Below are positions 1 through 43,118 of a stretch of DNA of 43,118 bases, one piece after another. A program made the position numbers and the translations under genes. How positions within the stretch are numbered: the stretch's first letter is position 1; each line of letters starts with the position of its first letter. The notes under the pieces are model-generated. The model ran no database searches. It was not told the origin of the DNA and worked only from the letters and a program-made list of their open reading frames with translations. Origin of the DNA: Candidatus Liptonbacteria bacterium (GTDB lineage Bacteria > Patescibacteriota > Minisyncoccia > UBA6257 > 2-01-FULL-56-20); contig VGJV01000006.1 in NCBI GenBank assembly GCA_016867315.1, positions 1-43,118 of the forward strand. Reading direction: 5' to 3'.

Positions 1-135
1 GATGCGGCTTTCGCTTCTCGTAGCAGTAAAAGCAATTTATGTTACAACTTTCGCCTGTCAGCTTAACGATTATTGAAACCGCGCGAGATTCATCGGCTGA
101 ATCCAGCGAAAGGAACAGCGGCGAAAAATCCTTCC

Positions 136-570
136 TCATTTATCAGCGAGCCGCCAAAGCATCGAGCTTTGCCCGGCCTGAAGGACATGAGCACCTTCGA
201 TTGGAATCCAAAAGCACTCGAATCTAGTGGGGGCTTGCTTTCCATCGTGGTCTTCCTTGCACTCCCATCTTTCGGGAAGCTCTTTCGTAGGTCGAGCGGT
301 ATAAAAATAACGCTCCTGAAGTTCGGCGCGGTATGGTGAAATGTCGTATAAAGTAGTTCCCAAAAAGCCTTCCACCTCAAAAGTGTCGTAGCCTGTCTCT
401 TCGCGTAGTTCCCTTAGCGCTGCTTGCTCAGGAGTTTCCCCGTCTCGAATACTTCCAGCTGGAACCTGGACTCCCACTTGTTCCCACGAGTAGTCAAGAT
501 GACGAAACACCAAAAGACGGTTATTGTGGACACAATATACTAGCACTTTTTTCTTTATTACCTTTGGCAT
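136..570 (-). CDS. Nudix hydrolase
   Basis: A 144-residue protein with a complete Nudix box from Gly39 to Gly60: G-x5-E at 39/45, then R53-E54-L55 and E57-E58-x-G60. This matches the metal-binding loop-helix-loop of Nudix pyrophosphohydrolases, which cleave nucleoside diphosphates linked to another moiety. The substrate cannot be told from sequence. The length is normal for a stand-alone Nudix domain. It lies downstream of a truncated kinase gene on the same strand, inside the mosaic first 3.8 kb of the window, so its presence in the same genome as the rest is uncertain. The 135 bases to its left hold nothing I recognise. Confidence 0.85.
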   Translation of the reverse strand: MPKVIKKKVLVYCVHNNRLLVFRHLDYSWEQVGVQVPAGSIRDGETPEQAALRELREETGYDTFEVEGFLGTTLYDISPYRAELQERYFYTARPTKELPERWECKEDHDGKQAPTRFECFWIPIEGAHVLQAGQSSMLWRLADK

Positions 571-589
571 TTTAGAACCTCTATTCTAA

Positions 590-1192
590 CTAGAAATTAA
601 CAAATGAGTCAATCTGCCCGTCGGCTTGACCAAGTAGTTCAGCCACAGTCTTGGCATCAGGTCTGGCTTTTGGAATTGGCGACAAGCAGCCTAAGATCAA
701 GTCTGTCATTTTTGGGGCGACCATAGAAGCAAGCTTCTCCGCCGATTGAATTCGCGGCATGTCACCGGTAAGCGTTCTATGGAGCAGAACGCCGAGACTG
801 TAGATATCAGCGGGAGGCCCCGCAGCAGAAAAATCATCCAGGTAGTCAGGAGGCCAATGCACTTCGGGGCCGCGAGTTCGTGGCCCAGAAGGAATATCTA
901 TTGAGCGGGCAAATCCTAGGTCAATGACACACGCCCCATCGTCAGAGACGAGGATGTTTTCATGATACACGTCGCGATGCACAAAACCCCGGTTGTGCAA
1001 TCGATCCAGGGCGCAAGCAACATCTGAAAGCCACTTAATGCGTCTTCTGACGGTATCTCGATCAGGGCGCGTAGGTAGTGTCAATTTTTGTCCAGAAATC
1101 CGAACCATTTTCAAAAAGGGTATTCCCTCCACGACACCTTTATCGATAATACAGGGCCATCCTTTCTCTCCCGCAACTTGCAGGAATTCTTG
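590..1192 (-). pseudogene. Protein kinase-like domain, N-terminus cut off
   Basis: C-terminal two thirds of a Ser/Thr-kinase-like (or aminoglycoside-phosphotransferase-like) domain. Counting from a GTG at 1132, the catalytic loop reads HRDVYHEN at residues 52-59 and the metal-binding motif is DLG at 71-73 in place of DFG. A C-lobe like that of bacterial protein kinases follows. The reading frame stays kinase-like upstream of that GTG to about 1190 (it still encodes a segment reading IIDKGVVEG), then becomes unrelated sequence and reaches a stop near 1262. The glycine loop and the catalytic lysine are missing. The break coincides with the start of a Verrucomicrobia-like gene on the other strand, so this looks like a cut gene at a junction, not a natural start. 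Confidence 0.7.
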
Positions 1193-2416
1193 GCCGGGAC
1201 CGACCCACGAAACTCTGCTAGTGCCCTGCGAATGACTCCGACTGCGGTAACACCGATCGGATTAAAAACCCAATTTGCTTCGGTTGCTGGAAAAGAATAT
1301 CGTCTAGAACGCAATCCCAATTTCCCGAGTGGAAGCTGGCAAACAAGTTTTGACAAGGTTCCGGGCACCGGGACTCACCTGGAGGCTATCGACACAGTCG
1401 CGCCAAGCTTGACCACTTCAATTCATCGCCTCCGAGTCCTTGGAAATGGCCACCCAGACGTTCTGAGCAAATTATCCGGGTCGTTCAACCAGCGCCTGTT
1501 TGGAAACTCCGAGACGCGGGTTTCCATCCCGTTTGCGCGACCGGATGCAGCCGCTGGCTTGGTGGTTTCGGTCGCAAACAATGTCGTGACAATCAAGGGC
1601 GCTCCCGCATGGACTTTGGGTCAGTGGGTCTTTGCCTCGGACACTCAGACAAACACTTACTATCTTTCGATTCGGAGCGGGGCGAAGGAGGGATTCTTTT
1701 ACAAGATCACGGACAACACAGAGAACAGCTTGACACTCGATTTGCAGGATGAGACACTGGACGGCCTTAACGCTCTTGATCGGGTCGCGGTCGTTCCATT
1801 TTGGACGCTAGGCACGATCTTTCCGGGTGGTATTGGAGTGCATGCATCAACGTCCCAGTTCACTCGGAGAACCGAAGTGTTTCTTTTCAGCGGAACGGGG
1901 ATCAATCTAAGCGCTGCAAGAACCTACTTTTTTATGGGAAACTGGCGACAGTATGGCGTAACTGGAAACAAGGATGACGACATCCTCTGGCCCGATACTT
2001 ACTTTATCGTTCGGCATAATCTGAGCACAGACACATCGTTGACGTGCTTCGGCGACGTAATCTCATCCAAGTGGGCGATCAGACTCCGATCTCGCTCGGC
2101 GGGCAGACAGGATAATCCAGTGGCGTTGCCTCGGCCCGCAGCACAATCACTGAATCAGTCTGGTTTGGTCGAGAGCGGCGCAATTCGACCGAGCATGAGC
2201 CGCTTCCAACGAGCCGATGAACTGCTCGTCTTTGACAATCAAGCCATAGGCAAGAACAAGTCTGCGTCGGCAACGTATTTCTTTTTTGCCGGCAGATGGG
2301 AAAAATATGGAGAGAGTCAGCGAGATGCTGGGGATGACCTAATTTTTGCGCCGGGCACGGGCGTAATTATTCGTAGAAACTCAAGCACTGAACCCGGTGC
2401 CCTGACGCCAGCATAA
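1184..2416 (+). CDS. TIGR02597-like protein, 5' end fused or truncated
   Basis: The reading frame is open from 1088, but recognisable content begins near 1184. Its first part resembles the C-terminal stretch common in large verrucomicrobial exported proteins (a FLAGTDP motif, then YRLER and a GSW motif). It runs on without a stop into a protein resembling the verrucomicrobial TIGR02597 family, with motifs such as VSIPFARP, WTLGTIFPGG, GTGINLSAA, DELLVFDN and a C-terminal GTGVIIRR. That family has no established function. No RBS, start codon or signal peptide is visible at the left edge, and the left edge abuts the truncated kinase on the other strand, so the 5' part is probably a junction. 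Family assignment is from memory of motifs. Confidence 0.55.
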   Translation, partial: EFLAGTDPRNSASALRMTPTAVTPIGLKTQFASVAGKEYRLERNPNFPSGSWQTSFDKVPGTGTHLEAIDTVAPSLTTSIHRLRVLGNGHPDVLSKLSGSFNQRLFGNSETRVSIPFARPDAAAGLVVSVANNVVTIKGAPAWTLGQWVFASDTQTNTYYLSIRSGAKEGFFYKITDNTENSLTLDLQDETLDGLNALDRVAVVPFWTLGTIFPGGIGVHASTSQFTRRTEVFLFSGTGINLSAARTYFFMGNWRQYGVTGNKDDDILWPDTYFIVRHNLSTDTSLTCFGDVISSKWAIRLRSRSAGRQDNPVALPRPAAQSLNQSGLVESGAIRPSMSRFQRADELLVFDNQAIGKNKSASATYFFFAGRWEKYGESQRDAGDDLIFAPGTGVIIRRNSSTEPGALTPA

Positions 2417-2529
2417 CCGAGACAGACTAGTACAACCCTTTGTTCTGGCCTGCGGACGGCTTTCTCAATTTCAGGCGTTTTAGCCGTTACTTCCCGTCGC
2501 GAGGATCGAACTAATAATGTGAAGACAAC

Positions 2530-3515
2530 ATGAAAACGCAAACGTCAACTGAGCATCCAACTGGGAATGGCGATGGTTTTGATCACACGCGCGAACTCGC
2601 AGAGACTTCCCCCGAGAAAACAAAGGCTAAATTCCTATCGCCCAATTCGTGGTTCGCAAAGCATTTTCCGAAAATCCACGCGAAATACGGAAATCCGATG
2701 GCGATCCGATGGCGCTGAAGCAGGGTCGGGACGGTGACGTGGCGGTTGATGATATCTCGGAGGATTTCTTTGCCGGCGTCCTTGGCGAGGATGGATTCCC
2801 CGAAATGCCGACCGTATTTGTGGGCGACGAGAATCGTTTTTATACTTACGACCCCTCGGAGGGTCACTACAGGGCGCAAACAGAAGCATCGCTGCTGTTT
2901 CGGCTGAGCAAGATGCTCCGCGAGTGCTGCGAGAATTACGACGGGGGGGTAGACGTGACGAAGCTCGCGTATCGGTTCTCCAAAACCGCGTCGCTCGCCG
3001 GGGTTATTAAGCGAGCCAAGGGTGTCCTGGAGGTTCCGGGCATGTTTTTTGATGCCAACCTCGTGGATTTTTTACCGTGCACAAATGGGATGCTCCGACT
3101 GTCAGATTTCAAACTGCTGCCATTTAGCCCGGCATTCCGTCGGCGTAACAAATTAGGTATCGCGTACGATCCGGAAGCAACTTGCCCGCGGTTTCTGGAT
3201 CAGTTGATGCGGCCGGCTTTGGATGAAGAAGATTTGGAGTTGCTGCAGCGTTGGTGCGGCCAGGCATTGATCGGCGTCAATCTCGCCCAAGTGATTCTGT
3301 TTCTTATTGGCACTCCCGGAGGCGGCAAGGGCACGTTCATCCGCATTCTGAATCGAATTATCGGCCCCGAAAACATGGCGACATTCAGGTCAGCATTGCT
3401 GATGAATCGATTTGAGATCAGCGGATTTGTCGGGAAGACGCTATTGTATGGTGCGGATGTCGCGCCGGATTTTCTAAACTGCTCCGCCGCTGCCGTACTG
3501 AAGTCACTCACTGGC
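2530..3515 (+). pseudogene. D5/P4-type plasmid or phage primase-helicase fragment, frameshifted
   Basis: Begins MKTQTSTEH at 2530 with a SPNSWFAKHFPKI motif. It continues, after a frame change near 2700, through EDFFAGVLGE, FYTYDP, CANGML-like (CTNGML) and LLQRWCGQAL to a Walker A motif GTPGGGKGTF and LLYGADV, typical of the primase/SF3 helicase module of phages and integrated plasmids. Two defects are visible. An 11-bp tandem duplication (2693-2703 and 2704-2714, unit ATCCGATGGCG) shifts the frame; deleting one copy restores a continuous KYGNPMALKQG reading. The protein is also cut soon after VLKSLTG at about 3512, where unrelated sequence begins. It is therefore non-functional as read, or an assembly artefact. 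Confidence 0.7.
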
Positions 3516-3786
3516 CTTCGGAATATTCGCCAACAAACCAGACGAATTTTTCCTCCAACCGCCTGTGAATCTGACGGTTCCAGGTCCCTTATGGAGAACC
3601 CTTAGGGATGGAGAGGACATCAGGGTGACCGTGGGCATGTCGTTCGATGCAACGACGTACCCGAACGCCTTGATCCTTGTTGGCAGCAACGATTCAGGTG
3701 ATGGTGAGGAGACGGTCACCGCACAAGTGCGCAATCGCACCTGCGTGTACGGTGGGTTGGGGTTGCACCTCACCAAGATCGAATAA
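3515..3786 (+). pseudogene. Orphan C-terminal fragment of an unrecognised protein
   Basis: The frame is open through the primase junction and encodes about 90 residues ending LGLHLTKIE, including NKPDEFFLQPP, GPLWRTLRDG and NALILVGSND. The stop is at 3784-3786, closely followed by a strong terminator hairpin, which supports this being the true end of a transcribed gene. No start codon with a ribosome binding site is visible; a GTG at 3565 is the only candidate. I do not recognise the family. It is most simply the 3' end of a gene whose 5' end was lost at the ~3512 junction. Confidence 0.4.
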
Positions 3787-3806
3787 CAAATCGAAAGCAA
3801 CATGCG

Positions 3807-3846
3807 AGCGGCCAGTCCTACCACAATTGGACTGGCCGCTTTCACG
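3807..3846 (+). terminator. Rho-independent-type terminator
   Basis: A perfect 12-bp stem, AGCGGCCAGTCC against GGACTGGCCGCT, with a 10-nt loop and a short T-containing tail. It lies 20 bases after the stop at 3786. Confidence 0.7.
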
Positions 3847-3929
3847 TTTAAAGCTTGCCTGAAATTCAGGCGAAAGCAGTCAACAGCTTCGCTTTTTATT
3901 TTGATTTTGGCGTGTTAATTTGTGGGGTA

Positions 3930-5813
3930 ATGACTTCTGGGGAAGTAAGGCAAAAATACTTGGAATTCTTTAAAGCGCGCGGCCATGTGGTCGTGCCTTC
4001 GGCACCACTCGTGCCGCAAAACGATTCCACGACGCTTTTTACCGGGAGCGGCATGCAGCCCATGATCGGATATCTTTTGGGGGCGCCGCACCCCTTAGGT
4101 ACGCGCATCACGGACTCTCAAAAATCTTTTCGTACGGTAGACATCGAAGAAGTGGGAGATAACCGACATACCACCTTTTTCGAAATGCTGGGGAACTGGT
4201 CCTTAGGAGATTACTTCAAGCAAGAGCAGCTTCCCTGGTTTTTTGAATTCCTAACAAAAGAAATTGGCCTGGATCCAAAACGCTTGTATGTAACCGCCTT
4301 TATTGGAGACGAAAAAAATAAATTGCCGCGCGACACGGACTCCGCCGAGATTTGGAAGCAGCTTTTTAAGGAACAGGGGATCGAGGCTGAAGTGGCTCTG
4401 CTAGGTTCGGAAGCCGAAGGTTATGCGCGGGGAATGAAAGGAAGCGAACGGATATTTTATTATGACGCGAAGAAAAATTGGTGGAGTCGGGCGGGTGCGC
4501 CCGAGAACATGCCGGCCGGTGAACCCGGCGGTCCAGACTCGGAAGTCTTTTATGACTTCGGGACTCCACATGACCCCAAATTTGGGAAACATTGTCACCC
4601 GAATTGTGATTGCGGCCGGTTTTTGGAAATCGGAAACAGCGTGTTTATGGAGTATCTAAAACAGCCCGATGGCTCCTTCGTGCCACTGCCTAAAAAGAAT
4701 GTGGATTTTGGAGGTGGACTCGAACGCATTATGAGCGCCGCGGCAAATATCCCGGACGTACTCGCGGTGTGCCATCTCTCGATTTTGAACAAGCTCGAAG
4801 AACTCTCGGGAAAAACTTATGAGTCGAACGCTCCCGCCTTTCGCATTGTGGCGGATCACATAAAAGCTGCTTCTTTCCTGATTGGCGATGGAGTTTTGCC
4901 TTCGAATACCGAACGAGGTTATTTCGTGCGACGGCTTCTGCGCCGGGCGGTGCGATATGCGGATCAATTAGGAGTAAGCGCCGGATTGGAAATGTTGGTA
5001 GATGCTGCGCTTGAGTCATACGCCGATGCATACCCCGAAACCTATGCCATGCGGGGAACCATCCAAAAAGAAGTGGCCAAAGAGGAAGAAAAATTCCGAA
5101 AAACCCTGAAAGAAGGGTTGCGGGAGTTCGAAAAAATTTCTCAGGGCAAAACGATTTCCGGAAGAGATGCTTTTCTCCTTTTCTCTACGTATGGATTTCC
5201 CTTTGAAGTCACGCTGGAATTATCAAAGGAACGCGGACTCGCCGTAAACGATGAAGAATTCAAAGCGGAAATGAAAAAGCACCAAGAGCTTTCCCGCACT
5301 GCTTCGGCGGGCACCTTCAAAGGCGGGCTCGCGGATTCTTCGGAGCAAACTACGCGTCTGCACACCGCCCATCATCTTTTACTCAAAGCTCTGCAAATGG
5401 TTTTGGGTCCCACGGTAAAGCAGCGGGGGTCGAACATCACCCAGGAGCGTTTGCGGATTGATTTTTCCTGGAACGAAAAACTTACACCGGAGCAGATCAA
5501 AAGGGTGGAGGCTATCGTGAACGAAAAAATCGGGGAAGATCTGCCTGTCTTGCGGAGTGAATTAGCGCGAGAAGAGGCGGAGAAGCTCCACGCGGAGCAC
5601 GAATTTGGTGCGAAGTATCCTGAGCGTGTCTCGGTGTATTCGATAGGACCGAAGTCCGCTACCCCCGAACACCCTCAATTCGAAAAGGCTTTCTCCATTG
5701 AGTTTTGTGGCGGACCGCACGTTGCGCATACGGGAGTAATAGGGAAATTCAAAATAAAGAAAGAAGAAGCAGTAGCGGCGGGCATACGAAGAATCCGAGG
5801 AGTTATTGAATAG
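3930..5813 (+). CDS. alaS: Alanyl-tRNA synthetase without the C-Ala domain
   Basis: Class II synthetase that charges tRNA-Ala. I take ATG at 3930 (MTSGEVRQKYLEFF), which matches the family N-terminus; an open frame upstream adds 25 unrelated residues. The aminoacylation core includes TLFTGSGMQPM, the GNWSLGDYF region and GGGLERI. The editing (SAD) domain has HTAHH (His478, His482) and CGGPH (Cys593, His597), the zinc-type editing ligands. The protein stops at 627 residues, directly after the SAD domain. Typical bacterial AlaRS is about 870, so the whole C-Ala dimerisation/tRNA-elbow domain is absent. Stop and following sequence are clean, so this appears natural and not a frameshift. Confidence 0.95.
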   Translation: MTSGEVRQKYLEFFKARGHVVVPSAPLVPQNDSTTLFTGSGMQPMIGYLLGAPHPLGTRITDSQKSFRTVDIEEVGDNRHTTFFEMLGNWSLGDYFKQEQLPWFFEFLTKEIGLDPKRLYVTAFIGDEKNKLPRDTDSAEIWKQLFKEQGIEAEVALLGSEAEGYARGMKGSERIFYYDAKKNWWSRAGAPENMPAGEPGGPDSEVFYDFGTPHDPKFGKHCHPNCDCGRFLEIGNSVFMEYLKQPDGSFVPLPKKNVDFGGGLERIMSAAANIPDVLAVCHLSILNKLEELSGKTYESNAPAFRIVADHIKAASFLIGDGVLPSNTERGYFVRRLLRRAVRYADQLGVSAGLEMLVDAALESYADAYPETYAMRGTIQKEVAKEEEKFRKTLKEGLREFEKISQGKTISGRDAFLLFSTYGFPFEVTLELSKERGLAVNDEEFKAEMKKHQELSRTASAGTFKGGLADSSEQTTRLHTAHHLLLKALQMVLGPTVKQRGSNITQERLRIDFSWNEKLTPEQIKRVEAIVNEKIGEDLPVLRSELAREEAEKLHAEHEFGAKYPERVSVYSIGPKSATPEHPQFEKAFSIEFCGGPHVAHTGVIGKFKIKKEEAVAAGIRRIRGVIE

Positions 5814-6087
5814 TGGATAAACCCTCATTTTTCCTTCAGGAAGGATTATCGTACAATTAAGAATATGAATCCCATTAGAAGCCGCGATCGCGTGCTTTCT
5901 CGAGGTAAAATTTCGAACTTAAATAAAAAGGTTTTTCATGTCGGATATTTTTTGCGGTCGTTGATCGCGATCTGTCCCGTTTAGAAATTTAACAAACGTC
6001 ATGATTGCCGAAAAATATAAAAAGAAGATAATGTATTTCCAAAGGTTGATGTCTATAAAAATTTCTAAGGCGATCTGCTTCTAACGG
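5814..6087. other. AT-rich intergenic region
   Basis: It contains a small hairpin CCTTCAGGAAGG after alaS and a pair of inverted GATCGCG/CGCGATC boxes near 5885-5975. A possible 39-codon frame starts at ATG 5864, with no homology I recognise. A plausible promoter lies around 6004-6033 (TTGCCG, then ATAATG after 17 bases), too far from the next start to be certain. No RNA gene is recognised. Confidence 0.3.
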
Positions 6088-7695
6088 ATGAAAAAAATCA
6101 TCGTCAATAAAGACGACACGACTTCCGCAGTGGTGCGGAAAATGTTGGGCACATTAGACAAGGACATTACGCTCGTGATTCCCAAAAACTCTAAAGTTGG
6201 TACCTCTCTCAATAATTTTCATATTTTAAATAGAGAAGCGGAAGCCGCCGGAAAGAAGCTCGCCGTGGAATCAGTGGACGAAGAAGTATTAGCCTACGCC
6301 AAAGTGGCTGGGTTAACTTCGGACCATCCCTTTTTAGGAAGACCGGGACTGCAAGATATCGTGCCTCGCACTAAGGCTTCGCCGGTAGAAATAGCAGCGC
6401 GTCACTTCAAGGAAGCTAAGACCAAATCTTCGCGAGGACGGAAAGCGGCGGTAAAGGAAGAAGAAGTGTTGCCAGAAGAAAAGCCTCAGGAGATTTTTCT
6501 TGCGCCGGTAAGGGAAGAGGAAGAAGTGAAACCTCATCGCCGAGGAAGCCGAAAATCGAGATGGACTATCTGGGCAGTGGGGGGAATGGTCGCAGTGGGG
6601 GCAGCAGGAATTTGGGCGGTAGGGGCATTTTGGGGGAGAGCAGAAGTGACAGTTCGCCTGGAAGAATACCCCTGGAGTTTGAAGAGCAACTTTGTCGCCG
6701 ATGCGACGGTTTCAAAGCCTAACGCAGCGCAGAAAATTCTCCCTGCGGAAGCCTTCTCGCTCGATCGCAATATCACTCAAACATTCCCAGCCGCCGGCGT
6801 GCAAAATGTAGAAGAGTCTGCTCAGGGCACAATCACGATTTATAACGCGTATAGTTCTACCGCGCAGGCGCTTGTGGCGACGACTCGCTTTACGACTTCG
6901 GACGGAAAAATCTTTCGTCTTAAAGAACGGGTGACAGTACCCGGCGCCACCGTAAAAGACGGAGCCATTACTCCTGCGAGCATTACGGCTACAGTGATTG
7001 CGGAGAAGGCCGGACCCTCCTACAATATAGGACCAGTTTCTCGGCTTACTATTCCCGCATTCAAAGGCACTCCGAAATATGATGGTTTTTACGGAGTACT
7101 CTCCGAGGGCGCGAAGGGTGGATTTATTGGAGCGAAAAAAGTAGCCACCGAACGAGATATCGCAGCAGCGAAAACGAAAACTGTGGAAATATTGAAAGGC
7201 AGTCTTGAAAGTCTTTTCATAGCAACGAAACCCAGTGGTTTCCATGTTCCGGAGGGGGCTATGAGTTTTATTTTAAAAAGAGTAGTAGTAAATGAGAAAA
7301 CAGACGCGCAGGGCAACTTCAATGTCTTCGGAGAAGCCACGCTTTCGGCAGTGGGGTTCCGCGAAGAAGATTTAGTGGAGCTTGTGAGGCAGTATGCCGC
7401 AACGGAGCGGGGAGGAGCACCGCTTACGTTCCGTTCTTTTGAATTCACTGCGAAGTCAATAAATCTTGATATTGCCGCCAAACGCAATACGTTTAGCGCA
7501 GATATAAATGCGGTGCTCACGACCGTTTTTGCCCCCGAAACATTCAAGGATTCCATTAAAAATCTTTCGGTAGAAAGCGCACAATCGGCGATCGGACGCA
7601 TCTCCGGGTTAGCGGAAGGGAAGGTTTCTTTATGGCCGTTTTGGATAAAAAGAGTGCCCGCGGACGCTTCTCGGATAGTCGTAAAAGTGGAATAA
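6088..7695 (+). CDS. Single-pass membrane protein, baseplate-J-like extracellular region
   Basis: 535 residues. The cytoplasmic N-terminal ~155 residues include a [20 protein letters not shown] start and a VIPKNSKVG segment, followed by a basic linker. One transmembrane helix runs about residues 159-181 ([13 protein letters not shown]...). The rest is an extracytoplasmic beta-rich region with [11 protein letters not shown] and [15 protein letters not shown], which resembles the 'baseplate J-like' domain annotated in many Patescibacteria membrane proteins. The role is not established; a cell-envelope or secretion-related scaffold is likely from topology. It is monocistronic, between alaS and the infA operon, which has its own promoter. 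Confidence 0.6.
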
Positions 7696-7716
7696 AGGCC
7701 ATATTCTAAGGGAAAC

Positions 7717-7745
7717 TTGCGTTATTATCGGTAATCCTCTAGAAT
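7717..7745 (+). promoter_or_regulatory. Sigma-70-type promoter of the infA-rpsI operon
   Basis: TTGCGT at 7717-7722, 17-bp spacer, TAGAAT at 7740-7745. It lies about 48 bases before the infA start and directs the ribosomal protein block. Confidence 0.6.
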
Positions 7746-7792
7746 ATTCCTGCTGCGAAAAAGCGGCTTTTTCCTCAATTTCTATAGCTTCG

Positions 7793-8002
7793 ATGGAGAA
7801 CCAGGCAGTGGAAGGAATAGTACGTGAGGCGCTACCAGGCCTCACGTTTCGTGTTGAATTAAAGGCTGACCCAGACAACGTCGTGCTTGCACACCTTGCG
7901 GGAAAAATGAAGCTGCATCGCATCCGAGTACTGCCGGGGGACAAGGTGCTTATAGAAATGGGGCCCGATGGCCGAAGGGGAAGAATTGTGCGAAGGATAT
8001 AA
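7793..8002 (+). CDS. infA: Translation initiation factor IF-1
   Basis: 69 residues, a single S1/OB-fold domain. The start [16 protein letters not shown] and the motifs [20 protein letters not shown] and GRIVRRI match IF-1, which occupies the ribosomal A site during initiation. It is first gene of the operon and is followed five bases later by rpmJ, the usual infA-rpmJ-rpsM order. Confidence 0.95.
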
Positions 8003-8007
8003 ATATT

Positions 8008-8121
8008 ATGAAAGTAAGGAGTTCAGTAAAAAAGATTTGCAGCAAGTGCCGGGTAGCCAAACGCCGCGGTAAGCTTTATATTATCTGCACCAACCCAAAG
8101 CATAAGCAGCGCCAAGGTTAA
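8008..8121 (+). CDS. rpmJ: 50S ribosomal protein L36
   Basis: 37 residues starting [16 protein letters not shown], with the zinc-type ligands Cys-x2-Cys (ICSKC), then Cys in IICTNPKH and the family-typical His. The start at 8008 and stop at 8119-8121 are unambiguous. It lies between infA and rpsM. Confidence 0.95.
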
Positions 8122-8129
8122 CTATTTTT

Positions 8130-8157
8130 AGAAATTAGTAATTAGGAATTAGAAATT
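8130..8157 (+). repeat. Family B arm (AATTAG unit), copy 1
   Basis: 28 bases built from GAAATTAG/GAATTAG units between rpmJ and rpsM, ending four bases before the rpsM ATG. It is identical to 9015-9042; together they form direct repeats around rpsM-rpsK. No complementary arm is nearby. Confidence 0.85.
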
Positions 8158-8161
8158 ATTC

Positions 8162-8545
8162 ATGCGTATCATCGGTGTAAACATTCCAGACAACAAGCGA
8201 ATTGAAATCGCGCTCATGTATTTGCGCGGCATCGGCCGCTCTGCGTCTCGGCGTATTTTGACCGAGGTGGGAGTAGATTTAAATAAGCGTGCGAAAGATC
8301 TTTCTGCGGAAGAAGTAAACAAAATTCAGACCTTCGCCGAAAAGCACTATGTGCTTGAAGGAGAGCTTCGTCAGCTGGTCCGCCGGAATATTGAGCGTTT
8401 GAAAGATTTGAAAACCTATCGCGGTTCGAGACATGCGCGCCGGCTTCCGGCGAGGGGACAGCGCACAAAAACGAATTCTCGAACGGTACGCGGCAATGTT
8501 CGTAAAACGGCGGGCAGTGGTAAGAGAAAAGTAGAATTGAAGTAA
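8162..8545 (+). CDS. rpsM: 30S ribosomal protein S13
   Basis: 127 residues. MRIIGVNIPDNKRIEIALMY, YLRGIGRSASRRIL (helix-hairpin-helix) and the basic C-terminal SRHARRLPARGQRTKTNSR are the S13 signature. S13 sits in the small-subunit head and contacts P-site tRNA and L5. Its stop is three bases before the rpsK start, indicating translational coupling. Confidence 0.96.
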   Translation: MRIIGVNIPDNKRIEIALMYLRGIGRSASRRILTEVGVDLNKRAKDLSAEEVNKIQTFAEKHYVLEGELRQLVRRNIERLKDLKTYRGSRHARRLPARGQRTKTNSRTVRGNVRKTAGSGKRKVELK

Positions 8546-8548
8546 TCC

Positions 8549-9016
8549 ATGGGTAAGACCAAAGTTACAGCTAAAGCTACGGATGAAGTAGTAAAACCCG
8601 CGACCGGAGAAGGGACTGTCTCTGCGACGGAAGCATCTCCTGCGGTCAAGGCGGAAAAGAAAGTGAAAGGCATCGAGCGCGGTCGGGTTTACATCAACGC
8701 GTCGTACAACAATACGACGATCACGGTAACCGACGCCTCGGGGAATGTGTTGGCTTGGGCCTCGGCGGGCTCTCTGGGTTTCTCAGGTCCTAAGAAAGCT
8801 ACCCCCTTCGCTTCTTCTAAGGTAATCGCGGCGCTCGGAGAAAAATTAAAATCCGCCTGGCCCGCGTCGCTGGAGATCGTGGTCAAGGGAGCGGGTTCCG
8901 GCCGAGATTCAGCGGTGCGCTCTCTTATCAATCATGGTTGTAACATCACGTCGATTAAGGATGTAACTCCGGTGCCTCACAACGGCCCTCGTCCCCCCAA
9001 AGTTCGCCGCGTTTAG
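8549..9016 (+). CDS. rpsK: 30S ribosomal protein S11
   Basis: 155 residues, against about 129 in E. coli. The first ~40 residues (Ala/Thr/Glu/Lys-rich) are an extra low-complexity extension. The conserved part begins GRVYINASYNNTTITVTD and ends ITSIKDVTPVPHNGPRPPK. S11 lies on the platform near the mRNA exit. The stop codon TAG overlaps the first two bases of a family B repeat arm (9015-9042), so the element has inserted at, or supplies, the end of the gene. Confidence 0.96.
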   Translation: MGKTKVTAKATDEVVKPATGEGTVSATEASPAVKAEKKVKGIERGRVYINASYNNTTITVTDASGNVLAWASAGSLGFSGPKKATPFASSKVIAALGEKLKSAWPASLEIVVKGAGSGRDSAVRSLINHGCNITSIKDVTPVPHNGPRPPKVRRV

Positions 9017-9042
9017 AAATTAGTAATTAGGAATTAGAAATT
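9015..9042 (+). repeat. Family B arm (AATTAG unit), copy 2
   Basis: Identical over 28 bases to 8130-8157. It overlaps the rpsK stop codon and ends 10 bases before the rpsD start. Confidence 0.85.
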
Positions 9043-9052
9043 TTGTAATCCC

Positions 9053-9679
9053 ATGTCCATCCGTGGTCCAAAAGAAAAAAAGGAGCGTTCTCTGGGAGAG
9101 TATCTCCAACTCAAGGCCTATCGAGGCGCAACGCCTAAGGCGGCGTTGATGCGGAAACCCTATAAGCCTGGCCAACACGGGCCTTCGAAGAAACACCCCA
9201 AGGCGCTTTCTGAGTTTGGGCTTCAGCTTAAAGAAAAGCAGAAATTCAAATTGAGCTATGGGATTGATGAGCGAAATTTGCGGACGTTGTTCGAAGATGC
9301 ACGGCGGGCGCGGGGTTCCACAGCCGAAAAGATTCTCGAACTGCTCGAGCGCCGCTTGGACAATGTGCTCTTCCGGGCAGGAATCGCGGAATCGCGCAGC
9401 ATGGGTCGCCAGTTCCTGATCCATGGGCATGTGATGGTAAACGGACGGATTGTGCGCTCTCCGGGGTATCTTATAAAAGCAGGAGAGGTGATCTCGGTAA
9501 AGGAAGCCTCAAAAGCAAAGCAAAGCTTCAAGCATCTCCGAGATCCGCAATGGAAGCGCGAGATTCCGTCCTGGATCGCATTGGACAAAGAAAAGCTTGA
9601 AGCCAAGGTGCTCTCGATTCCCAAGGACATCGAACCTCCATTCGAAGTAAAGCTATTAGTCGAAGCCTTTAGTAAATAA
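9053..9679 (+). CDS. rpsD: 30S ribosomal protein S4
   Basis: 208 residues. KPGQHGP near the N-terminus, an S4 RNA-binding domain around residues 97-160 (LERRLDNVLFRAGIAESR, ARQFLIHGHV-like, NGRIVRSPGYLIKAGE) and a conserved C-terminus. S4 is a primary 16S rRNA binder and assembly protein. It keeps the standard rpsM-rpsK-rpsD-rpoA-rplQ order. Confidence 0.96.
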   Translation: MSIRGPKEKKERSLGEYLQLKAYRGATPKAALMRKPYKPGQHGPSKKHPKALSEFGLQLKEKQKFKLSYGIDERNLRTLFEDARRARGSTAEKILELLERRLDNVLFRAGIAESRSMGRQFLIHGHVMVNGRIVRSPGYLIKAGEVISVKEASKAKQSFKHLRDPQWKREIPSWIALDKEKLEAKVLSIPKDIEPPFEVKLLVEAFSK

Positions 9680-9683
9680 AACA

Positions 9684-9769
9684 AATAACATATAACTAAT
9701 GACAAAACCTGCGGTATATGATATAAATTCATACATTATCCCAAAAGTCGTTATTAGTTATAAGTATTA
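9684..9769. repeat. Hairpin element C1 (TAACTAATGAC family)
   Basis: Left arm 9684-9703 and right arm 9747-9769 are complementary (ATAACTAATGAC against GTCGTTATTAGTTAT), around a 43-nt AT-rich core, in the rpsD-rpoA gap. Confidence 0.8.
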
Positions 9770-9775
9770 AATTTC

Positions 9776-10555
9776 ATGGACGCATCAATGTTTACTGGAG
9801 CGATTACGGTAAAAACCGTCTCTGAGGAATCGAAGAAGGGGGTATTTGAGATCGAAGGCCTTTTTGCAGGATATGGGCTCACCGTAGGAAACGCGCTTCG
9901 TCGCGCGCTTTTGTCTTCTCTGGAAGGTGCGGCGGTAACGGAATTTAAAGTAAAAAATGCTCCGCACGAATTTTCGACGCTTCCTGGAGTAAAGGAGGAT
10001 TTAATGGAATTACTTCTGAACTTTAAGCGGCTCCGCTTCCGGATGCACGCCACGGAACCTCATGTATTGCTTTTGAAGGCAAAAGGGGAAAGGGTGGTAA
10101 CTGCGGCGGATATCGAAGCGGATGCCGAAGTGGAACTTATGAACCCGGAAGAAGTGATCGCGCATTTTACTTCGAAAGACGCTGAGTTTGATATTGAGCT
10201 TAAGGTAGAGCGGGGGATGGGATATTCGCCCGTAGAATCGAGGAAAGCGCAGGGACGGCTTCCGATCGGTACCATCGCGGTGGACGCCCTCTTCACTCCT
10301 GTGACGCGCGTGAACTACACCGTAGAAAACATGCGCGTAGGAGAGCGGACTGACTACAACAAGCTTCACTTGGAGATCGAGACGGATGGTTCTATTTCGC
10401 CGTCGCAAGCCCTCTTGCAAAGCTTTAGTCTGGTGAAGGATCACTTCGAAAAAGCGGGAAGTCTCGTAGCGGTGCAATCCTTCGAAGCCCCGGAAGTCGA
10501 AGATAAGGAAAAGGGCACGAAGAAGAAAGCAAAGAAAAAAGAAGATACTGAATAA
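9776..10555 (+). CDS. rpoA: RNA polymerase alpha subunit lacking the C-terminal domain
   Basis: 259 residues against about 329 in E. coli. The N-terminal assembly domain is intact: GLTVGNALRRALLSSLEGAAV (dimerisation), the insert region, and the closing SPSQALLQSFSLVKDHF around residue 225. After that comes only a ~25-residue Lys/Glu tail ending KKKAKKKEDTE and a stop. The helix-hairpin-helix alpha-CTD, which binds UP elements and many activators, is not present. The following 64 bases are a hairpin element and then rplQ, so no frameshifted CTD lies downstream. Confidence 0.95.
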   Translation: MDASMFTGAITVKTVSEESKKGVFEIEGLFAGYGLTVGNALRRALLSSLEGAAVTEFKVKNAPHEFSTLPGVKEDLMELLLNFKRLRFRMHATEPHVLLLKAKGERVVTAADIEADAEVELMNPEEVIAHFTSKDAEFDIELKVERGMGYSPVESRKAQGRLPIGTIAVDALFTPVTRVNYTVENMRVGERTDYNKLHLEIETDGSISPSQALLQSFSLVKDHFEKAGSLVAVQSFEAPEVEDKEKGTKKKAKKKEDTE

Positions 10556-10558
10556 AAA

Positions 10559-10605
10559 TAAGCATGAGCATGAGAATGAGTAACTCTCATACTTATTCTC
10601 ATGAT
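10559..10605. repeat. Hairpin element D1 (GAGAATGAG family)
   Basis: Left arm GCATGAGAATGAG and right arm CTCATACTTATTCTCATG, with almost no loop, between rpoA and rplQ. Confidence 0.8.
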
Positions 10606-10619
10606 CATCCTGCATTCCC

Positions 10620-10973
10620 ATGCGTCACTTAAAGAAAGGTAAAAAGTTTCATCGCCTCCGCGGCCGGAGAATCTCTTTCATTCGCAATCTGGCGAATGAC
10701 TTAATCCGCGCGGGAAAGATCGAAACGACGGAGACTCGGGCGAAAGCGATTCGTCCCGTAGTAGAAAAATTGGTGACGATCGGAAAAACGGGGGATCTCG
10801 CCTCGCGCCGGCTCCTTTTGAGTCGCGTGCAGAATAAAACGGTAGTGCAAAAGCTCATCGCAGATTTGGGAACGAAATACAAAGAGCGAAACGGTGGTTA
10901 TTTGCGAATCACGAAGCTTGCGAAAACGAGAAAGCGGGATGGCAGTCGCCTCGCGGTAATTGAATTTGTATAA
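10620..10973 (+). CDS. rplQ: 50S ribosomal protein L17
   Basis: 117 residues. MRHLKKGKKFHRLRGRRISF, LANDLIRAGKIETTETRAKA and the C-terminal GGYLRITKLAKTRKRDGS are the L17 family. It sits near the polypeptide exit tunnel. It ends two bases before rplM. Confidence 0.96.
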   Translation: MRHLKKGKKFHRLRGRRISFIRNLANDLIRAGKIETTETRAKAIRPVVEKLVTIGKTGDLASRRLLLSRVQNKTVVQKLIADLGTKYKERNGGYLRITKLAKTRKRDGSRLAVIEFV

Positions 10974-10975
10974 CC

Positions 10976-11356
10976 ATGGCGAATACTCCCAAAACCAAAG
11001 CCGCCCCTATGGAATATCACGTAGATGCCGAAGGCAAACGCCTCGGCCGGTTAGCTTCGGATATCGCAGTAATGCTTCAAGGGAAAAAAGCTACGACGTA
11101 CACTCCGAATCAGGTGGGAAACACGCGTGTAATTGTGAAAAATTTGAAGGGTTTGGACCTTACTCCGAAAAAAATGGAAGAGAAGATGTATTACCGGCAC
11201 ACGGGATACATGGGGCACTTGCGGGAGTTTACGCTCGCGCAAATGTGGGAGAAGAGTCCCGAACGGGTGCTTCGCGAAGCGGTACGCCGGATGTTGCCTA
11301 AAAATTTCTTGAATGCGAAACGGCTCGCGAATTTGATTGTGGTCGAAGAAAAATAG
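10976..11356 (+). CDS. rplM: 50S ribosomal protein L13
   Basis: 126 residues. HVDAEGKRLGRLASDIAVML, YYRHTGYMGHLREFT and RRMLPKNFLNAKRLANL match L13, an early 23S rRNA assembly protein. It is about 15 residues shorter than E. coli L13, mainly at the termini. It is followed by rpsI ten bases later, the conserved L13-S9 pair. Confidence 0.96.
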   Translation: MANTPKTKAAPMEYHVDAEGKRLGRLASDIAVMLQGKKATTYTPNQVGNTRVIVKNLKGLDLTPKKMEEKMYYRHTGYMGHLREFTLAQMWEKSPERVLREAVRRMLPKNFLNAKRLANLIVVEEK

Positions 11357-11366
11357 CTTTTGAAAC

Positions 11367-11768
11367 ATGTCTGAAACTAAAAATAAATATACAGAAGCAG
11401 TGGGTCGCCGGAAAACTTCGGTGGCGCGCGTGCGACTCATGAAAGGCAAAGGGGATATCACGGTAAATGATCAGAAAGTGGAAGAATATTTCCAGCTTTC
11501 CCGTTTGCGTCTTATGCTCGAAGCTCCACTCGAACGTTTGAAGCTTAAGGATAAGGTAGAAATAAGTGCGAAAGTTTCGGGCGGGGGACTCATGTCCCAG
11601 GCCGAAGCTATCCGCCACGGAATCGCTCGTGCGATCGTGATGCAAACTCCGGAAATGAAGCTCCAGCTCCGCGCCTTCGGTTTCCTTACTCGAGATTCGA
11701 GAATGGTGGAAAGAAAGAAATATGGTTTGAAGAAAGCCCGAAGGGCTCCTCAGTGGGCTAAGCGTTAA
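11367..11768 (+). CDS. rpsI: 30S ribosomal protein S9
   Basis: 133 residues. EAVGRRKTSVARVRL near the N-terminus, GGGLMSQAEAIRHGIARA in the middle, and the C-terminal KKYGLKKARRAPQWAKR whose basic tail reaches the P-site tRNA. It is the last gene of the operon and ends two bases before the terminator stem region. Confidence 0.96.
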   Translation: MSETKNKYTEAVGRRKTSVARVRLMKGKGDITVNDQKVEEYFQLSRLRLMLEAPLERLKLKDKVEISAKVSGGGLMSQAEAIRHGIARAIVMQTPEMKLQLRAFGFLTRDSRMVERKKYGLKKARRAPQWAKR

Positions 11769-11769
11769 T

Positions 11770-11793
11770 GAAAAACCCCGAAAGGGGTTTTTC
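11770..11793 (+). terminator. Terminator of the ribosomal protein operon
   Basis: GAAAAACCCC, a GAAA loop, GGGGTTTTTC, directly after the rpsI stop: a stable GC stem with a T tract. It is symmetrical enough to act on both strands. Confidence 0.85.
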
Positions 11794-11860
11794 ATTTGGT
11801 CCACTGTGGAGCAGCGACCCCCGTGTAGGAAGCAGCAACGTGGGAAACCCTATCACTGCA

Positions 11861-11880
11861 TACTTTAGTGTAATAAAGTA
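11861..11880. promoter_or_regulatory. Second TrpR-like operator box
   Basis: TACTTTAGTGTAATAAAGTA: 7-bp arms TACTTTA/TAAAGTA. It differs at only two positions from the core of the perfect palindrome at 15602-15631 on the TrpR-like gene. It lies between two convergent 3' ends (rpsI and the amidotransferase), an unusual place for an operator. It may control an unseen small transcript or mark the end of the regulated region. Confidence 0.55.
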
Positions 11881-11898
11881 GGCTCTCCGCGCGAGATG

Positions 11899-12666
11899 TC
11901 ACACCATCGATCGAGAAATAGTGCGAGTGCCCAGTTCGATTTCCGCAAGCTCATGATTATGGAGAGGGGTCCATATAACTCCGGGAAGGTCAAGCTTCTC
12001 CGAGCAGATAAGCACGGCGCCTTTCCCGACGATCCCTAAGAAGAGCGTGTAGTAACTATCAAGCGCCCCTTCTTTTTTTATGGAGGATTCCTCTTCGTTT
12101 ACTTCCCGAAGCGCCCAAAGAGTTTTGCCATTGGAGAAGAGGATTATGAACGCGGAATAATCGAGTCCGCGCACTTCTTTGAGGAGTTGCTCTAAACTCT
12201 TTGAGGGATTTTGAAGAAACAATTCCCGAAGCCGGAGAAATAGCCATTCGGAATCACTTGTTCCTTTCCGAAGTTTAAAAGACTCCGAATTAAGAGAAAT
12301 CTTCTCAAAGTTTTGGATTGTCCCGTTGTGGCAGAAGGTAAGATTCTCGAAGGAATATGGCTGCGTATTTTCTAAGGCAAGGCTGCCTACCGAAGCTTTT
12401 CGGAGGTGCCCCATTGTGAGGTCAGGCTTCGCTTCTACGAGTTTTTGGGCTATCGCCTCGAATCCGGGATTCTTTGCGGCAGAAGCGGGTTCTTTATCCA
12501 AAAGAACAGGCAGGCCGTTTGTATAACTCGCGAGCCCCCAGCCGTCCTTGTGCCCCGGAGGGGAGCCCAAGCGAACCTTCCCGACTTCCGCGAGGTTTCC
12601 GAATTGAGTAAGTGCTGATTGAAGGGTGGCATCATCAGTTCCTAAAGCTGCGAATATTCTACACAT
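11899..12666 (-). CDS. Class II glutamine amidotransferase (GATase II) domain protein
   Basis: 255 residues starting MCRIFAALGTD, so Cys2 becomes the N-terminal nucleophile after Met removal, as in Ntn-type class II amidotransferases. Other family features: GHKDGWGLASY, TMGHLRKASVG (the Arg-containing substrate loop) and CHNGTIQNF. Members hydrolyse glutamine or gamma-glutamyl amides; stand-alone ones include the EgtC/YafJ type. Next to an ATP-grasp ligase and a gamma-glutamylcysteine-ligase-like enzyme, it may remove or transfer a glutamyl group; this is inference. An apparent -10 (GATAAT, 12678-12673) ends six bases before the ATG, so the mRNA is probably leaderless. Confidence 0.8.
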   Translation of the reverse strand: MCRIFAALGTDDATLQSALTQFGNLAEVGKVRLGSPPGHKDGWGLASYTNGLPVLLDKEPASAAKNPGFEAIAQKLVEAKPDLTMGHLRKASVGSLALENTQPYSFENLTFCHNGTIQNFEKISLNSESFKLRKGTSDSEWLFLRLRELFLQNPSKSLEQLLKEVRGLDYSAFIILFSNGKTLWALREVNEEESSIKKEGALDSYYTLFLGIVGKGAVLICSEKLDLPGVIWTPLHNHELAEIELGTRTISRSMV

Positions 12667-12672
12667 GGCGTT

Positions 12673-12678
12673 ATTATC
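12673..12678 (-). promoter_or_regulatory. -10 element of a probable leaderless promoter (amidotransferase)
   Basis: GATAAT on the minus strand, six bases before the ATG. A weak -35 (TTTCTT) lies 17 bases upstream, within the T-rich tail of the preceding terminator. Confidence 0.4.
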
Positions 12679-12701
12679 CTGGGAATTTAAGCAAAAAGAA
12701 A

Positions 12702-12723
12702 GAGGAGTGGGGTTCCACTCCTC
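12702..12723 (-). terminator. Terminator after the ATP-grasp gene
   Basis: Minus-strand stem GAGGAGTGG/CCACTCCTC with a four-base loop, followed by a T-rich run (TTTCTTTTT). Confidence 0.8.
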
Positions 12724-12745
12724 GATCGGGATTGCTGGGGTGCGC

Positions 12746-13978
12746 TTAAAAGCATCCCATGGTTTCGTCTCTGAGGTGCATCACTGCTTCACGGGTCTCT
12801 CCGAAGGCGGCGAGCATTCCCCACATTTCGGGCAGATAGCAGAGCGGAAACACTCCTTTTTGGGAGTGAGTGTTAAAACTGAGGCCCTTTCGCCGAAGCG
12901 TTTCCCAAAATCCCCACACTGTTCCTTTAGGCTTCACTTTCCAGCATTGGAAAGAAGCTCCTGGGGCATAGAGATTTCGGAAAATAAGGGCGGGATGCGC
13001 TCCCGTGAATCGTCCTACATTCGGATCGATAAGTACCGGCTTTCCTCCGACTGAAAGGAAGTCGAATCCTCCGGGGCCCTTTGGTTTCAAATGGCTGAGC
13101 ACACATTGAGCCATATCCCGAAGTTCCTGTTGGAATGCAGCGCTTGTTCCCGAGGGGACCAGATTCCCTTCATGGGCCACTCCATCGCCGAAGAGTTGAT
13201 CAGTAACATTTTCGGCTAATGCTTCCCCGAAATAGTGAATACTCGGAGAGATAGGGCGTCCCGCTGCATCGGTGTCGATCGGAAGACGCTCTTCAAGCAC
13301 CACGGAACCCATGGGAAAACGGTATGTCTCGAAAGACTCCTCTAGTCCCACGAATTTGATCCCTTCTCCAGTAGTGCCGCGTGCGGGTTTGATAATAAAC
13401 TCGGAAATTCCATCCTGCTCAAGAAAACGCCGGGCTTCAAGCAAGTCTTCTCGAGTCTCGCATGCATAGCCCCGTGGGATGCGTAAGCTCGGGATTAACG
13501 CTCCTAATGGAGGTGTGTGCCGGAGTGCTCTTCGAGCGTGAGGGTGCAGAATACTTTTATCGCTATATCGTGCCACCCACCCTTCGTCGTCCCCGAAAAT
13601 GGGAAATTGAAGCGAGCTCGTCCACTCCGAGAATGGGTGCGTAACGGAATAGGGGATAATCTCCCAGTTGCCTCCATGCAATGTGCCTCGAATCTGAAAC
13701 AAGACTTCTTGAGCAATGTCTTTATCCAAGAGATAACTTTGTCCCGAAGTCCAGATCACCTGCGCTGGATCGAATTGGAGCGTCTTCGCGCAAAAGGCGA
13801 AGAATTCTTTGGTTTGCTCATTACCGCCCGGGAGAATTATAAGATCTCTCCTCGGCCGCACGAGCGCGATAGTCCGCGCGCTCACGTACCATTGATCCGC
13901 CCAATCTTCGTCCATTTCGTACTCTGGCTTGGGGCCATGGCACCATAACCGCCTTCTGCGTGCATCGAATGCTTTCAT
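12746..13978 (-). CDS. ATP-grasp ligase with an N-terminal pre-ATP-grasp region
   Basis: 410 residues. The N-terminal ~170 residues (IILPGGNEQTKEFFAF, then a region ending ALIPSLRIPRGYACET) resemble the pre-ATP-grasp domain of peptide-ligase-type enzymes. The ATP-grasp core follows: EFIIKPARGTTGEGIKFVG (nucleotide loop), SVVLEERLPI, and GGFDFLSVGGKPVLIDPNVGRFTG with metal-binding Asp/Asn. Such enzymes join a carboxylate to an amine via an acyl phosphate. The substrate is unknown. Its neighbours, a second carboxylate-amine ligase and an amidotransferase, suggest a small non-ribosomal peptide or amide metabolite. Confidence 0.75.
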   Translation of the reverse strand: MKAFDARRRRLWCHGPKPEYEMDEDWADQWYVSARTIALVRPRRDLIILPGGNEQTKEFFAFCAKTLQFDPAQVIWTSGQSYLLDKDIAQEVLFQIRGTLHGGNWEIIPYSVTHPFSEWTSSLQFPIFGDDEGWVARYSDKSILHPHARRALRHTPPLGALIPSLRIPRGYACETREDLLEARRFLEQDGISEFIIKPARGTTGEGIKFVGLEESFETYRFPMGSVVLEERLPIDTDAAGRPISPSIHYFGEALAENVTDQLFGDGVAHEGNLVPSGTSAAFQQELRDMAQCVLSHLKPKGPGGFDFLSVGGKPVLIDPNVGRFTGAHPALIFRNLYAPGASFQCWKVKPKGTVWGFWETLRRKGLSFNTHSQKGVFPLCYLPEMWGMLAAFGETREAVMHLRDETMGCF

Positions 13979-14267
13979 ATGAGTCTTTCTAGGGGTGTTT
14001 AGTTGTGAATGTGCTTCAGTTCCTCACCCCTTGGGGAACTGACTGCTGCATTGATTCCGAAGCAATAGAGGAGTCAGGTACCCAATCGGGCAAAAGAAAA
14101 CCACCTTCGCGGGAAGGTGGTTCTTGTACTGCTCTATTTGCTTAGCTTGATTTTAGTTCGTGGAGTAAGCAAACACCTTCTCGCGGAGAAGTTGTTTGCT
14201 TTTTTTCGAAACGCAAGAGAACGAATATTGCATTGTGGTATTACCGTAGTCCAAAGAAGCCCGGATG
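13979..14267. other. Intergenic region between the two ligase genes
   Basis: It holds a hairpin-forming stretch near 14010-14035 (AGTTCC ... GGAACT), the terminator at 14099-14122, and nothing else I recognise. The short open frames here have no coding signature. Confidence 0.4.
14099..14122 (-). terminator. Terminator after the GCS-like gene
   Basis: AACCACCTTC / GAAGGTGGTT, ten base pairs around a GCGG loop. On the minus strand a TTTTCTTTTG tract follows. Confidence 0.75.
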
Positions 14268-15188
14268 TCAACAATGGCCTTCTGAGACCATATAGCACGA
14301 TTGAAGAGAAGAAATGAGGTTTTCGAGATCATGCGAGCCTTGCTCATCACTTCTTCGCGCGAATGTGCGTACTTCGATGCAAAGACGATGATTCCAGCGG
14401 CGCAGGCGGAAGTTCCACCAGACCGATCTTAAAAAAAGATCGATATTCTGTTCTGCTTCTGAAAAAGGAATAAGTTTCCCATGCACCACGACATCGTGTT
14501 GAGCAAGTAGCTCGACATAGTGTTCCATTGAATCAGGTACGTGGACGCCATAACGATCGGGTCGGTACCCTGCATGTGAAGAAGCTATATACTTTCGCCA
14601 AAGCTCCTCTTGCGGATAAGGATTTTTGATGAGCAGTTGAGACCGCACGCTCGCGAGACGTTTCATAATCTGAATCGCATGATTCGGCCCCCAAGTATCA
14701 ATAGAAAACTGGACCGAAGCGGTTCTGGCGAGCAGATTCAAGGCTTCTCTGCCATCGAGCGCGAGCCACGATGCATCCCGTTCGTCAGGAATAACAAGCA
14801 GCTCCTCATCGGTTTCAAGAATTGGCCCGAAAAAAGGAGATGCATGACATTCGGCAGCGGCAATATAAAGCTCTTCGAGACCGAAGCAAGTCGTTCTCCA
14901 TATGTCCTCTGGCATTGGGGCTACTGAGAGTTCGAGGTTCTGCCGTCCCAGTTCATAGAGTATCTTGTATCGCTCTGTTTTTGTTTTTAACTCTGTGATG
15001 ATATTGCCTTTTGTAGCAGAAATATTCCATCCCCGATCTACGAGGATGCGGAACATTTTTTGTGAAGTGGTAAGAGAAATTGGATCACCGTGAGCATCCA
15101 CGAAATGAGTTTCTACCTCTGTCCCAATAAGTATCGGACCTCCTAGAATCCCTTTGGTGAAGTAATTGTACAGCTCTTGCTTTCTCAT
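14268..15188 (-). CDS. Glutamate-cysteine ligase-like (GCS2-type) carboxylate-amine ligase
   Basis: I take the start MRKQELYNYF at 15188; the open frame extends 64 residues further but crosses a terminator and reads as low-quality sequence. The product is 306 residues. It has ILIGTEVETHFVD (the acidic metal-binding E-x-E of the GCS fold), ETDEELLVIPDER, VQFSIDTWGPNHAIQIM and a RLCIEVRTFARR strand near the C-terminus. GCS2-type enzymes use ATP to join glutamate (or another acid) to an amine. It could make a gamma-glutamyl compound that its ATP-grasp and amidotransferase neighbours extend or deprotect (inference). There is no glutathione synthetase partner here. Confidence 0.7.
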   Translation of the reverse strand: MRKQELYNYFTKGILGGPILIGTEVETHFVDAHGDPISLTTSQKMFRILVDRGWNISATKGNIITELKTKTERYKILYELGRQNLELSVAPMPEDIWRTTCFGLEELYIAAAECHASPFFGPILETDEELLVIPDERDASWLALDGREALNLLARTASVQFSIDTWGPNHAIQIMKRLASVRSQLLIKNPYPQEELWRKYIASSHAGYRPDRYGVHVPDSMEHYVELLAQHDVVVHGKLIPFSEAEQNIDLFLRSVWWNFRLRRWNHRLCIEVRTFARRSDEQGSHDLENLISSLQSCYMVSEGHC

Positions 15189-15240
15189 ATTAACTTGTGA
15201 AATAACTGCAGTTCGCCACTTACGTAGGTAGGCGAAATAA

Positions 15241-15266
15241 AACCCCCTCCAACCAAGGAGGGGGTT
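15241..15266 (-). terminator. Terminator after the TrpR-like gene
   Basis: Stem AACCCCCTCC / GGAGGGGGTT with a short loop. On the minus strand TTTTATTTCG follows. It separates the regulator from the GCS-like gene. Confidence 0.8.
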
Positions 15267-15286
15267 ATCTGCATGCATGAAATGCG

Positions 15287-15601
15287 TTAAGGCAACCCTC
15301 TCCTTACTTGGGAAATAGGGGAGCCATGATGCAGTTGATTGAGAATTGCTCGATATCCGCCTTCGCCGCCCTGGAGCCATTTCGATACGCGGGCGATGGT
15401 CGTAGAGCTCAGTCCCGTGGCTTTCTGTACGTCAGTATAGGATCGGCCATCGGAGAGCATCTCCGCGGCTTGGAGGCGATTTGCAAATTCTTCGATCTCG
15501 GATTGAGTCATAAGATCGCGCAAAAATCGAGCCGCCTCTGCTTCGTTCCGAAGCGCTACCATGGCGCGCAAGAGCTGCTTTTCTTTGTTTGTCTGCCACA
15601 T
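15287..15601 (-). CDS. TrpR/YerC-family transcriptional regulator
   Basis: 104 residues, all helical, of the Trp-repressor superfamily (YerC/YecD type): EAEAARFLRDLMTQSEIEEFANRLQAAEMLSDG, then the helix-turn-helix SYTDVQKATGLSSTTIARVS, then KWLQGGEGGYRAIL. Its ATG is directly abutted by a 30-bp perfect palindrome overlapping the promoter, which predicts autorepression. No tryptophan biosynthesis genes are nearby; the neighbours are amide-bond enzymes, so the effector may be an amino acid or the cluster product. It has its own terminator, so the control of the cluster is probably in trans via similar boxes. Confidence 0.85.
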   Translation of the reverse strand: MWQTNKEKQLLRAMVALRNEAEAARFLRDLMTQSEIEEFANRLQAAEMLSDGRSYTDVQKATGLSSTTIARVSKWLQGGEGGYRAILNQLHHGSPISQVRRGLP

Positions 15602-15636
15602 AAGCCTACTTTAGTATACTAAAGTAGGCTTGTCAA
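15602..15636 (-). promoter_or_regulatory. Autoregulated, apparently leaderless promoter with a 30-bp perfect palindrome
   Basis: Minus strand: TTGACA (15636-15631), 17-bp spacer, TAAAGT (15613-15608), then six bases to ATG. The palindrome 15602-15631 has the core TACTTTAGTATACTAAAGTA and covers the spacer and -10, ideal for a repressor. Predicted transcription start coincides with the A of the start codon. Confidence 0.75.
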
Positions 15637-15668
15637 ATGCAGCGGGGGAGAAATAAAAAGTATTGAAA

Positions 15669-16670
15669 CTATCTTGGAAATTGGAGAGCTTGGATCGTGC
15701 TAGTGGCGGAATCTTGGTAGTAAAGAATATTAAGGTTGGGATTATAAAAAACCTTGTGAGTAGACACCACCTCCGTGAGATTCTCGAGATTTGCATCATT
15801 TAAATCCAGGAATAAGGTGCGGGAGGGAAATATAAGAAAAAGATGCAGATCGTCTTTGTACCACAAAACGCGCTCCGCCTCCTGAATGGCCGGGATATTG
15901 AATCTTCGGTATCCCTCTTGGGGATTCAGTCTATCGAACACTTCAAAAGAGCGCTGTTCGAGTGCAGCAATTTTTGTGCCGTCTGTGTTCCATGCAAAGT
16001 ACCGGACATCATCTGCAATTTTTTCCTGAGTTTTGGAAGTAAGATCATATTCCCAAAGAGCTCCGCTTTGTTCGAGAATACCCAGCGTGCCTCGGCCGCT
16101 CCATTGGACATGAAAGAGGGGATGGGAAAAAATAAGTTCGATGGAAGAGGTAGGGGAAGTGATTTCCGAAATAAGAACAGTAGAACTGCTTCTCGCGTTA
16201 TTCTTGATTTCGGCAGTAAATCGAGACGAGGTAGCAATGTGCGAAGGAAAGGAAGGGGCAAAAGATCTCGGGAGGGATATGGGAAGAGTGGACGAAGGAG
16301 GGATAAGGGGGAGAGAAGGTACGAGGACCGCATTTGAGATCTCATACACAAAGGCAGGCGCTACGGGTATGTGCCGAGTCCAGGAGCGAAAACCCGGAGC
16401 TTCTAGAGTAAGTTCATAGGTCTTGGGAAAGAGATTATTGATAAAGGTGCCATTTCTCAAAAACCAGGAAGCATTTCCAATGGATATACCATCGAGAAAA
16501 ATAGAGGCTTCTCGCGGGAAGCTGCGGACGAAGATGCCCCCCACCTTTTTAATACTCCAATTCGCAAAATCTACCCGCCATCCTTGGGTATAAAGGACGG
16601 TACTCGTGCCGATCACGAGAAAAGCTATGCAAAACCCATAAAAAAGCCGGCGACGAGTGTGGATGTTCAT
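15669..16670 (-). CDS. PEGA-domain membrane-anchored protein
   Basis: 333 residues. A signal anchor at about 8-27 (LFYGFCIAFLVIGTSTVLY) is followed by a PEGA-like domain around 42-105 (GGIFVRSFPREASIFLDGISIG, LEAPGFRSWT). Then comes a Ser/Pro-rich stretch and a C-terminal region with beta-propeller-like repeats (VRYFAWNTDGTKIAALEQ, LFLIFPSRTLFLDLND). PEGA domains occur in surface proteins of Gram-positive and CPR bacteria; the function is unknown and probably extracytoplasmic binding. It is divergent from the candidate small RNA, and their -10-like sequences overlap (16693-16703). Confidence 0.75.
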   Translation of the reverse strand: MNIHTRRRLFYGFCIAFLVIGTSTVLYTQGWRVDFANWSIKKVGGIFVRSFPREASIFLDGISIGNASWFLRNGTFINNLFPKTYELTLEAPGFRSWTRHIPVAPAFVYEISNAVLVPSLPLIPPSSTLPISLPRSFAPSFPSHIATSSRFTAEIKNNARSSSTVLISEITSPTSSIELIFSHPLFHVQWSGRGTLGILEQSGALWEYDLTSKTQEKIADDVRYFAWNTDGTKIAALEQRSFEVFDRLNPQEGYRRFNIPAIQEAERVLWYKDDLHLFLIFPSRTLFLDLNDANLENLTEVVSTHKVFYNPNLNILYYQDSATSTIQALQFPR

Positions 16671-16699
16671 AGAAATTTCTTATTGAAGGTGTATAGTAT

Positions 16700-16855
16700 A
16701 AGTGTCCCGCTTACGATGCTCGATCAAAACAATTCGATCTGGAGGGGCAGTAGCGATTATGCCCGTGGGCATACTCCGAGCTCCACCACCTGGTACAATG
16801 CCGGGCTATCGATCGGGCGGGATATAAAGAATCCAAGCTTGCGCTTGGGTTTTTT
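16700..16855 (+). ncRNA. Candidate structured small RNA, 6S-like shape
   Basis: No gene covers 16671-16853. The plus strand can fold into a rod. The closing helix is GTCCC (16705-16709) with GGGAT (16819-16823), continued by GCTCGATC with GATCGGGC (16811-16818). A large open internal loop follows, then TGGAG/CTCCA, and an apical hairpin TATGCC-CGTG-GGCATA. A terminator follows at once. A -10-like TATAGT lies at 16693-16698. Closing stem, central bubble and terminal hairpin resemble 6S RNA, but I see no conserved sequence that proves it. It lacks the SRP RNA GGAA apical motif. Confidence 0.4.
16833..16855 (+). terminator. Terminator of the candidate small RNA
   Basis: CCAAGC-TTGC-GCTTGG stem followed by six T residues. 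It overlaps the last bases of the pterin dehydratase gene on the other strand. Confidence 0.8.
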
Positions 16856-17174
16856 ATAGCATATTGATTTTTGCGGCCAAAATAAAGTCATTCTCCGAAA
16901 GGCCCTTAAGGGCATGCGTGGTAAGCGAAAGGGCTACTTTGTTCCAGGAAATCGAGATATCCGGGTGGTGTCCTTCTTCTTCGGCAAGCGCCGCCACTTT
17001 ATTTACGAATTGCATAGCGTGAGCAAAATCCTTGAAGGTGAAGGTCCGTACTATCTTTTTATTCTCGATAACCGTCCACTCGGGGGTTTCTGCATGATAT
17101 CGTTCCACTTGTCGCTCATTTAAAGGTGGAATCCCGCCTTCGCACGCTACGCATTTTTTTTGAGTAAGATCCAT
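16854..17174 (-). CDS. Pterin-4a-carbinolamine dehydratase (PCD/DCoH family)
   Basis: 106 residues with the family motif EEGHHPDISISWNKVALSLTTH, whose two adjacent His and the later His form the active site, and the helix FKDFAHAMQFVNKVAALAEEEG. The enzyme dehydrates 4a-hydroxytetrahydropterin. In bacteria without aromatic hydroxylase, PCD-like proteins may act in molybdopterin or other pterin chemistry, or as side-products of folate metabolism; no such genes are in this window. It is the last gene of the GH3-isomerase-PCD minus-strand group. Confidence 0.9.
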   Translation of the reverse strand: MDLTQKKCVACEGGIPPLNERQVERYHAETPEWTVIENKKIVRTFTFKDFAHAMQFVNKVAALAEEEGHHPDISISWNKVALSLTTHALKGLSENDFILAAKINML

Positions 17175-17296
17175 CCCGTTAGAGACAGGTTCCGATCGCG
17201 GAACCGTAATAACGACGGCTGGTACTCATAAACTTTTTTGATATGGAAAAGAAAAATATAAACATAGTTATCTTAATTTGGTGTCTCTAACGGGAT
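17173..17296. repeat. 14-bp perfect inverted repeat enclosing a hairpin
   Basis: ATCCCGTTAGAGAC at 17173-17186 and its exact complement at 17283-17296. The interior holds GGTTCCG-ATCG-CGGAACC and AT-rich sequence. It fills exactly the gap between the PCD start and the isomerase stop. The motif CATCCC occurs at both outer ends. It could be an mRNA structure or a tiny insertion element of another type. Confidence 0.6.
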
Positions 17297-17983
17297 TCAT
17301 CCCAGTAACTGTAGCACATATTCGCGCTCGGGACGGAGCTCTTCTTTTTCTCCTACGCCTTCGAGAATGATGGGTTGCGAAAGGTCCTTTACTAAAGTGA
17401 TAAGAAAATCCTGCTTGGTGTGGTAGAGGGGATCATGAATTGTAGTAAAGCCGCTCAAGTGCACCTCCGCGAGCCGCGGGTGGAGAGCTTCGAGAAACTC
17501 TTGAGCCAACGCCATCGTCTTGTCGTTTGTATAAATATGATTCACATCTAGCACGAACTTAAAGTGAGGATCGTGCGTCATGACCTTCTGCATATCCTCC
17601 ACGGTGCGGTGAGAAGTTTTACGCCAATCCATATTCTCAAAAGCTACCGGGAAAGGTACCGAGCGAAATACATCAAAATCTTCTACAGGGTCCGGATGAA
17701 ATACCGCAAGTTTGATCGGGCGCCGCGCATGAAATTTCGCAAATTCCTCAAACACTTCCCTGGTGGCTGCATTATTTCCATAAGGCAGAATAGGGGCATG
17801 AATACTCACATAAGAAAATGTATCCAATTCTGCTGCGGCCAATTCTCTTAAAACTTGCACGTTATGCTTGGGGCTAAGTTCGATGGCATTGTATCCTGCT
17901 TCCCGCACCAAGCGGACTGCTTCTGTAATGCCCCATTTCCTCGTGAGCCCTCCTATTGCCATCCCTAAGATAGGGGAGTTCAT
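17297..17983 (-). CDS. Sugar-phosphate isomerase/epimerase-like TIM-barrel protein
   Basis: 228 residues of the xylose-isomerase-like / AP-endonuclease-2 TIM-barrel superfamily. It opens with GMAIGGLTRKWGITEAVRLVREAGYNAIEL, then SIHAPILPYGN, FENMDW (metal-ligand Glu), FKFVLDVNHIY, EVHLSGF and a final ILEGVG with the last Glu ligand. The length is a little short for the family (~270). The reaction is unknown. It overlaps the upstream GH3 gene by four bases (ATGA), so the two are translationally coupled, perhaps for processing of released sugars. Confidence 0.7.
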   Translation of the reverse strand: MNSPILGMAIGGLTRKWGITEAVRLVREAGYNAIELSPKHNVQVLRELAAAELDTFSYVSIHAPILPYGNNAATREVFEEFAKFHARRPIKLAVFHPDPVEDFDVFRSVPFPVAFENMDWRKTSHRTVEDMQKVMTHDPHFKFVLDVNHIYTNDKTMALAQEFLEALHPRLAEVHLSGFTTIHDPLYHTKQDFLITLVKDLSQPIILEGVGEKEELRPEREYVLQLLG

Positions 17984-19074
17984 AGATTTGCTTTGAGCTT
18001 AAGAATTCTCCGAAGAGACATATTAAGCCGAGCTTCACTGATGTCGCCTTCGATCACGGCGGTTTTTAGCCTCTCAAATGCCGCAATTTGTTTGGCGGGG
18101 GTCTTGGTGAGAATGAGCATATCCCCTCCGGCTTTGAGGGCCTCAAGAGCAGCATCACCTTCAGAGAAGCCAGTTGAGCCCATTTCGAGATCATCGGTAA
18201 TGATCACTCCTTCGAATTTCCACTCATTGCGAAGTATTTCCATAAATCGCGAAGAAAAAGTAGCGGGGCGAGAATCCACCCGCGGAATAATTATATGCGC
18301 GGTCATAAGGGCGGGTACATCGCCTGTTCGAATAAGCTCTCGAAAAGGGGAGAGGTGGATCTCGAGGGCTGTATCGGATAAATTAAGGAGGGTGCTTGTG
18401 GCATGCGGATCGGGAGTAACATTTCCGTAACCGGGAAAGTGTTTGAGCACAGGTATCACTCCTGCGCGGGAATAGCCTTGGAGCATGGCCTCGGTCCATT
18501 CCGTTATCTGGGAAGGAGTACCATGAAAAACTCGCGGCCAGAGATAGGCTTTAGTGCTGGTTACATAATCTGCGAGCGGGGCGAAATTCATATTCACTCC
18601 AATTTCTTTGAGTTCCCCTCCGCGAATATAAGCCACGCGCTCTGCGCTCGTGGCATTGGTGATTTTGGATTGGGGAGTGAGTTCTTTCATGAAATTAAAC
18701 CGCACGATGGACCCTCCTTCTTGATCTGCGGCGATAAGAAGAGGAATTGGAGATCGCGAGATGTTAAGTATTTTAAGGTTGCGGATAAGATTGGTAATTT
18801 GAGTTTTGTCCTGCACGTTTCGAGCGAGAAGATTCACGCCTCCAATGTAGCGGCGCGTAATCATCTCTCGAATATGATTGTCGAGGTGAGGGTTTTCGAA
18901 GCCTACGATCAAAAGCTGCCCGATTTTCTGATCGAGAGACATTCCTTGGATCTGCTCCTCGATGAAGTTTTCATTTTCGGTAATGAGCGAAGGAGTTTCG
19001 GAAGAGGAAGTCAAAAGAATGTAACCTCCCACGAGGAGAATTATAAGCAGTATGAATGCCCGTATGTGGCGCAT
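17980..19074 (-). CDS. Glycoside hydrolase family 3, NagZ-like, membrane-anchored
   Basis: 364 residues. An N-terminal transmembrane anchor at about 5-22 (RAFILLIILLVGGYILL) is followed by a GH3 barrel: MSLDQKIGQLLIVGF, LIAADQEGGSIVRF, VIPVLKHFPGYG followed by a DPH motif (the catalytic His of NagZ-type loops is in D-x-H), and VIITDDLEMG with the nucleophile Asp. NagZ-type enzymes remove N-acetylhexosamine from muropeptides. The anchor puts it on the outer side of the membrane, so cell-wall trimming is likely (inference). It is first gene of a three-gene group and divergent from the serine protease. Confidence 0.9.
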   Translation of the reverse strand: MRHIRAFILLIILLVGGYILLTSSSETPSLITENENFIEEQIQGMSLDQKIGQLLIVGFENPHLDNHIREMITRRYIGGVNLLARNVQDKTQITNLIRNLKILNISRSPIPLLIAADQEGGSIVRFNFMKELTPQSKITNATSAERVAYIRGGELKEIGVNMNFAPLADYVTSTKAYLWPRVFHGTPSQITEWTEAMLQGYSRAGVIPVLKHFPGYGNVTPDPHATSTLLNLSDTALEIHLSPFRELIRTGDVPALMTAHIIIPRVDSRPATFSSRFMEILRNEWKFEGVIITDDLEMGSTGFSEGDAALEALKAGGDMLILTKTPAKQIAAFERLKTAVIEGDISEARLNMSLRRILKLKANL

Positions 19075-19110
19075 GACTAAATTGTAGCCTTACTTAGTCG
19101 CGATGCTCCA

Positions 19111-19138
19111 TTGAATATTTAAAGAAAAATGGTATTGT
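19111..19138 (+). promoter_or_regulatory. Apparently leaderless promoter of the serine protease gene
   Basis: TTGAAT at 19111-19116, 16-bp spacer, TATTGT at 19133-19138. The ATG begins at 19146, seven bases on, so the transcript would start at the start codon. Confidence 0.55.
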
Positions 19139-19145
19139 TCGGACC

Positions 19146-20363
19146 ATGTCGGGACGAAGCGGATACATACAAATAGTGCTGGGACTCATAGGCGCGATCC
19201 TTGCGGGCATAGGCACGTATTTAGCTTTGAAGCAGCTGCCTAAGGGAGCTCCGGTAGCAAAACCCGTGCAAACCCAAATATTTTTGGAAACCTCAAGCGC
19301 GCCCATAAGTACAGATACACCTACATCTACTATTTCCATTCCGATAGTTCCCAAGCCTCCTTCTCCCAAACTTTCGCCTGCTTCAAATCTCCCCCCAGCT
19401 CCACCCACCTCCACACTTCCTCAAATAGTTCCTATCCCGGCCAAAACCGCCTCTTCAGCCTCGACTTCTTCTTTGCCGGCGACGACTACAGTGACTGTCG
19501 TGCCTATTACTCCTAAAATTTTTCCAGCCGGAGTCCTCGTAGGGATTTTGTGTAAGGTTACTCAGGAATATACCTCTTCAGATCCTGAATTTACTCCGGT
19601 AAAAGAAGAGGGATACGGCCGGGGAACCGGAGTGATTATCGACAAGCGTGGTTATATACTCACCAATAAACATGTGGGGGGAACTTACATTGAGAAAGCC
19701 ACTACTACGGTAGGGTACGGAGAAATACAATTCACGATCACGAGCAAAAGTAGTGAATGTGTGGTGGGAGATGTCCCGAAGGATATCGTGCTTCCTACGG
19801 CCCCCCAAATCCAAGCGATCAACCCTACTATACGAATTCCAATATTGAGCTTTACGGCAGAGCCCCTGTATGAACCTTCGTGGAACGGCTGGAGCGAAAG
19901 AGAAAGGCTTTATGGAGATTTCACGATTTTAAAAATCACCGGGTTATCTGAAGACGCGAAAACATTCGGGGTATATGCCGTGCCTTCCGCTTTTCCCTAC
20001 GCCGAACTACTGCCTACGAAAAATAATGTAAAGGTGGGCCAACAAGTATTCTCGTATGGTGCGCCAGGGGATGTTACCGCGGCCTTAAATGAACTATTCT
20101 CTTCGATCTATATGCTGGGAGCCGTGGGGCAATTGGAAAAGATAAGAACAGGGGATAGGGCGTTCAGGGATGTGCCTTTTACGCTCGATATCAACATGGA
20201 AATTTCGGGAGGCCGCTCAGGCTCGCCCGTAATTTGGAATGGATATGTGATAGGGCTCGTGCATGCATATAAAGCAGGAAATAAAACCCAAGCCCTCGCA
20301 GTGGCAAGTGATGCGATTTTAAAATACCTCAAAGAAATTGCGGGGTGGGAACTGGAAAGTTAA
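19146..20363 (+). CDS. Membrane-anchored trypsin-like serine protease
   Basis: 405 residues. A signal anchor at about 5-28 is followed by a long Pro/Ser/Thr-rich linker to about residue 125, then a trypsin-fold (HtrA-like) protease domain with no PDZ domain. The putative triad is His176 in YILTNKHVGG, Asp258 in YGDFTILKI and Ser358 in GGRSGSPVIWNG. The linker suggests it stands off the membrane through the wall. Function is likely surface-protein processing or quality control (inference). The start at 19146 is preceded by a promoter with no room for an RBS. It ends in a strong terminator. Confidence 0.8.
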   Translation: MSGRSGYIQIVLGLIGAILAGIGTYLALKQLPKGAPVAKPVQTQIFLETSSAPISTDTPTSTISIPIVPKPPSPKLSPASNLPPAPPTSTLPQIVPIPAKTASSASTSSLPATTTVTVVPITPKIFPAGVLVGILCKVTQEYTSSDPEFTPVKEEGYGRGTGVIIDKRGYILTNKHVGGTYIEKATTTVGYGEIQFTITSKSSECVVGDVPKDIVLPTAPQIQAINPTIRIPILSFTAEPLYEPSWNGWSERERLYGDFTILKITGLSEDAKTFGVYAVPSAFPYAELLPTKNNVKVGQQVFSYGAPGDVTAALNELFSSIYMLGAVGQLEKIRTGDRAFRDVPFTLDINMEISGGRSGSPVIWNGYVIGLVHAYKAGNKTQALAVASDAILKYLKEIAGWELES

Positions 20364-20424
20364 ATTTGGAAACCGATCGCGGTTTCCCGACCCCATCCGC
20401 TCGTTCGATTCCCTTGCGTCAGTT

Positions 20425-20461
20425 AACACAAAGACCAGCCTTTACGGTTGGTCTTTGTGTT
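20425..20461. terminator. Bidirectional terminator
   Basis: 16-bp stem AACACAAAGACCAGCC with GGTTGGTCTTTGTGTT (one G-T pair), loop TTTAC. It serves the protease (plus) and the tRNA-Pro transcript (minus). Confidence 0.85.
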
Positions 20462-20465
20462 AATG

Positions 20466-20536
20466 TCGGGCCGCCGGGAATCGAACCCGGTCTAAACGCA
20501 CCCCATGCGCTCGTACTACCGGTATACTACGGCCCG
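20466..20536 (-). tRNA. tRNA-Pro (GGG)
   Basis: 71 bases on the minus strand. The acceptor stem CGGGCCG pairs fully with CGGCCCG, discriminator A. The anticodon stem AGCGC/GCGTT encloses the loop ATGGGGT with anticodon GGG. The T arm is CCGGG-TTCGATT-CCCGG. No encoded CCA. A terminator follows. Confidence 0.93.
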
Positions 20537-20582
20537 AATGCCCGGGTCGAAGCTCTGCTTCCGGCCCGAATGGAGCGTCTCG

Positions 20583-20591
20583 ATTCTACCA
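20583..20591 (-). promoter_or_regulatory. Extended -10 promoter of tRNA-Pro
   Basis: TGGTAGAAT on the minus strand (TG-n-TAGAAT), about 46 bases upstream of the tRNA 5' end. The -35 is weak. Confidence 0.45.
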
Positions 20592-20633
20592 CCATGAGAC
20601 AAAAAATAAAACCCTTTTGAGGGTTCCATTTTC

Positions 20634-20666
20634 TATTACTCGCTACGTGCTACTCGCTACTCGCTT
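20634..20666 (-). repeat. Family A arm (TAGCGAG unit), solo
   Basis: Tandem-like GCGAGTAGC units reading on the minus strand. They encode the last residues of L28 (RVASST) and supply its TAG stop. No complementary arm is nearby. Confidence 0.85.
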
Positions 20667-20840
20667 TTTATGGAGGGTCTTGAGGCACGCCACGCAAATG
20701 CGCTTCCGGACGCCCGCTACGCGCGCCCATTGCAAGTTAGGATACTTTCGGCTTCGAGAAACGGGGTTATAGTGCCCACGAAGAAGGAGCCGTTTTCCGC
20801 GGATTACCGAGCCTTTTTCACATATTGCGCATTGCCGCAT
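20643..20840 (-). CDS. rpmB: 50S ribosomal protein L28
   Basis: 65 residues. MRQCAICEKGSVIRGKRLLL and VRKRICVACLKTLHK match L28 with its two Cys pairs. The final residues after LKTLHKK are RVASST: these and the stop codon are encoded by a family A repeat arm, so the natural C-terminus has been replaced or extended by the element. Body length is normal for L28. Confidence 0.93.
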   Translation of the reverse strand: MRQCAICEKGSVIRGKRLLLRGHYNPVSRSRKYPNLQWARVAGVRKRICVACLKTLHKKRVASST

Positions 20841-20915
20841 GGGATTTATGGATAAATGTCTAAGCGGGAATATTCTACCCGTTTTCTAGGGGATTTGCAA
20901 CCCCGGGAGAAAATC

Positions 20916-21389
20916 TTAATCCGCCTTTATTTTGAGCTTTTTCGAGCGCTTCCGTACAAGCTTGGGGAGATGGATGGAAAGGATGCCGTTTTTGAATGAC
21001 ACCTCTGCTTCGTCCGGGTTTATTTCCTGAGGAAGAATCACGGAACGGGAAAATCTACCCCAATAACATTCCCTGTAGATATAATCTTCGTCTTTGATTT
21101 CCTTCTCTCGCCGGCGTGTGCCTCGGATTGTGACGGAATCACTCGTGACGTCGATGTCTACTTCTTCCGGCTTTACTCCCGCAATGGTGGATTCGATCAC
21201 AATCTCCGAAGAAGTTTGGTACACATCGATGGTAAGCTGCCCCTCCGGTTCATCTTCCTCTATGCGCTCCTTGGCGCGAGAGGCTCCGGTTCCCGCCTTC
21301 GTGAATGCGATGTTTACGCCCTCTGCGGAAGAGTCCTCTTGAGGAATCTCCATATCCGCTCCTTCTTGTGTGTCTAATTCTTCAGGCAT
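20916..21389 (-). CDS. Small heat-shock protein (Hsp20/alpha-crystallin)
   Basis: 157 residues. An acidic N-terminal arm of ~50 residues precedes the alpha-crystallin domain: LTIDVYQTSSEIVIESTIAGVKPEEVDIDV, YWGRFSRSVILPQEI and FKNGILSIHLPK. The C-terminal I-x-I is replaced by KLKIKAD. It is an ATP-independent chaperone that holds unfolding proteins. It is translated two bases after the PrsW-like gene, so it is part of the valS-prsW-hsp20 minus-strand unit. Confidence 0.93.
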   Translation of the reverse strand: MPEELDTQEGADMEIPQEDSSAEGVNIAFTKAGTGASRAKERIEEDEPEGQLTIDVYQTSSEIVIESTIAGVKPEEVDIDVTSDSVTIRGTRRREKEIKDEDYIYRECYWGRFSRSVILPQEINPDEAEVSFKNGILSIHLPKLVRKRSKKLKIKAD

Positions 21390-21391
21390 GG

Positions 21392-22072
21392 TTATAACGT
21401 TTTTTTATTGAGTTTCTCGAAATCGTTCAGTACAAAAAATCCAGCGGCGAGCATTAAAAGAATCGGATACGCATAACTTTCATAAGAAAGTATAAGGTAG
21501 TTAAAACAGGCATGCAATATTGTGGCGAGGAGCAATCCCCATACTACGAAGCGGTGAAGATTGAAATCTCGGATACTTACGGCCCAGAAGTATCCTACGA
21601 TGGCTGAAGCTAGGGTGTGGATGAGGGTGGCGCCTACAAACCGCAGCGAAAGAGTCTCAAATACGTTCCCGAAGAACACCACGTGATACGAGAGGCCGGA
21701 GACCGCCCCGATATTCTCTACGGTAGCAAATCCCAGCGCAGCTACCACCATATAAATCATCGCATCCACCGGCTCATCGAATTCGGGATTTTTATGGATT
21801 GCCGCATAGGCCGCGGCAAACTTCACCACTTCTTCGATTCCGGCGAGAAGGACAAGGGCAAAGGGAGTGGGATTGCGAGTGCTGATGCCGAGCCCGGGGA
21901 AAAAGTAGTCAAGAATGAGCTGGGCTGCAAGGGCAAAGATGGAAAAAGAAGCTCCCGCGAGAAAGGTGTAGAAAAGCAAACGTTTCGGTTCGGGATGGAA
22001 GTCTTCCCGCAAATAAAAAAGAAGCCATATGATTCCGGGGAGTAAGCCTAAAAGAATAGCCAAGATCACCAT
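21392..22072 (-). CDS. PrsW-family intramembrane metalloprotease
   Basis: 226 residues with about seven hydrophobic segments. Family features are the initial GLLPGIIWLLFYLREDFHPEP, the motif GIEEVVKF (Glu-Glu), DAMIYMVVAALGFATVEN and later HTLASAIVGYF and ILHACFNYL with conserved His. PrsW relatives cleave membrane-bound anti-sigma factors; no anti-sigma gene is here, so the substrate is unknown. Its start overlaps the end of valS by seven bases. Confidence 0.85.
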   Translation of the reverse strand: MVILAILLGLLPGIIWLLFYLREDFHPEPKRLLFYTFLAGASFSIFALAAQLILDYFFPGLGISTRNPTPFALVLLAGIEEVVKFAAAYAAIHKNPEFDEPVDAMIYMVVAALGFATVENIGAVSGLSYHVVFFGNVFETLSLRFVGATLIHTLASAIVGYFWAVSIRDFNLHRFVVWGLLLATILHACFNYLILSYESYAYPILLMLAAGFFVLNDFEKLNKKTL

Positions 22073-24918
22073 TGCTTCACGATGAGTAGTTCCTCGGAAG
22101 CGATTTTTTCATGGATGGCCTCAGTAAGGAACGGCATAAAGGGATGAAGCATGGTAAGCGAATCTTCCAAAATTGATTGGAGCACATGTTGCGCCACTAT
22201 TCCTTTTTGAAGGGCACGAGCGGAAACTTTAATAGGAGTAGGAGAAGACGCTTGCGATGCAGTAGGTTCTGGAGAAGGGGAGATAGGCATAAGTACTTTG
22301 AGGGCCGGTTTATAATGTTCGATAATTTTGTCGGCAAAGGTGTGCCAGATATAGTGGTACGCTTTCTCCGCCGCCAAATGAAATTCGAATTTTTCGATAT
22401 GTCGTCCTACTTCCGCCTTTATTCGTTTCGCTTCTTTCAAGAACTTTTTATCCGTCGCAGTAAGTGCTGGTCGTAATTTGGAAATTTGAACTTTGAACTT
22501 TGAACTTTCCGTTTCGTTCCGATGCATGAGAACGAAACGGGCTATGTTCCATACTTTCGTGGCAAAGTTGCGGTAACCCCGAATCTTGTCTTCGGAAATA
22601 GTCGAGTCCTGTCCGGGCATATTGCCGACCGTAAGGGCCATGCGCACCGCATCAGTCCCGTATTCCGAGGCCATTCCCAAGGGATCGATCACATTGCCTT
22701 TGGATTTAGACATTTTCTGTCTATCCTTATCGCGTACGAGTCCATGGAGATACACCGTATGGAAAGGAACTTCCTTCATGCGGTAAAGCCCCAGCATGAT
22801 CATTCTTGCCACCCAGAAGAAAAGGATATCGTGCCCCGTTTCCATCACATTGGTCGGGTAAAAAGTAGAAAGATCTTTTTTCTTGCCGGTCATAAGAGTC
22901 GCAAAGGGCCATTGGCCGGACGAAAACCAGGTGTCGAACACATCCGGGTCCTGTTCGAAGAGATCGCTTTTGCATGTCTTACACGGATCGGCGACATCAA
23001 GCTGTATGACGCCCGAAGCTCCCGCTTCGTTCGCAAGCATTTGTGTCATATCCCACTGTTTGATTTGTTTAAGGATCATACGGATAGGCCCGCCATGCGT
23101 GATAATGACCACATTCTTTTTGCGATAGAGTGCGCGGTATTGTTTGAAACTGGTCCAGACGCGCTCTTCTACATCTTTAAAACTTTCTCCTCCCGGAGGC
23201 GTGCCGTCATAGGAATAAAGTAAATCTCCATAAAGTTTATTACGCTCCGTTTTGGGCATGCCTTGAGTGATCCCCAGGTGCCGTTCCCGTAATTTTCGGT
23301 CTACGATTATTTCCGCCCCGGTGACCTCCGCAATCATTTCGGCGGTCTGTCGCGCCCGCTTCAAGTCGGAGGTGATGATGAGATCTACGTTATTGCCTTT
23401 GAAGTTTTCCGCCATTCGCTTGGCTTCCGCGCGGCCCTGTTCCGAGAGTGGGGGATCGGCTTGGCCGATGCTCCTCACGTCCTCATTCCAATCGGTCGAC
23501 GCGTGGCGTACAAAGAACCATTTCGCGTGTGGAGTGATATTTACCTTAGGTTCGCTGCAGGTAGCGCAGAACCACGCGGGAATGCGGATTCCCCATACGA
23601 TTTGTCGGGAGATGTTCCAATCGCGGATATTCAGGAGCCAATGGAGATAGATTTTTTTCGCATGCGCCGGAAAAAATTTTATCTTCCCTGATTTGGCCGC
23701 CTCGATGGCCATTCCCGCGAGAGATTTGTTTGCTTCCCACTTCCCACTTCCCACTTCTTTATTCACTCGCACGAACCACTGTTTTTTGATTTGAGGTTCG
23801 ATCGTCGTGTTGCACTTATAGCAGGTACGCACGACGTGTTTATAGTTCTCGTCTATGCGGGCGAGAAGTCCCTTCGAACGCAGCTTCTCCACGATCTTGA
23901 GGCGAGCTTCGGTAATTTTCATTCCGGTAAACTCTCCCGCGATAGGAAGCAGTTTCCCATACTCATCGATAACCTGCTCCTTGTCGAGTCCGCGTCGGGA
24001 AGCCATCTCAAAGTCCACCGGATCATGCCAAGGCGTAATAGTCATCACCCCGCTCCCGAAATCCATGTCCACCGCGTTGTCTTTTAAAATAGTTGCGGTG
24101 ATAGGGCCATTGATCCACTCAAGGTGCAACTGTTCTCCATCTTTATATTCCTTGTAGCGAGGATCATCGGGGTGCATTACCACATATTTATCTCCGAACT
24201 TAGTCTCGGGCCGCGACGTGCCAATAGTAAAAGGGCCATAATAGAAATAATAGAAAGGTTCGGCACGTTCCTCATCTTTTATCTCGAGATCAGAGAGAGA
24301 AGTCTGATGTTTGGGGCACCAATTGACGAGCGCTTCATCCCGAACCACCAGCCCATCTTTATAGAGCCGTTCGAAGGTGTTGTAGACGATTTTCACGATA
24401 TCCGGATCAAGCGTGAATTTCTCGCGGCTCCAATCGCAGGACGCTCCCAACTTCCGGAGTTGCCCTTCCATAATCTTTTTGTTTTCCTGAGTAAACTCCC
24501 AAATCGCGCGATAAAGGGCTTCGCGGTCCATCGTGAACCAGTTTTTCCCTTCTTTCTCCAGTTTTTTATTGAACACGACCTGTGTCTCGAATCCCGCGTG
24601 ATCCGCGCCGGGAAGCCATAAGGCCTTTTTGCCTTTCATGCGCGCATAGCGGATCATAAGGTCTTGAAGTGTCACAAATACCGCATGCCCTAAGTGCAGC
24701 GAGCCATTCGCATTCGGGGGAGGCATGATAATAGCAAATGGCGTAGAGCTAATAGCGGGTTGCTTCTTACTCTTCTTAGCTTTGCTCTTTGCTCTTTGCT
24801 CTTTGCTCTTGCCGAAAGGCAAGTTGTCCGGATTAAAAAATCCGGATTTTTCCCATTTTTTATAAATGGAATCTTCAATCGCGTTATGGTCGTATCGCGG
24901 ATCCAATTCTTGGCTCAT
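22066..24918 (-). CDS. valS: Valyl-tRNA synthetase with an inserted histidine-phosphatase domain
   Basis: 950 residues from ATG 24918 (MSQELDPRYDHNAIE). Class I core: GSLHLGHAV (HIGH) near residue 75, KMSKSKGNVIDP near 735, and DVFDTWFSSGQWPF. Between the CATC (about residue 453) and CKTC (about 644) halves of the zinc-ribbon region sits a full histidine-phosphatase domain: FVRHASTDWN with the RHG-type motif near 471, PLSEQGRAEA, SDLKRARQTAEM, RERHLG and ITHGGPIRMIL near 607. Three repeat-derived insertions are also in frame: GSGKWEANKS (23731-23760), SKEQRAKSKAKKSKK (24775-24812) and SKFKVQISK (22475-22508). The -10-like TAAAAT lies eight bases before the ATG. Confidence 0.93.
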   Translation of the reverse strand: MSQELDPRYDHNAIEDSIYKKWEKSGFFNPDNLPFGKSKEQRAKSKAKKSKKQPAISSTPFAIIMPPPNANGSLHLGHAVFVTLQDLMIRYARMKGKKALWLPGADHAGFETQVVFNKKLEKEGKNWFTMDREALYRAIWEFTQENKKIMEGQLRKLGASCDWSREKFTLDPDIVKIVYNTFERLYKDGLVVRDEALVNWCPKHQTSLSDLEIKDEERAEPFYYFYYGPFTIGTSRPETKFGDKYVVMHPDDPRYKEYKDGEQLHLEWINGPITATILKDNAVDMDFGSGVMTITPWHDPVDFEMASRRGLDKEQVIDEYGKLLPIAGEFTGMKITEARLKIVEKLRSKGLLARIDENYKHVVRTCYKCNTTIEPQIKKQWFVRVNKEVGSGKWEANKSLAGMAIEAAKSGKIKFFPAHAKKIYLHWLLNIRDWNISRQIVWGIRIPAWFCATCSEPKVNITPHAKWFFVRHASTDWNEDVRSIGQADPPLSEQGRAEAKRMAENFKGNNVDLIITSDLKRARQTAEMIAEVTGAEIIVDRKLRERHLGITQGMPKTERNKLYGDLLYSYDGTPPGGESFKDVEERVWTSFKQYRALYRKKNVVIITHGGPIRMILKQIKQWDMTQMLANEAGASGVIQLDVADPCKTCKSDLFEQDPDVFDTWFSSGQWPFATLMTGKKKDLSTFYPTNVMETGHDILFFWVARMIMLGLYRMKEVPFHTVYLHGLVRDKDRQKMSKSKGNVIDPLGMASEYGTDAVRMALTVGNMPGQDSTISEDKIRGYRNFATKVWNIARFVLMHRNETESSKFKVQISKLRPALTATDKKFLKEAKRIKAEVGRHIEKFEFHLAAEKAYHYIWHTFADKIIEHYKPALKVLMPISPSPEPTASQASSPTPIKVSARALQKGIVAQHVLQSILEDSLTMLHPFMPFLTEAIHEKIASEELLIVKQW
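22475..22508 (-). repeat. Family I tandem (AAAGTTC unit) inside valS
   Basis: Three near-copies of AAAGTTCA on the minus strand encode SSKFKVQISK in the C-terminal anticodon-binding region, in frame. Confidence 0.7.
23731..23760 (-). repeat. Family G tandem (GAAGTGG unit) inside valS
   Basis: GAAGTGGGAAGTGGGAAG on the minus strand, in frame, encoding EVGSGKWE. The same unit occurs in tsaD at 26210-26237. Confidence 0.7.
24775..24812 (-). repeat. Family H tandem (GAGCAAA unit) inside valS
   Basis: Four near-copies of GAGCAAA on the minus strand encode a Lys-rich linker (SKEQRAKSKAK) just before the catalytic HIGH region. Confidence 0.75.
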
Positions 24919-25001
24919 GCAGGTCAATTTTACCACATCGCCCTATGCTAAATTTCGACACATTTGAGAGATTTGAAAAGTAAGAGGAACTGTGGTATTT
25001 T

Positions 25002-25019
25002 GGTTCCAATTCTGGAACC
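25002..25019. promoter_or_regulatory. Palindrome upstream of a hypothetical gene
   Basis: GGTTCCA-ATTC-TGGAACC, perfect 7-bp arms, about 47 bases before the ATG at 25066. It could be an operator or an mRNA hairpin. Confidence 0.35.
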
Positions 25020-25065
25020 TATTGTTCTGGAATATCTAGGGACGCGAGTGTGTTCCTTGATAACG

Positions 25066-25470
25066 ATGCACAGGCCAGACGAGCATGCCTTGAAGCCCAG
25101 ATTCCTCACGAATCGAAGCAACCCTCGAGCTCATGAGAGAAGGTATGAGCTGGTTGCCACGCCGAGTGGTCGGAAATCTGTCCCGATAGACAGACACTAT
25201 TATATGGCAATGGCACGGCGAATAAGGATGTCGGATGGAACTTTTTCCACTTCCGACGAAGTAGGTCAGGACATCCCAGCTATGGCAATTGTGGAAGTTG
25301 AAAACCACGCGCCGCGGGCACCTAAACGGGTGCCTTTTCTGGTGGCGGTGGCAGGGGATTTCCTGACGGGATCAGAATGGCTTGAGAAGGGAAGCCCACC
25401 AGGGACAGTGGTGACAAAGCTATTCTCCGCTCTTTCTGAGCGGCCGGCCAGTTACTCTCCTAGCGCCTAG
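25066..25470 (+). CDS. Hypothetical protein
   Basis: 134 residues from ATG 25066 (MHRPDEHALK); the frame is open to a TTG at 24964. I do not recognise a family. Visible are RRYELVATPSGRKSVPIDRHYYMAMARR, then EVGQDIPAMAIVEVE and PFLVAVAGDFLTGSEWLEKG. There is no signal peptide or membrane segment. It is isolated, divergent from valS and convergent with tsaD, with a shared terminator after it. Confidence 0.5.
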   Translation: MHRPDEHALKPRFLTNRSNPRAHERRYELVATPSGRKSVPIDRHYYMAMARRIRMSDGTFSTSDEVGQDIPAMAIVEVENHAPRAPKRVPFLVAVAGDFLTGSEWLEKGSPPGTVVTKLFSALSERPASYSPSA

Positions 25471-25493
25471 GCGGGGGAGTTACACAACAAAAC

Positions 25494-25525
25494 GACCCAG
25501 GGGTCTTCGCGAAGATTCCTGGGTC
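25494..25525. terminator. Bidirectional terminator
   Basis: GACCCAGGGGTCTT-CGCG-AAGATTCCTGGGTC stem, with A-rich and T-rich flanks. It lies between the hypothetical gene and tsaD, which converge. Confidence 0.8.
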
Positions 25526-25539
25526 AAAAATTTCTTAAC

Positions 25540-26703
25540 CTAGATATTCAAACTCCCTTTCGCTGCCAACTTAAACTTTTTCTTGCGGAGATGTGCCATA
25601 TATCCGGCCACCGCGATCATCGCGGCATTGTCGGTATTGTACTCGGGTTCCGGCGCAAAAAACTTCGCGCCGATTTTTTTCGCTTCTTTCTCGAGCGCTT
25701 TACGGAGGGTTTTATTTGCCGCGACGCCGCCAGAGAGCATCACCGATTTCGCCCCGAATTCTTGTGCGGCCCGGATGGTTTTTTTGACGAGCACTTCTAT
25801 GGCAGCGGCCTGGAAACCTGCACTCACATCCTGAATTGTGAATTGAGAATTGCGAATTGAGTCGGATTCATTCCCAATTCCCAATGCACTATTCTCAATT
25901 CCCTTTACTTTTTGTTCTTTCAAAAAGTAAAGGACGGAAGTCTTCAGCCCCGAGAAGCTGAAATCATAATTTTTCTGATGGAGCATCGGCCGCGGGAATT
26001 CTACGGCCTTCGCATTGCCTTCTTTGGAAAGTTTCTCGATTTGAGGGCCGCCGGGGTAGGGGAGTTTTAAAAGTCGCGCGACTTTATCGAATGCTTCTCC
26101 CACCGCATCATCGCGCGTCTCGCCCAGCTTCTTCCAGGCCTTTAAGTTTTTCACATGCAAAAGGATAGTGTGTCCGCCGCTTACAATGAGCGAAATGGCC
26201 GGGAAGAGTTTGGAAGTAGGAAGTGAGAAGTGGGAAGCATTCTTTTTCTTTGAAAGAAGAAAACTGTAGAGGTGCCCTTCAAGATGGTTTGCTCCAATAA
26301 GTTTGATATTTGGATTTTGGATTTTGAGCTTTTCTTGCAAATCTTCAGCGAAAGTGATTCCTGTCCACAAAGCGGGTTCGAGTCCGGGGCCGACGGTCAC
26401 CGCGATGAGATCTACGTCGAGAATATTGAATTTAGAATTGAGAATTGAGTCGGATTTCTTTCCCAATTCCCAATTCCCAATTCCCAATTCGCCAAAAATC
26501 TTCCGATAGAGTATTGGAAGATTTTTAAGATGTTCTCTTTTGGCCAAGTTAGGAACTACGCCGCCAAATGGCTCATGGACTTTGATTTGAGAGGAAACGA
26601 GATTCTTCAAGACTCGAAACCGGGGCTTCGTAAGCCCTCCTTCTGCTTCTACGAGCGCCAGCGAAGTCTCGTCGCAGCTGGTTTCAATGCCGAGAATCAA
26701 CAT
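25540..26703 (-). CDS. tsaD: tRNA N6-threonylcarbamoyladenosine synthase TsaD, with repeat-encoded insertions
   Basis: 387 residues, against about 340 in the family. Core features: MLILGIETSCDETSLALV, GGVVPNLAKREH, GANHLEGH (metal-binding His pair), LIVSGGHT, FSFSGLKTSVL and VMLSGGVAANKTLR. TsaD transfers threonylcarbamoyl to A37 of ANN-decoding tRNAs. The extra length is explained by in-frame repeats: IGNWELGKKSDSILNSKFNI after residue ~73, a short HFSLPTSKLF stretch, and a near-repeat IGNESDSIRNSQFTIQ later. These fall in loops between conserved motifs, and no conserved residue is lost. It follows the ATP synthase operon. Confidence 0.93.
   Translation of the reverse strand: MLILGIETSCDETSLALVEAEGGLTKPRFRVLKNLVSSQIKVHEPFGGVVPNLAKREHLKNLPILYRKIFGELGIGNWELGKKSDSILNSKFNILDVDLIAVTVGPGLEPALWTGITFAEDLQEKLKIQNPNIKLIGANHLEGHLYSFLLSKKKNASHFSLPTSKLFPAISLIVSGGHTILLHVKNLKAWKKLGETRDDAVGEAFDKVARLLKLPYPGGPQIEKLSKEGNAKAVEFPRPMLHQKNYDFSFSGLKTSVLYFLKEQKVKGIENSALGIGNESDSIRNSQFTIQDVSAGFQAAAIEVLVKKTIRAAQEFGAKSVMLSGGVAANKTLRKALEKEAKKIGAKFFAPEPEYNTDNAAMIAVAGYMAHLRKKKFKLAAKGSLNI
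25831..25902 (-). repeat. Hairpin element E1 (GAATTGG family) inside tsaD
   Basis: Minus strand: a left arm of GAATTGAGAAT/GAATTGGGAAT units, core AATCCGACTC, and a right arm of CAATTCTCAATTC units. In frame. It shares AATCCGACTCAATTC with E2. Confidence 0.88.
26210..26237 (-). repeat. Family G tandem inside tsaD
   Basis: Minus strand CTTCCCACTTCTCACTTCC-type units encoding ASHFSLPTSK. Related to valS 23731-23760 but in the opposite sense relative to the gene. Confidence 0.7.
26422..26490 (-). repeat. Hairpin element E2 (GAATTGG family) inside tsaD
   Basis: Minus strand: four copies of GAATTGG, core AAATCCGACTC, and a right arm of AATTCTCAATTCTAAATTC. In frame. Same core as E1 in the same gene. 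Confidence 0.88.
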
Positions 26704-26706
26704 ATA

Positions 26707-26792
26707 AGAAAATAGAAATTAGAAATGTAGAAAGTAGAATGATTCAAAATGCATGCAGGCTTCTATTTTCTACTCTCTATTTTCTATTTTCC
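26707..26792. repeat. Hairpin element F1 (TTCTATTTTC family)
   Basis: Left arm GAAAATAGAAATTAG... (26707-26740), right arm TTCTATTTTCTACTCTC... (26761-26792), core with GCATGC. It lies between atpC and tsaD. The right arm encodes the last residues of AtpC (ENRK) and its stop. Confidence 0.82.
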
Positions 26793-27040
26793 GTGTCCAC
26801 TTCATCCGCCAAAATCTTCGTCGCATTCTCCGCCGTTACTTCCAAAAAACCTGCGCCCGCGGGGATGAAGTGCTCTTTTCCCGCCGCATCCTTGACCGTG
26901 ATAGTGCCCGGCGTAAGCGTCGCAATAAGCGGCTCATGATTATCGAGTACCGTGATTTCGCCCCCTTCGGTGGCACAATTCACCGATTCCGCTTCTCCTT
27001 CGAAAAGCACTTGTTTAAGCGAATAGATGCTAAGTTTCAT
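26777..27040 (-). CDS. atpC: ATP synthase epsilon subunit, N-terminal domain only
   Basis: 87 residues, against about 135. Only the beta-sandwich is present: LSIYSLKQVLFEGEAESVNC, GEITVLDNHEPLIATL and AGKEHFIPAGAGFLEV. The C-terminal helical hairpin, which in other bacteria extends to inhibit ATP hydrolysis, is missing. The last residues ENRK and the stop are encoded by the family F repeat arm, so an element insertion may have truncated the gene. It is last gene of the atp operon. Confidence 0.9.
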   Translation of the reverse strand: MKLSIYSLKQVLFEGEAESVNCATEGGEITVLDNHEPLIATLTPGTITVKDAAGKEHFIPAGAGFLEVTAENATKILADEVDTENRK

Positions 27041-27043
27041 CAG

Positions 27044-27097
27044 GATGAGAATAAGAATGAGAATGAGCGGATATCATACTCATTCTCATACTCATTA

Positions 27098-27100
<3 letters not shown>
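27044..27100. repeat. Hairpin element D2 (GAGAATGAG family)
   Basis: Left arm 27044-27068 and right arm 27074-27100 are complementary, with a 5-base core, in the atpD-atpC gap. The right arm supplies the atpD stop codon (TAA). Confidence 0.85.
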
Positions 27101-28584
<1,484 letters not shown>

Positions 28585-28589
<5 letters not shown>

Positions 28590-29523
28590 TTTTGAGTGCC
28601 TCTGCGCCCGCAACGATTTCCGTGATTTCTTTGGTGATCGCGGCCTGACGCAGTTTGTTATACGTGATGGTGAGGGTTTGCACAAGCTCCGTGGCATTTT
28701 CCGAAGCGTTCTTCATTGCCATGCGGCGAGCCGCATGTTCCGAGGCATTGGCTTCCATAAAGAGGTGATACACCTGCATATGAAGAAGGTGCGACGCGAT
28801 GGCGCCGAGCACGCGCTCGGGCGTTGGCTCGATCAGGAAGCTTTTCGGAGCTTCCTTGCTCAATTCACTATTCTCAATTCTCAATTCCGAGAACCTTCCC
28901 GTCTCCGGCACAATCTCGTTAATAAGATCGGTAAGCGCCGCAGGCTCGATGGGTAAGATTTCCCGTTCGATGACTTCCTGGGTGAGCGCGGTGCGAAAGT
29001 GGGTAGAGAAGACAATCGCTCGATCGATAGCTCCCGCAACGTACTGCCGTTCCAAAACAGAAGCGATGGGGCTCACTTGGTCGGGGGTGGTGTAGTCTCC
29101 CGCGCGAACAAAAGATTCAAGTACTGCAAAACCCTGCTTTTCGAGATGCGCGTGCGCTTTCTTACCTACGGCCACAAAAAGATAATTCTGATTCTGTGGA
29201 GTGACGCCTTCCTTCTTGGCGAATTGATCGAAGCGGCGGAGGACGCTGCTGTTAAAGGACCCTGCGAGTCCCTTGTCGGAAGTCACGAGGACGACCGCGG
29301 TTCGCGCAGGTAATCGTTTCTGAAGAAGAGGAGGGGTTTTATCGGTTTCCTCAAGTGTAGCGAGCGTGCGAAGAAGATCGAGCGCCGCATACGCATAGGG
29401 CCGCGAACGAAGGGCGATTTCCTGGCTCCGCCGCATCTTCGTGGCGGCCACCAGTTCCATGGCCTTCGTGATTTGGGAGATGTTCTGCGCTCCCTTCATC
29501 CGTTGTTTGATGAACTGAAACAT
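28585..29523 (-). CDS. atpG: ATP synthase gamma subunit
   Basis: 312 residues, the rotor shaft. The N-terminal helix (QRMKGAQNISQITKAMELVAATKMRRSQ) and the C-terminal helix (RRMAMKNASENATELVQTLTITYNKLRQAAITKEITEIVAGAEAL) are canonical. The central Rossmann-like domain carries an in-frame family E arm (28858-28888) encoding SELRIENSELS, which accounts for part of the excess over ~290 residues. The stop is supplied by repeat C2. Confidence 0.96.
28858..28888 (-). repeat. Family E arm inside atpG, solo
   Basis: Minus strand GAATTGAGAATTGAGAATAG units, in frame, between the core helices of gamma. No partner arm and no AATCCGACTC core. Confidence 0.75.
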
Positions 29524-29530
29524 CGTATTA

Positions 29531-29583
29531 AAGAATGAGAGATGAGTATGAGTATGATGTCATTCTTATTCTCATTCTCATGC
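29531..29583. repeat. Hairpin element D3 (GAGAATGAG family)
   Basis: Left arm 29531-29557 and right arm 29559-29583 are complementary, with almost no loop, in the atpA-atpG gap. The right arm supplies the atpA TGA stop. Confidence 0.85.
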
Positions 29584-31140
29584 TTGAGCGCTCTCTTTAA
29601 AGTTTTCCATCACCTTTTTAATGCGTTCCTCAATCTCGGGCTTGATGTCGTTCGATTCACGAATGGGCTTAAGGATATCTTCTTCGTGAAGCTTCTCTAC
29701 CATGTCCAGGAATGAATCTTTCGCAGCGCGTACTTTTTCTACCGGCAGGGCGTCGAAAGTGTTCTTGAGCGCCGCGTAGAGAAGAACCACCTGTTTCTCG
29801 AAAGAAATCGGTTGTTGATCGTCCTGCTTCAATGCCTCCGTGATGATTTGTCCGCGGCGGATCTTCGCACGAGTGGCTTCATCCACGTCCGAGGCGAACT
29901 GCACGAACGCCTGAAGTTCGCGGAACTGGGAAAGCGTGAGCTTCAAACCGCTCACCGCTTTTTTCATGGCTTTAGTTTGGGCGGCGGATCCTACCCGGGA
30001 CACCGAGAGTCCCACGTTTACCGCGGGGCGTATTCCCTGGTGGAAGAGGGGAGATTCAAGGAAGATCTGTCCGTCCGTGATGGAGATTACGTTCGTAGGG
30101 ATATAGGCGCTGATGTCGCCGAGTTGCGTTTCGATGATGGGCAAGGCGGTCAAAGATCCTCCGCCTTTTTCTTTGGAGAGACGTGCTGCCCGTTCAAGCA
30201 AGCGGGAATGGAGATAAAAGATATCTCCGGGGTACGCTTCTCGACCCGGCGGGCGGCGGAGAAGCAGAGATACTTGTCGGTACCCCCATGCATGTTTCGA
30301 GAGATCGTCGTACACGACGAGCGCATCCTGCCCGCGATCGCGGAAGTATTCTCCGACGGCACAACCCGCGAAAGGAGCGAGGTACCACGCCGAAGCGGGA
30401 GAAGAGCCCGAAGCGGAAACGACCACGGTGTATTTCATTGCCCCCTTCTCTTCGAGGAGAGAGACGATTCTTGCGATTTTCGCTTCCTTCTGCCCGATTG
30501 CGACGTAAATACAGATGGGAGTTTTGCGCGATCCATCTTTTTTCTGGTTCAAAATCGCGTCGAGGGCAATCGCGGTTTTTCCGGTTTGCCGGTCGCCAAT
30601 GATGAGCTCCCGTTGGCCGCGGCCAATAGGAATCATGGAATCGATCGCGGTAATCCCTGTGTGAAGAGGAGTGTCTACCGGCTCCCGTTCGAGCACTCCG
30701 GGCGCTTTATTCTCAAGGAGATATCGTACTGATTCGGATTCTTTTCCGCCGGAGGCGGATCCGCCTTTGGCGGAAAATATCGGCCCCTTCCCGTCTAAGG
30801 GCGCTCCCAGAGGGTCGATCACGCGGCCCACGAGCGCAGGGCCTACTTCTATAGAGAGCACTTCCCCCGTGCCTTTCACGGTGTCTCCGGTTTTGACTGC
30901 TTCCGCTTCGTCCAAAAGCAAAGCTCCCACCGTTTCTTCTTCAAGGTTTAAGGCAATTGCCCGGCGCGGTCCCTCATCCGTTTCAATCGTCAAAAGCTCC
31001 TGGCTCAGCGCGTTTTTGAGGCCCACGAGTTTTACGATGCCATCTCCTGCTTCGGTGACGCGCCCGACGGACTCCCATTCGGACTTCTCTTTAAATCCTT
31101 CAATTTCTTTTTTTAGTTTTTCGATTATTTCGTATGACAT
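29578..31140 (-). CDS. atpA: ATP synthase alpha subunit
   Basis: 520 residues, the non-catalytic nucleotide-binding F1 subunit. Walker [49 protein letters not shown] and the arginine-finger region [13 protein letters not shown]. Around residue 125 a Gly/Ser/Lys-rich insertion ([15 protein letters not shown]) is encoded by a palindromic TCCGCC/GGCGGA repeat (30744-30775), placed in the beta-barrel to core linker. Otherwise canonical. Confidence 0.97.
30744..30775. repeat. Family J palindrome (TCCGCC...GGCGGA) inside atpA
   Basis: Two abutting TCCGCC-n-GGCGGA palindromes in frame, encoding [10 protein letters not shown]. Related copies are in atpB (32908-32924) and at 37932-37949. Confidence 0.75.
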
Positions 31141-31144
31141 GGTG

Positions 31145-31215
31145 TTAACTAAATGACTAATGACCTATGACTGATAACCTATAACGTATTTGTCATAAGT
31201 TATAAGTCATAAGTC
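31145..31215. repeat. Hairpin element C3 (TGACTAATAAC family)
   Basis: Left arm 31145-31185, right arm 31191-31215, 5-base loop, in the atpH-atpA gap. It supplies the atpH stop codon (TGA). Confidence 0.88.
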
Positions 31216-31587
31216 GCCGAAAAGATTGCCAAGTTTTCGGCGGAGCGACGCATCGAACTGTAATTCGTCGTCTATAAGAATCTTTACGCCGCCGATAAGT
31301 GCAGGATCAGTTGTTTCCCGCACGATGTCGTGAGTCTTGAGGAGCTTATGAAAGGTCTTCATAAGCGGCGCGGACGAGGGACGGGCGGTAACGAAGGTAA
31401 TGCTCCTCGCTCCTGTCACCGTCCGAAGAAGTTTTTCGGTCGCGGTGAGAATCTTCGAGGCATGGGCGGCATCGCCATTTTTTGCGATAAGCTTCGCCAA
31501 ATTTTTTACGAGCTTCTCTTTGTCGTGAGGATGTGCTGCGACTGCCGCACGAAAGGCTTTAGCGTAGTGTAGGGGAGTGTATTTCAT
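31207..31587 (-). CDS. atpH: ATP synthase delta subunit (short)
   Basis: 126 residues, against about 177 in E. coli. It keeps the N-terminal YAKAFRAAV helix start and the C-terminal domain signature DPALIGGVKILIDDELQFDASLRRKLGNL, which joins the peripheral stalk to F1. Helices of the N-terminal six-helix bundle appear shortened. The stop is in repeat C3. The position between atpF and atpA is canonical. Confidence 0.9.
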   Translation of the reverse strand: MKYTPLHYAKAFRAAVAAHPHDKEKLVKNLAKLIAKNGDAAHASKILTATEKLLRTVTGARSITFVTARPSSAPLMKTFHKLLKTHDIVRETTDPALIGGVKILIDDELQFDASLRRKLGNLFGDL

Positions 31588-31591
31588 GAGT

Positions 31592-31654
31592 GTAACTAAT
31601 GACTAATGACTTATAACTAAGCACAGGTCATTTGTCATAGGTCATAAGTTATTT
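31592..31654. repeat. Hairpin element C4 (TGACTAATAAC family)
   Basis: Left arm 31592-31620, right arm 31626-31654, in the atpF-atpH gap. The right arm supplies the atpF TAA stop. Confidence 0.88.
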
Positions 31655-32155
31655 GTTCGCGCGCGCGACTTGTTCTACTGCGCGCGTGATGAGTGCCTCA
31701 TCCACGGCCTTGGGATTCAACTCCACAGTTTTCACCAGCGCCTCTTTGACGAGAGTCACCGCTTCCCGGCGCATTTCCTGCTCCACTTTTTCCTGTTCCG
31801 CCTTGGCCAAGCGCTCCGCATTTGCTACGAGCTCGGCTTCCTTTTGTTTGGCGGTCTCGACACACTTCAATTCGAAGGCTTTTGCCCGAGCGTCCGCCTG
31901 CTGGAGCACGGTGAGTGCCTCCGCGTCGGCTTCTTTGAGTTTTTGAATCTTCAGCGTGTGCGCTTCTTTAAGCTGCGCCTCGGCTTCTTCGGCTTTTGCG
32001 AGCCCCTCCTTAATCTTCCTCTCTCGCTCTTTCATGAGGCGAAGAAGAGGTTTATAGGCGAAGAAGGTGAGGATAATCACAAGTAATCCAAAATTCACCG
32101 CCTGCGAGAGGAGGAGCCTCCAATCAATTCCTAATTGTGAGAGTAATTCATTCAT
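31649..32155 (-). CDS. atpF: ATP synthase b subunit
   Basis: 168 residues. One N-terminal transmembrane helix (about 14-32, LLLSQAVNFGLLVIILTFFAY) is followed by a long charged helix (RERKIKEGLAKAEEAEAQLKEAHTLKIQ...) that dimerises as the peripheral stalk. The length fits the family. The stop codon is supplied by repeat C4. Confidence 0.95.
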   Translation of the reverse strand: MNELLSQLGIDWRLLLSQAVNFGLLVIILTFFAYKPLLRLMKERERKIKEGLAKAEEAEAQLKEAHTLKIQKLKEADAEALTVLQQADARAKAFELKCVETAKQKEAELVANAERLAKAEQEKVEQEMRREAVTLVKEALVKTVELNPKAVDEALITRAVEQVARANK

Positions 32156-32167
32156 GTGAACCTACTT

Positions 32168-32196
32168 CAATTTTCTACTTTCTATTTTCTACTTTC
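32168..32196. repeat. Family F arm (TTCTATTTTC unit) between atpE and atpF
   Basis: TTTTCTACTTTCTATTTTC-type tandem. It is similar to the right arm of F1 and to 32485-32508 on the other side of atpE. No complementary arm is adjacent. Confidence 0.75.
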
Positions 32197-32201
32197 TGTC
32201 C

Positions 32202-32508
<307 letters not shown>

Positions 32509-33381
32509 TCAGTGCGCCGCCTCATGCTCCTGCACCGCCATGCCGATAAATACCAACGCGAGCATGGCAAAGATGAAGGCCTGGATAAATCCCACGAATA
32601 CCTCCAGGAAATAGAAAGGAAGAGGGACAAGGTAGGGGAGGAGGAAGGAAATGACGACGAGGAGCACTTCTCCCGCGAAAATATTCCCGAAAAGACGGAA
32701 GGAAAACGAGATTATTCTCGCACATTCTGAAACAAATTCAAGGATTCCGACGAAAAACCCAATAGGAGAACGGAAATTCAAAAACTTTCCGATATGCGGG
32801 CCGATGCCGATCGCGACCGCCCCCAAAATGTTCGTGGCGATCACGGTGACGATCGCGAGTGCTAAGGTGAAATTCAAATCACTCGAAGGTGCACGAAAGA
32901 GAGGAGCTCCGCCAGTTGGCGGATTCCCTTCATACAACATAATCGAACCTACGCCGGGGAATAACCCCAACCAGTTCGAGAAAAGCACTACAAAGAAGAT
33001 TGTACCGATGAGAGGTAAGTATCGCTCCGACTGCCGGCGCGAACCCAAGATGTTGTCCATCACGGAAAGCGTCCCGCCGAGGATTGCCTCCGCCGCGTTT
33101 TGGAGTTTGCCCGGGATGAGCGAAAGCTTTCGGCCGAGGAGCATCGCCCCGCCTCCCATGAATACAAGGATAATTAAAGAAAGAAAAAGCCCGTTGGTCA
33201 CGGGAAAATCACCGATCCGGAAAAGCTCTTCTGCCTTGATGGAAATGTGGATGCCGGGGGCCTCGGAGTGGGCAACAGGAGCGGTCGTAGTGGCTCCGGA
33301 AATCCCGGGTGCGGCGTGAGTTTCCTCGGTAGTTTTCGAGGCGGCATAGGCCCGAGGGATGAAATCCAATAAAGTTTGCAT
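32509..33381 (-). CDS. atpB: ATP synthase a subunit
   Basis: 290 residues, polytopic, with an extracytoplasmic N-terminal extension rich in Ala/Thr/His. The essential stator Arg lies in FSFRLFGNIFAGE, and the final helices PFYFLEVFVGFIQAFIFAMLALVFIG are canonical. A family J palindrome (32908-32924) encodes NPPTGG in a loop between helices. First gene of the operon, with its own promoter just upstream. Confidence 0.95.
   Translation of the reverse strand: MQTLLDFIPRAYAASKTTEETHAAPGISGATTTAPVAHSEAPGIHISIKAEELFRIGDFPVTNGLFLSLIILVFMGGGAMLLGRKLSLIPGKLQNAAEAILGGTLSVMDNILGSRRQSERYLPLIGTIFFVVLFSNWLGLFPGVGSIMLYEGNPPTGGAPLFRAPSSDLNFTLALAIVTVIATNILGAVAIGIGPHIGKFLNFRSPIGFFVGILEFVSECARIISFSFRLFGNIFAGEVLLVVISFLLPYLVPLPFYFLEVFVGFIQAFIFAMLALVFIGMAVQEHEAAH
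32908..32924. repeat. Family J palindrome inside atpB
   Basis: TCCGCC-AGTT-GGCGGA, in frame, encoding NPPTGG in a loop between transmembrane helices. Confidence 0.7.
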
Positions 33382-33400
33382 TTATTTTTGAAACGCCCTT

Positions 33401-33428
33401 ATTATACCCCGTAGTAGAAATTTGACCA
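33401..33428 (-). promoter_or_regulatory. Promoter of the ATP synthase operon
   Basis: Minus strand TGGTCA (33428-33423), 16-bp spacer, perfect TATAAT (33406-33401). The predicted leader to the atpB ATG is about 13 bases. Confidence 0.6.
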
Positions 33429-33702
33429 GTAAAACCGCCCTTTTTTCATTCTCTGTCTTTTACCTTATAAAACCAATTTTGTTTTTAAAAATAACATGAT
33501 AAATAGGAGAGGAAGTCAAATTTTCACTATCGGGGTTATACAAGGGTTTTTTCGCTTATACAAGCATTGCGTTCCACGCCCAAAAGCGTAAGTTGTTCCA
33601 AGAACTTTGCGAAATCCAAGGAGAATGGCGGGAATAACCTGACAATAACAAGAATTTTCTCTTGCAAAGTCGGGTTTGTCTTTTTAAACGGGTTGTTTCA
33701 TG
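33429..33702. other. AT-rich intergenic region upstream of atpB and the toxin-antitoxin pair
   Basis: Two copies of TTATACAAG about 20 bases apart (near 33536 and 33557) and a GCG-n-CGC palindromic stretch near 33567-33590. No gene or recognised RNA. Confidence 0.3.
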
Positions 33703-33720
33703 GGTTATCATATGTTAACC
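33703..33720. promoter_or_regulatory. Probable operator of the toxin-antitoxin operon
   Basis: GGTTATCATATGTTAACC, an 18-bp near-perfect palindrome centred on CATATG, eight bases before the antitoxin ATG. It fits autoregulation by a DNA-binding antitoxin. Confidence 0.55.
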
Positions 33721-33727
33721 TATAAAA

Positions 33728-33979
33728 ATGAATGATTTTCTCTCTACAATCGAGGTTTCCAAAATTCTTAAAGTAAGCAGAATAGCAGTGCAAAAAAAAA
33801 TAAAAAAAGGCCAGATAAAAGCCATGAAAGTGGGGCGTAATTATGTAGTACCTAAAGAAGAGGTGCTCAAGGCTCTCGGGGAAGTAATAGGGGAGGAAAG
33901 CAAAAAAGAAATTGATAAGGCTATCCAAAAAGCGGTGCGGGAGTACGGGGAAGCGTTTAAAAAATTAGGAAGAGAATGA
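33728..33979 (+). CDS. HTH (excisionase/MerR-type) antitoxin-like protein
   Basis: 83 residues. The N-terminal winged-helix of the excisionase/HTH_17 type is LSTIEVSKILKVSRIAVQKKIKKGQIKAMKVGRNYVVPKEEVLKAL. A helical tail KEIDKAIQKAVREYGEAFKKLGRE is suited to binding and masking a toxin. It overlaps the Doc-like gene by four bases (ATGA), the classic order antitoxin-toxin. The palindrome at 33703-33720 is the likely operator. Confidence 0.8.
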   Translation: MNDFLSTIEVSKILKVSRIAVQKKIKKGQIKAMKVGRNYVVPKEEVLKALGEVIGEESKKEIDKAIQKAVREYGEAFKKLGRE

Positions 33980-34413
33980 TCATCAAGAGGTTATCTCTGA
34001 AGGAGGTGGAGTATATAGCTTTTGGGCTGGCGAAAGAACTGATGACATGGAATGAACCTATTCCCGATTTCGGTCCTAGGTATCCAAACGTGCTTGAAAG
34101 TTGTATTGCCGCCCCTTTTCAAACATTTCACAAAAAACCGCTCTATAAAAAATTAGTGGGCAAGGCAGCGATTCTTTTTTATCTCCTGATTAAAAATCAT
34201 CCTTTCAAGAATGGAAACAAAAGAATTGCAGTAATGACACTCCTTACTTTTCTTTTTGTGAACCGAAAATGGCTCAAAATATCGAATGAAATATTATATG
34301 AATTTGCGGTGGTAATCGCGGAGAGCCACTCAAGAAGGAAAGAAGAATTTGTGTTGCGAATTGAAGAATTTTTGCAAGAGAATATCACTCCTCGCAAGAC
34401 AGTTAACTCGTAG
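33976..34413 (+). CDS. Doc/Fic-family toxin
   Basis: 145 residues. The active-site motif is HPFKNGNKRIA with His75. In the position where AMPylating Fic enzymes have G-R (GNGR), this protein has N-K-R (GNKR), the Doc signature. Doc phosphorylates EF-Tu and halts translation. The fold is all helical and the length (126 in P1 Doc) fits. The stop codon overlaps the 3' end of tRNA-Glu on the other strand, so the pair is packed against the tRNA. Confidence 0.85.
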   Translation: MIIKRLSLKEVEYIAFGLAKELMTWNEPIPDFGPRYPNVLESCIAAPFQTFHKKPLYKKLVGKAAILFYLLIKNHPFKNGNKRIAVMTLLTFLFVNRKWLKISNEILYEFAVVIAESHSRRKEEFVLRIEEFLQENITPRKTVNS

Positions 34414-34482
34414 CCCCAAGGGGGATCGAACCCCTATTTTGCCCGTGAAAGGGGCATGTCCTAGCCATTAGACGATGAGGCC
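34411..34482 (-). tRNA. tRNA-Glu (TTC)
   Basis: 72 bases, minus strand. Acceptor GGCCTCA with TGGGGCT (G-T pairs at 1-72 and 5-68), discriminator A. Anticodon stem TGCCC/GGGCA, loop CTTTCAC with anticodon TTC. T arm AGGGG-TTCGATC-CCCCT. No encoded CCA. Confidence 0.93.
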
Positions 34483-34497
34483 CTATAATGCCCGCTT

Positions 34498-34526
34498 ATT
34501 TTACGGGTTTAAGCCCATTTTCGCAA
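34498..34526 (-). promoter_or_regulatory. Promoter of tRNA-Glu
   Basis: Minus strand TTGCGA, 17-bp spacer, TAAAAT, about 15 bases upstream of the tRNA 5' end. Confidence 0.6.
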
Positions 34527-34600
34527 GCTTTATTGTCTAATAAAGCATTAGGATTTGCACTGTCGGAGGTCGCGCCCATTTTTTGGAGCGCGAGTGTTAG

Positions 34601-34786
34601 GAAGCAACAACTAAATACGCCTTACGTAAACAGATCGAGAAAGACTTGGAGTTAGTCAACTCAGGCCAGATCGAAGGAGCGACGTGGCACTTCTTTCGAA
34701 GCCCAGACACGGGTTTAGTAGGGCCTTCGGAGCCGCTGCGACGAGCATTGGAGGAGGGTGGAATCTCGGTTATAATTCACGAATAG
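34601..34786 (+). pseudogene. C-terminal remnant of a polymorphic-toxin (Rhs/contact-dependent type) nuclease tail
   Basis: A 61-codon frame with no start codon, opening after a TAG at 34598 and ending at TAG 34784. It reads RKQIEKDLELVNSGQIEGA, TWHFFRSPDTGLVGPSEPL and RRALEEGGISVIIHE. The W-H-F-F-x-S-P-x-T-G-x-x-GPS-x-P-L pattern is the one I recall from the extreme C-termini of Rhs-type toxins. The delivery part of the gene is absent. It is two bases from the following small gene, the usual toxin-immunity spacing. Confidence 0.5.
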
Positions 34787-34788
34787 CT

Positions 34789-35361
34789 ATGGCATACACC
34801 ACTATAAAGCCGCCATTCTCGCTTAAGTATCGAGAGATGTCTCGGCATGAACTCAATGCTTACTTTCAATGGTTTTGTGATATCATGCCAACCAGAATCG
34901 GGATGTTAGAAGAAGTGGTTACGCAGACACCCGGATTTGAAACTTGGGTTGCCGACCAAACGCCGCAGTCGCTCGATATTCTTGGAACGTGGTTCCTCGG
35001 CCAAGTCGAAACACGACCACGAACAGTGGGAGAGCAACAAGATCTTGCGACTCGCTCGCCTTATCCGATTGACATTCCCGATGCGGAATTGACGAACAGC
35101 ACTTTTTCATTAGCGATGGATATCGGTATGTATTTCAGCCAGGTGCTGCGGCGAACTCACCCGTCGCTAAAATGGGAACAGCCATTGAAGGACAAGAAAT
35201 TTGCGGATTATGGGCAACCGGTGTTGGTTGGTTTTGGGCTTGTTCCACTCAATCCGGTCCGCATTGCAGTGACACTGGCGTACGGATTTGCCGCCAAGAA
35301 ACATAGCGGAAGCCGACTCCGGGAACTCTTTGAATATTGGTCGAGTCGAGTTGGTAACTGA
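34789..35361 (+). CDS. Probable immunity protein to a polymorphic toxin
   Basis: 190 residues from ATG 34789 (MAYTTIKPPFSLKYREMSRHELNAYFQWFCDIMPTRI has the pattern MSxxELNAYFxWF). Further LDILGTWFLGQVETR, SLAMDIGMYFSQVLRR and VRIAVTLAYGFA. Soluble, cytoplasmic, no membrane segment. I recall proteins of this type next to Rhs-type toxin tails; here it directly follows such a tail. It may be retained as an orphan immunity gene that protects against neighbours. The open frame extends to a GTG at 34684, but that overlaps the toxin remnant. Confidence 0.5.
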   Translation: MAYTTIKPPFSLKYREMSRHELNAYFQWFCDIMPTRIGMLEEVVTQTPGFETWVADQTPQSLDILGTWFLGQVETRPRTVGEQQDLATRSPYPIDIPDAELTNSTFSLAMDIGMYFSQVLRRTHPSLKWEQPLKDKKFADYGQPVLVGFGLVPLNPVRIAVTLAYGFAAKKHSGSRLRELFEYWSSRVGN

Positions 35362-35675
35362 AACGTTACAAAATGTTCTAATGACATGAAATGCGCCCCT
35401 AACTTTCTAAAGGCGATTAACCGTCTTAAGAGAGCACAAGCGAGTTTGTTGCTTCTTTTAATAGCAAGTACGTTTCCTCTGAAAAAAGCTGATGCCGTTA
35501 CCGAGGAAGTTTTCTACTCGCTACCTGCTACTCGCTACTCGCTGTGGTATGCTATACTCATCCCAAAGGTCCTTAGGATAAAATTCCTAATATCTAATTA
35601 CTAATTCCCAAGAGAGACTAGGAATTGGGGATTCAATTAGAAATTAGGTCAATTAGAAATTAGTAATTTAAACAT
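35362..35675. repeat. Intergenic repeats: solo family A arm and hairpin element B3
   Basis: A family A arm (TACTCGC units) at 35512-35542. Hairpin B3 has left arm 35583-35609 and right arm 35619-35669 of AATTAGA units, complementary. The right arm ends six bases before the DoxX ATG and shares a 27-nt stretch, with one mismatch, with B4. A 72-codon open frame over this region is not credible as a gene. Confidence 0.8.
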
Positions 35676-36083
35676 ATGTTTCCTCTTCTCTATATTTGGA
35701 GCGATTGGGGGATTCTTATTTTGAGAGTGTTTTTTGGAGCGATTATCGTAGTCCACGGCTGGCCGAAGATTAGGAATTGGGAAGAAACTGCGCGGAACTT
35801 CGAAGCTATGGGGTTCAAGCCGGGGAATGTATTGGGTCCGATCGTGGCAATCCTCGAATTCTTCGGAGGAATTGCTTTGATGGCTGGTTTCTACACTCAA
35901 CTCATTGCAGCACTTCTCGTAGTGCAGTTCATCGTAGCGACGATTTGGAAGATTAAAAACGGCCAAAAGTTGGTGGGAGGTTGGGAGCTCGATCTTATGC
36001 TCTTGGGCGCCGCAGTACTTTTTACAGTGCTCGGCGGAGGAGCGTTCTCCTTGGATCACCTCCTCTTTATGGGAAGCTTCTAA
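35676..36083 (+). CDS. DoxX-family membrane protein
   Basis: 135 residues with four transmembrane helices. GILILRVFFGAIIVVHGWPKIRNW, FKPGNVLGPIVAILEFFGGIALMAGFYTQLIAALLVVQFIVATIWK and LMLLGAAVLFTVLGGG are typical of DoxX. Family roles are poorly defined (redox or respiratory-chain associated). No other redox genes are adjacent. It starts six bases after the right arm of element B3. Confidence 0.85.
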   Translation: MFPLLYIWSDWGILILRVFFGAIIVVHGWPKIRNWEETARNFEAMGFKPGNVLGPIVAILEFFGGIALMAGFYTQLIAALLVVQFIVATIWKIKNGQKLVGGWELDLMLLGAAVLFTVLGGGAFSLDHLLFMGSF

Positions 36084-36189
36084 ATAGCAAGTAGCACGTA
36101 GCGAGTAGCAGGCGGAGGATAAAAATTATCCTTGTGTTTTGTGCCCTCCTGTTTCATGCTACTTGCTACATGCTACCCGCTACTCGCTC
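36084..36189. repeat. Hairpin element A3 (TAGCGAG family)
   Basis: Left arm AGCAAGTAGCACGTAGC... (36084-36110), right arm GCTACTTGCTACATGC... (36155-36189), complementary. The core of ~45 nt has its own small hairpin AGGATAA/TTATCCT. The right arm encodes the first residues of the glycosyltransferase. Confidence 0.88.
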
Positions 36190-37846
36190 GTCCCCATATC
36201 GCCTTTACGAATTCCTCCCCGGCGCGTTAGCCTGGGGAACCATCCTCCTGCTTCTTATCGGTTCTCGATTTGCCCCCCAAGCGGTGGGGATTTTTGTCGT
36301 TCTTTTCGGTGTCTATTGGCTCCTTAAATCCATTTATCTATCCATTCACATGCGGGCGGCTTTCAAAAAAATGAAAGCGAACCTCAAGGTGAACTGGCTC
36401 AAGGAACTAGAACTTATGACTCATGACAAAATGACATATGACCAAAGAAACAGTCATCAGTCATCAGTCATTAGTCATTGGTCAAGAGTACGCCATCTCG
36501 TTCTCTTCCCCATGTATAAAGAACCGTACGAGGTAGTAAGAGAAAGCTTTGCGAGTCTCGCCCGCGCTGAGTATCCCAAAGAACATTTTTTGGTGGTGCT
36601 CGCGACGGAGGCCCGAGCCGGAAAAGAAGCGGAGAGGGTTGTGGAAAAAATCCGGCAAGAATTCGGCAATTCTTTCGGCGGTTTTCTTATAACGACCCAT
36701 CCTGAAGGCCTCCCCGGAGAAATTCCCGGAAAAGGCGCAAATATTGCCTGGGCCACCCAGCGCGCCAAAGAAGAATTGATTGATCCGCTTATACGGCGCG
36801 AGAATAAGAATGAGTATGAGCATAATTCTCATTCTCATCCTTTATCTTCCCGCTCTCATCCTACCAACACATTCTCATACGAGAATGTGTTGGTGTCCGC
36901 CTTCGACATCGACACCCAAGCCCCTCCTCAGTATTTTGCCCGCCTCACGCATGCGTATCTCACAACCCCAGACCCGCTCCATGCGATTTATCAGCCTATT
37001 CCGCTCTTTACGAATAACATTTATGAAGCGCCCCTCCTTGCGCGCATCGTGACATTCTCGGCGACCTTTTGGCAGATGATGCAGCAGGCGCGGCCCGAGC
37101 GTCTCACCACTTTTTCTTCTCAATCGGTGCCCTTGAAAGTATTGAATGACGTAGGATTTTGGCATCGCGATGTGGTCTCCGAAGATTCGCGCATTTTTTG
37201 GCAGGCCTTTCTCCATTATCACGGGAATTTTCGGGTAGAACCTTTGGCATTCCCTGTGAGAATGGATGCGAACGTAGCCCCTACCTTCTGGGGGACGCTT
37301 AAAAATATTTATCGGCAACAGCGTCGCTGGGGGTGGGGAGTAGAGAATGTGCCCTATCTCTTGCATGGTTTTAAAAAGGATCATCTGATCCCCAAAGAAA
37401 AGAAGCGGTACTGGGCGTTCCTTACTCTCGAAGGCTTTCATTCCTGGTCCACTAATGCGTTCATTCTCTTTTTCTTAGGGTGGATGCCTTCTCTCATAGG
37501 TGGGGAAGAATTTCGCTCATCGCTCTTTTCTTATAACATCGGTGGTGTTACGCGAGTGATTATGATTATGGCCATGATCGGAGTTATCACCGCTGCAGAA
37601 ATTGCTTTGGCACTTTTGCCCCCACGCCCGTCGTGGTTCCGGCGCCGCCACGCATTCGTATACATTCTAGAGTGGCTCCTTTTACCCATCACGCTCATCT
37701 TTTTCGGCGCATTGCCTGGCTTGGAAGCTCAAACCCGTCTCATGCTGGGCGGGAAGTGGAGACTAGGTTTTTGGATTACTCCAAAAACGCGAAAGGGATT
37801 TAAAAAAATCGGGAAAGGGGTCGGGGAAACGGGAGTTTCCCCGTAG
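36134..37846 (+). CDS. Family 2 (cellulose-synthase-like) membrane glycosyltransferase with repeat-encoded insertions
   Basis: 570 residues from GTG 36134 (or ATG 36170; both lie in or near repeat A3). Two N-terminal and several C-terminal transmembrane helices surround a GT2 domain: LVLFPMYKEPYEVVRESFAS, GKGANIAWA, the D-x-D in SAFDIDTQAP, VVSEDSRIFWQ (acceptor ED) and the processivity motif QQRRW. Two in-frame insertions come from hairpin elements: MTHDKMTYDQRNSHQSSVIS (36413-36484) before the catalytic domain and about 32 residues, ENKNEYEHNSHSHP... (36797-36893), just before D-x-D. It probably makes a surface polysaccharide (inference). Confidence 0.85.
   Translation: MFCALLFHATCYMLPATRSSPYRLYEFLPGALAWGTILLLLIGSRFAPQAVGIFVVLFGVYWLLKSIYLSIHMRAAFKKMKANLKVNWLKELELMTHDKMTYDQRNSHQSSVISHWSRVRHLVLFPMYKEPYEVVRESFASLARAEYPKEHFLVVLATEARAGKEAERVVEKIRQEFGNSFGGFLITTHPEGLPGEIPGKGANIAWATQRAKEELIDPLIRRENKNEYEHNSHSHPLSSRSHPTNTFSYENVLVSAFDIDTQAPPQYFARLTHAYLTTPDPLHAIYQPIPLFTNNIYEAPLLARIVTFSATFWQMMQQARPERLTTFSSQSVPLKVLNDVGFWHRDVVSEDSRIFWQAFLHYHGNFRVEPLAFPVRMDANVAPTFWGTLKNIYRQQRRWGWGVENVPYLLHGFKKDHLIPKEKKRYWAFLTLEGFHSWSTNAFILFFLGWMPSLIGGEEFRSSLFSYNIGGVTRVIMIMAMIGVITAAEIALALLPPRPSWFRRRHAFVYILEWLLLPITLIFFGALPGLEAQTRLMLGGKWRLGFWITPKTRKGFKKIGKGVGETGVSP
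36413..36484 (+). repeat. Hairpin element C5 inside the glycosyltransferase
   Basis: Left arm 36413-36442 (ATGACTCATGAC units), right arm 36452-36484 (GTCATCAGTCATTAG units), 9-base loop, in frame. Confidence 0.85.
36800..36893 (+). repeat. Hairpin element D4 plus a second hairpin inside the glycosyltransferase
   Basis: Arms 36800-36822 and 36825-36840 (GAGAATAAGAATGAG against ATTCTCATTCTC). Right after, at about 36863-36894, comes a perfect 14-bp hairpin ACCAACACATTCTC-ATAC with its exact complement. All in frame. Confidence 0.82.
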
Positions 37847-37856
37847 CGGAAGTATT

Positions 37857-37988
37857 GTTGAAACCGAGGGGTTTCAAGGAGCGTAGGCGACGGGGTCGGG
37901 GGAGGGCGGGAGGCTTCCCCCGTGTAGGAAAGTCCGCCAGCTGGCGGATGTGGAGAACCGAGGGTTCTCCAGGAGCGCAGCGACGGTT
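37857..37988. repeat. Two copies of a compact palindromic repeat (family K) and a J palindrome
   Basis: Each K copy is a short hairpin (GAAACC-n-GGTTTC at ~37859; GAGAACC-n-GGTTCTC at ~37953) followed by AGGAGCG(T/C)AG and CGACGG. Between them a J palindrome TCCGCC-AGCT-GGCGGA (37932-37949). A CCCCGTGTAGGAA string here recurs near 11817. Confidence 0.6.
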
Positions 37989-38008
37989 TGTGGTGACGCC
38001 AAAGACAC

Positions 38009-38040
38009 GAGCAAGTAGCAGGTAGCGAGTAGCAAGTAGC
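38009..38040 (+). repeat. Left arm of element A4
   Basis: GAGCAAGTAGCAGGTAGCGA and further units, complementary to 38461-38495. It lies 24 bases upstream of the four-helix-bundle gene start. Confidence 0.88.
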
Positions 38041-38063
38041 AAAATAAAAGCTACAATGAGGAA

Positions 38064-38441
38064 ATGAATGGAAGTATTCAGTCCTATCGTGATTTAGGTG
38101 TGTGGCAAAAATCCAAAAGATATGCCGTGCGAGTGTATAAAATTACAGAAAAGTTTCCTCCTCATGAACTCTATGGACTGACGAGTCAGATGCGCCGCGC
38201 AGGCGTTTCTATTCCATCGGGCATTGCCGAAGGTTTTAGGAGAAAATCTAAAAAGGAAAAAGCTCAATTTTTGCGGATAGCATATGGGTCTGGCGCAGAA
38301 CTCGAGACTCAATTGGAAATAGGTCATGATTTGGGATACATCACTCCGGCGGAATACGAGGAGTTGGTAATAGAATTGGAAGAAATTATGAAAATGTTGA
38401 ATAAAAACATCGAAGTCTTAGAAAGTAATGTGATAAAATGA
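38064..38441 (+). CDS. Four-helix-bundle protein 1 (23S rRNA IVP / Avd-like)
   Basis: 125 residues of the TIGR02436 type. YRDLGVWQKSKRYAVRVYKI, the hallmark LTSQMRRAGVSIPSGIAEGF, then AQFLRIAYGSGAELETQLEIGHDLGYI. Known relatives are the ORFs in 23S rRNA intervening sequences and the accessory protein (bAvd) of diversity-generating retroelements, which forms a pentameric barrel and binds nucleic acid. No reverse transcriptase or rRNA is here. The gene sits between complementary family A arms (38009-38040 and 38461-38532). Its stop overlaps the prepilin ATG (ATGA). Confidence 0.9.
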   Translation: MNGSIQSYRDLGVWQKSKRYAVRVYKITEKFPPHELYGLTSQMRRAGVSIPSGIAEGFRRKSKKEKAQFLRIAYGSGAELETQLEIGHDLGYITPAEYEELVIELEEIMKMLNKNIEVLESNVIK

Positions 38442-39337
38442 ACTCGATGAAGCACTTCTTCGCTACTTGCTACTTGCTACTCGCTACTCGCTTGCATTCT
38501 GCTACTCGCTACTCGCTACTTGCTACTCGCTCTCAAAAAGGTTTTACAATTTTTGAGTTGATCATTTTCGCCGGGATTTTGACGCTCATCGTGGTGGCGT
38601 TCATCACGATCTTGGTTTCAATCACGCGAGTGCATGTCCGGCAATCGGCCGCGGCTGAAGTAAACCAGCAAAGCCAATTCGTCCTTCAGACCGTTCAGTA
38701 TTATGTGGAACAATCGAGCTTGATAGAGCTTGATGGCAATGCCGCGACGAGCACTCTGAAGCTTCGCATGGCCGCCACGTCTTCCGATCCTCTCTATATT
38801 TACGCGTCTGCCGGGGTGCTCTACCTCAAGGAAACGGACAGCGGGACTCCCGTCGCCCTTACTTCGAGCAAAGTTACCGTCTCAAACATCTCGTTTACGA
38901 AGCGGGAGCATGCGCGGGCCTCGGACTCGGTGAGCGTATCCTTCACGATTGCCTATAACACCGTGAACGCTCAGGAGCGTTTTTCCGAAACCTTGAACAC
39001 CGCCGTGGCGCGGGTGAATGCGGCGACCTTCGATTCGAACCTCATTCCTTCCTCGACTGCCCTCTACGATGTGGGGGTAACTTCGCAAATATGGCGCTCA
39101 GTCAATAATATTATTTACTTCAGCGGTGCGAATGTGGGCGTGGGAGTATCGAACCCCGGCCAAACCCTGGAGGTGAATGGGGGAGTGCGCTTGAACACGA
39201 CCACTTCGAAACCTACGTGTGACGCGGACCAGCGGGGTACGTTTTGGGTAACACAAGCGTCCGGAGGAGTGAAGGATTCGGTAGAGGTATGCGCCAAAAG
39301 CGCGGCCGACTCCTATGCGTGGAGAACCATCTACTGA
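38438..39337 (+). CDS. Prepilin-like protein with a repeat-encoded leader
   Basis: 299 residues. Type IV prepilin signature RSQKG-FTIFELIIFAGILT: cleavage after Gly35, Phe36 at +1, Glu40 at +5, then one hydrophobic helix. The 35-residue leader is unusually long, and residues ~9-32 (CYLLLATRLHSATRYSLLAT) are encoded by the right arm of element A4. The C-terminus has a tail-fibre-like motif VGVGVSNPGQTLEVNGG. It is probably a pseudopilin or surface adhesin. Translation may really start later than 38438; no better ATG lies close to the cleavage site. Confidence 0.8.
   Translation: MNSMKHFFATCYLLLATRLHSATRYSLLATRSQKGFTIFELIIFAGILTLIVVAFITILVSITRVHVRQSAAAEVNQQSQFVLQTVQYYVEQSSLIELDGNAATSTLKLRMAATSSDPLYIYASAGVLYLKETDSGTPVALTSSKVTVSNISFTKREHARASDSVSVSFTIAYNTVNAQERFSETLNTAVARVNAATFDSNLIPSSTALYDVGVTSQIWRSVNNIIYFSGANVGVGVSNPGQTLEVNGGVRLNTTTSKPTCDADQRGTFWVTQASGGVKDSVEVCAKSAADSYAWRTIY
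38461..38532 (+). repeat. Right arm of element A4, coding for the prepilin leader
   Basis: About eight GCTACTTGC/GCTACTCGC units, complementary to 38009-38040. Confidence 0.88.
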
Positions 39338-39370
39338 CGACTAATGACCTATAACTTATGACTGATGACA
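39335..39370 (+). repeat. Left arm of element C6
   Basis: GACTAATGACCTATAACTTA and further units. It begins with the prepilin TGA stop and contains the ATG (39358) of the next gene. It shares 16 exact complementary bases with the right arm. Confidence 0.88.
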
Positions 39371-39741
39371 AGGAGCATCAAAAACTCTTTCGTTTTCTCG
39401 AATGGGAAGTTTATAAAGATGCGCAGTCCGTATTTTTAGAAGTTTTGAAGGTTGTTGAAGACTTACCACAATCATTGAGATTTACCTTAGGAAGCCAAAT
39501 AGTGCGCGCTGCCTTGTCGATTGTGCTGAATATTGCGGAAGGGAGTGGTAGAAATACGGACAAAGAATTAAATAGATTTTTTGATATTGCTATCGGTTCC
39601 ATTAATGAAACGGTGGCTGCTTTAGATACTCTTATGAAAGGGAAATTTTTATCTCCCGAACGGTTCCAAATACTCTTTAGAAGACTAAGTAGTATTTCTC
39701 GCCAGTTAGGTGGATTTAAAAAGTCTATCCAGCAGTCCTAA
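39358..39741 (+). CDS. Four-helix-bundle protein 2 (23S rRNA IVP / Avd-like)
   Basis: 127 residues. FLEWEVYKDAQSVFLEVLKV, the hallmark LGSQIVRAALSIVLNIAEGSGR, and RFFDIAIGSINETVAALDTL. It is clearly the same family as protein 1 but diverged. The start codon and the first residues (MTDDKE) lie within the left arm of element C6, and the right arm begins directly at the stop codon, so gene and arms form one compact unit of about 460 bp. Confidence 0.88.
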   Translation: MTDDKEHQKLFRFLEWEVYKDAQSVFLEVLKVVEDLPQSLRFTLGSQIVRAALSIVLNIAEGSGRNTDKELNRFFDIAIGSINETVAALDTLMKGKFLSPERFQILFRRLSSISRQLGGFKKSIQQS

Positions 39742-39792
39742 GTCGTGCGTCATAAGTTATAGGTTATTTGTTATCAGTCATTAGTCATAAAT
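39742..39792 (+). repeat. Right arm of element C6
   Basis: GTCATAAGTTATAGG-type units, complementary to 39335-39370; it abuts the stop of the four-helix-bundle gene. Confidence 0.88.
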
Positions 39793-39861
39793 CAAAGACA
39801 TTCTTCTCATTGTGTACAACTTCAATTTGCGTGTGACTTCGCCACAGAATAAGATAATGTT

Positions 39862-40416
39862 GTGGAGAACAAAAAAGTGCTGGTCGCCGGAGTGGTGGGA
39901 ATCGTAGTACTCACGGGAATTGCCTTTCTCGCCGCCTCGAAGCGTCCCGCTTCGCCTTCGCCGGTCGGAGCAGGAAAAGTAATTCCGCCGGAAAAGCAAT
40001 TGCCGCTGGGAGAATCGACTCGCACCGCCGCTCCTCAAAATATAGTGGTGCCCGATGAGAAAACGACGGGAGCAGCGGCAAATGTCGCGATTCCCAAAAC
40101 GACTGGCCCTGGAGATGTAGCGAATACCTCCACGTTTCGGAGTTATGAGATAAAAGTAGAAAAGAATAAATTTATTCCCGACACGGTGATCGTAAAGCAG
40201 GGAGATGCGGTAAAGATCGAATTTCTGGCCGTAGATAAAGAATATGATGTCACGCAGGCGGATTATGGGTTTAAGCTCCAGCTTCCCAAGGGAGTAAAGA
40301 AGACGTTGGGATTCAGCGCCGCAGGTCAGGGAGATTTTCTCTTTTATTGCACGCTCTGTGGGGGACCGGAAGAAGGTCCCAAAGGTCACATAATAGTTAC
40401 GAGTCCAAAACAATAA
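39862..40416 (+). CDS. Cupredoxin-like secreted/anchored protein 1
   Basis: 184 residues from GTG 39862. An N-terminal hydrophobic segment (VLVAGVVGIVVLTGIAFLA) is followed by a Pro/Ala-rich linker and a cupredoxin-fold domain: YEIKVEKNKFIPDTVIVKQGDAVKIEF and FLFYCTLCGGPEEGPKGHIIV. The C-terminal ligand loop has Cys-x2-Cys and a His ten residues on. The usual first His after the second strand is missing (VDKEYDVTQADYGF). Metal binding is thus unusual or redox through Cys only. Paralogue at 41145. Confidence 0.75.
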   Translation: MENKKVLVAGVVGIVVLTGIAFLAASKRPASPSPVGAGKVIPPEKQLPLGESTRTAAPQNIVVPDEKTTGAAANVAIPKTTGPGDVANTSTFRSYEIKVEKNKFIPDTVIVKQGDAVKIEFLAVDKEYDVTQADYGFKLQLPKGVKKTLGFSAAGQGDFLFYCTLCGGPEEGPKGHIIVTSPKQ

Positions 40417-40424
40417 TCAATAAA

Positions 40425-40513
40425 ATTCCTAATTACTAATTTCTAATTCCTAGAAATTGAGGTTTGAACATTGGGAATTAGTTAGAAATTAGATCAATTA
40501 GAAATTAGAAATT
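40425..40513. repeat. Hairpin element B4 (AATTAGA family)
   Basis: Left arm 40425-40456, right arm 40471-40513. It ends one base before the ATG of the next gene. The right arm shares 27 bases with B3 with one mismatch. Confidence 0.88.
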
Positions 40514-40514
40514 T

Positions 40515-41039
40515 ATGCCAAGATACAGAATCCCTGAAGAACCAAAAGTCGAACCGGAGCAACCGCTCCGCAATTACCAATTTGAAACGCGCAAATCCAT
40601 GACGCGACGATTTAAAATATTTCTTGGGGTATTGGTGTTGGTCCTTGTGCTTTTGGGGGTATGGGCAGGTTCTCTCCTTTCCGCTAAAAAAGACGCTTCG
40701 GGGTACACCGCAGTATTCCTGGTAACGGGTGACGTTTATTTCGGCAAGCTTTCCTGGTTCCCATGGCCCAAACTTACGCACGCCTGGTTCTTGCAGCGTA
40801 GCGTAGGACAGGACAACCAGCCTCAGTTGGGACTCGCCCCATTTACGTCTGTATTCTGGGGACCGGCGGGGGATGTATACCTGAACCCGAAGCAGATCCT
40901 TTTCTGGGCGCCGATCAAGTCTGACAGCCAAGTGGCGAAGGCGATAGACAATCCGTCTTCGATACAACAACAGACTCCGCCCCAAGGTCAGGTTCCGCCC
41001 CAGCAAGAGCAGCAGCCCTCAAACGGAACCAAGAAGTAG
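40515..41039 (+). CDS. Hypothetical single-pass membrane protein
   Basis: 174 residues. A charged cytoplasmic N-terminus, one transmembrane helix at about 36-54 (FLGVLVLVLVLLGVWAGSLL), an extracytoplasmic domain with YTAVFLVTGDVYFGKLSWFPWPKL and FWGPAGDVYLNPKQILFWAPI, and a Gln/Pro-rich tail. I recall similar unnamed proteins in CPR genomes but no function. It lies between two cupredoxin-like genes and ends at a terminator. Confidence 0.6.
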   Translation: MPRYRIPEEPKVEPEQPLRNYQFETRKSMTRRFKIFLGVLVLVLVLLGVWAGSLLSAKKDASGYTAVFLVTGDVYFGKLSWFPWPKLTHAWFLQRSVGQDNQPQLGLAPFTSVFWGPAGDVYLNPKQILFWAPIKSDSQVAKAIDNPSSIQQQTPPQGQVPPQQEQQPSNGTKK

Positions 41040-41044
41040 TGAGT

Positions 41045-41077
41045 AAAATCCGTCCGTGTAATGCGGGCGGATTTTTT
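41045..41077 (+). terminator. Terminator
   Basis: AAATCCGTCC with GGGCGGATTT, then a T run, right after the stop at 41039. Confidence 0.8.
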
Positions 41078-41091
41078 GTTGAGCACTGTTC

Positions 41092-41126
41092 TAGTCATGC
41101 GTTATCAGTCATAAGTCATAAGTTGG
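41092..41126 (+). repeat. Family C arm, solo
   Basis: GTCATGCGTTATCAGTCATA and further units, similar to the right arm of C6. No complementary arm is adjacent. Confidence 0.75.
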
Positions 41127-41144
41127 ATGTGATACACTAATGAT

Positions 41145-41690
41145 ATGAGCAACAAAACCGCCCTCGTTATTGCGATCGTGGGAATCGTGATAGTTGCAGT
41201 AGTGGGAATAGCCGCCGTGATGTTGAAGACCTCGGGAACTCCCGAAGCAAAACCCGGCACCCCGGTATCCGCCCCTACCTCGTCGGGGACGCGCCAAGCT
41301 GCGCCGGTGAACGTAGTGGTGCCTGAAGTGGGAGCTAAGAATGCGCCTGCAAACGTGGCAGTCCCTCAAATTTCGACCGAGGTCGCAAGAGACGCTGCCG
41401 CGGCGGGTAATTTCCGAGTATTCGACATGAAAGTGGAGGGGGACGCCTTCGTACCCAATACGGTAATCGTGAACCAGGGAGATTCAGTGCGCGTGAATAT
41501 TACGGCCACAGACAAAGATTACGAATTTACTCAGCCGGAATTGGGATATAATTTCCCGCTCGTGAAAGGGAAAAAAATGCCCCTAGCCTTCACTGCGACG
41601 AGCGCCAGCGATTTTCTATTCTATTGCGGAAGCTGCGGCGGTCCCCAAAAAGGACCGAAGGGACACATCATTGTGGCACCGAAGAAATAA
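41145..41690 (+). CDS. Cupredoxin-like secreted/anchored protein 2
   Basis: 181 residues, paralogue of 39862-40416. Signal anchor at about 6-26, Pro/Ala/Val-rich linker, and cupredoxin fold with MKVEGDAFVPNTVIVNQGDSVRV and FLFYCGSCGGPQKGPKGHIIV. The same Cys-x2-Cys-GGP-x2-GPKGH loop is conserved, and the first copper His is again missing (TDKDYEFTQPELGYNF). Conservation of this odd loop in both copies argues for function. Confidence 0.75.
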   Translation: MSNKTALVIAIVGIVIVAVVGIAAVMLKTSGTPEAKPGTPVSAPTSSGTRQAAPVNVVVPEVGAKNAPANVAVPQISTEVARDAAAAGNFRVFDMKVEGDAFVPNTVIVNQGDSVRVNITATDKDYEFTQPELGYNFPLVKGKKMPLAFTATSASDFLFYCGSCGGPQKGPKGHIIVAPKK

Positions 41691-41717
41691 GAGAATGAGT
41701 ATGAGAATGAGAATGAA
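41690..41717 (+). repeat. Left arm of element D6
   Basis: GAGAATGAGTATGAGAATGA units directly after the cupredoxin stop, 13 bases before the four-helix-bundle gene. Confidence 0.82.
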
Positions 41718-41729
41718 GGAAGGTAAGAA

Positions 41730-42107
41730 ATGAGAGACAAATACGGCTTTTACTTTCGGGACTGGGACGTATATAAAGATTCGCTTGAGTTTCGAAAAAA
41801 GATTCTGAAATTACTCAAGAAATATCCAAAAGAAGAGTTATTTGCGCTTAGCGATCAAACTAAAAGAGCCTTGAATTCAATCGTGCTGGCGATTGCCGAG
41901 GGTGCGAATAAAATAACAAAGAAAGACACTCGCGTATACATCAACCGTGCACACTGCTCGCTGGATGAGGTTATTGCTTGTCTTGATTGTGCATTATCGG
42001 ATGGATATATAAGTTCAGAAGAACACGAAGTGGCTTTAAGAGAGGGGGAAAGCCTTGCGAAGCGGCTTCATGCTTTTGTAATGCACCTGACCCGTCTCTC
42101 CTCATAA
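41730..42107 (+). CDS. Four-helix-bundle protein 3 (23S rRNA IVP / Avd-like)
   Basis: 125 residues. FRDWDVYKDSLEFRKKILKLL, the hallmark LSDQTKRALNSIVLAIAEGANK, and INRAHCSLDEVIACLDCAL. Same family as proteins 1 and 2 with low mutual identity. It is preceded by a family D arm; the complementary arm (42278-42303) lies 170 bases after the stop, beyond the promoter and start of the next gene. Confidence 0.85.
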   Translation: MRDKYGFYFRDWDVYKDSLEFRKKILKLLKKYPKEELFALSDQTKRALNSIVLAIAEGANKITKKDTRVYINRAHCSLDEVIACLDCALSDGYISSEEHEVALREGESLAKRLHAFVMHLTRLSS

Positions 42108-42171
42108 CCTCCCTCATTTTGTTGTATGAATGTAATACGCGTTATCCACAGTTCGATGTCAAGATAACTCT

Positions 42172-42177
42172 GTATAA
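42172..42177 (+). promoter_or_regulatory. -10 element of the terminal secreted-protein gene
   Basis: A perfect TATAAT. The GTG start follows 15 bases later; no good -35. Confidence 0.45.
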
Positions 42178-42192
42178 TAAGAATACAACTCC

Positions 42193-43118
42193 GTGCAATT
42201 GAATAATCATCTCAAATCCGCGCTTGAGGGAAAGTGTATTAGGCTTGTTAAATTCCTTTTCTCGCGTTATCACTGTTCCTCATTCTCATTTCTCATTCTC
42301 ATCCTTGCGGCCTTTGCCGCTGCGCCTTCGGCGCAGGCGTTTGATGGTCCCAAAAACGCTCCCGGTATTGGCCCCGGCGCCTTCAGCTATAGCAGCAGCC
42401 GGTTTGCCATCGGCACCTCCACACCATTCCAAGATGCAAGATTTATCATCATCACCTCTTCTTCGCTCTGGACGAGTTCTTCAAGTCCCCAAAGCGAGTA
42501 TGCCTTCAAGGTAGTAAACAGTCCTTGTCCGGGAGGGCAGAGCCAATGTCCGCCGGTGTTCTCAATCCGGAACGACGGCGCGGTAATTATGGGAGGAGCG
42601 AACACCGGTACGGACCCCACCTATAACGTGCCATTCGACAAGCCGCCGAACTCCACCTATCATCGTGGTCTTACGGTCTGGGGTCCCGCGTTCGTAAAAG
42701 GCTCCATGAACGCCATGGACTTCTTAGGGGGGAATATTAGCCCCACACTGCTCCGCTCGGGTATTTTTGACGACAAGGGCTTCAACGGCCCATTTGCATT
42801 TCGCGGTTCGCTCGCGATTGCGACTACCACGAAAGACGCGATTCCGCAGCCGCTTTCGGTGTATGGAAGCGCGTACGTGAGCGGCAACGTCGGCATCGGG
42901 ACGACGGGGCCGTCGCATCCTCTCACCACCAGCCGTCCTCTCGCAACGGTGTGGTACCCAGATATCCGTGTTGGCGGCTATCAGGGCAATGACGCCGCAT
43001 ATATCGGTTCGCACAACGACAACCAGCTCATTCTTTCAGCTGGCGGCGAAACAAGCGATAACACAAACACCGGAACCTTCGCAACTGCGAGAGCCGCGAC
43101 AGCTGCATTCATAACGAT
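42193..43118 (+). CDS. Secreted surface protein with a tail-fibre-like motif, runs off the window
   Basis: Open to the last base; start is GTG 42193 or TTG 42199, after an in-frame TAA upstream. The signal peptide has the hydrophobic core FSFLILILAAFAA, cleaved probably after PSAQA. The mature part is Ser/Gly/Pro-rich with AIGTSTPFQDARF and NVGIGTTGPSHPL, the VGIGTxxP motif seen in tail-fibre and surface proteins and similar to one in the prepilin-like protein (VGVGVSNPGQTL). The hydrophobic core of the signal peptide is encoded by the family D repeat arm at 42278-42303. Confidence 0.7.
   Translation, partial: MQLNNHLKSALEGKCIRLVKFLFSRYHCSSFSFLILILAAFAAAPSAQAFDGPKNAPGIGPGAFSYSSSRFAIGTSTPFQDARFIIITSSSLWTSSSSPQSEYAFKVVNSPCPGGQSQCPPVFSIRNDGAVIMGGANTGTDPTYNVPFDKPPNSTYHRGLTVWGPAFVKGSMNAMDFLGGNISPTLLRSGIFDDKGFNGPFAFRGSLAIATTTKDAIPQPLSVYGSAYVSGNVGIGTTGPSHPLTTSRPLATVWYPDIRVGGYQGNDAAYIGSHNDNQLILSAGGETSDNTNTGTFATARAATAAFIT
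42278..42303 (+). repeat. Right arm of element D6, coding for a signal peptide core
   Basis: CTCATTCTCATTTCTCATTC units, complementary to 41690-41717, in frame as FSFLILI. Confidence 0.8.

What the first reader, a model, noticed from the sequence alone, without database searches (positions are those of the whole stretch)
38009..42303. IVS-like hairpin elements carrying four-helix-bundle genes outside rRNA: a candidate new element class
Three diverged TIGR02436-type genes (38064, 39358, 41730) each lie between complementary arms, and each uses a different arm family (A: TAGCGAG; C: TGACTAATAAC; D: GAGAATGAGTAT). The same three families occur elsewhere in the window as ORF-less hairpins. Relatives of these proteins are known from 23S rRNA intervening sequences, where the ORF is in the loop of a hairpin, and as bAvd in diversity-generating retroelements. 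Here there is no rRNA, no reverse transcriptase and no transposase. My inference is that each protein acts on its own arm family, with ORF-less copies as dependent elements.
Basis: partly seen in the sequence, partly recalled or inferred. Interest (0 to 1): 0.95.

Follow-up and report, generated by a model that had tools for sequence, protein, structure and literature searches.

The report
Transposase-less mobile hairpin elements
The three small genes each sit in a mobile element of about 460-615 bases, ended by complementary arms of short tandem repeats; the same kind of element recurs across bacteria and archaea, usually inserts at the stop codon of another gene, carries no known transposase, and may explain both orphan heptamer repeats and the 23S rRNA intervening sequences.

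Summary
Each of the three PF05635/TIGR02436 genes lies between complementary arms (0 of 500 shuffles as good, each). The arms are degenerate tandem repeats, usually 7 nt, sometimes 8 (6 in the third element). Among 77 such genes in related CPR genomes, 66% have such arms, against 1% for mismatched loci, 3% for ParE genes, 0% for other positions nearby and 0 of 13 for RT-linked Avd relatives. In 80 loci from other phyla and archaea it is 54%; cyanobacterial plasmids 10 of 12. Arm plus gene plus arm behaves as one insertion unit: three archaeal copies share only that unit, and complete cyanobacterial plasmids give empty sites at about 91-93% flank identity. [quoted passage not shown] Arm type tracks protein clade; in the host genome 40% of ORF-less arrays match arms of resident elements. 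The protein is under purifying selection. Best reading: a recombinase-free mobile element class with dependent hairpins, of which rRNA intervening sequences may be a special case. How it moves, and whether the protein binds its arms, is not shown.

The parts
38009..38051 (+). left arm of element A, heptamer unit TAGCRAG
   Evidence: (I1): score 28, 0/500 shuffles
38064..38441 (+). PF05635 gene of element A (125 aa)
   Evidence: 23S_rRNA_IVP E 1e-40, TIGR02436 E 5e-39
38459..38532 (+). right arm of element A (two runs of CTCGCTA units), overlapping the extended 5' end of the prepilin ORF
39333..39369 (+). left arm of element C, unit TGACTAA; starts on the TGA stop codon of the upstream prepilin gene
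   Evidence: score 20, 0/500 shuffles
39358..39741 (+). PF05635 gene of element C (127 aa); its start lies inside the arm
   Evidence: E 8e-26
39742..39794 (+). right arm of element C
41692..41721 (+). left arm of element D, 6-nt unit GAATGA; follows directly on the TAA stop of the upstream cupredoxin-like ORF
   Evidence: score 18, 0/500 shuffles; (period 6)
41730..42107 (+). PF05635 gene of element D (125 aa)
   Evidence: E 7e-23
42276..42305 (+). right arm of element D
38438..39337 (+). prepilin-like gene between elements A and C; orthologous locus used for the filled / decayed / empty comparison
36085..36188 (.). ORF-less hairpin, family A
   Evidence: score 15-16
36412..36484 (.). ORF-less hairpin, family C, read in frame in the glycosyltransferase-like ORF 36134-37846
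36806..36880 (.). ORF-less hairpin, family D, read in frame in the same ORF
   Evidence: D3, D14
28499..28593 (.). ORF-less hairpin, family C, starting at the atpG-like stop codon (minus strand)
   Evidence: score 15.5
31152..31215 (.). ORF-less hairpin, family C, at the atpH-like stop codon (minus strand)
31595..31657 (.). ORF-less hairpin, family C, at the atpF-like stop codon (minus strand)
25832..25920 (.). ORF-less hairpin inserted in frame in tsaD (second loop)
26421..26490 (.). ORF-less hairpin inserted in frame in tsaD (first loop)
26707..26791 (.). ORF-less hairpin, unit TAGAAAA, between tsaD and the atpC-like gene
   Evidence: score 20.5
40424..40513 (.). ORF-less hairpin, unit AATTAGG, between the first cupredoxin-like ORF and the next ORF
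   Evidence: score 17
9013..9042 (+). period-7 array TTAGAAATTAGTAATTAGG whose first TAG is the rpsK stop codon (no partner arm found)

Best explanation
Each of the three genes is the single gene of a small mobile element. The unit, about 460-615 bp here, is: left arm, PF05635 gene, right arm. The arms are inverted copies of a degenerate tandem repeat (unit usually 7 or 8 nt) with fixed polarity: a TAG/TAA/TGA- or AG-containing strand reads towards the gene on the left. SHOWN: the unit is what is gained or lost between relatives and what recurs at unrelated sites; [quoted passage not shown] the left arm tends to supply stop codons in all three frames; the protein is under purifying selection; arms and protein are inherited together; many ORF-less hairpins carry the arms of resident elements. 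INFERRED: the element is expressed as part of the host operon by re-initiation after the stop codon; the protein (a pentameric four-helix-bundle ring in its solved relative) binds the hairpin formed by the arms, more likely as single-stranded DNA than as sense RNA, and helps host replication or repair enzymes copy it into a new gene end; ORF-less hairpins are dependent copies; 23S rRNA intervening sequences with the same protein are the rRNA-resident form of the same kind of element.
For: Association: arm score >=14 in 66% of 77 PF05635 genes against 1% cross-locus, 3% ParE, 0% pseudo-sites; 54% in 80 loci from many phyla and archaea against 1.8% cross-locus; 0 of 13 for Avd genes next to reverse transcriptases in related genomes. 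Unit: L163 (ANME-1), L181 (Methanomicrobiales) and L384 share 85-89% identity over about 511 bp that begins and ends with the arms, flanks unrelated; two copies in G004. Presence/absence: sites C and D empty in congener G002, site A decayed in G001; clean empty sites in complete cyanobacterial plasmids with about 91-93% flank identity, plus an ORF-less hairpin at the same left boundary in Nostoc ATCC 53789. Stop codons: 88 of 100 elements have a same-strand ORF stop within -45..+60 nt of the left-arm start, against 16% of random points; 63 anchored by same-strand stops at the left arm against 6 by opposite-strand stops at the right arm, p = 4e-13; stops in 3 frames in 58% of left arms, 26% of right arms, 15% of shuffles. 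Co-inheritance. dN/dS 0.06-0.15. Resident-arm match of ORF-less arrays. Period-7 density in element-rich relatives above element-less ones, p = 0.002.
Against: No movement has been observed and no target-site duplication was found. 34-46% of PF05635 genes lack arms at the threshold (26% at a looser one). Element A itself is not at a stop codon (160 nt behind the upstream ORF). 60% of ORF-less arrays in G000 match no resident element, and G042 has arrays but no PF05635 gene. Arms rich in stop codons would also end any ORF they interrupt, so part of the stop-codon signal could be truncation; orthologue comparisons argue against this only at the few sites examined. Arm-protein tracking can come from plain co-inheritance. 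Unit length is 6 or 9 in 5 of 76 cases, so three-frame stops cannot be the whole rule. Some archaeal copies come from MAGs whose binning may be wrong.
Confidence: 0.72

Rival explanations
1. The hairpins are made and spread by another machinery (repeat slippage, a reverse transcriptase or a transposase acting in trans) and the PF05635 gene is a passenger caught between two arms.
For: 60% of ORF-less arrays in G000 match no resident PF05635 arm; G042 has arrays without the gene; the genome has one RT and one rve integrase.
Against: G000 has no Y1 or DDE_Tnp_1 transposase. Many element-rich relatives lack RT and Y1. Y1 genes carry ordinary REP palindromes, not tandem arms. The gene is one specific family under purifying selection with orientation fixed towards the anchoring gene; RT-linked Avd cousins have no arms; arms track the protein.
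Confidence: 0.13
2. A host-serving RNA-binding regulator: the protein binds mRNA hairpins at gene ends and controls stability or translation within operons; ORF-less hairpins are its regulon, and the arms of its own gene are autoregulatory.
For: Hairpins sit inside operons at gene boundaries, e.g. in the atp operon; known relatives in 23S rRNA are cleaved as RNA by RNase III (PMC4990558); orientation follows transcription.
Against: Arm differences do not favour G-U pairs on the sense RNA: 63 wobble against 104 A-C mismatches, p = 0.002 in the opposite direction. Neighbour genes are unrelated from site to site; elements come and go between congeners and plasmids; hairpins also lie inside proteins.
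Confidence: 0.1
3. Retro-mobility: the transcript of the element folds through its arms and is reverse-transcribed by a DGR-type or other RT in trans, with the PF05635 protein as an Avd-like partner; insertion at stop codons reflects the RNA intermediate.
For: Homology to Avd (PMC10053308); sense orientation relative to the anchoring gene; an RT in this genome.
Against: Many element-rich relatives have no RT (e.g. G002, G006, G021, G022, G025, G037). No sense-RNA pairing signature.
Confidence: 0.08
4. Chance or compositional artefact: low-complexity flanks that happen to be complementary.
For: The arms are simple repeats, and element D's arms are modest.
Against: 0/500 shuffles for each of the three; 66% against 0-3% in matched controls; period 7 unique in the genome.
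Confidence: 0.01

Closest known systems
23S rRNA intervening sequences (IVS) with an S23/IVP ORF (Leptospira, Coxiella; PMC4990558)
   Same: One PF05635 ORF in the loop of complementary termini, similar size (Coxiella 428-444 nt, 28-bp stem), ORF-less versions exist, sporadic distribution; a mobile-element origin had been proposed (Ralph and McClelland 1993, as cited in PMC4990558).
   Different: Here there is no rRNA; the arms are degenerate tandem repeats; the sites are protein-gene ends, mostly stop codons; empty sites and dispersed copies are shown. Whether rRNA IVS arms have the same repeat structure was not tested.
RAYT / REPIN (Y1 transposase with REP palindromes)
   Same: One gene flanked by inverted repeats, with many gene-less hairpins of the same kind in the genome.
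   Different: No Y1 or any recombinase domain; arms are tandem repeats, not single REP palindromes. Y1 loci in the same relatives do show REP palindromes.
bAvd of diversity-generating retroelements
   Same: Homologous four-helix-bundle protein (PF22296 hit at E 1e-5; PMC10053308).
   Different: No adjacent RT, TR or VR. Avd genes next to RTs have no arms (0/13).
Cyanobacterial and other heptamer repeats (STRR; GGGAATC in Xanthomonas/Nostoc, PMC4692102; TAACTGA in Beggiatoaceae, PMC4679880)
   Same: Dispersed heptamer arrays, often intergenic; for TAACTGA, stops in all three frames and overlap with upstream stop codons were noted.
   Different: Described as repeats without known origin; neither paper, searched for the terms, links them to hairpin arms around an IVP gene.
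Rickettsia palindromic elements (RPE)
   Same: Palindromic insertions tolerated in frame inside proteins (recalled from general knowledge), as here in tsaD.
   Different: No gene-bearing form and no heptamer arms are known to me for RPE; not compared by sequence here.

Membership tests
23S rRNA intervening sequence (IVS) | PF05635/S23 ORF between complementary termini | tested here: met
23S rRNA intervening sequence (IVS) | located inside an rRNA gene | tested here: not met
   no Rfam hit at 36000-43118; 20 other loci gave only one tRNA
23S rRNA intervening sequence (IVS) | excised from RNA by RNase III | not testable with these tools
   needs RNA data
Diversity-generating retroelement (Avd) | adjacent reverse transcriptase, TR and VR | tested here: not met
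   the only PF00078 match lies on another contig (C4:57914)
Diversity-generating retroelement (Avd) | Avd-type protein above the family cut-off | tested here: not met
   PF22296 26.0 and 25.0 bits against a cut-off of 40; NF033474 33.4 or less against 80
RAYT/REPIN | Y1 (HUH) transposase gene between the repeats | tested here: not met
   no PF01797 match in the whole genome
Insertion sequence / MITE | recombinase in the element or in the same genome | tested here: inconclusive
   none in the element; no DDE_Tnp_1, one rve; other families not searched
Insertion sequence / MITE | target-site duplication | tested here: not met
   none seen at the L163/L181 or Calothrix junctions
Mobile element (general) | discrete unit present or absent at orthologous sites | tested here: met
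Mobile element (general) | same unit at unrelated sites | tested here: met

The most novel reading that the evidence does not exclude
A recombinase-free class of mobile element found in bacteria and archaea, in which a ring-forming four-helix-bundle protein recognises tandem-repeat hairpin arms of its own clade and, with host enzymes only, copies the element to the stop codons of other genes. It would be the source of many 'orphan' heptamer repeats and of rRNA intervening sequences.
Probability: 0.4. Interest if true: 0.97.

Novelty: categorically new. Interest (0 to 1): 0.92.

Why it matters
PF05635 proteins are common and have no known function, and how rRNA intervening sequences spread has been open for decades. 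If this is right, they are the gene of a widespread mobile element that carries no recombinase, targets stop codons and leaves dependent hairpins that even extend host proteins in frame. That would give one origin for heptamer repeats reported separately in cyanobacteria, Xanthomonas and sulfur bacteria, and a testable function for the protein family: binding to its own arms. It would also point to a way of moving DNA without a dedicated transposase.

Tried and rejected
Chance complementarity: rejected by shuffles and four kinds of control. RAYT/REPIN: rejected for this genome, no Y1 transposase; Y1 neighbours elsewhere have REP palindromes. DGR membership: rejected. Sense-RNA hairpin selection: tested through the G-U against A-C asymmetry and not supported. 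rRNA context: Rfam on 20 arm-poor loci found no rRNA, so the rRNA form could not be compared. A broad alignment was too diverse for the contig scan; a narrower one worked. No PF05635 relative in the phage collection. The L384 site in G061 is not a clean empty site: one arm stays and another hairpin replaced the gene. A first TsaD alignment used wrong strands and was redone. No structure was predicted: the fold is known from relatives 2gsc and 2rld.
Full report
WHAT IS THERE. The three genes at 38064, 39358 and 41730 are members of PF05635/TIGR02436. Each lies between complementary arms: A 38009-38051 / 38490-38532, C 39333-39369 / 39742-39794, D 41692-41721 / 42276-42305. Arm alignments score 28, 20 and 18; none of 500 dinucleotide-preserving shuffles of the same flanks reached these values. 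The arms are degenerate tandem repeats: TAGCRAG (A), TGACTAA (C), and a six-base unit GAATGA (D). In 426 kb of the same genome, period-7 arrays number 106 against 0-12 at any other period from 4 to 15 except 14, and 2 in a shuffle. The genome is 879 kb in 14 contigs and holds six PF05635 genes; it lies among CPR bacteria, to judge by the named relatives.

IS THE LINK REAL? For 77 PF05635 genes from this genome and relatives of the same order I aligned 250 nt upstream with the reverse complement of 250 nt downstream. 66% score 14 or more; controls give 1% (left and right flanks from different loci), 3% (29 ParE toxin genes), 0% (232 shifted positions in the same loci) and 10% for direct instead of inverted repeats. 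In 80 named loci from a contig scan (CPR, Bacteroidota, Omnitrophota, Planctomycetes, Acidobacteria, Kiritimatiellota, Clostridia, ANME-1 and methanogen archaea) it is 54% in Bacteroidota and 54% in the rest (my Bacteroidota label wrongly included one Acidobacterium), against 1.8% cross-locus. On cyanobacterial plasmids 10 of 12 have arms. The sharpest control is the sister family: 13 Avd-type genes next to reverse transcriptases in related genomes, none with arms. Arm autocorrelation peaks at 7, 14 and 21 (0.59, 0.60, 0.57 against about 0.29). Confident unit lengths: 7 in 54, 8 in 13, 10 in 3, 6 in 3, 9 in 2, 4 in 1.

IT IS A UNIT THAT COMES AND GOES. Copies in an ANME-1 genome (L163), a Methanomicrobiales genome (L181) and a second ANME-1-type genome (L384) are 85-89% identical over about 511 bp, starting and ending with the arms, in unrelated surroundings. 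G004 holds two copies, 82% identical over 403 bp. In two congeners the orthologous region of the window was read. Between the glycosyltransferase-like and prepilin genes, G000 has element A, G001 a decayed version, G002 an ORF-less hairpin of another family. Behind the prepilin gene, G000 has element C, G001 another repeat element beginning at the stop codon, G002 nothing. Behind the second cupredoxin-like gene, G000 has element D and G002 nothing. Base-level empty sites come from complete plasmids: Calothrix NIES-22 has the element between an integrase gene and the next gene (GAGGAAG|AATAAAAGGGTATAGGG...ACACCCTTACTCT|ATGCCC), whereas Tolypothrix PCC 7601 (92.7% identical), Aulosira (90.9%) and N. 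carneum (90.7%) read straight through (Tolypothrix GAGGAAG|TGGAGTAGGAG|ATGCCC). At a second site N. edaphicum and Nostoc C052 carry the element, Nostoc C057 is empty, and ATCC 53789 carries an ORF-less hairpin with the same left boundary. No target-site duplication was seen; about 11 nt were replaced in Calothrix. ORF-less hairpins also move: in TsaD they are in-frame loop insertions in G000, absent in most relatives, with other insertions in others.

WHERE IT INSERTS. Of 100 elements with arms, 88 have the stop codon of a same-strand ORF (80 aa or more) within -45 to +60 nt of the left-arm start, most within about 15 nt, against 16% of random points; often the stop codon is itself the first repeat unit. 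Because the element is an inverted repeat, both of its ends look alike, so orientation can be tested: 63 elements are anchored only by a same-strand stop at the left arm, 6 only by an opposite-strand stop at the right arm, 16 by both, 13 by neither (p = 4e-13). Genome-wide in G000, 19% of all period-7 arrays begin within 10 nt of a same-sense gene stop against 1.3% of random points; in the window's atp operon three gene boundaries carry such hairpins. Left arms contain stops in all three frames in 58% of cases, right arms 26%, shuffled left arms 15%. Units of 7, 8 or 10 place the stop triplet in every frame, a plausible reason for those lengths, but 5 of 76 units are multiples of three, element D among them. 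Elements C and D sit at stop codons; element A does not. Caution: an array rich in stops ends any ORF it meets. That the upstream genes are complete was checked only for the prepilin and the plasmid sites.

WHAT GOES WITH WHAT. Arm similarity rises with protein identity: 0.6% of pairs with similar arms below 30% identity, 31% at 70-80%, 100% above 80% (Mantel r 0.24, 0 of 500 permutations). Unit length changes 10 times on the protein tree against 19.5 for shuffled labels, minimum 15. ORF-less arrays resemble resident arms: 40% of 99 in G000 against 3% for arms of a foreign genome, and per arm 0.083 against 0.009 over nine genomes, p = 0.027. Period-7 density is higher in element-rich than in element-less relatives (p = 0.002). 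Against a strict dependence: 60% of G000 arrays match no resident element, and G042 has arrays without the gene. The protein is conserved by selection, dN/dS 0.06-0.15 in six pairs.

HOW IT PROBABLY WORKS. Shown: unit, insertion polymorphism, anchoring, orientation, co-inheritance, purifying selection. Inferred: expression by re-initiation behind the host gene's stop codon; arm recognition by the protein (its solved relative 2gsc is a homopentamer of four-helix bundles according to PMC4990558); copying by host enzymes. The substrate is more likely DNA than sense RNA: arm differences that would be G-U pairs in the sense RNA are fewer (63) than those that would be A-C mismatches (104), p = 0.002, which is the opposite of what selection on a sense-RNA hairpin predicts. 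This could reflect a hairpin of the other strand or a mutational bias. A trans-acting transposase is not needed for the pattern in G000 as far as tested: no Y1, no DDE_Tnp_1, one rve, one RT.

COMPARISON WITH THE KNOWN. In gene and architecture it works like the 23S rRNA intervening sequences, but it fails that family's defining feature (position in rRNA), so I do not file it there; I think the IVS is a special case of this class. It works like RAYT/REPIN in having gene-bearing and gene-less forms, but has no transposase. It is not a DGR. Heptamer repeats are known (PMC4692102, PMC4679880, cyanobacterial STRR) but were not tied to this gene in the papers read. MacGregor's Beggiatoaceae paper did note that TAACTGA repeats give stops in three frames and overlap upstream stop codons. 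I searched only open-access papers, so an earlier description in a subscription journal cannot be excluded.

Noticed in passing
window 37810-37892: A GC-rich stretch (GGGAAAGGGGTCGGGGAAACGGGAGTTTCC...) between the glycosyltransferase-like gene and element A recurs in many copies in congeners G001, G002 and others: another dispersed intergenic repeat, not period-7.
   Followed up: no
window 42879-42912: A motif of about 33 bp in the last ORF recurs more than 15 times in G001 (contigs C7, C20) and several times in G002, as if part of a repeated surface-protein module.
   Followed up: no
L446 1489-1848 and L448 1483-1851: On Pseudanabaena and Anabaena plasmids the PF05635 element sits between cas6 and cas4 of a CRISPR locus (annotated type I-D in L448); PMC10910872 lists 23S rRNA IVP among domains near CRISPR loci. 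The arms suggest insertion rather than a CRISPR role.
   Followed up: partly
L415 (G061:C127 about 6140-6330): An ORF-less hairpin with ACACAGATTTACACGG... repeats replaces the element at an ANME-1 site; perhaps another arm family of the same kind.
   Followed up: no
L256 and L257 (G042): G042 has period-7 arrays at 25 per 100 kb but no PF05635 gene: relics, or a different driver.
   Followed up: no
L014, L015, L018: The PF05635 ORF reads through its right arm in frame into a prepilin-like or membrane-protein gene, giving predicted fusions; elements recur in front of orthologous prepilin genes in several genomes with different arm families.
   Followed up: partly
L206-L231: Y1 transposase genes in CPR relatives are flanked by classical REP palindromes (GGAAGTCSGACTTCC type), a separate system.
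   Followed up: partly
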